DNA of 64,000 nt, taken from the NCBI GenBank assembly GCA_964023275.1, contig OZ029921.1:8036806-8100805 (forward strand). The letters run 5' to 3'. Each line of letters begins with the position of its first letter. Within the stretch, counting starts at the first letter, position 1. The notes under the pieces are model-generated. The model saw nothing but the letters and a program-made list of their open reading frames with translations, did not search any database and had not been told where the DNA came from. Of the stretch, positions 1 through 64,000 are shown piece by piece. A program made the position numbers and the translations under genes. The stretch comes from Norana najaformis (lineage: Eukaryota; Annelida; Clitellata; Crassiclitellata; Hormogastridae).

Positions 1-57
1 TATAGTTAGCTGGCGGATAAATCGATTAAATGAAATGATTGATTGAAGTCTGCTTAA

Positions 58-103
58 GAGGATGATGATGATGATGATGATGGCGGCGGCGGCGGTGGTG
101 GTG
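58..103. repeat. (GAT)n/(GGC)n/(GGT)n trinucleotide run
   Basis: A GATGATGAT run changes to GGCGGC and GGTGGT. Confidence 0.9.
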
Positions 104-209
104 AATTACATATAGTGAGTGTATAAAAGCCCTTATGTTATATATAACAAGTGGATGTCTAATGCATATATTGTGTAACATTTCGTTATTATGATATTTT
201 AAAGTTTGT

Positions 210-1020
210 TGATCATTCATTCACTCATTCATTTAATCATTTATCCATTCATACAGTCAGTCATTAAGTCATTTATCCAAGATCTTCTTTTGAACAGGTG
301 CTGCCATCTGAAGGAATATAAGCCTGGAGGTCACGGAGAGGTCACTGGCCTCGATTTGCTCTAACTCGATTGTTCTGCTGACCTGTTCTTGGCGCTGCTT
401 CTTAATGAGGGCCCGTCCAACTGTTGCGTTTTCCGCATTAGGAGGTAATCCTATTTCGAAGTCAACCGATGGATATAACGGATTATCACTCCATTACGGT
501 TGGAGATCAGAGGGAATCCAAATGCTATGCCGTTGGATATAAGAAGTTATCCAATTCTACACTTGGAGAGAATACGAGACCATCCAAATTCCGGTTTTGG
601 GCCTAAGTGACCGTCTAAGTTCGACGCTGGAAGATAAGGGACCATTCAACATCTACATCTAGATACATGAGTTTCAGAAGTCTACAGCAAGATCAAATTG
701 GTTTTTTTATTTGCTCTTACTTATTTGTCCTAACAGTTTCATTCATTCACTCATTCATTTAATCACTTATCCATTCATACAGTCAGTCATTAAGTCATTT
801 ATCCATTCTTTCATTAAGTTATCTGTCCACTCACTCATTCGTGCATACAGTCATTTATCCGTTCATTCTGTCATTTATCCGTTAGTTCAGTCATTTATCC
901 ATTCATTAATTCAGTCGTTTATTAACTTATTCATTCAGTCATTTGTTCAGTCATTTATCTATTATTTAATTCATTCGTGCCTTCTTTGATCAGTCATTTA
1001 TCTATTATTTAATTCATTCA
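210..1020. repeat. ATTCATTCAGTCATTTATCC repeats, with a dispersed 65-bp copy
   Basis: Imperfect repeats of TCATTTATCCATTCATTCAG fill about 730-1020. A 65-bp block (CATTCACTCATTCATTTAAT to TAAGTCATTTATCC) occurs at about 215-280 and again at about 741-805. Confidence 0.8.
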
Positions 1021-1954
1021 TGGCTTCTTAGAATGGTGAATTTTCGGATGCGTTATTGCATGGACGGACAAGTTAATGAATGAAGCATTACGATGCCACC
1101 CACTTTGAACGCCCCACTCCATTTCCACCATTTCTACCCCTGCGCTTCCTCATTCCTAGCTGAGCTTAGCTCTGGCGGTCAGCCCATGCCACTCCCGGTT
1201 CTGTCAACACACGGAGCTTAAAACGACCAGTTTGACCCGACCTTATGACCCCGAGTGGGAGATGACCTTTGCCATTGCGGTTAGTGTGCCAGTTAGGGGA
1301 GAATTCTGTGTGGCTTTTCCAGTGTCATCTGGGTGCAGGAAAAGGAGGGGGCGAGGAATGAGGGGCAGAGATCAACTTATTTGGCCTTGATTTCGGAATA
1401 ACTGACCCATTGATGTATTTCAGATTTGATTTGGCTAACGGTTTGAGACTGTTCTTCTGGACATTTATCTAGCGCCGTTAAAGAAATTTGATGTCTAAAG
1501 GGGTCAGTCACATTGTTAGTTTACCTTAAGTGGCACCGTTTACGATTTGCTCAGAACCTCTTTCAATTGCTATATAAATTCAATCAGAGCATTTATATAG
1601 CGCATTTTACAATATCCGCCCAACACTTGAAAACAGTTCTGTTTCGCCGGGGCTGGACTGGGGCCCCCCGGTGAAAGAGAACAGTTTCCCTAAGACAGGG
1701 CACTTTCACCAATAGCGTGGAGAAAGTGCCCCACTGAAAAGGCCCAACGATGTTGAAGTGCATGTGAAGGAAGGAGAACGGGTAGTGGAGCGGAGGGACC
1801 CATGGACAGCCGAATCTGAAGCAGGGCAACGAAGTTCCCCCCAAGGCTATCTCGGCTGCATTCGAGAACATTATGTATTACTACCATAAACGCAACATTA
1901 CATTACGTTATCGCATACAACAGCCGGATTGGTGGGCAGTGGGTGGGTGAGTGA

Positions 1955-2448
1955 GTGGGTGGATAAGTGTGTGTGTGGATGAGTGGGTGAATGGGTGAAT
2001 GACGAGTGATTGAGTGACTGGGTGATTGAGTTATTGAGTGATTGAACGATTGAATGATCTAGTGCTTGAGTGATTGATTGATTGTATGAGTGAGTGATTG
2101 AGTGGATTGAGTGATTGATTGAGTGAGCAAGCGAGCGAATGAGCAAGTGAGTGCACGCATCGATGCCTTGCTGTCTGTAGGTCTGCATGTATGCGTACTT
2201 GTGGGTGGATAAGTGTGTGTGCGGATGAGTGGGTGAATGGGTGAATGACGAGTGATTGAGTGACTGGGTGATTGAGTTATTGAGTGATTGAACGATTGAA
2301 TGATCTAGTGCTTGAGTGATTGATTGATTGTATGAGTGAGTGATTGAGTGGATTGAGTGATTGATTGAGTGAGCGAGCGAGCGAATGAGCAAGTGAGTGC
2401 ACGCATCGATGCCTTGCTGTCTGTAGGTCTGCATGTATGCGTACTTGT
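1955..2448. repeat. Two-copy 246-bp tandem duplication
   Basis: GGGTGGATAAGTGTGTGT starts at 1957 and again at 2203, and the copies stay nearly identical to GTATGCGTACTTGT. The unit is itself made of GAGTGATTGA-type heptamers. 246 is a multiple of 3, which explains a long minus-strand open frame that is not a gene. Confidence 0.9.
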
Positions 2449-2624
2449 CAGCCTGTTCGAACTCTTTCTGCATTCTACTAGGTTTCGTCATTACCAACCT
2501 GCTACTATGTGTCCAATATCGTGTCTGTCTGCCTTCGTGTCTTGCTATGTCATCATTGTGTCTTCTTGTCTGCTTTCATGCCTGCCTGTCTGCGTCCCCA
2601 TGGTGTCTGTCATTCTGTCTCTCT

Positions 2625-2770
2625 GGTTTCACGTCTGCCTTAATCTCTGTCTGTTTTTGTGTCTGTCTTTTTGTCTGTCTGACTGTCTGTCTGTCTGCCT
2701 CTCTGTTTGCAGACGTCGTGTCTGCCATGGTGTGTGCCTTTGTGTCTGTCTGTCTGTGTCGCCTGTCCTG
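2625..2770. repeat. (TGTC)n-rich stretch
   Basis: Imperfect CTGTCTGTCTG repeats. The open frames across it are low complexity. Confidence 0.8.
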
Positions 2771-3284
2771 TTGATTGACTTGGCGACTTACTGACGACGT
2801 ATCTATTTGTCTTTATTTACCCAGACGTTATTATAGATTTAATTACCTGAAGTTTCGTCAGATTCTAAATTTTGCCTTCAGAAGGGCAGACGTAGAGACG
2901 TTTATGGAGGAAAAAAGACAATGCGACGGCCATCGTATTTATTTAATCCGATGACACACTGTAAGGTAAAACCAGCATTTAATTTCATGGGCCATTTGTC
3001 GGGGTCACCTGATCTTTCTCTTTGACCTGCAGCCAGAGGCTTCTCAAGGCACCGGGGCTCGTAAATCACCCCTCGCAAGCACCTGCTTCCCCGCGCAACA
3101 GGTGGCTCCTCCTCTTCGCCGCATCCCGAGTTAAGGGAGGATTGGACGGAGGGTAGCTCACTCAGATTAATCCCCGGGTTACGGAGGTTGTTTATTAGGG
3201 TTATCTTGTAAGTCTGTCAGCTGGAACCGTCTTGGATAAGGGGTGACCGGCGATGCGGGTAACGGAAGCGTAATTAAGGGCAAC

Positions 3285-3620
3285 GCGTGTGGCGTGGTGG
3301 TCAAGAGTTCGAATCCCGGAGCGTTAGGTTCATTCATTCATTCATAGCATTGATATAGCGCCCCTTGAACATAGGTGTCTCTCTTGACCTACTAAATTTC
3401 AACTGCAGACGTCTACAACGCATACAGATAGTTGATTAAATTGGAGGCGACCATCGTAATTGTAATTGTAATTGTAATCACGACAATTTATACAGCATCG
3501 TCATTAGCAAGCTATTTCAAGGTTGCTTTACAATGTCAAATGTCGACGCGCACAAGAGTCCAGTAATAAATGATAATTGGACAATGTACACAATCAAAAT
3601 CAAATGGTGATACTACAGTT
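3285..3620 (+). mobile_element. SINE-like fragments
   Basis: GGCGTGGTGGTCAAGAGTTC and GAATCCCGG form a compact A/B-box remnant. ATTGATATAGCGCCCCTTG and TTTATACAGCATCGTCATT downstream are the GCGC tail type. A (TTGTAA) run lies at 3456-3478. Confidence 0.4.
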
Positions 3621-3879
3621 AGACAGTAAACAGAAAATTTAACTGGTATACAATAGAAGGGATAGACCATCGATGGTATAATAGATCATCGATTGATTCC
3701 TTGCAGATTGTGACAATGGCATTAAAGAAGTCATTAGATTAGATTAGTGGAAAATAATAATAATCATCATCATCATCAGTTCCTGATGCCAAGTAAGTAA
3801 GTAAGTAATGCACATTTGTTACCACGCAGCCGTCTGGCAGCGATGGATTAGAATAAATGATCTCCATTATTTTCAGTGT

Positions 3880-4700
3880 TTGTCAAGTGCTGTTCTCGTG
3901 TCTAGTCCAAGTCTTGTCATGTCCTCGTTTATGTTGCCTATCCAGCTTAACATCTCTTTCAGTCATATCTTGCATATAAAGTAGGCCTATGGTGTGGGAT
4001 TTGGTCAAATGGCATTCTTTCCACATGACCAACCATTGGAGTTTTCGCTGAACAACTTTATCTAATAAAGATGATTACCGTATTTAATAATTTCTGATTT
4101 TTTGTAGTTGTGAGATTCCTGTGATTTTTCGTAACCAGGTCATTTCTGTTGTGATGATTCTACATGTATGTTAGCTTTGGATTCTTATTGTCCAGCATTC
4201 TGATCCATATAGAAAACGGGTTTTGTCGTCGTCTCATATATTTCTTGCCTTTTTATTTTCGTCGTTATTTCTCTGCTTTCAAATGCTGACGAGATGAATC
4301 CAACTCTTTTTTGTATGTCTTTTTCGGTGTTACCATCTGCGGTCGCTAGACCTCTGCGATAGACGAACTGATGGGTACATGGATGCTGATGTTAATTAGC
4401 GTCTCTCTGGTGCTTTCAAAAACCGCTGTCTTAGTTTTCTCTGCATTTATTTGCAATCCGAATCTTCTACTGGTGTTGTCTATCGTTGTCGTAATGTCAT
4501 GTAGGCCTATTTCTGTTCCATTTCTGGTTAGAAGGCCATTATTTTAAGCAGATCAAAGGTTGTTCACTGTACGTCCATTTAGTCTGATTCCTTCTTCGGT
4601 GTTGTTTAGGCTGAATGCTTAAACAATGCCATGGTGTCTCTAGTAGTAAGCTGAATAAGTATGGTAATAAGATACATCTTTGGCGTTCCCTCATCTTTGT
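3880..4700 (-). pseudogene. Decayed non-LTR retrotransposon, reverse-transcriptase C-terminal region
   Basis: The reverse complement shows, in shifting frames, the usual end of LINE reverse transcriptase: a thumb-like INAEKTKTAVFE segment, then VGFISSAFESREITTKIK, then a GSECWTIR-like motif. Then come MTWLRKITGIS and VQRKLQWLVMWKECH, resembling the RKLxWxGHVxRM block. Many stops and shifts show it is long dead. Confidence 0.7.
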
Positions 4701-7060
4701 CTGAAAATATGCCGTGATCTTTTTGTCTACCTTAATCGCACTTGAAAATTTCCGGTATTATATCTCTCTTCGTACAACCTTGACCAAGTGCAAACTTTGA
4801 TCACTGAGGAACACCGCAATTCTTGTTATCAGCAGGATCGGAAAATTCCTTTCAGGATGAGCAGCTTAATCGGGTTCATGGGTGAAGACAGGAAGAGTGA
4901 ACCACTGTACAGCAGGTCAACAATTTAAATTCTGTGCTGAAGAAGGTGTAGTAGTATGGGAGGTACTTAAACGGCGCTATATTAAGTGTCGAGAAACATA
5001 CACACGTGATAGATGGCGCCTAAACGGCAGACATATCCAGCTGCACCAGTCCTTTATGCTGCCTAACAATGCAATCCACAGAAGAATAACATTGTCATAT
5101 GAACAGAGAGTTTGAATGAACTGATTATTCCTCAAAAACCTTTATCATGCACGTAACTGCGCAGTCGTATCAGTATAGCGTGATCACGATTATAGCTCCA
5201 CCTTTCCACCTCTTATAACCTCGGAAGGAAATGGTACCCGGTTTTTTAGATTGTTCTGACTAAAATTACATTAAATTCGCATATCGCTGTTACACATTGA
5301 TGATAAACAATAGTGCATGAAGCTCAAGAAGGTCCAGAGGAGGACCAGAAGGACATTTTGGCCCAGGCCTTACATGAAGTAGAGGCCTCAGATTTTGAAA
5401 AAAGTTTTTATGTAATAATTATTAATGATTATTTCTCAATGTTTGTATTCTAATTCACAACTATGATTTAGTGCGCTTATGCTGTGCATGCTTCGAGATT
5501 GGGGCCTCGTATTTTCAGTGGCCTCTCTGAATCCCTGAAAGGCCTTGAGTCCAGTGGCTGAGTCAGAAGAGGGTCGAACCAGCCTTACGAGGTGAGTTCT
5601 CGACCAATCAGCAACTCAGAGAAACTGCGTCGCATATCACGAATCTTCTCCCACCCACCCCAAGCTCCCAACTGTCTCTGATTTATTTCCGTGACCCTGG
5701 GGTAGCTGATGCTGTGCTGCTGGGTCCGTGAAGAACAGTGCCCTCGAAAGCGCTGCCTACGAATTCGACAGAAACCCCGTGTTTACAGTTAAGACAGTTC
5801 TTCGAATGATCGGCTGGTCATCATCTCTGGCCGTAGGACTTATCGGTTCGTGCTTTGCTCCTGCCTTACAGGGCGTTTCAAAAACTGGCCCACCTCCGTT
5901 TGCGAACCCTGATTCGAAGCCCTCTTTCGTACAAGGCGTTTCCGAAGACTCCCTCGTCATTAGCAGCGTATTGTATATATGTTATTACATACACGTGGAG
6001 CCTCTTTCAGAACAAATTACTCAGAGGCGCTCTATAATTAATCACGTGCCTTGCTATTATACGGGGTGTTTAAAAAAAACGACGCATCAGTAATCTGCTG
6101 TCCTTAAATTGTGCGATCTTTTTACTAAACAACAACAACTACTACTACGACAACAACAACAACAGAGTAACAACAGGACAACCTATCATTACCAGTTGCA
6201 CGTATATTTCACCGGAATTCAAGAACCGGGGAGTTGGCTGAGGTAGAGATTCTAACTCCGTACACAGGGGCGAAAGATCAACGTCTTAGACAACGACGAT
6301 CGATCCAATAAGATGCGCAGAACTTCTTGGCCCACCCAGAGGGACAACTTCAAGTGACGGGGCCTCCTGTTTGTCTGCAGCACTTGCGCCAAATTACCCC
6401 TCCCCCTCTCTAGCTCTCGACCGAGACGAACACAATTGTTTCATCTGTAAAAATGCTGAAGCGCTTAAGAGGCCATTGTTCATTACTTCTTCGTCTTAAA
6501 TAAATCCGCCCTCTAATTCTGGAAATCATCTAAGTCGGCGGAGAGGCCTGAACTTGTCAAGAAAACCCTCACACGACCCCTCATTCCTCCCCTCCTACCG
6601 TCTTCGTAGCCGACCAGAACACCCTCCCCCGTCTGTGAAACCCTCTCGCGTACCATCGCCGCCTTCGCAACCCCTCTTCGCTCGGTCGCGGTCTTAGAAC
6701 CCCCCTGACAACGCCCCCAGAGGGGGCGATGAGATTATCAGACAAATTGAGGGCTCGGCTGTTATCTGTTCTTGTTTGTTAGTCTAAACAAGGGTAACAA
6801 TCCGAATTAGGCAGAAACCCCGTGATTTATGATGTATATACACTTGAGGGGCCGTTCCACCACCCTCCGTCGAGAGGCAGGGAGGGTTATGACGTCGTAG
6901 GACCACAGAACTGGGTAAACAAGAAACTGTGGTTCACCCTGGTGGCCAGAACTGTGCCCGTGTCCATTCGGGTGACATCTGCAGATGGCCCAGCGTCATC
7001 GTCATCGTCTCCCCCCGATTTAAGCCCTCTTGATTAAACCATCTTCGTTCCATATACACA
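4700..7060. other. Intergenic sequence, no gene recognised
   Basis: I see no conserved coding signal. Three GGCGTTTC/GGTGTTTAAAAA-like motifs after T-A-C-A/G (5868-5885, 5931-5945, 6060-6080) resemble each other and may be transposon-end remnants. Small open frames here lack splice or homology support. Confidence 0.5.
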
Positions 7061-7068
7061 CGCGCTGT

Positions 7069-7119
7069 CTCCGTCCGTCCGTCCGTCCGTCCGTCCGTCC
7101 GTCCGTCCGTCCGTCCGTG
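7069..7119. repeat. (CCGT)n microsatellite
   Basis: About 12 perfect CCGT units. Confidence 0.95.
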
Positions 7120-7359
7120 CTAAACATCTTTCGTGTACCAACACTACTCGCTGTATCCTTTCAACTGAGCTAATCGACATCCCTCTTTCCAGAACTGCCT
7201 TCATCCTCTCATCTTTGTCTCCCCTCTCTTTTCCCCAACAATTCCTCCCTCCTTCTCAGCTTCTCAACATACCATCTCTTTCTGCCAAACATTTCTCTTT
7301 TCTGGAGGTTTCGAACTATATAGCGTTTTAAGTACTTTTCCAAAGCAGCTTAAATACAC

Positions 7360-7361
<2 letters not shown>

Positions 7362-7400
<39 letters not shown>

Positions 7401-7526
7401 TTCTCTCTGTCTGTCCTGCCTGCCTGTCTGTGTCTATCTCTCTCTGTCTCTGTCTGTCTCTGTCTGTCTCTGTCTGTCTGTCTCTGTCTCTGTCTGTCTG
7501 TCTCTCTGTCTCTCTCTCTCTCTCTG
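7362..7526. repeat. (CTGT)n and (CT)n microsatellite
   Basis: Nine perfect CTGT units, then mixed TCTG/TCTC. Confidence 0.95.
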
Positions 7527-7765
7527 CACTATCTGTTCAACAAGTTTCAATGTCTACGGCCATCATTAAATCTTTGAATATTCATGCTATGCTCTCCAAC
7601 CAATTAACACTGGGGTGTTAATATCTGTATGTGTAGGTAATTTTGATTGGTTTTTACAGTACATATGCTGACACTTGGTCGTATTTTGCTGAGTCAGCGA
7701 ATAACTGTACATGTACAGCGCCATTTTTTCGCCCTCGGCCGTACTACGGCGCTCTACAAATCATA

Positions 7766-7782
7766 TTATTATTATTTTTATA

Positions 7783-7834
<52 letters not shown>
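7766..7834. repeat. (ATT)n microsatellite
   Basis: Over 15 perfect ATT units following ACGGCGCTCTACAAATCAT, a GCGC-type SINE end. The microsatellite is probably the SINE tail. Confidence 0.9.
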
Positions 7835-7835
<1 letters not shown>

Positions 7836-8309
7836 AGATTACTAATCGTCTAACGATTCCATTCTGTCAACCCTACAAAGCCCACATACACATCTTTACT
7901 GTAGTGTAATGTGTATCATAATTTATATAGCACTTCTTCAATGTATCTACTTAGAAGTCCTTCCAGACCATTCCGGCGAAAGGAACAGTTAGTTTCGTGG
8001 AAAGAATCCCTCCAGTTGCCCCGGTAGCAGTAAGAAAACTGGAGATGAAGACGGCAACCATAGCAAACAGACGGTGCATGGTGCAGTTAATATACCGTAC
8101 GCGGGGTCCTTAAATGGCGTGGCGGTGGTGAAGCATCTCACCTGATAAATTCATTGAAAAATATCACGTGACGTTACCTGATCACAGTGCGAGCAGAACG
8201 ACCAGCAGTTTAATCCAGGCCCCATGGAGTTCATTCCTGGAATGTAGGGATCCGCGGCCGACCATCCCAGGGACGAGGTAGTTCCCCTGTTGAATTTAAG
8301 GAGACGCTG

Positions 8310-8470
8310 TATCAAAGATGATGGTTTGATAGGCTATGTAAACAGTTCCGACAATGTGATCAATGCCAATTTCACACGACTGGTCCAGAATTCGAAGCCA
8401 GGTCGCAGAGGTGAAAAGCCGACACGCTAGCCGCTCGGCCAACTCCTGCCAGGGACACAGTTTCTTTAAA
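8310..8470 (-). mobile_element. tRNA-like SINE remnant
   Basis: The reverse complement has TGGCCGAGCGGCTAGCGTGTC (A-box-like), CACCTCTGCGACC and GGCTTCGAATTCTGG (B box). It resembles a Leu/Ser-type tRNA head. Confidence 0.45.
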
Positions 8471-8899
8471 TAGTTAGCAGCAAAACCCAGGTGACATCTC
8501 CAGAGTTGACGCGCTGAACGACTGGTACCAAACGAGGAACATCCCGCTTGTAATAATTCACTGCAACCAATCCTTTTCTGTTTGCCCTGCACCTCGGCCA
8601 GATGCCCCTAGTTATGGTCGATCCTTCACCCCATCGATCCCAGTAATGTCCTGTTAACCAAGAGCCTTTTGACAGCCGCGCTGGGAAAGGTACTGACCGA
8701 TTCAGGGATCGCGACGTTTAGACGGAGGGACCAAGTAAGCAAGGTCGTGTGAATTTTAAAAAAATACAAACTTTTTTAGAAATCAAGATTTTGACGTCTT
8801 CTGTTGTGGTCGAATTTTATGAGAAATTCCGTGGTTTTCGCCACTATTTCTAAACTTTCTTCGTATTCAAAAACTCTTTAACAGCAGGACCAGAACACT

Positions 8900-9536
8900 T
8901 TTAGCCAAACCTCGAACTCAGGTACTTGAGTATCAAATTGAGTATCAAAACCAAAACTCAGGTACTTGAGTATCGAATTGAGTGTCAACAAAGTTCGACC
9001 GTACGTTAGGGCAGAAGATAGCGTACGCGTACGGTACGTAATTTACTAAAAAATAATAGCGTACGCCGTACGGTACGTTCGTATTCCGTACGTATGAGCA
9101 GCCTTTAATATCAGTTGCTTCTCGTGACGTCACATTTTTTTTCTCGTCATTTTCTCGTCGTTCACGGAATTGTTTTAAAACGTTTTCCATTCTTTAATTT
9201 TTAATTTTTGTTATTCTTTGTTAATTCTGTAATTAAAAAAATATTTCGACTAACACGTAATGCAGAAAAATTAGCGTACGCTATTTATTAATTTAGCCAA
9301 AAATAGCGTACGCGTACGGTACGCATTTCAGCAGAAAAAATAGCGTACGTTCCGTACGTACGGTCGAACTCTGAGTGTCAAAACCAAAACTCAGGTACTT
9401 GAGTATCGAATTGAGTGTCAAGACCAAAACTCAGGTACTTGAGTATCGAATTGAGTGTCAAAACCAAAACTCAGGTACTTGAGTATCAAATTGAGTATCA
9501 AAACCAAAACTCAGGTACTTTAGTATCAAATTGAAA
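8900..9536. repeat. 40-bp minisatellite split by a TIR element
   Basis: The unit is AAACCAAAACTCAGGTACTT plus GAGTATCGAATTGAGTGTCA. About two copies precede 8992 and four follow 9370. Copies differ by G/A changes in ATCGAAT/ATCAAAT. Confidence 0.85.
8992..9370. mobile_element. 379-bp TIR element with GTACG-rich subterminal repeats
   Basis: Perfect 14-bp ends, AGTTCGACCGTACG and CGTACGGTCGAACT, bound a segment that interrupts a 40-bp minisatellite. Inside each end are several copies of TAGCGTACGCGTACGGTACG-like palindromic motifs. The core is A/T-rich. TGAGTGTCAA flanks both sides, but the tandem-repeat context makes a target duplication ambiguous. There is no transposase. The superfamily is unassigned. 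Confidence 0.65.
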
Positions 9537-9539
9537 CCT

Positions 9540-10850
9540 TCAGAGTGAAAGATTCTCCGCCCCAGATCTTTGTGTAGAGCCATGGCTATCCCCCCAATTG
9601 CCGCTCTATAGCCCTTGCTGTCAGCTGACCTCCAGTGCTAACCCTCCCCTCTCTGCCAACATTCAAATGACCTCTGTCAATCGGCCGATTTGTTTAGGAC
9701 TTGCCTTACAACGCGAATGATGGGGGTTTACAACCCCACTAAGACGATCAGTGGGTAAAGAAGTTAATCTTAATTCGAGTTCGTAACAAATGCAGAAGTT
9801 ATTTAGCGTCACCAACTGATATCATTAGACAACGGCGCTTCAAAACTGGGAATATCCACTCTTTCTCTATATCAGTGTTTCAATCTCTCGTCATCCTACT
9901 GATACATGTTTCTTTATATAGCGCCTCGTTGGATCCTGTTAAAGGCGCTCAACTTCCTTTCCTGATTCATTCCCCCAATACCTCTGCTCTGCTCTGCTCT
10001 ACTCTACTCTACTCTCCCACCTAACACCCCAACTTTCCAGTCTGGTCCTTGTAGAGATATTGCCCATCTGCATTAATTTGCTGTGATACGAATTCAATTA
10101 TCATAAGTTGAGATAAAGACTATTTACTGGCAGTGAACAGCGTTATCTGTGTTTAAATGTTTATCATTAGCTATTTAGGACGAGCTATAAATTAGTCATA
10201 ATGATTGCAGAAATAAATTAAGGATAATTTTAACTAAATGAACAAACTTGTTTAAGAATATAACTTACTTAAGGAATTTTTATATTATACCTATCTGCTA
10301 AGCTTCAAAAACAAATTGCAAATAGGTCAACAGCTAAAGTAATTCAAAGAAAATTTCTGGATTTTTAAAAATATATGCAAGAACTTTAAAATCATTGCAA
10401 CGTCTTCAAGATTAAATTAATAAGAGTGTAAGAACGATTGCTACAAGTCAAACCAAATGCAGCAATTTTGTCATTGGTTGCTAAGTTGTAAGATGAATTA
10501 CACCCTTTGCTTTTAAATCACCTGAAGATGTTGAAAAGAAGGAGTCTTGTTGTCTAGGAAGAAATTATTTCGAAAAAGCGTCTATGAAAGGCAGACGTCC
10601 AAGTCTTTCAATTCAAAGGCAGATATAATGAAAATGGAATAATTTTGTCATCAGTTTGGAATCGAGCTGCTGCTGCAGAGCAGAGCTGACGAAGTTGATT
10701 GGGAATAAAACCAGTTGAATAAGTGATGGTTTTCTGAAACCCTATCGTTTGCTGAATAGAGTTTTACAGATGGGCTGCGAACAGGTATCTTATCGCGAAA
10801 AAGTCCTGACCTCGCGCCAGACGTGTGAGCCGTAATAGGGAGCTTTATTG
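9540..10850. other. Intergenic AT-rich sequence, no gene recognised
   Basis: It holds a SINE tail (CTTTATATAGCGCCTCGTTG, 9912) and a short CTCTG/CTACT run (9985-10013). Otherwise it looks unique. Confidence 0.5.
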
Positions 10851-11154
10851 GCGACCGTAAGCCCCAGAGATACGGGCGAGGACGACAGACAGAGGAGGGA
10901 AGATATGCACAGTGGCAGGGAGACAGAGCAAAGCATAACGAAGCAGATAAGTGGGAGAGTGACAGAGAGAAAGAAACGGAGAGAGACAGACAGTCGGCAG
11001 AAGTGTAACTTCAGATTTGGAGACTCCACAAGAGAGAGTCAACCAAGTCCATTTGAGGAAACTCGCGTTCTCAGCTGCCCCCCTCTTTTGCAGATTTGGG
11101 TCCAGTTACGCCACTGACGTGTGTACAATTCAGCAAGCCAGCTGGCAGCCGGCC

Positions 11155-11179
11155 AGGCAGACACACAGACAGACAGACA

Positions 11180-11210
<31 letters not shown>

Positions 11211-11400
11211 TGACTGACTGACAACCAGGCAGATAGACAGAGACAGACAGACAGATGACAGACTGAGACAGACAGCCATCCAGACAGACAGAGACAGACA
11301 CACAGACAGACAACAGACATACAGCAGGCAGACAGACAGACAGAGGAAAGACAACAGAAAGACAAACAGAGACAGACAGCAGAAAAAGAGACAACAGACA
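11155..11400. repeat. (CAGA)n/(GACT)n stretch upstream of HNF4
   Basis: CAGACAGACAGA runs with an inner (CTGA) block at 11181-11222. It ends about 150 bp before the HNF1-like site. Confidence 0.9.
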
Positions 11401-11548
11401 TACTATAGAAAAGAAAAGGCATCACCGTAACCTACCTGGTTAATTTATGTGGATATTGTCCAGTTTGAATCCGGGGGCAGCTGGAAACCCTGACTGGAAA
11501 AGCGACTGAGGAAGTAGGCGCTGAATATTCATGAACATGTTGTTCGGC

Positions 11549-11561
11549 GTTAAATATTCAC
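11549..11561 (+). promoter_or_regulatory. HNF1-like palindromic site upstream of HNF4 exon 1
   Basis: GTTAAATATTCAC matches 10 of the 12 fixed positions of the HNF1 consensus GTTAATNATTAAC. It lies about 170 bp before the HNF4 ATG. A second AT palindrome, GAATATTC, lies just upstream near 11523. In mammals the HNF4A P1 promoter is controlled through a HNF1 site, so the placement is suggestive. Function is inferred. Confidence 0.4.
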
Positions 11562-11639
11562 GAGAGTGTTAGCGTGGCCGTCCAATGACAGAGCGGCTTC
11601 GTCTGTTGGCTTGAATTCGATTGGCTGGTGCCTCTGGAT

Positions 11640-11726
11640 GGGACGTGGTCTATATCTGGTGAAGAGAGTCAGTCATCCCAAGTCAGGTTCAAAGACTGTC
11701 CTTTGTAGCTGAAAGACTTCGCAAGA
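11640..11726 (+). promoter_or_regulatory. Probable 5' UTR/core promoter of HNF4
   Basis: The stretch before the ATG holds a weak TATA-like CTATATC at about 11650 and a TCAGTCA initiator-like motif near 11669. A CAAAG half-site (GGTTCAAAGACTG, about 11685) resembles HNF4 half-sites and could allow self-regulation. No transcription start can be proven from sequence. Confidence 0.3.
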
Positions 11727-11760
11727 ATGAGTTCAGAGTTTAGGTCTTGGTTGAATCCAG
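11727..11760 (+). CDS. HNF4: HNF4 exon 1 (coding part), start codon and A/B-domain start
   Basis: An ATG at 11727 opens 11 codons ([11 protein letters not shown]) plus one base, ending at a strong donor, CCAG|GTAAGC. The single G joins exon 2 to give GCA GAC ATG, so the product reads [19 protein letters not shown] in frame. The exon is short and has no homology of its own, so it rests on splice consensus, phase and position. The alternative start is the ATG at 21957 inside exon 2, with another 5' exon. Confidence 0.6.
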
Positions 11761-14700
11761 GTAAGCCCATCAATTACAATACTAATTATGAGCATTATTA
11801 TTAGGCCTATTATCATGGCAAAGGTCAGACTCAGTTACTGTCTGCGGGCCTATTAATGACCTCGCGCTTGTCGGTGGATTTTGACCAATTTCAGCCGCAA
11901 GCTACACTTTGAACAATAGTAAAACTTAGAACTCGATAGGCAAGGTTGAGCGTAAAAATTTTAGGGGGTTCGTACAAAGGCTGCTTTTGTAAATGGGCCG
12001 GAAGGGTTTGGCCTACAAAGAAATTCGATCAGCTTCACGCTTCACTTGGAAAAAACGAACATGGTGAAAAACGGTGTAAAATATTATTGTGAAATTGGCA
12101 GGACTTCGAAATGGCAAAATTCTGAAATTCCACTTCTGCCAAGAAGTTCGACTGGAGTTCACAGAGTTTATTATAATACTATAAAACAAATTCCATTTCT
12201 TCTGTGAAGTTAATGATTTGCTATTCTATAGTTGATCCATTGTTCAAATTTTTTACTCTAAAGTATAAAAAAATAATCGGGGATTTTAAAGAGTCAAAAG
12301 AACATTGTTCTGGAATCATAAGGGAATGTACGTGTTCCTTACACAGAACTTTCATTAAATAGAAATTCAGTTATATTAGGATAAATGTACGGCCTAAATC
12401 AGATCCTTATTGATAGTCAGAATGGAATCATCTGATATTTGTTGAAAATAATAATTCTGGCAATCTCAAGTAGGCTATTAGCCTATTTATGTATGTGTCT
12501 CCATATATATTTACCATCAGATGCGGGGATAATAATGCATTTATAAATGTGAGTGTGTGTATTTGTGTGTGTGTGTGTGTGTGTGTTTGTATACAAATGC
12601 AGGGAATGCTTACTTAATGTGAATCGAAGCGCTTGAGTCAGATTGTTTGCTAGCCGTGTCGGAACTTCTTCTGATGTGGATCGGTTGATAGGGTGAAGTG
12701 TTTGAATGGATGGACGGAATGAGTGACTGCAGTTGACAATTCGATAAGATAGATAAGATACTCCTTGCGAACTTGACTCCCGAATAAACTAAAGCCAACT
12801 TGAGGCAGCCATCTCTCCGCTAAAGCCATTTCTTCGTACAGTCGGTTTGCCTGGGCTGCTGTAGTATTTGCCATATGCGACCATTTCTTTACTTCGTCAT
12901 CGTCTACCGTAAACTGTCTGCCTCTTAAGAAAGCCTTTCTGATTGCTTAACTTACTTACTGACTAAGAGACCGAACGAGCGACTGAACATACGCATGATC
13001 AAACGATTGAACGAACGAGGGAGCGACGGAGTGATCGAACTCTTGAACGAACAGCTGAACAAACGAGTGATTGAATGAGCGAAAGAACGAACAAGTTAAT
13101 GAATGAAAGAAAGAACGAGTGAAGGAACGAACGAACGAGTGAATGAATGAATGAGTGAACGAGTAAATGGAAAAGCGAACGAACGAGTGGATGAGCGTAT
13201 GAGCAAACTAGTAAAAAAGTGAACTAATGAACGAGTGAAGAATTTAACAAACGAATGAGTGAAGACATGAACGAAGGGACGAATAAACGAACGAACGAGT
13301 GAACGAATGAGCGAATAAGCTAACAAACAAACGAACGAAAAAGAACGAACAATCTCAATGAACAAACAAATGACGGAATGAAAGAACGAACAAATGACGG
13401 AATGAAAGAACGAACAAATGACGGAATGAAAGAACGAACAAGTGAAGGAATGAACGAGTAAATTAACTAATGAACCGTACTTGTTCCTTGACTGCTGTTT
13501 CTTCAAGGGTTGGCCTTCTTAGTCGGGGGGACATTTATACGGGGAGCCTCATTCCCACACAAATTAATCGCCTCTGCCTGCCTGCATGGGGTGTCGGGTT
13601 AAATGCGCCATTTAAGATAACACTCGTGAATGGGAAGAGAGGGGCGCCGGGTGAACGGAAGGGTTTTCGGAATGGGTGGCTTTCGACTGAAGAGGAGAAT
13701 AATGTTGTATAAGTTTATTTACGATTTTAATTTTTTATCATTTCATTTTAATTTAACATTTAGTTTGAAAGAAATAGTTATGTCGAAGATTTTAATGATG
13801 AGAATGTTTAGTTGTTCAAGACGACGACTATGACGATGATGAATTGCTGATGAAATGATGATGGTGTCGTTGTTCAGGTGTTCACGACAGCGACGACAAT
13901 AATAAATAATGAATTGATGTTGACGATGATGGTGATGACGACAACGACGATGTTGATGATGATGTTCAGTTTTTCACAATTACTACTACAAGGCTAATGA
14001 TGATGAGTTGATGATGATGACAACATAATATCATCATTAGCAGCAGCAATAGCATAATCATCATCATAACCGTACACTGTTTTACGCTGCTTAAGTGTGG
14101 TGTTAAGAGTGCTTCTGCTACACGAAGAAGTTTAAGTAAATCTAGTACAGGCACGTGGAATAAAATGCCTCGTTCATCATTTTGAGGCCAAACATTTTAC
14201 GTTCATGTTTTTTAGGCGGTTGAACGATTTTCGCAGGCCATAAATATTAAATTTTTGTTGTATCAAATTGAGAAATTTGGTAGTAATTAGGCCCGTCTGT
14301 CATCAGCTAGTCTGTACTTTTCGTTTGAGTTTAATTAAAAGAAAACCAGAGTATCTTGCGTTTCCAAAGATAAGATTACTAAGCAGTAGGCAGTACATGT
14401 TTTGCTGATGGAAATGCATGCCAGTTGTGGCATCGAAGTGGCATTTTGTTGGCACTGACCAGGAAGCCTGCAGGTGTGAGGTTACCAAATGCCCTTGTTG
14501 GCCTGCGAAACTCGTTCAACCTGGTCGCATTGAATGAATAGGACTTTTAGTATCTCATGCATCGTCGGTTTTCGTGGCTTCCTGTATCAACAACTAATTA
14601 ATATGAGACAACTTAGCAAATTCTTACACTGTGTAACATTTGCTTCCGTCTGCCTTACATTGTATTGCGGCATTTGATTTGCCATTGTTTCCGTCACTTG

Positions 14701-17700
14701 AGGAGTTAGGCCTACTGCATGCCTTTTCTATACAACCTGTTGCGTTTGTTGCATAGCTAGATTTAACCTGTCAATCAGTCAGCACCCAGATGATCATAAT
14801 TATAATCATGAAAGATTTCTCGTTGGTCGATTTAACCATGTATAAGCCATGAAAAGCCAACGTCTGTTTTAATGCTATGAAAAAAACTTTGTTTAGCTTT
14901 TTTAAGATAACAAAATGGCTTGAGATCGATACTCTAATTTACTAAAGATCGATACACTAATTTACTAAAGATCGATACTCTAATTTACTGATATACAGAA
15001 ATAGCCAGACTGGCTACTTTAGTGACACGCAACTAGTTATAACTTGGTTTTGTAGGTAAAAAAATGTCCCATGGATCCACTCCACATCTAATCTAATCTA
15101 ATCTAATCTAATCTATAGCACTGTTATCATAATGCTCAAGGCATCAATCCTTGGTCGCTTCAAATGAAATCGTAACCAAAATCATAAATCATTGGAGAAG
15201 CCTGGTCGATTTCCTACAGGTCAGAAAAACCAGACATTAGGCAACAAAAGTTGCAGTTGTGCCATGCATTTTGATATTTTAATATTTTACAACTACCCAG
15301 GTTCGAGTCCAACGCAGTCTTTGCCCGAGCAAAGGCACTGTCTTGACTGCGTGTGAGCTTAAGCCTGAAAAAACCTGGTTCTTCGACTGTGAGTTTGTGG
15401 ACGTTGATAACCGCCTGCCTTAAGATTGCGATTTTACGATCCTGATATCTAAAATGGCCAAGTTGTACGACGCTTTAAATTCAGAAACAGGATATAAATA
15501 GCCGTGGAGGTCTTACCTGATTTACAAATTGTTCATGACCAGCAGGCGAGAAGACGGAAGCAGCCTCCGGCGGTTGCATGGGACTCACTCCATCCAAGTG
15601 TGCCCCACTCTGTCCCACTCTGCCCCACTCTGCCCCACTCTGCCCCACTCCACTCCACTCTACTCCACTTTACCCTTTAGCTCTGTCGAAGGCTTTAACG
15701 GGCCTTAATTAGATGATCTGCTATCCATCCAATTGCAAGTCAATTGAAAAGTTTATGTCCCCAAGCCACGCAAAGTGTTAGGAGGTAACGACGCAGCGTG
15801 CACATGGTATTAAAAGGAGGAGGGGGAGGGGGATGGGAGGAGGAGGAGGAGGATAGGAAAGAGGAGAAGGAGAAAGAGAAGGAGGAAGAGAAGGAGGAGG
15901 ATAGGAAGGAGGAGAAGGAGAAGGAGGAAGAGAAGGGGAGGAGGATAGTAAGGAGAAGGAGGAGGCTAGAAAGGAGGAGGAGAATGAGAAGGAGGAAGAG
16001 AAGGAGGAAGAAAAGTGAGTAGATAGGGAGAAAGAGAAGGAGAAGGAGAAGGAGGACATGAGGAGAAGAGGAAGAAGAGGAGGAGGAAGGGAAATAGGAG
16101 AAGGAGAAGAAGGAGGAGGAGGAGGAGGAGAAGAAGAGGAGGATAGGAGGAAGAGAAGGAGAATAGGAAGCAGGAGAAGGAGGAGGAAAATGAGAAGGAT
16201 ATGAAGGAGGAGGAAAAACAGAAGGAGGAAGAGGAAATGAAGAGAGAAGTAAGAGGAGGAAAAGAATAGGAAGGAGGAGGAGGAGATGGAGGGGAGAAAG
16301 AAAAGAAGGAGGAGGATAAGAATGAGGCGGAGGAGGCGGAGGAAGAGTATGGAAGGGAAATGGTAAGAAGAAGAAACTGGAAATGGAAGAGAAATAGAAT
16401 GAGACGAAGGGATATCGTTGAAGAGAAATGACAGCTCCTTCCTTTCTCCTTCGTTTTGGAAAGGAACGATAAGAGAAATAAATGGCTAACGAAAGAAAAA
16501 GAGCAAAAAAGTTTAACAGGATAAGCAGCAGGAGGAGAAACAAGAGCCGAGAAAGAGGAAACAGACTGGAAAGAAGAGGAAAAAACAGGAAGAGAATCCA
16601 AGCTGGTAGGAAGAGGAGCACAAGGGGATAACTGGGAGAAGGAAATGTAACTGTAATATTTTGTAATTTAAGATTTATAAAGCGCCTCTTTGAGAATAAA
16701 CTGAACAGAGGCGTTCCCGACCCGAACAAGTAGAATCACTATTAAACAGCGCAGAAGATGAGGACGAGGAAAGGAAGGAAACGGAGAAGCAGGAAGGAGA
16801 AGAGAATCGAAAGAATGAAACAAGCGGAGAATTAGAAAAAGGGAATGGGTCAGGAGGTTGAGAAGGAGTCGAAGGAAGAGGGAGAGAGAAGAGACAAGAA
16901 AACAGGGATAAGGAAACGCAAGAGAAATTAGGACCATGTTACCGAGGAGAATTATTGATAGTACACTGTGGGTGTTTGCCTTGCTCTAATAAAGATTACT
17001 TACTTACTGAGAGGGAATTAAACGGAGCTGTTAGAAGAGGAAGTGTTGCTATAATGGGTTTGGCTTATCGACCAGCGCTTCCTTCTCCCGTCGTTATCCT
17101 TGACTTATCCGGGATTGGAAATGCGCCTGGAAACAGCCTCCACCAGCTGCAGATATCAGCCTGTCACCACGTACTTAGCACAGCTGACAATGGACTGTCG
17201 CCACCAATAACAACCACCTGTCACTCGAGCAACGGTCTGTCAGTCTTCCAATCGGCTGCAGTCCGTCGCCGCATCATTCCAGACTTTAACCGAAGACTCT
17301 GTTCTGGGGGTGGGTGAGGTTGCCTGGTGGCCAAGTGGTTAATACGTCGCCCTTTCCCTATGCAGTGTGACTCGGGTCCAAATCCCAAACTCGTCAGGTG
17401 AAATGGATATAGACTTGCATTGTCGAACTATACATACGTACTTACGTACTTAAGTAAGTAAGTAAGCAAGCAAGTAAGTAAGTAAGTAATGCATTTGTTA
17501 ACACGCCTTATGTCCATCGACTGAGCGAGGAATCGAAGGCGTAAAAACTCGTAACCTTGGAGGCCATAAAACCATTGAGTCTATTCGGGAGAGGGTTCTG
17601 CCAGACATCAGACTATTTGGATTTTGGGCCGCGTATCATGAGGCTTCAGTGGGGCATGGTAACCGACTGGTTAGAGCGCTTGGTTTGTAAAGCGGAGAGT

Positions 17701-18102
17701 ACGGGTTCGAGCCTTCACTAACATTGTGTAGTGCAGGGACCTTGAGCAAGTCGTTAACTTGCAATTGCTCAGCGCCATCGATTGATATTTAGTCATTAGA
17801 TAGTGGCGCTTAATAAACGCAGAAATAATATTATCAGGAGGACGCAGTTAATCCAGTTTTGTGGGGTTTTGCCCAAAGATAACCTCCATCTGTGACACTT
17901 TGACTGGTGTAAATAGTATGTGACATGTATGTTCGTAAGCATAAAATATTACGTATGAAGTGGCTGCGGCAGCAGACCACATCGCTCGTCTCTTAATCAC
18001 ATGAAAGGCCAGAAGGTAATAATCAGGGTGATTTATTTCCAAACAGTTTAGGCTCATAATCGTTTTCTGTTGGTACGTCACACACACACACACGCACGCA
18101 CG

Positions 18103-18139
<37 letters not shown>

Positions 18140-19689
18140 TTACATATTGTGCTTGAATATTATCTATCTACTGGTTATATTAACGAGGCCAAGACCCATG
18201 GCACAATGCCGATGCCTAGATCCAAGAGGCCTAGGCAGAGACCGCGGTCAGGACCCATGAGGGAGGCCGAAGCCGAGGCCAAGGATGAGGCCAGACTTCG
18301 AGGCCTAACTTCACCGATCGATATTATGTGCTTAGAGCCTGCACAGTATATGAATCCGTTTATATCATATCTGCATATATTAAACATTGTATGTTAATCT
18401 CATAATTTCTGAATAAATCGTAATCGAGATTTGTATAGCGCCCAAAAGTAAGCTAAGTCGCGGGAACCAAGCTGCTCCAGTCTCGCTGGTCACATTATGA
18501 AAAGAGGGGGTCAAAATCCCAACCCCACGGCAGTGAGACTGACTCGGTCCAAACTACTCTTAAATGTGTTGTGGACAGAAATATTAGTCTGGCTTTTTGC
18601 GACCTATACGAACCCCTACCCCAGTTGTCCGCCGCAAAAGAACCCCAACCCTAGATTGTACAGCGCTGGGCCGACGCTGCAGGATATCTCCAAGAGATTA
18701 GTTTACACGATGCGCGGTATTTCTTCAGTCGCAATCGCACATCCGAACCATCCATCAGTCACTGCTTGCTGCTGAGGCAGAAGCAGTCAGCGCTCCATTC
18801 TGACATCCCTAATCACATGCACACACGTATATATATATATGTATACATGCATAGTTGTGTATTTATATATATCTTTGTCTATATGTGTCTGTACTGTGTA
18901 TCTGTTTGGTATGGACACATGCTTGCAATAAATCACGCACATTTTATAGGTATGTGTATATCAATATGCTGATTCACGTTTCAAAGTTTTAAACTATTTA
19001 TCCTTTTTTATATCTCACTTAGTATGTAGCACGCAGATTGGCCTGAATAATATGTCACATGTGCCTAATAAGCTACAGATGCTTCTGTTTGCGTGCATAA
19101 TTCATAATGCACCCATTTAAATGCTATTAAATAAATAAATGTATAGTGTGTTCAACCTATATATTTATATACAGGTTTAAGAGAGCCAGCCTATGATGTA
19201 TGTGTGTGACTATATATATATATATATACACATACATATATATATACTGGAGAGGTCGTGTAAATGAAAACATAACATGACTTGGACTAAACACAAGGAA
19301 AGCTCTAGAGGTGACAAGTGACTGAAAAGAATTGAGCTATTCAGTTGCACATCGCTGCTAAAAGACTGCAGGGCATAAAAACTATTGTTGCTGTTTTTGT
19401 TGTCGTCGTTGTTGTTGTTGATGACGATGATTATTTACTTCGTCAACGGTCTCGGAATTTTCTTGAACAGCGTGTGAAGGAGGAGGACCTTGAAGCTGGA
19501 TTTCCGACGGAACTTGAAACATTTATTGAATAAGATGTCTCCGTCTCTCCACCTGCCTTTCTCCCTTCTTCCCTTTCCTGTCACATGCGCTCCGTCCCTT
19601 TCCTTCTCTATCTTTGTCTCACTTGCTCCTCCTATAGCTCTGTCTATTGTCGTGTCTGTATCTCTCTGTTATTATGTGCGTGTATGTCT

Positions 19690-19723
<34 letters not shown>

Positions 19724-22700
19724 CTTTCTGTCTGTCTGTCTTTATCATAATACTCTCCGCGTTGTCTCTTTCTTTCTTTCTTTCTTTCTTTTTACGCGTT
19801 TCTCTCTCCCTCCCTCTCTCCCCCTCCCTCTCTCTCCCTCCCTCTCTTCCTCTATCCTACTATTTGTCTCAATCTCCATTGTTTTGAGTTGCCATTACAT
19901 GAATGTCTTTGACCTTGTTTACTGCGTACACAATGGTGGAACCGATGTTCTTTGCCCCTCTTCCTTTCCCTCTTCCTGTCCTCCTTCCTGTTTCCTTCTT
20001 TCCAGTGTCCTGTGATTTCCATTCCAAGGCCTCTGCATGTTTCCTTGGGAGGCCATGACACCATTTGCCATTTCCTGCCGGTCATAAAACAACTGCTTCT
20101 GCGCACAGAACTTAAAGGCTCACCTACACAGGGCGCCATAAAAACTGCGCCACCTGGAAACTGGTAACTTATGCGCTGAGGCCTTGCACTGCATTCCACA
20201 GATCCTGCAGTGTAAACGTAAATGTAAATTACACGGTTTTCTATAGCCACCGTATGGCCTCGACTCTGCTCAGTGTTCAATGAGTTTATCGGGTGAAATC
20301 CTTCACCACCGTTGCCCGTTTGAATGGGCGCCACGCCATTTAAGGTCCCCGTGTACGAACCGTGCTATAGCCCGAGATTCGAATCCATACTTGAGGTTTC
20401 TTTAAGATAGGCGCAATACTGGAATACAACTAATATACCATTATCACATAACATTTCCTACAGTATGTATGTTTGTACAGTATGCAGGTATGATGTATAT
20501 TTGTATGTATGCATGTATGTATGTATGTGGATATACACATGTATTATGTTAGTTAGCTAAATATTTATTATTGCGCCTTATTTGCCTCATAAAGCGCCAC
20601 CTACTCTGGCTTAAATGATATCAGTTGTCATTAAGAACATTAAGAACAAGTCAGCAAGCCAAACAAATTCACAGATAACCAGAAGAGTCAACAGCTGTGG
20701 ACTCACGCACACACGTGAATCCAAGGATCTAGCCCTTCTTGGTGAAGCCCAGCCAACGGATTCCTACACAGAATTGACAAATGATGCCATGTCCAGAGTT
20801 TCTGGACCAAACTGCGTCGATGTTGTGGAGCGACAGCTGGCGATAACCACCACCGTCCAACGATCCCTCGAAGGTAGTAGATGACTCAGCGCCTGTGTCT
20901 CCCTTCAGCCTCGGGTTCGCGTTAAACAGGTAGGCCCTATATAGCGGGCCGATAGGTCGAAGGGCCACTCGTGATTGACGGTCAAAGTTATTCGGAAGCC
21001 ACTCTTCGCTCCTCCTCCACTGAGACCAAAATTACCCGGTGTAGACGGCGTACATAGGTTCGTAGATTGGAGACACGACCGCACATGAGGAGACTCATCC
21101 CTGCTCATGCAGTCACCTAGGTCAAGGTGACATGCGAGGAAAACGTTCGAATTCCGCAGTGGAAGCGAGGATTAATTGCGAAACGCAAACTCGGCCAAAC
21201 ATGTAAGAAATTATTATCGAGCAGGTTTCGCATTTTTGACGAATAATCCGCCGAAATGACACAGAAGCCAACAACCGACTTGGATGTTGACATGCGGTGT
21301 ATGTATGTATGTATGTGTGTATGTATGTATGTATGTTTGTGTGTATGCATGCATGCATGCATGAATGGATGCATGTAACCTCACCTCCCTAACCTGACTT
21401 AGCATACTTAACCTCAATTAACCTACCTAAACACATCTCACATCCCTAATCTCACCTAGCGTTACTACTCTCACCTCATGACTTGTCTAACCTCACGTTA
21501 CCTACCTACCTAACCTCGCTTACTAACCTCACCTCACCTATTATTCTTCAGTGTTCTGTCCTTAGACAGGTCCAAGAATCCAACGTCGCCACTCTTCTCT
21601 GTTCTGTGCCCTTTCCTTAACTTCTTTGTAGCCACGTCTTCCTTCTTTATCCATCATCCAGTCCAACAGCATATTCCTTGGTCTTCCTGGAACCTTCTTT
21701 CGCTCAATTCTTCCTTCAATCACTCTCCTCAGGAGAGAATTTCCTCGCAGTATGTGACCAATCGAGTTCATTTGTCTCCTCTTTATTCTGTTGACCAGTG
21801 TCCTTTCTTCCTTTACCAATTGTAACACGTCATCGTTTGATTTATAATCCTGATTTTGGTCAATCTTTTCAGTTAACCTCACCCGTACCAAACATAACCT
21901 AACCAACCTAACCCCACTTTATCTGACGATTGTCGTTTTGCTTTGACGCAGCAGACATGAACGACGTCCCATACGTTGACATACCTGGACTACCGCCACT
22001 AGATGGCAGCACAGGCGATACGAGTCCACTCATGGCACCAGATGGCAGCCCAGCGAACAACGTGTGCGCCATCTGCAGTGACCGAGCGACGGGGAAACAC
22101 TACGGTGCTGCCTCCTGCGACGGCTGCAAGGGGTTCTTCCGCCGCAGTGTGCGCAAGAACCACACGTACACGTGTCGCTTCAACCGGAACTGTGTAGTCG
22201 ACAAAGACAAACGCAACCAGTGCAGATACTGCCGCCTGAAGAAGTGCTTCCGCGCTGGAATGCGAAAAGAGGGTAAGGTCCGTAAGTGGCTAAGATCGAT
22301 CGATCGATTGATATGATTCGTTGATTGATTGGTTGTTTGACTGATCGATTGCTTTGTTCGCTGGTTCGTTGACTAACCGAATCCATGCATACATGCATCC
22401 ATCCATCCATCCATCCACCCCCACACACACATCTATTCGTTTATCCATCCATTCATCTATCCAGCAATTTATGTGTTCATCCAACTATTTTGTATCGACT
22501 AACCTGTTCAACATGCTTATTACTTTATTTATTTATTTATTTCTATTTATTTCCTACAGCGGTGCAGAATGAACGCGACCGAATAAGCAATCGTAGATCA
22601 ACGTACGATGACATCAGCCAAACTGGGTCGCTGTCAGTCAATTCCTTAGTTCATGCCGAAATGTCCTCCAGACAGGTAGGTTATCAATCAACACATCTTA

Positions 22701-25700
22701 TTATCAGGTGAGTTTACGACAAGGGACGCCGGTCAGTCTTAGTTTCAAACAAATGAGTCGAAGTAGGCTTAAGAAAACTTTGTACTTCGTCTTCTTTAAA
22801 AGATGGACAGAATCACTAATCAGTCACAGAATTAAGCGTTAATTGTAACTGTAACTGTAATCGCATATTTGTATAGCGCCTTTTAAGGAAAACTGACGAG
22901 AGCCGCTCTCTACGCTAGCTTAAATGATGCTGAAGTTCTCTGAGAATTTTAACACTTCTGCCTCTTATCATGATAGGCAACTGGAGGAGAAAGACTGATA
23001 AGCCGTAAATAACCAGGAAAGAAGGCTCACCTGTCTATTAACTGTTTCAGATGGCGGTATCGTCGCCGACAGCAAGTGCAGACATATCGCAGAAAACGAT
23101 AGCGACGATATCCGATATCTGCGAGTCAATGAAGCAGGAACTTCTGATCATGGTTGAATGGGCTAAGTTCATACCCAGCTTCTGCGAATTACCGCTCGAC
23201 GACCAGGTATGCTCGTCTGATCCTCAGGCTCCGCTCCTAATATTGACATATCGTACGCTGAGTTTCATTAACACCAACTTACAATAATTACAGATATAAC
23301 AGCGCTGTAGTAACTGCGCTGCTCTTTAAGTAGCCATTTTCGTAGCTGCTTTTTAAAAGTATCTGTTGTAGTAATTGGAGCGATGCTGTTTAGGTAAAGC
23401 TACTGTAGTAACTGCTATGCTCCTTAAACGGCATATTGTGCAGGCTCATGTGCATGCTTGCGCGGTTTTAGGTGGCCCTTCTGCGAGCGCATGCAGGTGA
23501 GCATCTGTTGCTGGGACTGGCCAAGCGATCGTTGCCACACAAGGACGTCCTGCTGCTAAGCAACGATACGATCCTTCCGCGCAATTCGCCACATGACGTC
23601 GGCGTCAATCGAATCATCGCTCGCATTCTAGACGAGATCATCCAACCCCTCAGCGAAGTCCAGCTGGACAACGCTGAGTTTGCCTGCATCTCAGCGATCG
23701 TCTTCTTCGATCCAGGTCGGTGTTCGTTCGCGAGCTTCTTCAGGGCTGGGTAGCATAAGACAGACTGGCTCATGCTCAGCTGCATGTGGTTGAAGGTAGT
23801 CGTCAGCCACGGTCAGAATTCACCGTTGTCTTTGGTTTTGAGATCGTTGCTATGAACAGTGTAGTAGACACCATACTAAGAACGCCTTGGATTCTATCAG
23901 CTTAAGACTTACTGTGAGCCGAAAATGATCAAAACCGTAGGTCACAATCATTTTCCTATCCTGGCAATTATTGTTGTCCCTACTCTCGGATTTGGACCAT
24001 TATTTCAAGGCTTCTATCGCGTTTATCTTAGTAATTATACCCTACCTGTAGTTCCGCAGTTTAACGACAGCTTATGGCATCAAAGACCGTTGCCTTCGCC
24101 CTCCTCCTTTATCCAGGCTTGGGACTGGCATTACCCCCAAACAAGGCAGTGGCGGAGTTACCCTACCTGTAGCTGAGTAATCTTATTTATGTACGATGAT
24201 GATGCTAGCGATAACTTAGAGGATGGTCAACTCCTTCCGTGCCTCTGCTAACAAAGAAGACGGATCGCATACCGATCTTGCCCAAATTTCTGAGAATTTT
24301 ATTTCGGGGCTATAGCACGGTCCGTACACGGGAATCGAATATGGTGTTGCGCCCCATTAAAAAACGGGCATCTATGGTGTAGGATCGCACCTGATAAATC
24401 GTTGAAAAAATGGGGAAGCTAGAGGTAAACAAAAACGTGGTGCATATGTGGTGTTGATGTTCAACTTCCAGATGCCAAAGGTATAAGTGATCCGCAGAAG
24501 ATCAAGTCGATCCGTTACCAGATCCAGGTCAACCTGGAAGACTACGTCAATGATCGTTTGTACGACTCTCGAGGTCGCTTCGGGGAGATCCTTCTGATCC
24601 TTCCAAACCTCCAGAGCATCACGTGGCTGCTCATCGAACAGGTTCAGTTCATGATGACCTGCGGAAACCTTAAGATCGACAGTCTGCTGCAAGAAATACT
24701 CCTCGGAGGTCCGATTCTTATCTGTTCTTATCTGATCTGTGATATGGTCTTAGGCCTGTATGGTCTTTTATGATCTAATCGGATCTTATCTGGTCTTTTC
24801 ATATAGTATTGTATGATCTAATCTGATCTTATTGGGCATATATGATCTTATCTGGTCTTATCTGGTATTTTAAATGATCTTATCTGAACTTATCTGGTCT
24901 TATCTGGTCTATGCCGGTGTTTGCTTTTGCTCAGGTCTGGACTGTTCTTATCTTAGCCGATTTAATGTGAATCCAATTTAGATATTTTAATTTTAAAATC
25001 GACAGCATTTCTTTGTAGTATTATTGAAACTGTCCAAATGTATTACCGTATTAATCTAACCTGATCTAATCTAGCCTTGTCTTATCGGTTGTAATATGTT
25101 CTGATGTAGTTGATTTTAGTTGTTTATGGCTTATTACTGGCCTAGCAAAATCCTATTACAAATGGGTATAGCTTATTGCAAAAGGCGACAACATTTTAAG
25201 GAATATAGACTAACCTTTTTAATTCAAGCATAATTAATGTCGATAACTATACGAAAGTGTTATGGTTTCAATTTCAGTAAGATATAAATAAATTATCACA
25301 GTATATTATATAATAAAGAATGACCGAACGAATGAATGAATTGGATGGATGGATGGATGGATGGATGAAAGTCCATCTGACTGGTCATTTGGTGATTGGT
25401 TGTGCTTTTTTAGGGGTGATATACGACGGGACATCGAACGGACCAATGGGAACTGGACTTTCTCCAGCATCTCTGTTCCTGTCCCAGTCATGTGGTGGTG
25501 TGCTCCAGCCTGTTCAGTCCTCAACGTCATCGAGTTCCTCATTTAATTGTAACCCCTCTTCGTTGGTCTCACGCGACTACCACCCGTCACGCCCCACGCG
25601 TCGCCACCTAGAGACAAATTTTGACTTTGCCACTTCTGAGGACGGGTGTCTTCCGCATGGTCTCCTATCCTCTTCCGGAATGACGGCAGAGCACCCAAGA

Positions 25701-25934
25701 AACGCCCGACTGCGGAACGACTTCCCCTATCACCACTTGCACCATCAGTCATCCGTAACCAAGGACGGGATGGCAGCCAACTCGCCGTCGAACGCTTCGG
25801 GAGCCATTATCGCTGAAGCGTATCGAGCCATCACTGACCCATACGGATTGCCGACTGTCGAGCCTTACAACTCCGCACCAACTTACCGAGGCTTTGTTCC
25901 AAGGCACCAACTCAAGACCGAGATGCTAGGTTAG
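11727..25934 (+). CDS. HNF4: HNF4 nuclear receptor (NR2A), complete 7-exon gene
   Basis: Coding exons 11727-11760, 21952-22272, 22560-22675, 23051-23206, 23472-23715, 24472-24708 and 25414-25934 all have GT/AG borders and compatible phases (1,1,0,0,1,1). They join to 543 codons including the stop. The two C4 zinc fingers use C50, C53, C67, C70 and C86, C92, C102, C105, with P-box CDGCKGFF. The hinge begins [10 protein letters not shown]. The ligand-binding domain runs from about residue 158 to 370 and has the HNF4 signatures [13 protein letters not shown] and YDSRGRFGE, ending in an AF-2 helix, [10 protein letters not shown] Ser/His-rich F domain follows, ending KTEMLG. From family knowledge, HNF4 is a constitutively nuclear homodimer that binds DR1 sites, carries fatty acid in its pocket and controls gut and liver-type metabolic genes. 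Exons 2-7 are near certain. Exon 1 is inferred from an ATG, a strong donor and an in-frame phase. Confidence 0.95.
12970..13470. repeat. GAACGA/GAATGA array with a 24-bp sub-repeat
   Basis: Imperfect GAACGAACGAGTGAATGA units. A 24-bp unit, AAATGACGGAATGAAAGAAC plus GAAC, is repeated three times at about 13368-13441. Confidence 0.85.
14925..14992. repeat. Triple repeat GATCGATACTCTAATTTACT
   Basis: Three near-perfect copies of a 22-23-bp unit in HNF4 intron 1. Confidence 0.85.
15590..15670. repeat. 10-bp TGCCCCACTC minisatellite
   Basis: Five to seven copies, decaying to CACTCCACTC. Confidence 0.85.
15800..16430. repeat. 630-bp purine tract (GGA/GAA)
   Basis: Nearly pure A/G on the plus strand, and therefore pure pyrimidine on the minus. 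Its long open frames are artefacts. Such tracts can form triplex DNA. Confidence 0.9.
17316..17405 (+). mobile_element. tRNA-like SINE head
   Basis: TGCCTGGTGGCCAAGTGGTT is an A box and TCGGGTCCAAATCCC is a B box. A GTAA microsatellite follows at 17450-17490. Confidence 0.5.
17651..17830 (+). mobile_element. tRNA-derived SINE (family A)
   Basis: The tRNA-like head has an A box in GACTGGTTAGAGCGC, an anticodon-arm-like TTGGTTTGTAAAGC and a B box in GGGTTCGAGCC. The body runs TTGAGCAAG, GCTCAGCGCCATCG, GTGGCGCTTAATAA. It resembles a tRNA-Thr head but has extra sequence and no closing acceptor stem, so it is not a tRNA gene. Confidence 0.6.
18081..18134. repeat. (CA)n microsatellite
   Basis: ACACAC with CGCACG interruptions. 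Confidence 0.9.
18418..18490 (-). mobile_element. Short LINE/SINE tail remnant in HNF4 intron 1 region
   Basis: ATCGTAATCGAGATTTGTAT, AGCGCCC and GTCGCGGGAACCAAGCTG are the reversed family end. Confidence 0.45.
19677..19850. repeat. (TCTG), (CTTT) and (CCCT) pyrimidine repeats
   Basis: Three adjacent simple-repeat blocks in HNF4 intron 1. Confidence 0.85.
21298..21365. repeat. (GTAT)/(GCAT) microsatellite
   Basis: GTATGTATGT with a switch to GCATGCATGC, just upstream of an ACCTAACCT-rich stretch (21376-21545). Confidence 0.85.
21555..21906 (-). pseudogene. LINE reverse-transcriptase C-terminus in HNF4 intron 1
   Basis: The minus strand reads [20 protein letters not shown], then [20 protein letters not shown], then [10 protein letters not shown]. 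This is the conserved tail of RTE/CR1-type reverse transcriptases (xxGHILRG...GRPR...EWRRW). The frame is still largely open, so the insertion is fairly recent. It lies 45 bp before HNF4 exon 2, inside the first intron. Confidence 0.8.
21952..22272 (+). CDS. HNF4: HNF4 exon 2: rest of A/B domain and complete DNA-binding domain
   Basis: The acceptor is TTTGACGCAG| and the donor GAGG|GTAAGG. The exon encodes residues 12-118, including [10 protein letters not shown], which resembles the DTSP segment of vertebrate HNF4, and both zinc fingers. The first finger reads [12 protein letters not shown]; vertebrate HNF4A has [12 protein letters not shown]. It ends in the conserved CFRAGMRKE. Confidence 0.97.
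22560..22675 (+). CDS. HNF4: HNF4 exon 3: hinge region
   Basis: The acceptor is TTCCTACAG| and the donor GACAG|GTAGG. Its first codon is split with exon 2 to give the family-typical [10 protein letters not shown]. The remainder ([11 protein letters not shown] to EMSSRQ) matches the length and pattern of the HNF4 hinge. Confidence 0.96.
23051..23206 (+). CDS. HNF4: HNF4 exon 4: ligand-binding domain helices 1-3
   Basis: The acceptor is CTGTTTCAG| and the donor GACCAG|GTATGC, with phase 0 on both sides. It contains [20 protein letters not shown] and [12 protein letters not shown], the nuclear-receptor signature region of HNF4. Confidence 0.97.
23472..23715 (+). CDS. HNF4: HNF4 exon 5: ligand-binding domain core
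   Basis: The acceptor is GCGGTTTTAG| and the donor CCAG|GTCGG. It begins [15 protein letters not shown], which contains the conserved Arg that anchors the fatty-acid carboxylate in this family. It ends IVFFDP, with the following D codon split into exon 6. Confidence 0.97.
24472..24708 (+). CDS. HNF4: HNF4 exon 6: ligand-binding domain end and AF-2 helix
   Basis: The acceptor is TCAACTTCCAG| and the donor GGAG|GTCCG. It reads [13 protein letters not shown], then the dimer-interface stretch [13 protein letters not shown], then LLQEILLG at helix 12. The joining glycine codon is completed in exon 7. Confidence 0.97.
24715..24910. repeat. TATCTGGTCTTATC degenerate repeats in HNF4 intron 6
   Basis: More than ten variants of CTTATCTGGTCTTA/TGATCTAATC begin directly at the donor of exon 6. 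Confidence 0.75.
25414..25934 (+). CDS. HNF4: HNF4 exon 7: F domain and stop codon
   Basis: The acceptor is GCTTTTTTAG|, joined in phase 1 to read [10 protein letters not shown]. About 173 low-conservation residues follow: a Ser run near TSSSSSF, a HHLHHQ patch, and Pro/Tyr-rich [13 protein letters not shown]. The ORF ends with TAG at 25932-25934. F domains diverge quickly between phyla, so lack of detailed similarity here is expected. The assignment follows from splice phase and open frame. Confidence 0.92.
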
Positions 25935-26244
25935 ACAGAATGGAAACGGACTCGAGTCAGGATTCTGCATTGACTTCGGATGAAGTTGTAGTTGACTCAA
26001 GTCCCGTTCGGAGTTGAATTTAGCGAGGTCATATTGGACTCCGGTCGACTTCAAAGTATCCACAAGTCGAAGTCATTGTTGAATCAACTCGAAGTTGGAG
26101 TCAACTCAAGAGCAGACGAGGGGTAAAAAACTCATGTAAGTAAGCGCAAACTATGGCTATTAGTTGAGTTACTTTACCTTATGATAAAAAGGCTCGAAGC
26201 TCTGGTCAAATTTTTGCAACAGCAGTTCTCATTCTGAGCCCTAG

Positions 26245-26425
26245 TTCTGTATAGCGTGTCGTTCGAGGGCAAAAGCGCCATCCTTCACATCTGCATCCAG
26301 GGTTCATACCCTGTTGCCTGGTAAAACTTAGTTTGTTACTGAGCTATGCATCACCGAGGAAAGGTTTTTCAGTTCTCAGATCGGCGTTATATCGGCGCTT
26401 CACTCAAAGGAGTCATGTCAGCCCC
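26245..26425 (+). mobile_element. tRNA-like SINE remnant downstream of HNF4
   Basis: AGGGTTCATACCCTG is a B-box arm. GAGCTATGCATCACCGAGGA and TCGGCGCTTCACTCAAAGG form a body with the GCGC motif typical of the other copies. The A box is poor. Confidence 0.4.
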
Positions 26426-26456
26426 AGAATCTGAGAACTATACTGATGAAGCAAGC

Positions 26457-26462
26457 AATAAA
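26457..26462 (+). terminator. Candidate polyadenylation signal of HNF4
   Basis: AATAAA lies about 520 bp after the HNF4 stop, followed by a T-rich run at 26487-26500. Another AATAAA lies near 26808. Which one is used is unknown. Confidence 0.35.
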
Positions 26463-27114
26463 GTTGGATGTTCCATTTACGTACATTTTTTTTTGAGTTT
26501 GCGACTCATAGTCAGATGCTAAAGTTCACTTGACTTAACCAAAGTGATGTGCTTTTCTAAGTCATCAGTTTGTTCACAGTTGGCAGAATGTCGGAAGTTT
26601 GGTTTTACAGTTGGAAGAGGTCAAGACACAAGGCTTGATAAGCATGCCGTTGTATGTAATTGATACTGTACGAGTTTGAGGTATGCTGTGTGCCTGCTCT
26701 GCAGTTGAGACGCAAGCAAGAGCTGAAATCTTAATTTACTTATGAGCTTAAATTGCAAATGACTTTATTTTCAATCACTTTCCACACTTGAATCAGGATC
26801 AATTAATAAATCGGTAAAAGACTTGTTTATATAACGGAAATTGTTAGATAAGACCAGGTTAGATTAGCTTTTCTATGTAAATGTCCAATTACGTTGATTT
26901 AATGATTCATTTTCTTTATGATTTATTTTCTCTTACAGCTCTTTATCATTTTTTGATTCAAGAATTGTTGTGTACACTATAAACTGTTTGATACTTTCTC
27001 TGCAGCATACTCTACTATACTTTATTGTCAACAGAATCTACAATAGCAACAGTGACTGGAAGCAGTTTGCTTGAACTGGTGCTTTTAAATTATACACTCC
27101 GTCACAATATATGT

Positions 27115-27260
27115 GGCTTGAATGGCGGCTGAGTGGAATTAAGTTGGTCTCTCGTATACAGTGCATCTAGGGTTCGAGTCCTTGTGTATCTTGCCCAATT
27201 TGTTGTTGCATCATTCAGCCATGCAACTCAGAGAAAGGCTTGTTTAAGTTTTATTATACA
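27115..27260 (+). mobile_element. tRNA-like SINE remnant
   Basis: GAATGGCGGCTGAGTGGAAT is A-box-like and AGGGTTCGAGTCCTTG is a clear B box. The following ACTCAGAGAAAGGCTTGTTT body is similar to the 26.3-kb copy (AGGAAAGGTTTTTCAGTTCT). Confidence 0.45.
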
Positions 27261-27994
27261 GTAGTCATATTAGCAATTCAGAAAATGAGACTTCAATTCC
27301 AGAACCAAATTTATAAGAGAACAGTTGTTGAGATATCTGATGAATACACTATTTCACTTTACTTTACATGTAATAGATATGAATGTACATGGACATTTAC
27401 TTGGCGCCTTTTAGGAACTTATCAAAAGGTCTGTATGTTTCCAACTTATTGTAGAGTCAGTGTAAATTTCCGAGAAGATTGAACACTAGTGTTCTTTCAG
27501 TGTTGCTTCTGTTTTAAGCGTTGTATTGTGTCATATCTTATTAAGTCATCCAACGATTTGCCAGGTTTTGTTCCTGGATGGAAACCAGAGTGTAGATATC
27601 ATTGTAATCTCGATTATATCTATGCTAGTTTATTTTAAGTGCACTTATTATGACTTGTTTCTGTGAAGCGATTTTGCAAAACTCTATGAACATTCAAAAA
27701 CTTTATTTAGTTTGGAATGTTCTTGAAGAAGATCTATGCAATTACTTTATTGTAAACATATTTGCAATTTGTATAGTCTTTTGTAGACATCTGGTATAAT
27801 TTTTGTTGTACTGGATCTTCTGATATTTAGCTTTGGATAAAGTTCTGGATGGCGTTGAGTTTTCGTGATTTTTTCAATGATTTGTGCATCTGCCGTAGAA
27901 GGCCGATAAAGGAAAGGTAAAGGAAGGAGGCGTGCTGAAACGAGGTTGATTGCTATTTCAGTGAAGTTGTTTATTAAAATACGGGTGCGCGCGA

Positions 27995-28150
27995 AAACCT
28001 AACGGATAGCGCGCTGGTTGTCAAGCGACAGATCGGGGGTAGAATCCCCTCCAGGGCAGAATTGTTTCAAGAGTTCTGTTCCACTTGCGCCCGCTAGCGA
28101 ACTCGGCTACGCTGTCGGTGGGAAGATCAGACGGCGAGGGACCCTTATGT
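27995..28150 (+). mobile_element. tRNA-like SINE copy
   Basis: CTAACGGATAGCGCGCTGG is A-box-like, GGTTGTCAAGCGAC anticodon-arm-like, and GGGGGTAGAATCCCCTCC forms a T-arm hairpin. The T loop lacks the usual TTC start and the acceptor stem does not close. Confidence 0.45.
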
Positions 28151-28619
28151 GCCGAGGCTAAGAAAATGAAGTCGCTAACACTCATACCCATGGCTGCCTC
28201 TCAAGGCTAGCTTAAAGGACTGCTCTTCTTCTTCCTTCTCCTCCTCCTGCTTCTCCTTCTCCTTCCCTTCCTCTTCTTTTAAAATGCCTCCCCACGCGTG
28301 GGCGCGAACTTATTTTCAAGATTTAGATCCAAAATCCTTGGCCAACCCACAAATCCAACCCTGATCAGTTATAGACCTACATTCGCAAATAGCATGATAT
28401 GCCTGAGGTGACTTTGGCAATTTTACATAGGAGTATTCAAAAATGAAGCAACAGAGCAACGCAATGTTTGATTTTGCAATATTCGCCGTTTCATGAAGTG
28501 AAGAAAAAACGGGCAAAAGCAGTATACATGGCCTATTGTCCTCGCAACTTAAGAACATCAATCACACAGTTTGGTTAGGGACACGAAAATTAGCTAATTA
28601 ATTATAGGATAGCACACTG

Positions 28620-29010
28620 CACACATGTTTTCAGTAGCATGCTATAATTATGGATGTGAGGCTTGGGTAATAACGAAAGACGTTGAAAGAAGGACATTGG
28701 ACTTCGAGCGAAAATGCTGTAGGAAGATTATGAAAATAGGATGGACACAAAAGGTGAGCAATGCAGAACTATTCAGACGGATACATCCCAAAGAGAGCCT
28801 GATGCAGAAGGTAGTTCAGAGGAAACTGGGATTATTTGGTCACATGTGAAGAATGAGCAACAATAAGAAGATCAAGACATTAGTGTTCGGAGTGATGGAT
28901 GGACCAAACAAGAGAGGACGACCCCATAAAGAATGGGTAGACGAGGTAATCGAATGGAGTGAAACATCACTCCAGGAGCTGAGCCGAGTTTCCCAAATTT
29001 CAGTTTTTTC
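28620..29010 (+). pseudogene. LINE reverse-transcriptase C-terminus fragment
   Basis: It reads YNYGCEAWVITKDVERRTLD, then FERKCCRKIMKIGW, then VVQRKLGLFGHM and a stop. After that GPNKRGRPHKEWVDEVIEW follows. The YGxExW and RKLxxFGHM...RGRPxxxW blocks are the usual LINE thumb/C-terminal motifs. A TGA in the middle and truncation on both sides make it a dead copy. Confidence 0.8.
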
Positions 29011-29784
29011 TTTAAAAAAAGTAACTAAAAAACTGATATAACTTTTGAATTAGATCTACTATTTGAGGTTAGTTAACAAAATAAAGTAGTTAATAAAAAT
29101 GCTTACAACCTGTTATCGACCATTTTCGAATTGAAAATTAGGCCTAATTTTAAGATGGCGACACAAGAATGTAGCGTGAGATGTGTGTAAATAGATTACA
29201 TGCTGATGGGCTATAGCTTATTTACTATTAATACCATTGCACAAAATAGCATAGCCACAGGTCTCTCAACAGAGTGTCAATAAAATGCGTCTTTATATCT
29301 TTGAAGACACTTCAGTCGGAGACAGGACAAGAATTAGTAACTTCTAATGTGCCGGTGTCTAATGCAAAAGGCATCAACTGACGGCACACCAAAACCAAAC
29401 CGCAATCAGGTCAATATCCAGAAGGTCAGTCCACAAGACAGAGAGGCAGCCTATGATGGATAAGCAATTTGAAAGAGGTAAGTTTTAAGTTGAGAACGAA
29501 ATGATAGAAGCGCCTGAGCAGAACGAACAGACACAGGGAGGGAGTTCCAACATTTAGGTTTTCTGTGGCATTTTCTTTTCATTTAGTCATCGTATCTAAA
29601 TTTAGCAACTGAAAATGCAGAATTCTACCAATCGATGGCTTGCGTAAGGATTAGAAATAGTCAGTGTTTCATGTGGTGAGTGTAAAGAGGCAGATTTTTA
29701 TAAATGCACGCACAGTTTTTATATCCTGACTGTTGAAACTATGCAACGGGGTTACTTGATCTTCTAACCTAAAATCGATACAAC

Positions 29785-30255
29785 GGAATGCTTCCGAGTA
29801 CATTCCTTACCACGGTGCTATATAAATGCTTTCCTTACTCGTCTCTAAAATTTGGCAATCGCTCCTTAGCTATAGCTGCTCAACCACTCTGGAATAAACT
29901 GCCCCAGAACTACGACAGTTATCTGACTCATCATACAAATTCACCTATGCTCCACCGCTTGCAATTCTGCATTGGCCTTTCACTCAAAACTGGAAACACT
30001 CCTCTTTCACAGATCCTATTCTAACTCCCCTTCTTCCTCTTATCCCTCTTTCCGCTCCAATCCCAAACATCACCCACTGTAACTGCCACGCTGTCTCTCT
30101 ATATACCTGACTCTTGGATCTTGACCTGGAACCGAACACTTTTGCCTATCGATTTTGTTTTGACTGAGCGCCTATGAATAAGCTGGTCCCAGTGACGTGG
30201 CTTTCGTTGGGCGCTGTAGAAATCTGGGGATTACGATTACGATTACGATTTATGC
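29785..30255 (+). mobile_element. LINE 3' end: ORF tail, 3' UTR and ATTACG tail
   Basis: RSLAIAAQPLWNKLP is the widespread AAPxLWNSLP motif near the end of CR1/L2-like ORF2 proteins. It is followed by SPMLHRLQFCIGLSLKTG. A 3' UTR with GGCTTTCGTTGGGCGCTGTA and a (GATTAC) tail follows. This defines the family whose tails recur at 35.1, 37.6, 49.1, 49.8 and 59.2 kb. Confidence 0.75.
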
Positions 30256-30439
30256 ATTTCATGGATTACATTGCCATCACATGTAACTCGTCGGGCAACG
30301 CAGCAACAATCTACGGTGACGTCTTTTAATTGAATACATTCCTGGCTTCAGTAGCCCTATGTTACTAGGCATAAAATATTTGTTAATAAAGATGATTATT
30401 CATGACGATCATGATCATCATGTTCCTTCTTCTTTTCCA

Positions 30440-31270
30440 GGCCTTTTACGACTGGGAGGAGGATACAGCGCTCCTACTGTCCGTCCGGAAACGCAGGGGG
30501 CAACACCTTAGTCGTCTAGCTCAAAATATTCACGGGGTATGTTGTAAATTAGAATTCTTGTTTTTTTCCACCACATTGAGTAGTAGTGGTATGCAGGATA
30601 TGGATGGATACCATCTCTCCGCCAGGCTTCACAGTTAGTCGCCTTTTACGACATGCAGGAGTATCATCGGCCCAACTCTCCGCCCGGAACCGCTGGGGCC
30701 TCCACTTAGTCGCCTTTTATGACATGGGGATGATACATCGGTCCTATTCCTAGCCCGGAACCGCAGGGGCCTCCAATTCGTCACCGTTCACCACATGCAG
30801 GAGGATACATCGTTCCTATTCTACACCCGCAACCGCTGGGGCCTCCACTTAGTCGCCTTTTACGACATGGGGGAGGAAGCATCGGTCCTACTCTTCGCCC
30901 GGAACCGCAGGGGCCTCCAGTTCGTCGCCTTTCACGACATGCAGGAGGATACATCGTTCCTATTCTACACCCGCAACCGCTGGGGCCTCACAGTTAGTCG
31001 CCTTTTACGACATGGGGGAGGAAGCATCGGTCCTACTCTTCGCCCGGAACCGCAGGGGCCTCCAGTTCGTCGCCTTTCACGACATGCAGGAGGATACATC
31101 GTTCCTATTCTACACCCGGAACCGCTGGGGCCTCACAGTTAGTCGCCTTTTACGACATGGGGGAGGAAGCATCGGTCCTACTCTTCGCCCGGAACCGCAG
31201 GGGCCTCCAGTACGTCGCCGTTCACGACATGCAGGAGGATACATCGTTCATATTCTACACCTGGAACCTC
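30440..31270. repeat. Dimeric 144/145-bp tandem array (two ~72-bp monomers)
   Basis: Monomer 1 has TTTTACGACATGGGGGAGGA and TTCGCCCGGAACCGCAGGGG. Monomer 2 has TTTCACGACATGCAGGAGGA and TACACCCGCAACCGCTGGGG. They alternate from about 30640, and AGTTAGTCG starts at 30992 and 31137. Some units are 72 bp (24 codons), giving open frames, but one-base length changes shift them, so coding is unlikely. Confidence 0.85.
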
Positions 31271-31782
31271 GGGGTGTTGGAATACAAACCTCTTAATCTG
31301 TCAACTCTCTCGGCATTTAGCCTAACGGAGTTCTGGGCGGCTTTTTACATATTTTACGCGTTTCTAAAGTTGGTTCGGTGGTCTCTAACTGGCTGAGTCA
31401 GCTTCGTAGATTTTAAAAGGCAGGAATAATGTCTGGCATTAGCAACACCGTAAAGTGACTTTAAAGCACACAGACACATTTCTCCAGCAGTAAAGCACAC
31501 CAAATGTGACCTAAAACTAGCGAGGCATCAGTGCTGCGTCACTTTAAAAAAATTAATGGAAAGATTTCTTTGCGATCACAGCAAATTGGGGTTTTTAACA
31601 GACATAATCGTTCTATAGTCACATTATAGTATTTTAGCATCACAAGTTCTTTCACGAGACAAGTGACGTAAGTTTTAAATGCAATGGTGCTAAGTGACGT
31701 CACAATGATAGATTCAACCTGGCTGCGTCTAGGTATTTTGACTGGGCAGCACAAGCCAAACTTTTATTAATAGTTCAGCATT

Positions 31783-31965
31783 TTTAAGCGTCACTCTCTA
31801 ACAACTAAGCATCAATCGCTGAAGCTGAGCAGCTGAGTGACTTGCTCTAGGTCCCTACGCAGCAACCATCTCAAGAGAGACTCAAAAACTCTACTCTCCG
31901 AGTTACTAGCAGAGCGCGCTAACCACTCATATACCGAACTTGCCGTTTACTTCCCAGCTTAACCC
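31783..31965 (-). mobile_element. tRNA-derived SINE (family A)
   Basis: The reverse complement has GAGTGGTTAGCGCGCTCTGC, then GGGACCTAGAGCAAGTCACT, matching the 17.65-kb copy (GGGACCTTGAGCAAGTCG). The B box is eroded. Confidence 0.55.
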
Positions 31966-32156
31966 GGTTCCAAATTATACTGCTTAGAGACAGAGGCACG
32001 GTGTGCGCACACAACTTGCCCAGATGTGTTCCCTCCTTGTCGTTCTGGGACAGAGAGACGCCACTTGAGATTAAAGGAAAACTGCATGTTCGTCTCAACT
32101 TGAGCGATCAACACAGATGAATAGCGGACTCTGCGACATTGATTATCTGGACGCAC

Positions 32157-32575
32157 GCCATCGTGACATCTGTCGCGGCGGTGCTCGGCTTCTCTGGATT
32201 CAGTGGCGGTCATCGTCACATCTGTCGCGGCGGTTCTCGGCTTCTCTGGATTCAGTGCCGGTCATCGTCACATCTGTCACGACGGTTCTCGGCTTCTCTG
32301 GATTCAGTGCCGGTCATCGTCACATCTGTCACAACGGTTCTCGGCTTCTCTGGATTCAGTGCCGGTCATCGTCACATCTGTCACGACGGTTCTCGGCTTC
32401 TCTGGATTCAGTGCCGGTCATCGTCACATCTGTCACGACGGTTCTCGGCTTCTCTGGATTCAGTGCCGGTCATCGTCACATCTGTCACGACGGTTCTCGG
32501 CTTCTCTGGATTCAGTGCCGGTCATCGTCACATCTGTCACGACGGTTCTCGGTTTCTCTGGATTCAGTGGTGGTC
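32157..32575. repeat. 8-copy 52-bp minisatellite
   Basis: Units begin at 32157, 32209, 32261 and so on to 32521: GTCATCGTCACATCTGTCAC, GACGGTTCTCGGCTTCTCTG, GATTCAGTGCCG. As 52 is not a multiple of 3, the period rotates frames. All three forward frames stay open only because the unit lacks stops. Confidence 0.95.
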
Positions 32576-32910
32576 TCAACCTCACCAGCAGCCTGGGAGA
32601 TAACTAGGGAAGCAACGACGATCAAAGTTCAACCTGTGCCCGAGGTTCAAAAGAGCATTTAGAGATTTCCTATCCGGCTTACGGACATCAGACGATCAAG
32701 CCTAACAGAAACCAATTAAGTAAGGTAAAAGCAATTAAGTTATGCCTCATTCGCCATTTCTGCATTTACATGACTTCCATTTTTCAAGATGCTTATCTGC
32801 CATAGGCTGCCTCTCCGTCTTAGTGGGCTGATCTTCTGGATATTGACTGGCTTCGGTGCGCCATCGGTTGATGCCTTGTTCGTTAGACTCTGGCACGATA
32901 AAGGTTACTA

Positions 32911-32978
<68 letters not shown>

Positions 32979-33024
32979 TAATAACAATAATAATAATAAC
33001 AACAATAATAATAATAATAATAAC
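32911..33024. repeat. (AAT)n microsatellite
   Basis: Over 30 AAT units with AAC variants, followed by (CA)n at 33070-33103. Confidence 0.95.
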
Positions 33025-33083
33025 GCAAAAATAATAACAATGCAATATAGACTATGAATGCAAGAACACATACACACACACAA

Positions 33084-33115
<32 letters not shown>

Positions 33116-33169
33116 GTATATTCAGGAACAATAAAACTAATGAAGACTTATAGAACCTGTTACTGATCA

Positions 33170-34790
33170 GGACACTAGAACCTGAACACTGTATTATATT
33201 CAGCTAAATCCCAGCCCACACACGTGGGGCAAATGCTGGTCCAGCGTTGTCCAACATTGACCCAAAGTGTGTTTGCCGGCTGGAATGTTATCAGCTATTC
33301 ACGCGCCGCACAAGTTATATAATGCGTCGTGCTATAAAGACAGCATAATTAAACAGGCCCTACATAAACATATCCAGAGACAGCAGCAGAAGCGTACGAG
33401 GCCTCCGCTGTGGTTGAACGTGATGTATCATGGTTGTTACATGCGGCGGTGGACCAGCGTGTGCAGAGCTCAGATCCCGATGTATTGCTGCTATCAACGG
33501 AGGCTGAAACAAAGCGAAGACGACGCAGCGCATGCTTGGACAACAACCACAGATGACGGCGTCTAATTGGTCGGGTATCAGATGCTGGAGGGCAGACGGG
33601 CTGGGAATGTGAAAAGGAATCGAAAGCCGCAAAAAGCGGAGTGGAAAGGATTGAGTCGGGAATAGGAAATTTGTATATCAACTGGAGTTATTGTACGGAG
33701 AAGTAATCAGAGGAATTGCAGCTCGGAATCTGCTAAAGAAAAGCGAAAGTAATTTGCGAAACAAATCATCAAAGGAAGGTAATAAAGCAAGGGATCGGAG
33801 GTTCACGTATAGGCAAAAAGAATTCAGAGGCGGAGGAGAATTTGAGGAGTGGTATTGGGCTGGGTTGATGTCTTGTGGTGGACGATGGGTTGTTCCGCTT
33901 TGCCGGACGGCGACTCTTGTAAGGAGTACAGTGAGTGGGCGATAATAAGGAGGGACGGGACACGGATGGACAAAAGGGACTTCCGATGGACGACCTGAGT
34001 AGGGAGGATGTCTACAAGGATTTGGCACTGACCGGAAGACAGGCTCTCGTCATCAGGACTTCGTGGCTTAGGTTCTCACTGGTGTCGGAAAACAGGTAGG
34101 AACCAAATCTCTTTTAGACCTTAAGCAGCTTCTGCTTCTTAGCGTATCTGTAGGAACCAGATTAAGACTCTTTGTAGGCCATAGACAAATTAGCTTTCGT
34201 AGGCTTTTGTTACGGTCTAACTATTTCTTTGGGCATGGGCGGATCTAGAGACACGCCTTTGATGCCTTTTCCCCTCACCCCGAGTTTAGAAAATCAGTAC
34301 AATCAACAAAGAGCAGGTGTTTAAGGGCGGCCCTTACCCCATAAGCACAGCCTCTCTACTACTACTGCTGCTGCTGCTACTACTACTACAACTACTACTA
34401 CTGCCTATTTTCCTACATACCTGCTTATCTACCTATTTACCTACTTAAAATAATAATAATTGTTGTTGTTTGTTGTTACGGTGTGTAATTACTCTGTAAA
34501 GTAATAAATTGTGCACAGGTAAGCGTACATTTATTCCTAGCTTGTTGAGGTGGCAGATCGTGTAATGCTGTCGTCTTGTTTTTTGTCTTTCACGTCTGCT
34601 TCCCTTGTAGTGTAATTTGACTGTGTCTTACTGCAGATGTCAGTCCATGTGACCAATTCGGAAAAGTAATCCGCTTATTGGAAAACGCTTTGTCGTATCT
34701 GCGCTTCAGCCGAATAATCGTGCAACACCAGGACCACGTCTCTGATGGATAATGTGGATAGAGGAGTGTAATAAAAGTGCGAAAAGGTTA
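33170..34790. other. Intergenic sequence, no gene recognised
   Basis: Several 70-115 codon frames overlap at 33.3-34.0 kb on both strands, but none shows a domain, splice context or strand preference. A (CTA)/(CTG) run lies at 34360-34402. Confidence 0.45.
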
Positions 34791-34794
34791 CCTT

Positions 34795-34880
34795 TACGTT
34801 CCCTTATCTTATCTTACCTTACTTTACCTTATCTTACCATACCTTTTCGTATCTTACCTTACCTTACCTTATAATACTTA
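34795..34880. repeat. (CTTAC)n degenerate pentamer
   Basis: CCTTATCTTATCTTACCTTA and variants. The reverse type (GGTAA) occurs at 45960-46110. Confidence 0.8.
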
Positions 34881-35094
34881 ATCTTAACTAAAACAGTTAA
34901 CGATATGCATGCCAGTCTTTAGATGATTCTTCTGATCTGCGACTGAAGTAAACTTGATGATGGAATTCTTGCAATGTTATACTGGGAATTTACCAAGCAT
35001 AATAAATGCATGGGCTCACGTAGGCCTACATGTAGGCTTATATACAGACCTGGAATGAAGTTAGGCCTAATTGTGGCCTTTCAATAATTTAGTT

Positions 35095-35395
35095 ACACCA
35101 CTCGCTATTTCCTTACAGCCCTTTCATCCACAACTGAAAACAATCTTCCACAAATCCTGTGCTCTTTCCTCCTCTTCCCCTTACCTATCTCGCCGTTCCA
35201 ATTCTAAAGACCATCGACCGTAGCCATCAGACTGTCTACCTGCCTGATCCTGGTATCTTCACCCGGAACCAAACCTGACCTTACCTGCATAACGATTTTG
35301 TCTTGCCTGAGCTCCCACGAATTAGCTGGTTCCCTCAACTTGGTTTTCTTTGGGCGCTGTCGAATTCCCGAGGTTACCTTTACGATTACTTACAA
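35095..35395 (+). mobile_element. LINE/SINE 3' tail copy
   Basis: It shares the 3' UTR of the 29.8-kb element: TTTTGTCTTGCCTGAGC, TTAGCTGGTTCCCTCAA, TTTGGGCGCTGTCGAATTCC, then TTTACGATTACT. The few upstream codons (HPQLKTIF) resemble the ORF2 end. Confidence 0.65.
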
Positions 35396-36179
35396 CTGCA
35401 CAAAATTTAGATTAATCAGGAGACTGGGAAATATTTTTTATAACTATCCACTGCCGTAGAAGCAGTCTGTGACGTCTGACTGAATGCAGGCTATCGACAA
35501 CTGACCAGTTAGATTATCATCAAGTCCCGCTTTTTAAAAATTGCAGGAATTATCTGCAGTACATTACGGTGATTTTGTGGAGGGATGAACGCGAGTCTGG
35601 AGAAAAATCCATCTACGGTTAGGCCTATGAGGAGTGTTTTATGCTGAGGCTGTAAGATGATGAAATCTGTATGCTGCAATATTTTATGATGATGCTATTA
35701 TAGCAAGCCCAGAAAAATCCATCGCTTGATGATAAGCAGACAAACTTTGAAGATAAGCAACTACAAAGATGGCATATTTATTAATACCATATGCCAGCTG
35801 GCGTGATCCTTTATAGGGCGAAGATCAAAGCGAGCCAAACCAGCCAATCAGTGGCAGGACCGGATCGCCTTTACATGAAAAGCAGTTGTGTTTTTTCACG
35901 TGTAAATTGTATACAGCAGTCCGCTGCTCAACGGTTTACTTAATTGATTTTTATTGATTAGAGCCTTTATTGCGCACCGCATCCCTACCAACTGTTGTCT
36001 TCACTCAGTATATCCCGACATCCGCGCGACCGTCTGCTCCTACAAATAGGTCTATTCCGGTTCGCACCAAAGTGAAGAGATAATATAGGACCTACAGATG
36101 CGTTTAGGTCTTAGGACTGACGACAAAGATTTTCTCATTGCAACTATTAGTCATAAGCTCGACTATGAGGCTATGCGTT

Positions 36180-36330
36180 CGTATGCAGAAAGAAGAAGAA
36201 CAAGAAGAAGAACAAGACGAAGAAGAAGCAGAAGAAAGAGGAGGAGGAGGAGGAGGAAAAGAAGAAGTCGGTCGGTAGGTCGGGCAGTCGGGCAGTCAGT
36301 CAGTCAGTCAGTCAGCCAGTCAGTCAGTGT
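36180..36330. repeat. (AAG)n/(AGG)n then (CAGT)n
   Basis: AGAAGAAGAACAAGAAG followed by GTCAGTCAGTCAGTCAG. Confidence 0.85.
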
Positions 36331-37088
36331 AAAGTCAACCAGTTAGTCAGCCATTTAGTCAGTCATTCGGTGTAAAGGAGTGTGAATGAGTGATTGAGTG
36401 AGTGAGTCAGTCAATCAGTCTATCAGGTAGTCAAGATTTCAAATATACACATGCCCAAACATCTTCATGCATTTGCACTGAGTGAATCTGATATCTGTCT
36501 CCTGTCTATTTATTCAAATTCCCATAATGACAAGTAGGCCTGACCTATGAACAGGTTGCGATTGGTGTGGGTAAAGGGGTAAACTGTCTCTGCTGGTTCA
36601 GACTACCTTCTACTAAAGATACTTTCTCCCCGTTGCTGCCAGCCACAAGATGCTCACTGCTTATGAACCAAATTTGCGCTGAGTGCGAATTTAGTAGGAC
36701 CTTTTTGGGTCCTTACACAAGACAAGTGCTCATCATTCGCAGCCTCTTGGATGGACTGCCATAAACCATTTAAGTGAACCTTCATAACTTCGTCGATGTC
36801 CTTAATTGTTTCAAGAGGTGTGTCAGATGGGTAACCGTATACGTCGCAACATCACACTCTGCAAAGGAAGGATAGACTGGACGACCTACGTTCGGCGTCT
36901 ACTGAACTCGACCAAGCACAGTCATCGTGCTATTTGCCTTAGTAGGCCTACTTGAACCCCGATCAAACGATGGCGCTCTTCTCGAGGAGACTGAACAATT
37001 GTGCTTCTGGATTGGTGTCTTTACATTTGCCATCACACGTACGATTATGCGAATATGTGACGCCCTTTACATAATCGACTCAAGATGA

Positions 37089-37560
37089 CAGGAAGGCAGG
37101 CAGGCAGACAGGCAGGAAGGCAGGCAGGCAGACAGGAAGGCAGGCAGGCAGGCAGGAAGGAAGGCAGACAGGCAGGCAGGAAGGCAGGAAGGCAGGCAGG
37201 CAGACAGGCAGGAAGGCAGGCAGGCAGGCAGACAGACAGGAAGGCAGGAAGACAGGCAGGAAGGCAGGCAGGAAGGCAGGCAGGCAGGCAGGCAGGCAGG
37301 CAGACAGGAAGGCAGGCAGACAGGCAGGAAGGCAGGCAGGCAGGCAGACAGGAAGGCAGGCAGGCAGGAAGGCAGGAAGCCAGGAAGGCAGGCAGGCAGA
37401 CAGGAAGGCAGGCAGACAGGCAGGAAGGCAGGCAGGCAGGCAGACAGGAAGGCAGGCAGGCAGGAAGGAAGGAAGGCAGGAAGGCAGGAAGGCAGGAAGA
37501 CAGGAAGGCAGGCAGCAAGGCAGGAAGGCAGGAAGGCAGGCAGGCAGGCAGCAGGCAGGC
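37089..37560. repeat. 470-bp AGGC/CCTG tetranucleotide array
   Basis: It is made of GGCAGGCAGGCA runs with GGAAGG and GACAGG variants. On the minus strand it begins where related LINE tails have only CTGCCTGCCTGCCTGAC (49.1 kb). It is therefore an expansion of a short CCTG run in the element's 3' UTR. Confidence 0.9.
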
Positions 37561-37790
37561 CGCTAAAGTGGGTGGTGTTTGGAATTAGATCTGCAGGATA
37601 GAAAATGGGAAGAAGAGGATTCAGGATAGGATCTGCGGAAGAGGAGTGTTTTTAGTTTTGGGTGGAAGACCTGAGCAGAGATTGCAAGGGGTGAAGTGAT
37701 GGTGCTTTCGTATGGTAGATCAGATAATTGTCGTAATTCTGGCGGGAGTTTATTCCTCAGGGGTGGTGCATGCAGCCATACATACATACG
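37561..37790 (-). mobile_element. LINE ORF2 end adjoining the CCTG array
   Basis: Translated on the minus strand in two frames, it resembles the ORF2 end: GINSRQNYDNYL and HPLQSLLRSS match NKLPQNYDSYL and HRLQF of the 29.8-kb copy. AATTCCAAACACCACCCACT then leads straight into the tetranucleotide array. Confidence 0.6.
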
Positions 37791-37814
37791 AACGTATGTA
37801 TATACATACCTACA

Positions 37815-37925
37815 TGCATAGTAATTAATTAATTAATCAATCAACTAATTAATTAATTAATCAACCAATTAATCAATCAAGCAAGCAATTATTGAAATAA
37901 TTAAATTAAGTAATTAATTACACAG
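37815..37925. repeat. (TTAA)/(AATC) tetranucleotide stretch
   Basis: AATTAATTAATTAATCAATC units. Confidence 0.85.
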
Positions 37926-38327
37926 TGCAACAGTGTTGTATTTTCCACATCAGCTGATGCTTTGTAGTTGGTCTGTGGCGCTATAGAAATTTGCAGACGA
38001 AAGAAATTATCAACTGCTTGTCTTTTTGTTATTAATATTGATTTTGCAACTTCCGCAACTTTATCAGTTTGATTCCATGAATCATCGATCGTCACTAATG
38101 CATCGATTAATTTAGCGGTTTGATATATAACCGCGACAGTAACGAAATGACGTCATTTTCGATTTGTGCTGCCTTCCGGCTGATTACGTCATCTTCATTG
38201 TTAGTATTGGCTTTCTTTATGGGAAGAGCGTTTTTGGAAATTGTCGTTTATTGGATATTTCTAGACATTTAATCGGCGGCGAATCTCTAACTTTAGCGAG
38301 GATTACATGGACAGCTGACAGCTGACA

Positions 38328-39944
38328 ATGTGCCTTAGGTGCTTATATCCCTGTTTCCGACGGCTACTCGCCACGCTGACGAGACCGTCGATGGTGAGTG
38401 GACGTGTCTCGGATTCTGCACGAGACACTGAGCTCACGATGCCTACGGAGCCCGTAGAAGAGTTCTCGTCGATCGAAGGACGTTCAGGATTTCAATCCAG
38501 AGCGATAGAGATCGGTTTGGCGTTGCCTACGGAGCCCGTAGAAGAGTTCTCGTCGATCGAAGGACGTTCAGGATTTCAATCCAGAGCGAGAGAGATCGGT
38601 TTGGCGTTGCCTACGGAGCCCGTAGAAGAGTTCTCGTCGATCGAAGGACGTTCAGGATTTCAATCCAGAGCGAGAGAGATCGGTTTGGCGTTGCCTACGG
38701 AGCCCGTAGAAGAGTTCTCGTCGATCGAAGGACGTTCAGGATTTCAATCCAGAGCGAGAGAGATCGGTTTGGCGTTGCCTACGGAGCCCGTAGAAGAGTT
38801 CTCGTCGATCGAAGGACGTTCAGGATTTCAATCCAGAGCGAGAGAGATCGGTTTGGCGTTGCCTACGGAGCCCGTAGAAGAGTTCTCATCGATCGAAGGA
38901 CGTTCAGGATTTCAATCCAGAGCGAGAGAGATCGGTTTGGCGTTGCCTACGGAGCCCGTAGAAGAGTTCTCGTCGATCGAAGGACGTTCAGGATTTCAAT
39001 CCAGAGCGAGAGAGATCGGTTTGGCGTTGCCTACGGAGCCCGTAGAAGAGTTCTCGTCGATCGAAGGACGTTCAGGATTTCAATCCAGAGCGATAGAGAT
39101 CGGTTTGGCGTTGCCTACGGAGCCCGTAGAAGAGTTCTCGTCGATCGAAGGACGTTCAGGATTTCAATCCAGAGCGATAGAGATCGGTTTGGCGTTGCCT
39201 ACGGAGCCCGTAGAAGAGTTCTCGTCGATCGAAGGACGTTCAGGATTTCAATCCAGAGCGATAGAGATCGGTTTGGCGTTGCCTACGGAGCCCGTAGAAG
39301 AGTTCTCGTCGATCGAAGGACGTTCAGGATTTCAATCCAGAGCGATAGAGATCGGTTTGGCGTTGCCTACGGAGCCCGTAGAAGAGTTCTCGTCGATCGA
39401 AGGACGTTCAGGATTTCAATCCAGAGCGATAGAGATCGGTTTGGCGTTGCCTACGGAGCCCGTAGAAGAGTTCTCGTCGATCGAAGGACGTTCAGGATTT
39501 CAATCCAGAGCGATAGAGATCGGTTTGGCGTTGCCTACGGAGCCCGTAGAAGAGTTCTCGTCGATCGAAGGACGTTCAGGATTTCAATCCAGAGCGAGAG
39601 AGATCGGTTTGGCGTTGCCTACGGAGCCCGTAGAAGAGTTCTCATCGATCGAAGGACGTTCAGGATTTCAATCCAGAGCGAGAGAGATCGGTTTGGCGTT
39701 GCCTACGGAGCCCGTAGAAGAGTTCTCGTCGATCGAAGGACGTTCAGGATTTCAATCCAGAGCGAGAGAGATCGGTTTGGCGTTGCCTACGGAGCCCGTA
39801 GAAGAGTTCTCGTCGATCGAAGGACGTTCAGGATTTCAATCCAGAGCGATAGAGATCGGTTTGGCGTTGCCTACGGAGCCCGTAGAAGAGTTCTCGTCGA
39901 TCGAAGGACGTTCAGGATTTCAATCCAGAGCGATCCAGAGATAG
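38328..39944 (+). CDS. Candidate repeat protein, 5' part (18 copies of a 28-residue repeat)
   Basis: An ATG at 38328 opens MCLRCLYPCFRRLLATLTRP, then a short unique leader, then 18 copies of a 28-residue unit (LPTEPVEEFSSIEGRSGFQS plus RAREIGLA). The unit is acidic, with no Cys or aromatics except Phe, so it is probably disordered. The frame ends at TAG just after an 8-bp insertion (ATCCAGAG) in copy 18. A strong donor-like GATG|GTGAGT at about 38392 lies before the repeats, so the array could instead be intronic. I do not recognise a family. Confidence 0.4.
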   Translation: MCLRCLYPCFRRLLATLTRPSMVSGRVSDSARDTELTMPTEPVEEFSSIEGRSGFQSRAIEIGLALPTEPVEEFSSIEGRSGFQSRAREIGLALPTEPVEEFSSIEGRSGFQSRAREIGLALPTEPVEEFSSIEGRSGFQSRAREIGLALPTEPVEEFSSIEGRSGFQSRAREIGLALPTEPVEEFSSIEGRSGFQSRAREIGLALPTEPVEEFSSIEGRSGFQSRAREIGLALPTEPVEEFSSIEGRSGFQSRAIEIGLALPTEPVEEFSSIEGRSGFQSRAIEIGLALPTEPVEEFSSIEGRSGFQSRAIEIGLALPTEPVEEFSSIEGRSGFQSRAIEIGLALPTEPVEEFSSIEGRSGFQSRAIEIGLALPTEPVEEFSSIEGRSGFQSRAIEIGLALPTEPVEEFSSIEGRSGFQSRAREIGLALPTEPVEEFSSIEGRSGFQSRAREIGLALPTEPVEEFSSIEGRSGFQSRAREIGLALPTEPVEEFSSIEGRSGFQSRAIEIGLALPTEPVEEFSSIEGRSGFQSRAIQR

Positions 39945-40690
39945 AGGTCGGTTTGGCGTTGCCTACGGAGCCCGTAGAAGAGTTCTCGTCGATCGAAGGA
40001 CGTTCAGGATTTCAATCCAGAGCGAGAGAGATCGGTTTGGCGTTGCCTACGGAGCCCGTAGAAGAGTTCTCGTCGATCGAAGGACGTTCAGGATTTCAAT
40101 CCAGAGCGATAGAGGTCGGTTTGGCGTTGCCTACGGAGCCCGTAGAAGAGTTCGTAGAAGAGTTCTCGTCGATCGAAGGACGTTCAGGATTTCAATCCAG
40201 AGCGAGAGAGATCGGTTTGGCGTTGCCTACGGAGCCCGTAGAAGAGTTCTCGTCGATCGAAGGACGTTCAGGATTTCAATCCAGAGCGAGAGAGATCGGT
40301 TTGGCGTTGCCTACGGAGCCCGTAGAAGAGTTCTCGTCGATCGAAGGACGTTCAGGATTTCAATCCAGAGCGATAGAGATCGGTTTGGCGTTGCCTACGG
40401 AGCCCGTAGAAGAGTTCTCGTCGATCGAAGGACGTTCAGGATTTCAATCCAGAGCGAGAGAGGTCGGTTTGGCGTTGCCTACGGAGCCCGTAGAAGAGTT
40501 CTCGTCGATCGAAGGACGTTCAGGATTTCAATCCAGAGCGAGAGAGATCGGTTTGGCGTTGCCTACGGAGCCCGTAGAAGAGTTCTCGTCGATCGAAGGA
40601 CGTTCAGGATTTCAATCCAGAGCGATAGAGATCGGTTTGGCGTTGCCTACGGAGCCCGTAGAAGAGTTCTCGTCGATCGCAGGACGGTCT
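38442..40690 (+). repeat. 27-copy tandem array, 84-bp unit
   Basis: Copies begin every 84 bp from 38442. There is one 92-bp step (39870 to 39962, an 8-bp insertion) and one 96-bp step (40130 to 40226, an in-frame 12-bp duplication of GTAGAAGAGTTC). Copies differ at only a few positions: AGA/ATA, ATC/GTC, and a silent TCA for TCG in copies 6 and 15. The last copy decays after SSIAGRS. One reading frame is open throughout. Confidence 0.97.
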
Positions 40691-40801
40691 TTGCGTACTG
40701 CACGCGCGCCTGTCACCGAGGCTTCGACGCCAACTGCAACAGCAGGAGATGGCTTGGCGCCCCTTACGGTAGGAGCCCCTTCTCTTTTTATTAAATTATG
40801 A
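39953..40801 (+). CDS. Candidate repeat protein, continuation in shifted frame
   Basis: After the +8 shift the same repeat continues in a new frame for nine more copies, one with a duplicated VEEF. A unique tail with Ala/Thr-rich RAPVTEASTPTATAGDG follows, and the frame stops at 40799-40801. A donor-like ACG|GTAGGA lies at 40768. It is most simply the second half of one ORF broken by the 8-bp insertion, an assembly error, or a decayed gene. No in-frame ATG begins it. Confidence 0.35.
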   Translation: MALPTEPVEEFSSIEGRSGFQSRAREIGLALPTEPVEEFSSIEGRSGFQSRAIEVGLALPTEPVEEFVEEFSSIEGRSGFQSRAREIGLALPTEPVEEFSSIEGRSGFQSRAREIGLALPTEPVEEFSSIEGRSGFQSRAIEIGLALPTEPVEEFSSIEGRSGFQSRAREVGLALPTEPVEEFSSIEGRSGFQSRAREIGLALPTEPVEEFSSIEGRSGFQSRAIEIGLALPTEPVEEFSSIAGRSLRTARAPVTEASTPTATAGDGLAPLTVGAPSLFIKL

Positions 40802-41737
40802 CCTCCATTTCAAGCCTCTCGTCACGGGGGCGAATTGTTTTGATCTGCAGTGGACGGAGGTGTGTCATTGAATCGATATTCGTGCTTGAAATTGTCGATG
40901 ACCGGTCATGGTTGACGTGCTGGTCATCTGTTGACGGTCACCGCGGTTCGATTCCCTGTCCGCTGGTCGATGACCGAGTTGATTCAAACTGTGGCAGAGA
41001 AGTTGGGACATCCTGTGATCCGCTTTCGGATCGAATGCCTCTGCCCGGTTTTTGTGAATCTCCCCCATTTGATGAGACAAATATGTCGGGGACCTGCTTT
41101 GACGACGAAACAGCTGTCGAAGTATGTCAGCAAGACTCCCACGATGACATGAGTGATCTTGATGATGATGATGATGATGATGATGCTGATGATGATGATG
41201 ATGACGACGACGACGACGATGATGATGATGATGACACAAATGATGGCCCCGCGAATGACGACAGTTCTGAGCCCGATCCTGACCAAACATTGGTGAAAGT
41301 ACGTGAGGAAGTCTCCCTTGTAGACAGAGATGAACACGATGATGTTGACACTAGGGTCCACAGCGAGGGTCGGTCAGGTGGTGCAGGTAGTCAAGACGAT
41401 TACACCAGGTCCAGGTCAGACTGATTCCCTGCACAGTTTTGCAGGCGATGCCAGTGAACAGCGTTTCCCAGACCCTGTTCTGCCGCGAGGGATTCTTCAA
41501 AGGGCGACAGGTCATACCACGGTCCACCCTCTCAAAAAATTACTATCGCTCAGACTGTTTACAGAGGGACCTGAGGAGGATCGATTGATTGTGATCAGAG
41601 GGGACAATGACAGCGACGCGAGTGCAAATCCAGTTGATCAATCAAATGTTGAAGGCAAAACTGTTTGTGATAGTAATCTTTCGGACCCTGCCCCCACTCT
41701 GGGAATTCTTAAACAGGCCCACTGTTCACTGTGCTGA
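40798..41737 (+). CDS. Candidate Asp-rich protein, two exons with a 58-bp intron
   Basis: An ATG at 40798 overlaps the previous stop (ATGA). The open frame reads through LPGFCESPPFDETNMSGTCF to a run of about 25 Asp around 41160-41240. Donor GCAG|GTAGTC (exon end 41386) and acceptor TTTTGCAG| (exon start 41445) are both phase 1 and join GGA|GDASEQRF, extending the frame to TGA at 41735-41737. Without splicing it stops at 41424. The second part has a GIL..TVH..LLSLRLF..EED motif that recurs downstream. The real 5' end may be different, because the first 50 codons look less protein-like. No known family is recognised. Confidence 0.4.
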
Positions 41738-41739
41738 GA

Positions 41740-41825
41740 ATTTACTGAAGGTGCGGGTGTTTGAAAAAGGCTTTGATGAAGACCTTGAAATCATCGTTGT
41801 GGCCACTGAACCAGGGCCATTTTGA
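41740..41825 (+). pseudogene. Frameshifted second copy of a small domain
   Basis: In the frame of 41607 the stretch reads PTVHCAENLLKVRVFEKGF and then DEDLEIIVV. This aligns with TTVHPLKKLLSLRLFTEG and EEDRLIVI encoded at about 41515-41590. The preceding GILK of the second copy is in another frame, so an indel separates the halves. It may be decayed or use an unseen splice. Confidence 0.45.
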
Positions 41826-42534
41826 GGTCGTCGTAGGCCCTAAGCACTATCGCATTCGTACCCCCCAACTGCCAACTATGCATTAGAGCTAAACACATTC
41901 ACATTATTTCTTGACGTCTATCTTGCCTTGCACTTTTTTCAATTGAAAACGACTTAATGCGGGAAATGACATTTGAGGACATTATATGTGATGTTGCTAA
42001 TGCAAAGAGCTGCAAAGTTAACCTAATGTAGCACAGCTTAACTTAAACTGTTTCAGTACAGACTTTAAGGTTATTAAATTTGTATTACCTTTTTCTATTT
42101 TCGGGTCAATCAATACATTTATTTTTTTCAATATCTCATTTTTGACTTTCGTAGGCCCCTATAAAGTTCGTAGGCCCTAGGCACAGTGCCTACTGCGCCT
42201 AATGGATAAGACGGCCTGAACGTGACCGTGAGGTTGGTTTTGGTGACCAGAGACAGAGGAGCAGAGAAAAGGATGATAGCTGGGATTCCAGCGGCCCGGG
42301 AAGTGTTTAAAACTTGTGTGAGCCAACCTAAGCCAAGTACAGACATAAGTTGGATAAAATTATACATTATATTCGATATTATATACAAGAACATTTTGGT
42401 TATTTGTTTGCAACCACTGGAAAAGTTTATTATACTAGATACACTCGGATGGGAAACTTTTAGTCTTCACGAGGCGTATATTTTGAAAAAATATTTCGTC
42501 ACTTGCAAAATTTGTGACGTAATATCAGAGTATA

Positions 42535-43873
42535 CAGTGGCGAATCCAGAAGGTTTATAAGGGGGCCAAATGGGCATCTGGGGCCAAGCTCCAGTGGGGT
42601 CCATGGGAAAGCCAGTGGTCAGGGTTTGGAGGGGCAAAGCCCCTTTGCAACTGAAAGCATTTAGGCCTATATAGCTATTAATTTTAATATATATAAATTG
42701 ATAGCTATATATAATATATATATATATAGAGAGAGAGAGAGTTCAATCTGGTTGTGGTATTTGTACCTTGTTCCATATACACTGATATAATTGCATTATT
42801 TGCTAAATCCGCTTATCCAGGTTTCCTTCTTTCACCGTAGCACCACATCCTAAACATTTCTAGCCTTAGCATCTCATTGCCTTGAAGTCTTTTGATTTTA
42901 ACACTGAGCTGAAAATTATGCGGATTTTATTTGAATGCACAGCTTTTGTGTTGAATTAAAGTTACATTTATGCGAAGTACATTACACGGCGTTATTGTTT
43001 ACTATTCTAATGTAACCTAATTTGAAAACTTCTATAGCACCACTATCATAACACACAAGGGATCAATCAATGGTCGCTTCAAAGTGAATGATAATTAGTT
43101 GGACAGACTGATACAACATATTATTTAAATTTGTTTGTTAAACGGAAGTTTAGCAAATTCACTAAAGCGTTGAACGGAAGCAGATGAGTTTGGACGGAGA
43201 ATAGATGGCCAAATTGCAATTACTCGCTAGAAACAGTTTCTGAGAGAGATAAGTATATAGGGGCCTATAGAAAAATGTGATAAAATGAAATTATGCCAAG
43301 TCTACCTGCTCCCTCTGTCTTCATCTTCGTAAATGACAGGGTCGTCTGTTTCAAACGTAAAAACGACTTGGGGTGTGGTTCTTCTGACATTTTCACTCAT
43401 TTTGTATAAAACATATTTGGCTAAATGACCGCTAAACGAAAGCTGTCAGACATCCGATGACATCGATGAAAGATTGTTGTAGAGTTGAGCCATTTACACA
43501 GTGTTCAGAATTTTATTTCGCCGGTGTGTAATTTAAAGTATAAAAGTTGCTTGTTGTGTACAATTGTATATGTGGGATCCTTTGTGTAATCCTAACCCTA
43601 CATGGCAGAAGCGTTCCTCTTTCCCCAAGCGACACCGGGTGGGCTACACGGTGGAATGCTCCTCTCGCTCCTAGCCACGCCCGGGAGGGTGAGGTCAGCG
43701 ACACAGGATGAAGTAGGCCTGGGAATGATACGGAGAATGGGGATATAAGCGGAGGATTACACATGATTTTCTGTTCTTCACGAAAGATCACGTAGTGACC
43801 ATCGCCTATTTTGGGATGGGGCCACGGCCTATGTAAATATCAAATGGATTGGCCTCCATTGGATCCGCCACTG
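42535..43873. mobile_element. Nonautonomous hAT-like DNA transposon (~1.34 kb)
   Basis: It starts CAGTGGCGAATCCA and ends TGGATCCGCCACTG, a 14-bp terminal inverted repeat with one mismatch, of the CAGTGGCG type common in hAT elements. Flanking 8-mers AGAGTATA and ATAGTACA match at 6 of 8 positions, as for an old hAT 8-bp target duplication. No transposase ORF is visible inside. The interior is AT-rich, with a TA/GA microsatellite near 42700-42740 and a SINE-like TCTATAGCACCACTATC at 43030. Confidence 0.65.
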
Positions 43874-44356
43874 ATAGTACATATCATTGTATTATTTTTA
43901 TAGTATTAATGTTTGTTCAGTGGCAAATTAAATTGAAAAATAAATTAAATGCCGTCAGGGATATGTTTTAATTATTGAAACAAATCCCATATATCCTTAT
44001 AATAGTCTTTTTTATAATATAGCTCGCTTTTGTTTGTGCTTGCCATTTAAGTTAGTGGTCCTCGAGCTTCAAAAAAATTATTGCTGGTCCGTGGCCTGCT
44101 GAATTTTAAGAACCACTGAACGATTAGAGTATTAAAATTATAAAAATGAGTAAATTATTCCACTGAAGAGATCTCTCGTATATTGATGTCATTTTCTATA
44201 CCTGATACATTTATAGGCATATGATGTCACTGTTATTGTCTCTTTCGATTGCGTTGATTTGAGATTTGGCGATAGTGTTTTCAGTACGGTGTTTTTGAGT
44301 CTTTTTGAGAATTATCTCTGCGATTTGTGGATTTGCTGTTTGGGTGTCAAGACGAG

Positions 44357-45205
44357 ATGATATGTTGTGTCTTCCAGCGCAAGTTGTTTGGCCGCAACCA
44401 GAGCGACGATTCCGATATGGTCCCACTGAACACCAGAACAGATCGCAACACCTCTGTCGCATTGGATATATTTGACGAGGTCCTTGCTTCCGGCGTCGAC
44501 GCAAGGCATGACACCTGGCGGCCACCAGTTACGCACTGCTGGGCAGACAGTGCAGCGGACAAGACGGCCTCGAACAACCCGAGGGGAGATGGTTGCTTCG
44601 GTCCAGTGCAGATTTGCTGGGCCGACGACTGCAACCAGACTCCCCTCGTCTGCGCCACGCCAGTTGATGACATGCCGTCTGCTGCTGCAGCTGCTCCAGA
44701 GTACGCTGAGGCATTTTCTGACGACGCCTCAGAGCTGAGCAGCTGGTCTGTCAACACGGACATTGACGCAAGGGCTGCTGTGACTGATAAAGCAAGGTCA
44801 GAGGCTCCACCCGTTGCCACAGCCACCTCTTGCGTCGTCGTCATTGTCGACGACATGTGTGATGAGGCTGCCGAGAGTTACACAGAAGCTCCAGTAGCTT
44901 TGAACACTGGGGAGGTAGTACTGGCCATGGAGGACACAAACCCTGACTCGGCATGTGCTCAGTCACAAGAGGCGTTTTGCAAGACCGCTAGAAAAACCCG
45001 ACGTGAACGGAACAACGCAAGGTATTCCTGCACTGATCCACATCCTCATGAAACCGACGACTATGAGGGCTTCATCGATCCATCCGTCAGATGGATCCTA
45101 GAAGATGTCAAAACGTACAATCTGACGCCGTCAACCACCCACCATACAACAGCCTTCATGCGGCCATTCCGATGGCTGTGGAGGAAAATACGTATCTCAA
45201 ACTGA
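44357..45205 (+). CDS. Acidic, Ala/Asp/Thr-rich hypothetical protein or terminal exon
   Basis: The frame is open for 283 codons from ATG 44357. A good acceptor, GTCTTCCAG|, opens the same frame at 44378 in phase 0. Composition is even and protein-like (DDSDMVPLNTRT, DDASELSSWS, VVVIVDDMCDEA). There are two CWAD motifs (THCWADSAAD, QICWADD) and a basic-aromatic C-terminus, MRPFRWLWRKIRISN. The stop is at 45203-45205. It is probably the last exon of the 38-45 kb locus, because Asp-rich and SDDSD-type sequences occur in both parts. No domain is recognised, and there is no signal peptide or membrane segment. Confidence 0.55.
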   Translation: MICCVFQRKLFGRNQSDDSDMVPLNTRTDRNTSVALDIFDEVLASGVDARHDTWRPPVTHCWADSAADKTASNNPRGDGCFGPVQICWADDCNQTPLVCATPVDDMPSAAAAAPEYAEAFSDDASELSSWSVNTDIDARAAVTDKARSEAPPVATATSCVVVIVDDMCDEAAESYTEAPVALNTGEVVLAMEDTNPDSACAQSQEAFCKTARKTRRERNNARYSCTDPHPHETDDYEGFIDPSVRWILEDVKTYNLTPSTTHHTTAFMRPFRWLWRKIRISN

Positions 45206-45251
45206 CCAGAGGAAGGACATGATGACATTAGATTTCCTGGAAAGTCGATAT

Positions 45252-45690
45252 CTATGAAGAGAAGAAGAGGAACGATATCACTGAAGAGAAGAATAGAAAC
45301 GATATCAATGAAGAGAAGAATAGAAACGATATCAATGAAGATAAGAATAGAAACGATATCAATGAAGATAAGAATAGAAACGATATCAATGAAGATAAGA
45401 ATAGAAACGATATCAATGAAGAGAAGAATAGAAACGATATCAATGAAGAGAAGAATAGAAACGATATCAATGAAGAGAAGAATAGAAACGATATCAATGA
45501 AGAGAAGAATGGAAACGATATCAATGAAGAGAAGAATAGAAACGATATCAATGAAGAGAAGAATAGAAACGATATCAATGAAGAGAAGAATAGAAACGAT
45601 ATCAATGAAGAGACAATGAAGAGAAGAATAGAAACGATATCAATGAAGAGAAGAATAGAAACGATATCTAAGAAGAGAAGAAGAGAAGAA
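45252..45690. repeat. 16-copy 27-bp minisatellite after the acidic ORF
   Basis: The unit is AATGAAGAGAAGAATAGAAA plus CGATATC. Copies differ at GAGA/GATA and by one partial copy near 45610. It starts 47 bp after the stop of the 44.36-45.2-kb ORF. Nine-codon periods give open frames on both strands (for example MKRRIETIS), which I do not regard as coding. Confidence 0.9.
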
Positions 45691-46369
45691 GAGAGACGAT
45701 GTTGAAGGAAAGAAGGAGATAAACGATGTCGTAGAAGAGAAGATGAGAATCCAGCGAATGTGAAAAAAGTGAGAAATTTCTTCAACTCATCTTAACTTTT
45801 GTCCACTTTGCCTTATGTGACTTACCGACGCCTTATTCTCCATCCGGTCTGCTTGTGTTGCTAAATTCTGCACAGGCCTACCTACATACAAACATCTATA
45901 CATACGTAAGGACAAACTGACAGACAGACAGACACAGACAGGCTGAGAGAGCCCAGCAAAGGCAAGTTAAGGTAAGAAAAGTAGGATTAGTAAAGATAAG
46001 GTAAGATAAAGGTATAGTAAGGTAAGCTAATAAGGTAAAGTAAGGTACATTGGCTTAAGGTAAGATAAGGTAACACAGGGAAGGTAAGGTAAGGTGATTT
46101 GGTATAAAAGATAAGGTGAAATGAAGGAAAGTAAATGCTAGCCTAAAAAGCCGTTCAAACTGCTAGAAATAAACGACATAGGCTTAAACGGATATAAATT
46201 TTTCTTGTTTCTTAAAATAATTGGTTTAAACATTATCATTCAGAGAGTCGGCTTGCAGCAAAGTTCGACTCCGTTTCTGAGAGTTAGGCATCACGGGGGT
46301 GCAAGAGTAAAACCCCATAAACCAGGTTGCAGATTCACTCTTTGTTCTTGTCTGAAAGAGAGGCAGAGG

Positions 46370-46550
46370 GGAAGGAGAAGAAGGAGGGAAGGAAGGAGGG
46401 TCGAGACAGAAGCAGAAGGATCGATCAATCTCTCTCTTCTTCCCTCCTTCCCTCCCTCTTTCCCTCCCTCATTTCCTGCCTATGTGCCTCCCTGTCTGCC
46501 TGCCTGCCTGCCTCCCTCTGCTTCCCTCCTTCCCTCCCTCGTCTCTGAAC
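46370..46550. repeat. GGAAG and CCTCC/CCTG runs, facing purine/pyrimidine
   Basis: GAAGGAGGGAAGGAAGGAGG at 46376-46400 and CTTCCCTCCTTCCCTCCC at 46438-46460 are near-complementary and could fold back. (CTGC) follows at 46493-46513. Confidence 0.7.
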
Positions 46551-46683
46551 GAGAGACTTACTAGATTCCAGAGTCTTTGATTCGCCATCGATTGAGATGT
46601 TGGCGCCACAGAAATTATTAGAATAGATTATATGAATTGTCTGTTAGGCCGGTGGCCGGGTTAATTAAGTTCTTTATTGTCAG

Positions 46684-46865
46684 GCCATTACAGTGTAATG
46701 TAACCTAAGCATGTAATGTAACCTAAGCATGCAATGTAACCTAAGCATGTAATGTAACCCAAGCATGTAATGTAACCTAAGCATGTAATATAACCTAAGC
46801 ACGCAATGTAACCTAAGCATGTAATGTAACCCAAGCATGTAATGTAACCTAAGCATGTAATCTTA
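46684..46865. repeat. 10-copy 18-bp minisatellite
   Basis: GTAATGTAACCTAAGCAT repeated with CTAAGC/CCAAGC and GTAAT/GCAAT changes. A five-copy block appears twice with the same variants (46720-46790 and 46800-46865). Confidence 0.9.
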
Positions 46866-47329
46866 AAGAATTTTGTCATGCACATAATTTTAATTGTGGG
46901 CTAATATAGCGAGCGGGAACAACGGTGGCGCCGACTGGCGAATGAATTGATAACTAATAGCAGCTTCGCCGACTGAATGTTTAATTAAAGAAACGCTGGG
47001 ATTTGGCGAATAATGAGAGGGATGGACAAGAGAAGGAGAGGCAGAGAAATGAGAGGGAAGATTGGGAAGTGGAGAAGAGGGAAGGAGAGGGGAGGACATG
47101 GGTAGGAAGACGCTCAACATAGGATATGCTAATCTCTAAAAGTAGCAGTTGTAGGCCTAATACTAGGCCCATTATATGAGCCTAATTCACGAGTATGATA
47201 ATTGTATGATGTTTTTTTGATTGTCTTCCAGGTACGCATTCTTGATGGCAATGGCAAGGACTCTATTCAGACGAAATGCAAATCTGATCTATCCCAATGG
47301 TATCTTCCACAAGGGTCTCTCTCTCTCTC

Positions 47330-48215
47330 TTCCTGTCTGTCTGTCTGTCTAGTTTCTGTTTTGTCTGTCTAGTTTCTGTTTTGTGTTTGTCTAGTTTATG
47401 TTTTGTCTGTCTAGTTTCTGTTTTGTGTTTGTCTGCTAGTTGTCGGACTCCAGGGTGCCTCTGGCGTGGCTTAAAATCCCGTAAGACCCTGGAGTCTGTA
47501 GGTCCTCTGGCGTGGCTTAAAATCCCGTAAGACCCTGTTTTCTGTGATTGTCTGTCTAATTTCTGTTTTGTCTGTCTAGTTTCTGTTTTGTCTGTCTAGT
47601 TTCTGTTTTGTGTCTGTCTAGTTTCTGTTTTGTGTTTGTCTGCTAGTTGTCGGACTCCAGGGTGCCTCTGGCGTGGCTTAAAATCCCGTAAGACCCTGGA
47701 GTCTGTAGGTCCTCTGGCGTGGCTTAAAATCCCGTAAGACCCTGTTTTCTGTGATTGTCTGTCTAGTTTCTGTTTTGTCTGTCTAGTTTCTGTTTTGTCT
47801 GTCTAGTTTCTGTTTTGTCTGTCTAGTTTCTGTTTTGTGTTTGTCTAGTTTATGTTTTGTCTGTCTAGTTTCTGTTTTGTGTTTGTCTGCTAGTTGTCGG
47901 ACTCCAGGGTGCCTCTGGCGTGGCTTAAAATCCCGTAAGACCCTGGAGTCTGTAGGTCCTCTGGCGTGGCTTAAAATCCCGTAAGACCCTGTTTTCTGTG
48001 ATTGTCTGTCTAGTTTCTGTTTTGTCTGTCTAGTTTCTGTTTTGTCTGTCTAGTTTCTGTTTTGTGTCTGTCTAGTTTCTGTTTTGTGTTTGTCTGCTAG
48101 TTGTCGGACTCCAGGGTGCCTCTGGCGTGGCTTAAAATCCCGTAAGACCCTGGAGTCTGTAGGTCCTCTGGCGTGGCTTAAAATCCCGTAAGACCCTGTT
48201 TTCTGTGATTGTCTT
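47330..48215. repeat. Higher-order tandem array (207/247-bp modules, 454-bp super-repeat)
   Basis: The marker TGTCGGACTCCAGG occurs at 47441, 47648, 47895 and 48102, spaced 207, 247 and 207. Each module joins 20-bp TCTAGTTTCTGTTTTGTCTG repeats to a 35-bp direct pair, CTCTGGCGTGGCTTAAAATC plus CCGTAAGACCCTG. The 40-bp length difference is two 20-bp units. Confidence 0.95.
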
Positions 48216-48235
48216 GTGTAACTTGTCCTCGTCTT

Positions 48236-48325
48236 ATGGAAGAGAGAGAGAGAGAGGGAGGGAGAGAGAGGGGGAGAGAGAGACGGAGAGAAGGAGGGAG
48301 GGAGGGAAGGGGAGGGGAGGGTCGA
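48236..48325. repeat. (GA)n/(GGGA)n purine run
   Basis: It directly adjoins the end of the higher-order array. CT-rich sequence at 47315-47330 bounds the other side. Confidence 0.85.
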
Positions 48326-48722
48326 GACGTAAGAAGGAAGAGCGAATGAAGAGAAAGACGGAATGAATTCAGCTTACAATTCCACAACCACATGATCATT
48401 GACTTGCTTTAACGAATTTTAAGGAGAAGAAATACTCGCTAGGTGGCCATTTCTTCTGTAAACCGACTGTTGCTTTAACGAATTTGTAACAAGCAGAAAT
48501 ACTCGCCAGGTGGCCGCATATTCTTGTGTACCGTGATTTAGGTTAATACGACATCAAAAATTCAAAAATAAACTGAATAATTCTTTTCTTTTCAACTTTG
48601 TATTTTATTTTTAAAATGCATAAAATCATTCCACTGTTGTAATATAACCCTATTGATTTTAAACAGAAAACAAATTGTCACACTTAAGGACACCTTTATT
48701 TCTGCAAGAGATATTTGTTTGC

Positions 48723-48730
48723 TATATAAA
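48723..48730 (+). promoter_or_regulatory. Pol III TATA box of the U6-like copy
   Basis: TATATAAA lies 23-30 bp before the U6 first base, the spacing used by type 3 Pol III snRNA promoters. Its presence argues for a gene duplicate and against an RNA-mediated retrocopy. Confidence 0.65.
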
Positions 48731-48752
48731 GCGATCGCCAAGTTGTTCAATC

Positions 48753-48851
48753 GTACCTGCTTCGGCAGTACATATACTAAAATTGGAAGGATACAGGGAA
48801 GATTAGCATCGCAAGGATGACACGCAAATTCGTGAAGCGTTCCATATTTTT
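48753..48851 (+). ncRNA. U6: U6 snRNA-like gene copy, variant or pseudogene (8-nt deletion)
   Basis: The sequence follows metazoan U6 nearly base for base: a 5' stem-loop around CTTCGGCAG, then ACATATACTAAAATTGG, then AAGGATGACACGCAAATTCG, GAAGCGTTCC and a T5 terminator. Differences from the vertebrate sequence are changes in the 5' stem that still pair (GTAC with GTAC), ACAGAGA changed to ACAGGGA, and an exact 8-nt deletion between AGCAT and CGCAAGG. The deletion removes the 5' arm of the internal stem-loop that holds the catalytic metal site. A TATA box lies at the correct Pol III spacing. By family knowledge this RNA should not support splicing, so it is probably a pseudogene with an intact promoter. 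Confidence 0.9.
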
Positions 48852-48853
48852 CG

Positions 48854-48908
48854 CCCATATTCATAAATATGCAAAAGGAATTCCGCTTTTTTGCACTCAT
48901 GAATATGG
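48854..48908. repeat. Foldback hairpin between the two U6 ends
   Basis: CCCATATTCAT pairs perfectly with ATGAATATGGG. Inside it GCAAAAGG-AATTCC... faces CTTTTTTGC. The hairpin starts directly after the T5 terminator of the U6 copy. Confidence 0.7.
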
Positions 48909-48984
48909 GTAAGAGATTTCATGGCAACGATTTCGCGCGTAACCTTGCAACAACTAAATAGATCGCTTCTGAAAATTCTAGCGC

Positions 48985-49002
48985 AGCGTTCCATATTTTT
49001 TT
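48985..49002 (+). pseudogene. Second U6 3'-end fragment
   Basis: AGCGTTCCATATTTTTTT repeats the last bases and terminator of U6 about 145 bp after the same segment of the first copy. The rest of a second gene is not recognisable. It looks like the remnant of a tandem or partial duplication. Confidence 0.55.
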
Positions 49003-49034
49003 AGTGATTTTATACAATATATTACATGAATTCC

Positions 49035-49248
49035 TCTCTTCCAGTGATTGATCTTGCAGATCCAATTCCAAACACCACCCACTGTAGCCGTCTTACTGCC
49101 TGCCTGCCTGACTCTTGGCTCTTGACCTGGAACCGAACCCTACTTGCCTATCGATTTTGTTTTGCCTGAGTGCCTGTAAATAATCTGGTTCCAGCGACCT
49201 AGCTTTCGTCGGGTGCTGTAGAAATCTCGAGTTTACGATTACGAATCA
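49035..49248 (+). mobile_element. LINE/SINE 3' tail copy
   Basis: It shares TCCAAACACCACCCACTGTA, a short (CTGC) run, TTGACCTGGAACCGAACC, and the GGGTGCTGTAGAAATC...TTACGATTACG end with the 29.8-kb copy. It lies just after the U6 3' fragment. Confidence 0.7.
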
Positions 49249-49724
49249 ATTCTGACGTACTTGTTCGAACAAGATCGCCCGCAAATTCATGTCTAGATAA
49301 TAAATGGCATCACAAAGTCCTGGCCGAACTGTCTTCAAAACCAATCCTTATTCATACTTCATGTAACCTAATTTTGCAAACGATTCTTCAAGTTCCCATA
49401 CAGGCTTCGCGCGAAATAGGAACTCAAGGCGTCGCACAGATCCTAAGAGAACAATTAGCTTTTGAAGCGCCTCAATCACGGCGACATCTAACGAGGCCAC
49501 TGGGACTCGTTTCCGACTTTATGAACTCACAGTAATAACATGAAATGCAATAAGAACCTTATGTACGAAGTCTTGAAGGAATATCCCCTCCGAACAAGCA
49601 ATGGTTAACAGGTCACGCTGTTTGAGGGTGGAAGGTCACGCTGCAGGGGTTAAATCCCAGACAATGCAAGGGTACATGGCCCCTCGTAGGAAACATAGGC
49701 CTACCTGCATGTATATCCTATGCA

Positions 49725-49870
49725 TCGTAATCATAATCCCGAGATTTCTACAGCGCCCAACGAAAGCCACGTCACGGGGACCAGCTTATTCCCGGGCTCT
49801 CAGTCAAAACAAAATCGATAGGCAAAATTACAAAATCAATAGGCAAAAGGACAAAATCGATAGACAAAAG
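49725..49870 (-). mobile_element. LINE/SINE 3' tail copy, with tripled segment
   Basis: The reverse complement carries GGGCGCTGTAGAAATCTCGG and AATAAGCTGGTCCCCGTGAC. At its upstream side AAAATCGATAGGCAAAA-like units (about 21 bp) are repeated three times (49806-49870), a local duplication of the TTTTGCCTATCGATTTTG part of the UTR. Confidence 0.65.
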
Positions 49871-50245
49871 ATGCAAGAAGCGAATGAAATTTGTTCAGTT
49901 AAATGTGGCGTCGATACGAATTTACTTGTCTTGACGAAATGAACCAAGGTGACCAACTGGATGAACTGCAGAGAAAACAAGGACGGCTGTGGGATAGATT
50001 GACCTAGCAATTCCTTGTTGGAGAAAAGCAGATCGTGTGCTCACCTAATTGAGATGGATGGAAACGAGAGCTACGCATAAAATGAATTCCATCTCGAGGC
50101 ATTTTCATTGACTCCACCTTGTAACTATTGCTATTGCCAAGACTTGCATAGCACTCAGTATCTATAATAGGCCCAACTTTCTCCGTATAGCATTACTATT
50201 ATTTCAATATTATTTTTCTTTTAAAATAATTGTTCTTCTCTTTCA

Positions 50246-50467
<222 letters not shown>

Positions 50468-50714
50468 ATCACATTTTTGTAACACAACTTCAAAAGAAAG
50501 ACTATCTCTGCTAAGCAAAACAAGTGATCTGACATCATATGAACACAAGAAGATCAGTCTCTTAAGCCAACTCAAGAGGCAGCTACGAGTAGGAGGAAAT
50601 CATAACAATTGCCGATGATCAGAACTCTTCCTAACTTGCTTAATTTCTATTTTTTTCCATTCACACTGTACAACTGACATGCTCAGTTTATATCCGAGTA
50701 GTGAGAAGAAACCT

Positions 50715-50805
50715 CGAATTGTCTATCTGTCCTGGTGGCGATTTGATCCCGATCTCTGGATTGACAGTTCAGCATGCTAATCACGCCCACTCTCACATTG
50801 CATAT
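50715..50805 (-). mobile_element. tRNA-derived SINE head (family B)
   Basis: The reverse complement reads GATTAGCATGCTGAACTGTC, then GGGATCAAATCGCCACCAGG. It matches the 59.5-kb copy over about 70 bp, including the trailing CACCAGGACAGA. Confidence 0.55.
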
Positions 50806-51859
50806 AAGATTTAAATTAGGGGGAAACAGAAAACTGAGGGGGAATGGAAATATTTTTAAGCAAGCTGCAATTTACTGCTGCCACTATATGAAAGAAAGGA
50901 AACTGGTACTGAAAGAAACAAGGCAGATTTAGCTAAACTAAATGGAGAAATTCCTACACAAATGAAAACATTATTTCACAAATCATCGTGACAATAGATA
51001 ACATCGCGTATTTACAGCAGAATGAAAACTAACTTATCAAATTTTACATTGTATAACCAAAAACATATTTAGTTGCCGTTTAGACTCGGCACATTCAATT
51101 CTGTTCCAAAACAGCCACTTGGAAAACCATTGCATAACAGAACCTCCTGAAATATAGCCAGCTGCTTTCAACAGTTCACAGATGACAACTTCCCTAAAAA
51201 TTGATTCTTAGAAAACGTCCAGTGAAAACTGTCAACAAGGCAGCCACAATCATGCGTACCATGGTCCGTGAAGTTCGAGGTGAATTTTTTTAGATAGAGA
51301 AGCTTATCCGATATTACTGGTATGTCCTGCCTCTTCTGCATAAACCGAAAGAAGTTTTAATGCTCTCAGAATGCTCAAGACATGGCTAAGAAGCACTATG
51401 ACAGAAACAAGGTTGATGCATTCAGTGGTTGTCTGCAACACCCATCATGAGCTGATTGATTCAGTTGACACACAGAAGTTGATTTGCACATTTATTTCCC
51501 GCTCCACCATAAGATCTAATATGTTTGGTACCAAACTACACAATGAATAATTGTATACCTCCGATTTATGATATTTATGTTAACTGGCACTACTCATATT
51601 CACCAACTGTAAATAAAAGTGTTCATACCCTTTAATCAAGTTGCAACAGTATGCGTAGAAAATTGTAGGCTACAAAAACACAGCAAGCCATCTTTATGTT
51701 GTTCCTCTCTAAAAAGTCATTAGCAGTTTCGGCTTATTTAGTCTTTACGTGGAATCTAGATATTTACTCTTTATCGTCATATGAACTCTGTAATCTGCAT
51801 GAAATTAGTCTATGTCCCCCCATTCAAAAAATGTAAAAAATTTCGGCGAGCCGTCCCCC

Positions 51860-52150
51860 AAAGTTATGTATAGATTTTCGCCTCTGCCTCGGAGAAGTCG
51901 ACTTGCAAGCACCTCACGTAAGAGTTACTTTCCAGCATCAATGTGACGTGATGCAGGAAGAAAGTAAGAGCGCTGGTACAACTTCCAGAGGGTTTAAACC
52001 CAAACTGGTTCTGCAAGACTTCACAAGAAATGTTAGGTCTAAGCCACCTAGACACAACAATCTTTTCTGCAATTCTAGAGAGAATTGGAGTCGCAGATAT
52101 AGACCTAAAGTCAGACAGGGTAGATGGCTTGGAAATTTTTGGCACGGGAG
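51860..52150 (-). pseudogene. LINE reverse-transcriptase N-terminal fragment
   Basis: The minus strand reads STLSDFRSISATPILSRIAE, then NQFGFKPSGSCTSALTFFLH, then VRCLQVDFSEA. These are the DFRPIS, QFGF and LxVDFSKAFD motifs of the palm domain, with FSEA in place of FSKA. The frame is truncated there, so no catalytic YADD is present. Confidence 0.85.
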
Positions 52151-52929
52151 CAAAGCGGCTTAAGACCTATTTGTATCGTCTTGCTTAAATTGTTGTCTGA
52201 CCGCTGTGACCCACCCACGCCTACGATTCATCGCTAAGCCGATGGACACATGACGTGTTAACGAATACATTCCTTACTTACTTACTTTCTTACTTGCTTA
52301 CTTACTTACTTATTTATTTACTTCGGTGAGACGTGCCACAGAGCCAACGATGCATTGCATTTTGCCGTGATCCGATTGGATGCGGGTGTCATTTGTTTGT
52401 TTAAACAAAACTTGTAAACATTCAAATTCGTTTATGACGGCAGCGTACAGAACTGCATTAGATTAGTTTATTGGAAAATGTTTGCACAAGATTCGACATT
52501 AAATTCGAGTTCAGACGATGAAGGAGTAATGTCACATTTTGTCCTATCGAAGCCCAGGGAGACGCCATATAGCGCTCTAAAGTAAGTAAGATCACAGTAC
52601 AAACTCTGCACCAGCCAAACTCTGTCAGCACCCAATAAAACCAGAAGTCATAATGCATTCAGTCAAATGCATTTGAAATAAAGCTGTGGTTTTAAAATAA
52701 GTGTATTAATAAACTTTCTGGTACGGACCGATGGTTATGAACTTTTAGAGCCTACTGCAACTGACCGAGGCGAATAAGACCACACTTTGAACATAGGCTT
52801 AAGCTTCATTATGGCAGCGAACTTAGGTCCTGTCTAATATTTTATTCAGTTAATTCCATAAATATGCTGGCTATGCGACATTTGAAAATCTCAGACTATG
52901 TTCATGGTAACAAACCCACAGTAACAGAG

Positions 52930-52937
52930 TATAAATA
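52930..52937 (+). promoter_or_regulatory. TATA box candidate upstream of the coiled-coil gene
   Basis: TATAAATA in GAGTATAAATAGGAAG matches the TATA consensus well and lies about 540 bp before the first recognised exon. An initiator-like TCACTTCATT lies about 30 bp downstream. No ATG exon with the required phase-2 donor was found between it and 53467, so the link is tentative. Confidence 0.25.
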
Positions 52938-53466
52938 GGAAGGTGAGACGTTTTAGGGGGTCACTTCATTGACTGAAATAAGTTAGCACCAAAGACTTTG
53001 AAGTATTGGTGTTTGCTGAGGCAAAGGAATTCTAAGTCTACCGCAATTTTGATAAATTTATGTATGCAAGATAGGCAAGGTGAGCTGGGAATTACAATAT
53101 CGAAGTGGGCTAACTTATGTCAACCTGCTTGTTTATGGATGTGCTGTATATGCCAAAAAGATATATGTATTGACTAAACAAAAACTTTGCTAAAATTTTT
53201 GCATAGCTGTGTCTTATTGTAAGGAGCAACTTGTATTCCAGAAGTTACATATGGTGAATTCTGATATGTTGTGAATGGAAATTCAAAGTTAATTAAACTT
53301 TTGAATGGCTGTACATTATAGTGCAGAACTGTTGTAATGCAGTTCTTGACATAGCTGCTGAAGTCAGCATTTTGGTAGGATTCCAGCATACTTTGTTTCC
53401 AGTTGATAACAATGTAAAATTCACTACTAAAACTAACAGATGATGCTGATTTTCCTCTGTGTTTAG

Positions 53467-53627
53467 GCGTCAGAGAGAGAAGGATGGTTGGCCGTCAGAG
53501 ATGTTGCTTTGTTGTGCTGCTATTGTTTGTGCTGTCGTTGTTGCCTTGATGTCAGCAGTTGGCTATACGGTCTTTGTCCACGTGCGTCTTGTGCATCTTG
53601 AGAATTTAGTGCAAAAACTTCAGACAG
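53467..53627 (+). CDS. Coiled-coil membrane protein, exon with transmembrane segment
   Basis: The acceptor is CTGTGTTTAG| and the donor CAGACAG|GTATTG. The first base completes an Arg codon begun in an unseen upstream exon. It encodes a basic cytoplasmic stub, the only hydrophobic helix, and the start of the coiled coil (RLVHLENLVQKLQT). An internal ATG just before the hydrophobic stretch could serve as a start if no upstream exon exists. Confidence 0.85.
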
Positions 53628-56600
53628 GTATTGTATTTTTATCTTGTTCTTTTTATTGATATGTTAAAGTTGTATCTTTTGGGGGATGCACCTTCCTTTC
53701 TCTATGAGCTCGGTTGCCCCATTTCCAGTTTGCCTGGACGCCGAAATCTTTGTTCTGTGGCCTGATGGTAAAATTTTTGTTCCTTTCATTTGCACTGCAA
53801 CCATGCAATGTCATGCCTTTTCAGTGGTTTGGCTCACTATGTAGAATGGCCTCCCTCTTAACCTACATGTCCTTCTGGCGAGGGATGTTAGATACGCCTT
53901 TCACCAGCAGTTCAAAACTGTTCTTTTTGCTGGGGCTTGGCTGGGAGCGCCTCTGGGTATAGCACTGGAAAGGATACTATATGAATAATCTGAATGAATG
54001 AATGAATGAATGAATCTAGTGGCCAGGCATCACTCAATGGCACTGAGCAAGTGCACATGAAGGATTTTGCTCAAAGCCCTTAAACAGTGACTGTCTAAGA
54101 GGAGGCTTGAACCAGGACATTCTACATTGATTGCTGAACCAATCAGTCACCTTTTCAGCTTTTATGGCTCTTACAGCCTCAGCTGCTAAAAGTGCTGCAT
54201 ACATTGCAGTCTAATGATCGAAACAAGTGCTTTTTAAGGCACTATGCGGCAAGTGTCTCTTCAAAGGTGAAACCACAGTCTTTGTTCATAATCTGTCGGG
54301 CATATCCTCTCACCAGTCGCACGTGAACATCATGATGCTTGAAGTCAAGAAGACCAAAAGGCAGTATATAATTTTTTCTCTGGACTTGAATGAATTCAGA
54401 AGAACTGCCTTTGGATGAAACTGGACAGCAAATTCTATCACTTCGGATGGCAGGAACTATTGAGAAAGCAAAGGAAAAGTCAGGATAGGAAGATTTTAAA
54501 ATTGGTTTTTAGTTAGATATAACTTGCTTGTTAAGAGAATGTATTTTGCACTTTCAGGACTGGAAGGGAATTCCAGTGGACCATCTCTGAACAATTTAAA
54601 AATGACTGTTGCTCAAATCGATAGAGTCAAGATGCTGACTGATTTGTCTCAGTTTCAGAATAATTTATCTGCAGTGCATGACCAGGTATGTAGGACAGAT
54701 TTAGACTTATTGACCCTTGACTCTTTTGTCTAAATGTTCTGAACAAGATATCTGGAGCAAAACAAAATATAAAAAGATCTCTCCCATTGCTGTTAAGTCT
54801 GAGCTGCGAATGGAAAATATATACATGTAAGTAAACAAATGACTTGAATATTGATAATGGTAATAATTAATATTAATGCCCTTACTTTCTTGATTAACTT
54901 TCTGGATGATCTCACTATCAAGGTCTGACTTATTTGCAGAATTTTCTCTCACCCAGTCTAACAATTTCATTGCTTCCTGAGTGAGTATTTCTACCTTAGG
55001 TCTGGAAAAATGTTATCAGTAAAAATTATATTAATGAAAATGATAGAAAGGATGACAACAATAATATGTAATAATAAATGTATAAAGGTCTGGACATTTA
55101 TGTTACACCTTGTGGATTAAGGTTAGGGTTCACCAGCCTAAATAGCAGTTCAGGTACGTAATAGTAGTACGTGTGCTAGTAGTGCATGATTCATTTGACG
55201 GGTTTTGTTTTCAGTTTGTTACACTGCAAAGGTTTTACAAAGACATGGAAGAGAATCCAAATATTGTTCAGTTTCTCAGATCAATCACTGAACAACTGAC
55301 GCCACTGTCACAGGTGCGGCTTCAAGTGCAAAACTTCAACTTCTTCCTTATTCATTGAGTTTGATGAGATCAGTCAGTCAGATCAAATGCAGTCAGTTCT
55401 TTAAGTCAGTGCAGAACACTCATTAATTAGCCTATTTAAATATTTAAGATATACCTTATGCATATTTATATTGTATGCAAATTCATAACACAGATATATT
55501 TATTGACAAGGTAGCTATATCCATTTTTTTAAACTAGTGATAAATACATAAGTAATGCATATTAATAAAATATGCTTCTCCATATGATGTTCCTTATGAA
55601 AAATATGCATATTAACAAGACTAGGCATGCTCACACGATCTGCATACTCGTATTCGTACAAATTTGAGATGTATATGCATAAGATTGGCATGTTTGTAGA
55701 GAGTTAAGACTTAACCCTAACAGGAACGTCATGTGTTGGACATATGAAGCCCGTATGACAGTACTCCAATATGGGCTTCATATGTTCTACATATGGTGTC
55801 ATGTGGTAGAACATACGAAGCCCATATGGGAATATTGTCAAATGCGCTTCATATGTCCAACATATAGTGTTGCTATTATGGGAGCCACCAGAATAAACCA
55901 TTATTGATGTTTGGCTGAAGTTTATTGAACTATTCTTTCCTTATTATTGCAGTAGTTTCTCACATGAAATACAGACCCAGTGTAGGCAATATTTAGTCAA
56001 ATTCAGAGGTTAATAGCAAAATAGGAATTTATGTTGTGGCAGGAAATTGAACTCGTGACCTCTGAACAAGCATTTCAGTATGGTTACCTTTAGACTAACT
56101 CAGTTTTTTGCTAAGTGCTGTCCTGTAGTTTGTTAGAATAGATAAGATTCAATTACCGGCCTGATGAAGCTCATTAGTTCTAAGCAATGCTTGTTAGTTC
56201 TAAGCAATGCACATTGGTTCTAAGCAATGCTCTAAAAACTTTAAAGCTGTTTGGAGTGACCAGATAAGGTTATGAGCAGTTTGGCATTTGTTAGATTAGA
56301 TTAGATTATAACTGGAATTAGATTACCGCAGAAGTGGTGTTGTAGATAGCTTAGAATGATTGTTGGTGCTGTAGAAGTGACTAGCATTGATTCAGATTAT
56401 CATTTAATGGTTTTTAGAGTGATCTTTTGAAAATGATTAGACTTAGGATAATAGTGAAGCAGTTTGCTTAAATTGGTATTACACCAGAGACTCGTATAAC
56501 ATACTTAGTTACAACATAAATTGTGATAATCTGGTTGTTATCACACAAAATGTGATATAAGCTGGTTGTTATAACATGAATTTTAATATAACCTGGCTGT

Positions 56601-59600
56601 TATAATATGATTTCTAATACGACCAGGCTGCTATACTATGAATTCTGATATAACCTGGTTATAACAAGAATTCTGATATAACCTGGTGTTATAATATGAA
56701 TTCTAATATAACCTGGTTGTTATAGCATGAATTCTAATGTGACCTGGTTGTTGTAACAAATTCTGGTATAACCTGGTTGGGGACATTGATCTCATAATTG
56801 GTTCACCTATGGAATATAAATTGTTATAACCTGACTTTATTATAAGGCTGTTCTTGATATGGCTTCCAAATACAGTGCTATAATGAATTTTCAGTGTATT
56901 GAAATGATTAGCTTATAATGGTTTTACTACAGAAGTGGTTGTTTGATTGCAGAGTGTGGTGTTGATGAGTGATGGCTTTAATGAAATCCAGAAGAGTGTT
57001 ACGAGCCTTGAGACTGATCGCCACACCATGAAGCTGTCCATAGATGAACTCACTGCCTTTGCCCACAATCTACAAGTAATCTGATTCAATCTAAGACCTT
57101 CTGTAGCTCAGCGTTAGTGAAACACAATGTATCAACCAATAATTTGCCTAAGGCACGTGCTGTAAACTGCTCTGCAATTCCATAACCATATCTTATCTTG
57201 CCATACATTACCTTCTCCTTCTCACGAAACGTTTTCATCAGTCTTTATCTTTCCATTTCTTTATTTTGTCAATACCTATGCTTTTCTTAACAAACCTAAC
57301 ACTGTCTTGCTGTGCCTTATTTCCATGCCTTGCCTGTTTTGTTTTTTTCTAGTCGTCAGTCACAGCTGTTCGTAATGAAACTCATGCAATTGAATCGCGT
57401 CTTTCAATTGTGGAATTATTTTCACAAGGAGCGAAGGATGATGACTCACTTGGGCCCGAGAAACTTCAGTCTCTTATCTCTCAGTCGCTGAACAAAACTG
57501 TGAGTTAATTACATACTACTTTTATCTGTGCACACACACACACATATATATATATATCTATGCATTTATAGAAATGATTCGCTTAGAATGTTGTTTTGAA
57601 AATAAGCAGTAAGAGTCCAGTAACATGTGGATGAATGTGAAACTGTCAGGACAGTGTGATAACGGAACATGTGCTACTGAATTATGCTGAAAAATCTCTG
57701 CATATAACATATTCCTGTATAGGTCTGTGTTTCCATATGTGCATTTACAGCATCCTGCTTACTGTAGACCTATGGACTTCATTTTAAAATCTAAATAGAA
57801 ATGTGCTTATGACAGAAACGCCTAATACACAGTAAATCAACTGTTAAACCTTTTGTAAAGTATAAATTTAAAAGTCGTTTAAACTACTGTTTTAAAGAAC
57901 AGTTTCAAGCAACAAGTCCATGTCTTATGAGCAAAAACTACACCCGGTATGCTGTGGACCAAGAGTCTACAGTGATGTAAAGCTGCCTTAAATGACTTGT
58001 TAATGGCGACTTATTAGTTCTTTGTTTCTTTATCACCTCATTGTATCCAACATCATTAAATATTAGCCTCAGTCAGTCAGTCATCTGCTAAAGTGAAATT
58101 TTCTTAATTTTTTAATTTGTTTTTTTCTTTTTGCATGTCCTTAGAAAACGGTATGCATTTGGCTTGTCTGCACCTGGTTTAGCACTTCTTGTTTTTGCTG
58201 AAGCCCCTAATCTATTCTGATAAATCATCCGTGGTTTCGCCTAACCATTTATCCCTCAGAAATAATCTTGAGAAACTTGGCAGGTGGTGTTTCTTTCATG
58301 GTGAAGAAACTTTACATACATACATATACACATGCATAGATACATACAGACATAAGTGTTTCTCTTATGTGCCAATGCAGAAGTCTTTCCTTGCACTGCA
58401 TATAACCTATCTGTGATGTTGCTTGATTGAGTGATGTCTGTTTTGTGGTTTTGTATCCATGTGGAGACCATAAGATCCTTAACAGGCTCATCACACAATG
58501 CCATATTATTAGATAAATGTTGCATGTATACATGTCAGACACATATGTGTAAGTGTTTATGTATTTGTTTACCTGAATGCTTGTATGTATTTATTTATGT
58601 GGGTATGTATGTGTAGTCTAGCTAACGAGTAATTGATCTGTTGTTAAAGATGTTGCCTATGTTGTTTACGTCAGCTACGTGAACTCAACTTCTCTGCAAG
58701 ATACACACAGCCAAATAGTGGTGCCTCACTCGAGTCGGAATTTCATTTGAAAGATTTGCAAGCACAGGTGACTGATCTATTTGTAGATATTTTATTTTAT
58801 TCTGATGGACATGTATATTCAAATAAATTGGTGTTGACTTGGAACTTGAGATTTATTAACCGTGGTGCTGAATTTCTTTGACCTCTGGTTTTATTTAACT
58901 TAGCCTGACTACTTATTGGCATTGATTGTTGTGTTTTGAACCTGACTTAAATCATTAATGACTTAGCTTCCAGAGTTTATTAAACTTGAAGCTGAGCATC
59001 ACTGATCTTGAAACAGATATTGTTTGTACTTGACTTAAATACTCACAGACCATGATCTAGTGCTTGCCTTGAAGGAGAAGAAGAAAAGAAGTCCCATGAG
59101 AGGCAGCCACGGGTATGAGCTGTTAGTGACATAACCGTAATTGTAAACTCGAGATTTCTATAGTGCCCAGCAAAAGCTAAATCATGGAAACCAGCTTATT
59201 CTCATGCACTCCGTCAAAACAAAACTAATAGGCAAGAAGGCCGTGTTTTCAGGCCAGGCAGGCAGGCAGGCGGCTGTGGTGGGTGGGCTTTGAAAATGAA
59301 ACTGCACGATAGATAAGGGAAAGGAGTGGTGTCCATTTCTCCCTTCGCTGCCTGATCTTGTTGCTGACTGTGGACAGTCAGTGTGATCACTTTGTAGCTG
59401 AGTTTGCTAGGAGGCACCAGTGGAACAGAAATCTTGAAATATCTTTCTGTCCTGGTGGGGATTTGAACTCCCAGCCTCTGGGTTGATAGTCCAACATGCT
59501 AACCACTAGACTACTGCACATCCCTTGAACTAGACCTTTGTTTAACTGCATATGTTTTTGAAAACTAGGTTGCAAACACAAGTCATATGATCAAGTATTT

Positions 59601-62584
59601 AGAAGATACAGTGCTACGGCTACAGGTCAACTTTGCTCAGCTGGAGAAAGCTGCTTTGGTAATATATTCTTTTTAAACGTTGTAGCACTTGGTAGAATGG
59701 TTATTATTGCATTCTGTTCCCACATACTGTTGGGTTCAACTCCTGATGAGGCAGAATATAATTACAAGTACCTTCTTCAGATATGTGTTTCTGCATACTG
59801 TGAACTCATTTTCTGAATGTGCTGTAGTGGATGATGCAGGGTAAATATGAGCTAGTGATTAGCAGACATGTGCAATTTTGCCTGGACTTATCTGTGTAGA
59901 TAGTATTTGTATAACAAGACTTGAATCTGTAGGCTTAGAATAAGGTAAGAATATTTGTTTAGGTATTTGGAGTTAAGTCTCAATGAGAGTGCTGCTACTG
60001 CCATGAAGTATAAATTGGAGAAACTGTACATTATTGTACGATAATTGACGTTTTTGGAAAGAAGTTTAATACAAATCAAAAAGAAAAGCAGAATTCATGA
60101 TTTCATGTAGGAATAGGCCATATTTATTAGAAGAGATTATTAACAGCATTTAATTAAGGAAGCATTTAATTAAAGTGCGACATGGAAATAAACCGAAGGG
60201 TGGCGATTGGAAAAGCCGCAACGAATGGACTAGAAAAAATATGGAAAGACAAACATGTGAGCACAGACACGAAAAAAAGATTGGTGAGGGCCTTGATTAT
60301 ACCAACAGTAACATACGGCAGTGAGACGTGGACAATGACCAAGAAAATAGAGAAAAAAATCAATGCTTGTGAAATGTGGATATGGAGGAAGATGCTGAGA
60401 ACATCATGGACGGAGAAAAGGACTAATGAATGGGTACGTAGGGCGATTGGAATTGAGCAAGATGAGACGTTACAACAAACAGTGCTAAAATCAAAGCTGA
60501 GGTTCTTTGGACATGTTATGAGATCAGATGGATTGGAAAAAGAAATGATGCTGGCTTGTGGAGAGGGAAAGAGAAAACAAGGGAGACCAAGGAAAAAATG
60601 GATGGACAAGATACACGAAGCAACTGGAATGAACTTGGCACAACTAAGGGACGCGACATTGGAAAGAAAGAAATGGAGAAGATTGATCATGACGGTCGCT
60701 AGAGCATTTAATTAAGGAAGTCAAGTGCGGCCTAGAAATAATTGCAGTGACACACACTTGTATATACTGATTAGCTTCTGAACTTTAAGGATTACAGAGC
60801 TCATATTCTGAAAACATCCATAAAATTGTTGGTATAATACCTGTCGTGTTGGTCACGTTCTACAAAACATGCAAATAATTATGTCTGTGCTTGCTCTGCT
60901 GTGGTATTGTTCATGCTAACCGATGACTAAATGGTAGATCGCATTGTGTTATGCCACCAAAGACTAATTCAAAACCTGCATACTATCATCACACCTACAT
61001 TGCAAAATCAGTGCTTATCAGATGCTCTATAAAGGCGCTGTGTATATATCTGGTTGCATTATGTTACCTTTACTGGTTCTGGATAATCAGGATGAAAAAA
61101 CGTCTCATCAACTCGAGAACAGAATTGCTGAGTTAGAAGGAAAATTGCATGAAGTCTTGGTGAACCATGGACACTTTCTTAACAACACTGTACAAAGATC
61201 ATCCATGGTTAATGGTAGGCCATCATTAATCAATTACAATACATAATTTGTTACCTAAAAGTTAAATATTGCTACCTGATTAAAAAATAAAAAAAGTGAA
61301 ATATTGATACCTGATTAAAAAAATTAGTTAAACTTACAAAAAATATCTGTAGAAAACAAGCCATAACTTTAAAGACAATGAGTTAAAAACACAATTCAGT
61401 TAAGCCATGAAGGAGCCAATTCAATTAGTTGAGCCATGAAGGTTTGTTGAAAGCAAGTGCGATTAATTTACAGTTCTTAACTTTCAGTTCAATAGGTATG
61501 TATGTATATATTCATGTTTTTCAAAAGCAACTGTTTAGCCTGAACCCTGCTTGTTTTGAAAGTATTTATCTGTGGAGATCTTACACCGCTGCACTGTCTG
61601 TTTGAATTAGCAATGTGCCATTTTAGGTGCCTGTTTATGGACTATCCATGCACAAGGTAGAAATCTCTTAAACGTAGGCTCAATTGGCAAGCAGTGTTAC
61701 CATGCACAGGTTGTTACCTATGTAGTTACAGAGGCAAAATGTGTAAGTAAGCAGACCCCTTTTGGTTTTATATATTCGAAATTTTCTGTTTGAAATTGCA
61801 CTGTACACTTTTAGGTTTCTGTTTATGGACTGTGCAAGCTCAAGATAGAAATCTCTTAACTGTAGACAAAATTGGGAAACAGTCTCACAACCTGACACAG
61901 GTTGTGTGGAACTATCTACTGTAAGAGTGGGTCCCATTTCTGTTTAGATTTTAAAACAACTATAGACTGTAATGAGGGCCATCAGCAAAATATGAAGAGC
62001 TATACTGCAAAACCAGATATGCATATAGTTTGCTGCAGAGAGGCAACAAGAAACATTGCAAATTAATAATTAGTATCAATTAGTAAAAAATTTGGAATTT
62101 AGTCATTTGAGTGGAAGATGACTGATTGAATGAGGCCAACATTTAATGATGTTGTACACTAGAAAGGGATAAAAGAACTACTGAGTCACCATTAACGAGT
62201 CATTGAGGCGGCTTTATATATTATTACACCTGACAACTAACCGTGCCTCAGCTTCGCATTATGCGTGACCTTGCAAGCGTTGAAAATCCTTGCAACAATA
62301 ATAATATTCAATTATAAACACAATGTAATACTTGTATGCATGAGATGCAAAGAAAGGCTACATTGTCGTATGCAGATTCCAAGATTTTTCAGCATATTTC
62401 ATTTTCATGTGTTTTCATTTATCATGTGGTTCTGATGGCTTGACTCCTGTCATTCACATGTTATCTTTTACTGTACTTTATTTGCACTGAAAGCAATGTC
62501 ACTTGTTTTTCCACAGATGCTGACAATGCTCTGAAAAATGTTGAAGAAGAAGTTTCAACCTCAGCAACTGACTACGGCCCCTAG
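53467..62584 (+). CDS. Single-pass membrane protein with long coiled-coil ectodomain (5' end missing)
   Basis: Nine exons (53467-53627, 54558-54685, 55215-55313, 56953-57075, 57353-57499, 58675-58767, 59569-59658, 61091-61214, 62517-62584) have GT/AG borders and fully compatible phases, joining to 343 residues and a stop. The protein starts basic (RQREKDGW), then has one hydrophobic segment of about 25 residues (CCAAIVCAVVVALMSAVGYT). The rest is heptad-rich helix such as LENLVQKLQ, LEDTVLRLQVNFAQLEKA and LENRIAELEGKLHEVL, with N-glycosylation-type sequons (NNT, NFS, NKT). This suggests a type II membrane protein. The layout recalls EFCAB14 or IKBIP-like proteins, but I see no EF-hand and cannot name an orthologue. 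At least one upstream exon, ending in phase 2, is missing or unrecognised. Confidence 0.85.
54000..54155 (-). mobile_element. tRNA-derived SINE (family A) with (GAAT) tail
   Basis: The reverse complement has GACTGATTGGTTCAGCAATC, a B-box-like TGGTTCAAGCC, then TTTGAGCAAA and GCTCAGTGCCATTGAG. It ends in an ATTC microsatellite. It lies in an intron of the coiled-coil gene. Confidence 0.55.
54558..54685 (+). CDS. Coiled-coil membrane protein, second visible exon
   Basis: The acceptor is CACTTTCAG| and the donor GACCAG|GTATGT. It completes a split Gly codon, then reads LEGNSSGPSLNNLKM through FQNNLSAVHDQ: Asn/Ser-rich, then amphipathic helix. Confidence 0.85.
55215..55313 (+). CDS. Coiled-coil membrane protein, third visible exon
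   Basis: The acceptor is GTTTTCAG| and the donor GTCACAG|GTGCGG, phase 0/0. It encodes 33 residues, FVTLQRFYKDMEENPNIVQF to LTPLSQ, predicted helical. Confidence 0.82.
55731..55865. repeat. Two-tier foldback palindrome in an intron
   Basis: The outer arms, GTTGGACATATGAAGC and GCTTCATATGTCCAAC, enclose inner arms ATGGGCTTCATATGTTCTAC and GTAGAACATACGAAGCCCAT around a 14-nt loop. The four arms share a CATATGAAGC core, so the structure is also a set of four related half-sites. It may be a small foldback element. Confidence 0.8.
56470..56790. repeat. ~36-bp minisatellite (TATAACCTGGTTG)
   Basis: At least eight imperfect copies of ATATAACCTGGTTGTTATAA plus CATGAATTCTA fill this intron stretch of the coiled-coil gene. 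Many differences between copies suggest age. Confidence 0.75.
56953..57075 (+). CDS. Coiled-coil membrane protein, fourth visible exon
   Basis: The acceptor is GATTGCAG| and the donor CTACAA|GTAATC, phase 0/0. It encodes 41 residues, SVVLMSDGFNEIQKSVTSLE to FAHNLQ, with a clear heptad pattern. Confidence 0.85.
57353..57499 (+). CDS. Coiled-coil membrane protein, fifth visible exon
   Basis: A long pyrimidine tract and TTTTTTCTAG| precede it, and the donor is AACT|GTGAGT, phase 0/0. It encodes 49 residues, SSVTAVRNETHAIESRLSIV to SQSLNKT, including two N-x-T sequons (NET, NKT). Confidence 0.87.
58675..58767 (+). CDS. Coiled-coil membrane protein, sixth visible exon
   Basis: The acceptor is TACGTCAG| and the donor GCACAG|GTGACT, phase 0/0. 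It encodes 31 residues, LRELNFSARYTQPNSGASLE to HLKDLQAQ, a linker with an NFS sequon and then helix. Confidence 0.82.
59138..59400 (-). mobile_element. LINE/SINE 3' tail copy
   Basis: It reads GAGATTTCTATAGTGCCCAG, AAACCAGCTTATTCTCATG and AAAACAAAACTAATAGGCAA, then a short (AGGC) run and GTGGTGGGTGGGCTTTG. It is the reverse of the family 3' UTR, placed in an intron of the coiled-coil gene. Confidence 0.65.
59440..59535 (-). mobile_element. tRNA-derived SINE head (family B)
   Basis: The reverse complement reads GTCTAGTGGTTAGCATGTTG (A box), GACTATCAACC (anticodon arm) and GGGAGTTCAAATCCCCACC (T arm). It then runs into CAGGACAGAAAGATATTTC. The acceptor stem is lost, so it is not a tRNA gene. 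Confidence 0.6.
59569..59658 (+). CDS. Coiled-coil membrane protein, seventh visible exon
   Basis: The acceptor is AAAACTAG| and the donor GCTTTG|GTAATA, phase 0/0. It encodes 30 residues with a strong coiled coil, YLEDTVLRLQVNFAQLEKAA. Confidence 0.85.
60182..60715 (+). pseudogene. 5'-truncated LINE copy, reverse-transcriptase C-terminus with open frame
   Basis: The 177-codon open frame contains LVRALIIPTVTYGSETWTMT, then WIWRKMLRTSWTEKRTNEW, LRFFGHVMRS, KRKQGRPRKKWMDKI and ERKKWRRLI, a complete LINE reverse-transcriptase tail. AGCATTTAATTAAGGA lies at 60145-60160 and at 60703-60718, a probable target duplication. The insertion sits inside an intron of the coiled-coil gene (between exons 59569-59658 and 61091-61214), in the same orientation. 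Confidence 0.85.
61091..61214 (+). CDS. Coiled-coil membrane protein, eighth visible exon
   Basis: The acceptor is GATAATCAG| and the donor TTAATG|GTAGGC, phase 0/1. It encodes DEKTSHQLENRIAELEGKLH and continues to RSSMVN, the strongest heptad run in the protein. Confidence 0.83.
61617..61925. repeat. Direct duplication of ~90 bp
   Basis: TGTTTATGGACTATCCATGC with GGTAGAAATCTCTTAAACGT (61630-61680) recurs diverged at 61813-61865 as TGTTTATGGACTGTGCAAGC with GATAGAAATCTCTTAACTGT. CAGGTTGTTACC and CAGGTTGTGTGG extend the match. It lies in the last intron of the coiled-coil gene. Confidence 0.7.
62517..62584 (+). CDS. Coiled-coil membrane protein, last exon and stop
   Basis: The acceptor is TTTTTCCACAG|, joined in phase 1 to complete an Asp codon. 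It encodes DADNALKNVEEEVSTSATDY and ends GP with TAG at 62582-62584. The matching phase and short, clean end support it as the terminal exon. Confidence 0.82.
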
Positions 62585-63520
62585 CATCAGTTTGACTTAG
62601 CAAGTGCTTTCTACAGCTTCAGCATCATTGATCTGTGCAAAAGCATTTTTTCTATCATCCGTAGCTGCATCTATTTTTGCATCTGTTTTTACCTAGTATC
62701 TGTGGTTTATAGAATTAGTATTTGATATTTATCTGGTACCTATGGTTGCTAGAATTTTCATGTTTTCTCATCTGTGCAATATGAGCTTCCATTTGTGGAA
62801 GACTTTTGTCTTCAGTGAATAATCTTGTTGTACTCTAATGTAATCTAAGGACTTCTGTGAAGCAGGCGTCCAACCCCCAAGACATACCAGAAATTAGCTG
62901 GTTCCGGTGATTCCATATTCTAGATTTTCAGTCCATTTGTGTTTTGCTTTACACTTGATTGTTTGTTGATTGCTGCTTTGATATTTCCAGCTACTGTCTT
63001 GTCAGATCATATAAATATATATTTGTGATTTGAATTCTATCCAGTTATTTTTATAGTGACTTGCAACAACCTTGCAGTTTTCATGGTGTACCACATAACT
63101 CAGTTATTTAATCTTAAGCAATAATTCATTGTTTTATCTTAAATTTGATGCATTTCTTTGTTTGGTTTAATTGATCTTGCTGTGTGAAGCTAGTCTGCTG
63201 TGGTTTGAAGTTTTGCAAATCATATTTTCATGTGTTCAGTTTCATTGTCTGTGGAGTTCTTTGCAAATACATGTTGATTGTAGGCTCAGGAAGCGCGTAT
63301 GGTCAGCAGTATCCAAAAAAAGACAAAGAGAATGTTTTGGAGTTGGTTAAAAGATTGATGGCTTAAGGGGCTTCAATAATACTGTCTGTCATGAAAGAAA
63401 CGCATATTTTTTTACTGTTCATTAAATGTTGGTTATTCCATCATCACGCTTTTCCTTTCCAAAATCATCTATTCTTTCATAAAATGTAAAGCTTAATAAA
63501 GTTGTTACTTTGGTTGTAGT
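62585..63520 (+). other. 3' UTR of the coiled-coil membrane protein
   Basis: AT-rich sequence follows the stop and runs to AATAAA at 63495-63500. A GT/T-rich stretch (TTACTTTGGTTGTAG) then follows, as expected after a cleavage site. Nothing else coding was recognised in it. Confidence 0.55.
63495..63500 (+). terminator. Candidate polyadenylation signal of the coiled-coil gene
   Basis: AATAAA about 910 bp after the stop is followed by a T/G-rich downstream element. Confidence 0.5.
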
Positions 63521-64000
63521 TTTGTATCTGCAGTATTTCAGTGGTTACATGTAACAATTTTATCAATAGGTGACCATGCAGAGAAAACCTGGCCTAACTC
63601 AGAACAGCTGAAACTGTTGTTGCTGTTGCATTGGATTAGGCTGGAAGAGCTGAATAATTTGGTGAAAACTGCTTGCTTTTTATGCAGTTATCTCAGCACA
63701 AATACTTTTGGAAAAATCACGAGTTAAACTTTGGAGTATCATGTGCAAAAGTAGTTACATGTATACAGCTCACGTTTAACATGGGATTTTGTAACTTATG
63801 TATTTCTGTGAAAATTATGCAGAGCTATTTTGGACCTATTCCATGCCTAAATCCCTTTTCAAGCGCTTTTCTTGCGTTCTAATTTTTCCAGCTTATGTCT
63901 TGGCTCCAAACAAGTCTTGCTGTTTGTTCTTGAAAGTATAATAGTTTTTTATTAATATTTTAGCTCCAAACAAGTTTTGCTAAACTTTTCTTTCTTGCAA
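63521..64000. other. Sequence downstream of the coiled-coil gene
   Basis: AT-rich, with no coding signal recognised. TAGCTCCAAACAAGTTTTGC at 63961 echoes GGCTCCAAACAAGTCTTGCT at 63901, a 60-bp-spaced direct repeat. Confidence 0.45.

Follow-up and report, generated by a model that had tools for sequence, protein, structure and literature searches.

The 84-bp tandem array at positions 38442 to 40686 of the window is probably a coding minisatellite in a dispersed, multi-copy gene, of which the window carries a damaged copy. The window is the whole 64,000-nucleotide stretch that was analysed (C9:8036806-8100805), in a genome of 608,420,607 bases and 17 contigs; all features of the gene and its neighbor described below lie on the + strand. 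TRF reported a tandem array at 38440-40686 with a period of 84, 26.5 copies, 97% matches and a score of 4202, far above the chance level. This confirmed the array of the preliminary description, which had given it the whole interval from 38328 to 40801, whereas the repeats are confined to 38442-40686. The unit, PTEPVEEFSSIEGRSGFQSRAREIGLAL, encodes 28 residues and is present in 26 complete copies followed by a degenerate last one, whose match is limited to its first half. The 27 unit starts run from 38442 to 40646, and their spacing is 84 bp in 24 of 26 cases, the exceptions being 92 bp at copy 18 and 96 bp at copy 21. These reflect an 8-bp insertion, ATCCAGAG (39933-39940), and an in-frame 12-bp duplication (40141-40165), both of which had been described beforehand and were found again, the former as the only frame break in the array; both are absent from the other array loci and thus private to the window. 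Three unit positions vary recurrently among the copies, a silent third codon position (27) and two replacement sites (65, R/I; 70, I/V).

The array is preceded by an N-terminal coding stretch, MCLRCLYPCFRRLLATLTRPSMVSGRVSDSARDTELTM (38328-38441), with three in-frame ATGs and an 84% identical protein at another array locus (L010, see below), and is followed by a coding tail, SLRTARAPVTEASTPTATAGDGLAPLTVGAPSLFIKL (40688-40798, stop at 40799-40801), that aligns to relatives of the gene without an array. Further upstream, a conserved block that holds TGACGTCA (38096-38264) is also found 5′ of these array-less relatives, with 72-75% identity to nine of the ten loci, one over 38096-38217 only, among the matches listed. 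Positions 38149-38191 of this block contain TGACGTCA and TTACGTCA, which we take to be CRE-like. The frame that starts at the ATG of 38328 is open until 39941 and meets a TAG (39942-39944) immediately past the 8-bp insertion. Beyond it the unit frame stays open in another register until 40798; as the unit contains no ATG, the copies past the insertion have no start of their own.

An open frame through such an array is weak evidence for coding when taken alone, a stop-free frame being usual in a random 84-bp unit. In simulations of 20,000 trials for each of three null models, tandem 84-mers had one or more open frames among the six in 87% of the cases for the shuffled unit, 94% for a first-order Markov model and 79% for random 84-mers of the window. 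The frame proposed in the preliminary description is indeed open, but a second + frame of the unit is open too. Likewise, the IEGR tetrapeptide said to occur in each unit is present in all window units except the last (IAGR) and is missing from the unit at C1:36.35 Mb. Neither feature can thus serve as a ground for coding as had been thought. Since the open frame told little by itself, we searched the genome for relatives of the array.

The array-bearing gene has 13 dispersed copies, three with an array and ten without. The search detected two further places with an array, C9:22.64 Mb (L009) and C1:36.35 Mb (L010). L009 has its unit in common with the window (13.0 copies by TRF, the last degenerate); this locus starts within the array, its 5′ part is missing, and no in-frame ATG is present ahead of the array. 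L010 was detected through 66 bases at 82%, mainly in the flank, and has, at the same position and in the same frame as in the window, another 84-bp unit, PTEIVEEVAAVPGRLMDVSRANVCGPSI, in 16 complete copies followed by a degenerate one. Its unit has VPGR instead of IEGR and is open in additional frames, including on the other strand. The measured spacings are 84 bp in 12 of 12 cases at L009 and 15 of 15 at L010. A frame that spans 554 codons between stops contains the L010 array, and this locus has the longest ATG-bearing frame through the array among the three. As in a coding minisatellite, the period is thus a multiple of three and the frame is open on both sides of the array.

The window and L010 units are identical at 46 of 84 positions in their shared register, the next best register giving 31. 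Translated in the array frame they reach a BLOSUM score of 48, against 1 and 11 in the remaining frames, and random placement of the 38 changes gave a mean of 12 (P = 0.0023 for the observed value). A comparison of rates among codon positions had been proposed as a check; between the two units the positions differ at 13, 10 and 15 sites (P = 0.61), a result that alone would argue against coding.

Matches within arrays amount to 97-99%, versus 46/84 between the window and L010 units, as in concerted evolution. The flanks are more alike, with 97.6% identity between the window and L009 (over 39573-43977), and 94.6% (40681-44289) and 90.1% (37318-38465) between the window and L010. Judging from these sequences, the unit of a whole array was replaced in one branch while the flanks diverged by 5-10%. 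The first L010 copy matches the window unit at 21 of its first 24 bases, versus 18 of 24 for the inner L010 unit; this copy at the edge appears to preserve an earlier version of the unit, the outcome expected under unequal exchange, few bases bearing on this point.

The ten array-less copies were identified through a C-terminal module of the protein, which has 13 matches in the genome; a DNA search gave the identical 13 loci (in 14 rows). At the site corresponding to the array, these ten copies have none. Open frames of 548 and 534 codons are present in two of them, L025 and L028; the other eight are interrupted earlier, at 26 to 421 codons, L026 by a nested transposon. The transposase-like open frames in L026 (positions 5556-7165 of that locus), the first of which matches DUF659 with an E value of 0.0054, below the cut-off, are presumably hAT-like. 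The array-less protein passes from MFRRLFGRWFGCLLETLFGMPVAQGGEVDV directly into EAATPPGAAEEDPVQVVAPQIFY. In the frame of the array, the window tail EASTPTATAGDGLAPLTVGAPSLF aligns to EAATPPGAAEEDPVQVVAPQIFY with P = 0.001, and the L010 tail with P = 0.037 (2000 shuffles each); the aligned segments are EASTPTATAGDG..PLTVGAPSLF in the window and EAATPPGAAEED..PVQVVAPQIF in the relatives. The N-terminal protein of the array copies did not align significantly to the array-less N terminus (P = 0.16 and 0.41), and the alignment of the window and L010 units to the protein of these relatives was likewise not significant (P = 0.98 and 0.36). When the two flanks were aligned to L028 as DNA, the scores were barely above the best of 300 shuffles (37.0 versus 34.5 and 34.5 versus 33.0). 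The homology of the tail nevertheless places the array between the first 38 codons and the part that resembles the relatives, and shows that the frame on its 3′ side is theirs. Another array-less copy, L033, contains a different in-frame repeat of 156 bp (52 residues) elsewhere in the gene.

The paralogous units and the array-less open frames thus argue for a coding minisatellite rather than for a satellite that lacks stops by accident, the alternative left standing in the preliminary description. We consider it improbable that the array is a non-coding minisatellite, stop-free by chance in one or two frames. The frequency of open frames under the null models, the second open + frame and the similar rates at the codon positions all fit such a chance satellite, as do the many other arrays of the window with non-triplet periods, such as 52, 145, 40 and 31 bp. 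It does not account, however, for diverged units that resemble each other specifically in the array frame, for a tail homologous in frame to an array-less open frame, for the 84-bp period retained in all paralog spacings, or for the in-frame repeats within the long open frames of related genes. Reading diverged paralogous units in all frames is a way to tell coding minisatellites apart from satellites that lack stops, without RNA.

Two other explanations bear on how the locus is read. The array might be an intron spliced out from the GT of 38394 (ATG|GTGAGT), a donor that fits the consensus at eight of nine positions and is also present in L010. However, the + strand of the window has 32 sites, counting this one, with a score of 8 or 9 out of 9, about one per 2 kb; moreover, the longest array-less relatives are uninterrupted across the corresponding part, and their coding sequence is similar to the tail that follows the array, making the intron quite improbable. 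It is more improbable still that the window copy is intact and that faulty assembly created the frame break at 39.93 kb. The break is the sole one of its kind in 27 copies, and the insertion duplicates adjacent letters, but the locus also differs outside the array, by the stop at 40799 and by later parts in other frames, and these differences are partly common to L009 and L010. A locus without the 8 bp would therefore still be unable to encode the full protein of the relatives.

The damage to the window copy extends well beyond the array. The tail stops at 40799, whereas L009 and L010 continue for 14 codons more. The gene continues at 40834-41157, in a frame that differs from that of the tail, with 48-58% protein identity to the ten array-less relatives and an acidic GAT/GAC run after it. 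A first C-terminal module (41432-41734; 46-49% identical in the ten relatives) is in a frame different from that of the preceding stretch, and a second one, TVHCAENLLKVRVFEKGFDEDLEIIV (41718-41822), in another frame again; the latter is an internal repeat of the former (42% identity over 26 residues) and is 61-65% identical to nine of the ten relatives. In L025 and L028, the middle part and both modules are all in one frame. L009 has the same frame changes as the window from tail to middle, module 1 and module 2, and L010 has the first two of them. With the TAG at 39942 past the insertion and the remainder in other frames, no uninterrupted frame crosses the window locus. The insertion, the earlier stop and the shifted downstream frames indicate that this copy is most likely a pseudogene, and a long protein is most likely not translated from it. 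The locus is thus better regarded as one damaged duplicate among the copies of a gene than as a single intact gene spoiled by 8 bp. The module region, in the window (41432-41822) and in the corresponding part of L025-L034, contains GIL/GIPK...TVHWAEELREVRVFEKG, which may resemble the SILK and RVxF motifs for docking to protein phosphatase 1; database searches with the array-less module and protein gave no support for this docking-motif reading.

Measures of constraint on the protein are mixed. In the N-terminal stretch (38328-38441), replacement over silent changes per site amount to 0.36 in the array frame, versus 1.01 and 1.99 in the others, and for this stretch and the unit together the ratio is 0.60, silent changes exceeding replacement changes per site (Fisher P = 0.031, on rounded counts). 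Relative to their consensus, the ten array-less copies, with L026 entered minus its nested transposon, have 24 silent and 85 replacement changes, a ratio of 3.54 versus 2.49 expected (P = 0.14); replacement changes are thus not depleted among these copies, and the kind of change gives no sign of purifying selection. Differences from the consensus affect 0.9% of sites in the array-less frame, compared with 8.8% upstream and 4.9% downstream, a contrast on which we do not lean as these flanks contain low-complexity sequence. For the older divergence between the window and L028, dN/dS is 1.02 in the middle part, and 0.62 and 0.77 in the two C-terminal modules. Given these mixed ratios between the window and L028, among the array-less copies and between the units, constraint on the protein appears weak and is perhaps partly in the past.

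The probable course of events is that a 28-residue segment near the N terminus of a dispersed, apparently intron-less gene expanded in frame within a single branch of the family. The copies within a locus would then be homogenized by unequal exchange or slippage; their near-identity is observed, and the exchange is the presumed mechanism. A different version of the unit has taken over at a paralogous locus, whose flanks remain 90-95% identical. The window copy is a damaged duplicate, its frame ending in copy 18, with an early stop in the tail and the downstream parts in other frames. The homogenized in-frame repeat envisaged in the preliminary description is thus supported, in a gene without a credible Pfam match. 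The predicted product would comprise the N terminus, (28 residues)n and a short tail, without confidently predicted structure. For eight repeats (225 residues, single sequence), structure prediction gave a mean pLDDT of 45.7 and a pTM of 0.16, with a low-confidence helix in each unit. Our best guess is that the protein is a disordered spacer, under weak constraint, whose length and charge outweigh its exact letters. One genome would thus hold a graded series, with no array, array A, array B and a truncated array, in which one can follow how a coding repeat arises, is replaced and is lost.

At four array-less loci, the gene is located between two P-like elements or remnants, in composites of about 20-23 kb (L028/L039/L040, L031/L050/L051, L026/L053 and L034/L052/L054). 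P-type transposase domains were sought in one of them, L026, whose left element contains PF12017 (E 4.6e-12) and PF21787 (E 8.8e-14). The terminal sequence has 239 occurrences in the genome at up to 2 mismatches, versus 1 for the control. Perfect 8-bp target-site duplications were found at all four insertions tested, out of the ten array-less loci. The outer flanks have identical duplications at C7:14.85 (GTCCAAGG) and C7:11.09 (GATAGACC); at C9:16.82 and C13:19.44 the left flank was read and the right end predicted, and the genome contains a single occurrence of each predicted 21-mer, at C9:16840300 and C13:19458764. The array-less relatives thus indicate that a P-like transposase can mobilize a gene-bearing segment of 13-16 kb flanked by a pair of its own elements. 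No such transposon ends occur, at up to 4 changes, in the stretches of the window, L009 and L010, indicating that the window copy spread by another route.

The block includes a second gene of 282 codons (44357-45202), copies of which are located beside the array at L009 and L010. Gene 2 has 18 matches in the genome, eight of them confined to the approximately 50 C-terminal residues, in open frames of 208 to 1071 codons. Between the window and L009 its dN/dS is 0.59, the L009 copy having one stop. Directly after gene 2, the window has a 27-bp array (45246-45687), and L009 has a 51-bp array in its place (9725-9900). Over window positions 40682-45400, these two loci diverge by 0.3%-5.4% per 300 bp ahead of gene 2, and by 6% to 43% across gene 2 and its 3′ end, a pattern that suggests patchy gene conversion. 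The C-terminal motif of gene 2 is shared by L047 (C17:16.55 Mb), L048 (C13:9.69 Mb) and L049 (C6:12.68 Mb), which are single open frames of 1071, 781 and 699 codons, stop to stop, with large in-frame arrays (81, 234, 42 and 63 bp) and a 68-bp array past each stop. Recent differences in these three loci revealed no constraint, the ratios ranging from 0.9 to 4.7 on small counts, with one undefined. Speculatively, and rather doubtfully, the block might belong to a lineage-specific superfamily of intron-less genes for long repeat proteins, acidic and disordered, with a short basic/Cys N terminus, a conserved C-terminal motif and adjoining minisatellites, in which repeats would be replaced wholesale faster than flanks diverge and part of which composite P-like transposons would have spread. 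If true, this would describe a mobile, fast-changing repeat-protein family, perhaps selfish or conflict-driven, with PRDM9-like turnover.

Several candidate identities were rejected. A repeat precursor cleaved at a factor Xa-type site is not tenable because IEGR is not conserved, being VPGR in L010 and IAGR in the last window copy. The Pfam family HCS_D2 matched both array frames (59.3 and 39.7 bits, cut-off 27) with no single significant stretch, and the matches of DUF3330 and Rad26-like_N to the array frames and of CDC45 to the acidic stretch reflect composition or summed weak stretches; the array-less protein has no Pfam match. Matches to gp120 in the PDB, obtained with the C-terminal module (best E 0.00065), were attributed to composition, as no domain supports them, and the array-less module gave a single chance-level match (E 0.097). 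A search of the phage collection with 361 bases of the array found no match, and Rfam at gathering scores gave nothing at the array; its one match in the window is a U6 snRNA (48753-48851, 82.9 bits). The window also contains a nuclear receptor gene (21927-24770), which matches zf-C4 (E 1.5e-30) and a ligand-binding domain and presumably resembles HNF4.

Our literature searches returned no title on this gene family or on composite P-like elements. In the parts of the sources available to us, the nearest systems are PRDM9, spidroins, P elements and maize macrotransposons (PMC9910405). The zinc-finger array of PRDM9, as presented in the available part of PMC3890296, is similarly a coding minisatellite whose unit measures 84 bp (28 residues), with rapid turnover and distinct first copies; in contrast, the gene described here is multi-copy and has no credible Pfam match. 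Nor does its unit encode C2H2 fingers, as the two Cys and two His that they require are missing (no C or H in the window unit; one C and no H in that of L010). The aciniform spidroin AcSp1 of Argiope resembles our gene in organization, with tandem coding repeats between short non-repetitive ends, several loci per genome and intragenic homogenization; its repeats are more than 98% alike and, on the partial account available, vary less between species than the ends do (PMC3933166), whereas in the present gene the divergence between paralogs is far greater in the units than in the flanks. Finally, P-element/THAP9-like transposons share with the four composite array-less relatives terminal inverted repeats, 8-bp target duplications and, at L026, a P-type transposase domain; unlike the elements covered in the accessible portion of PMC7776569, two P-like elements or remnants here jointly move a 13-16-kb passenger, and the window copy has no such ends.
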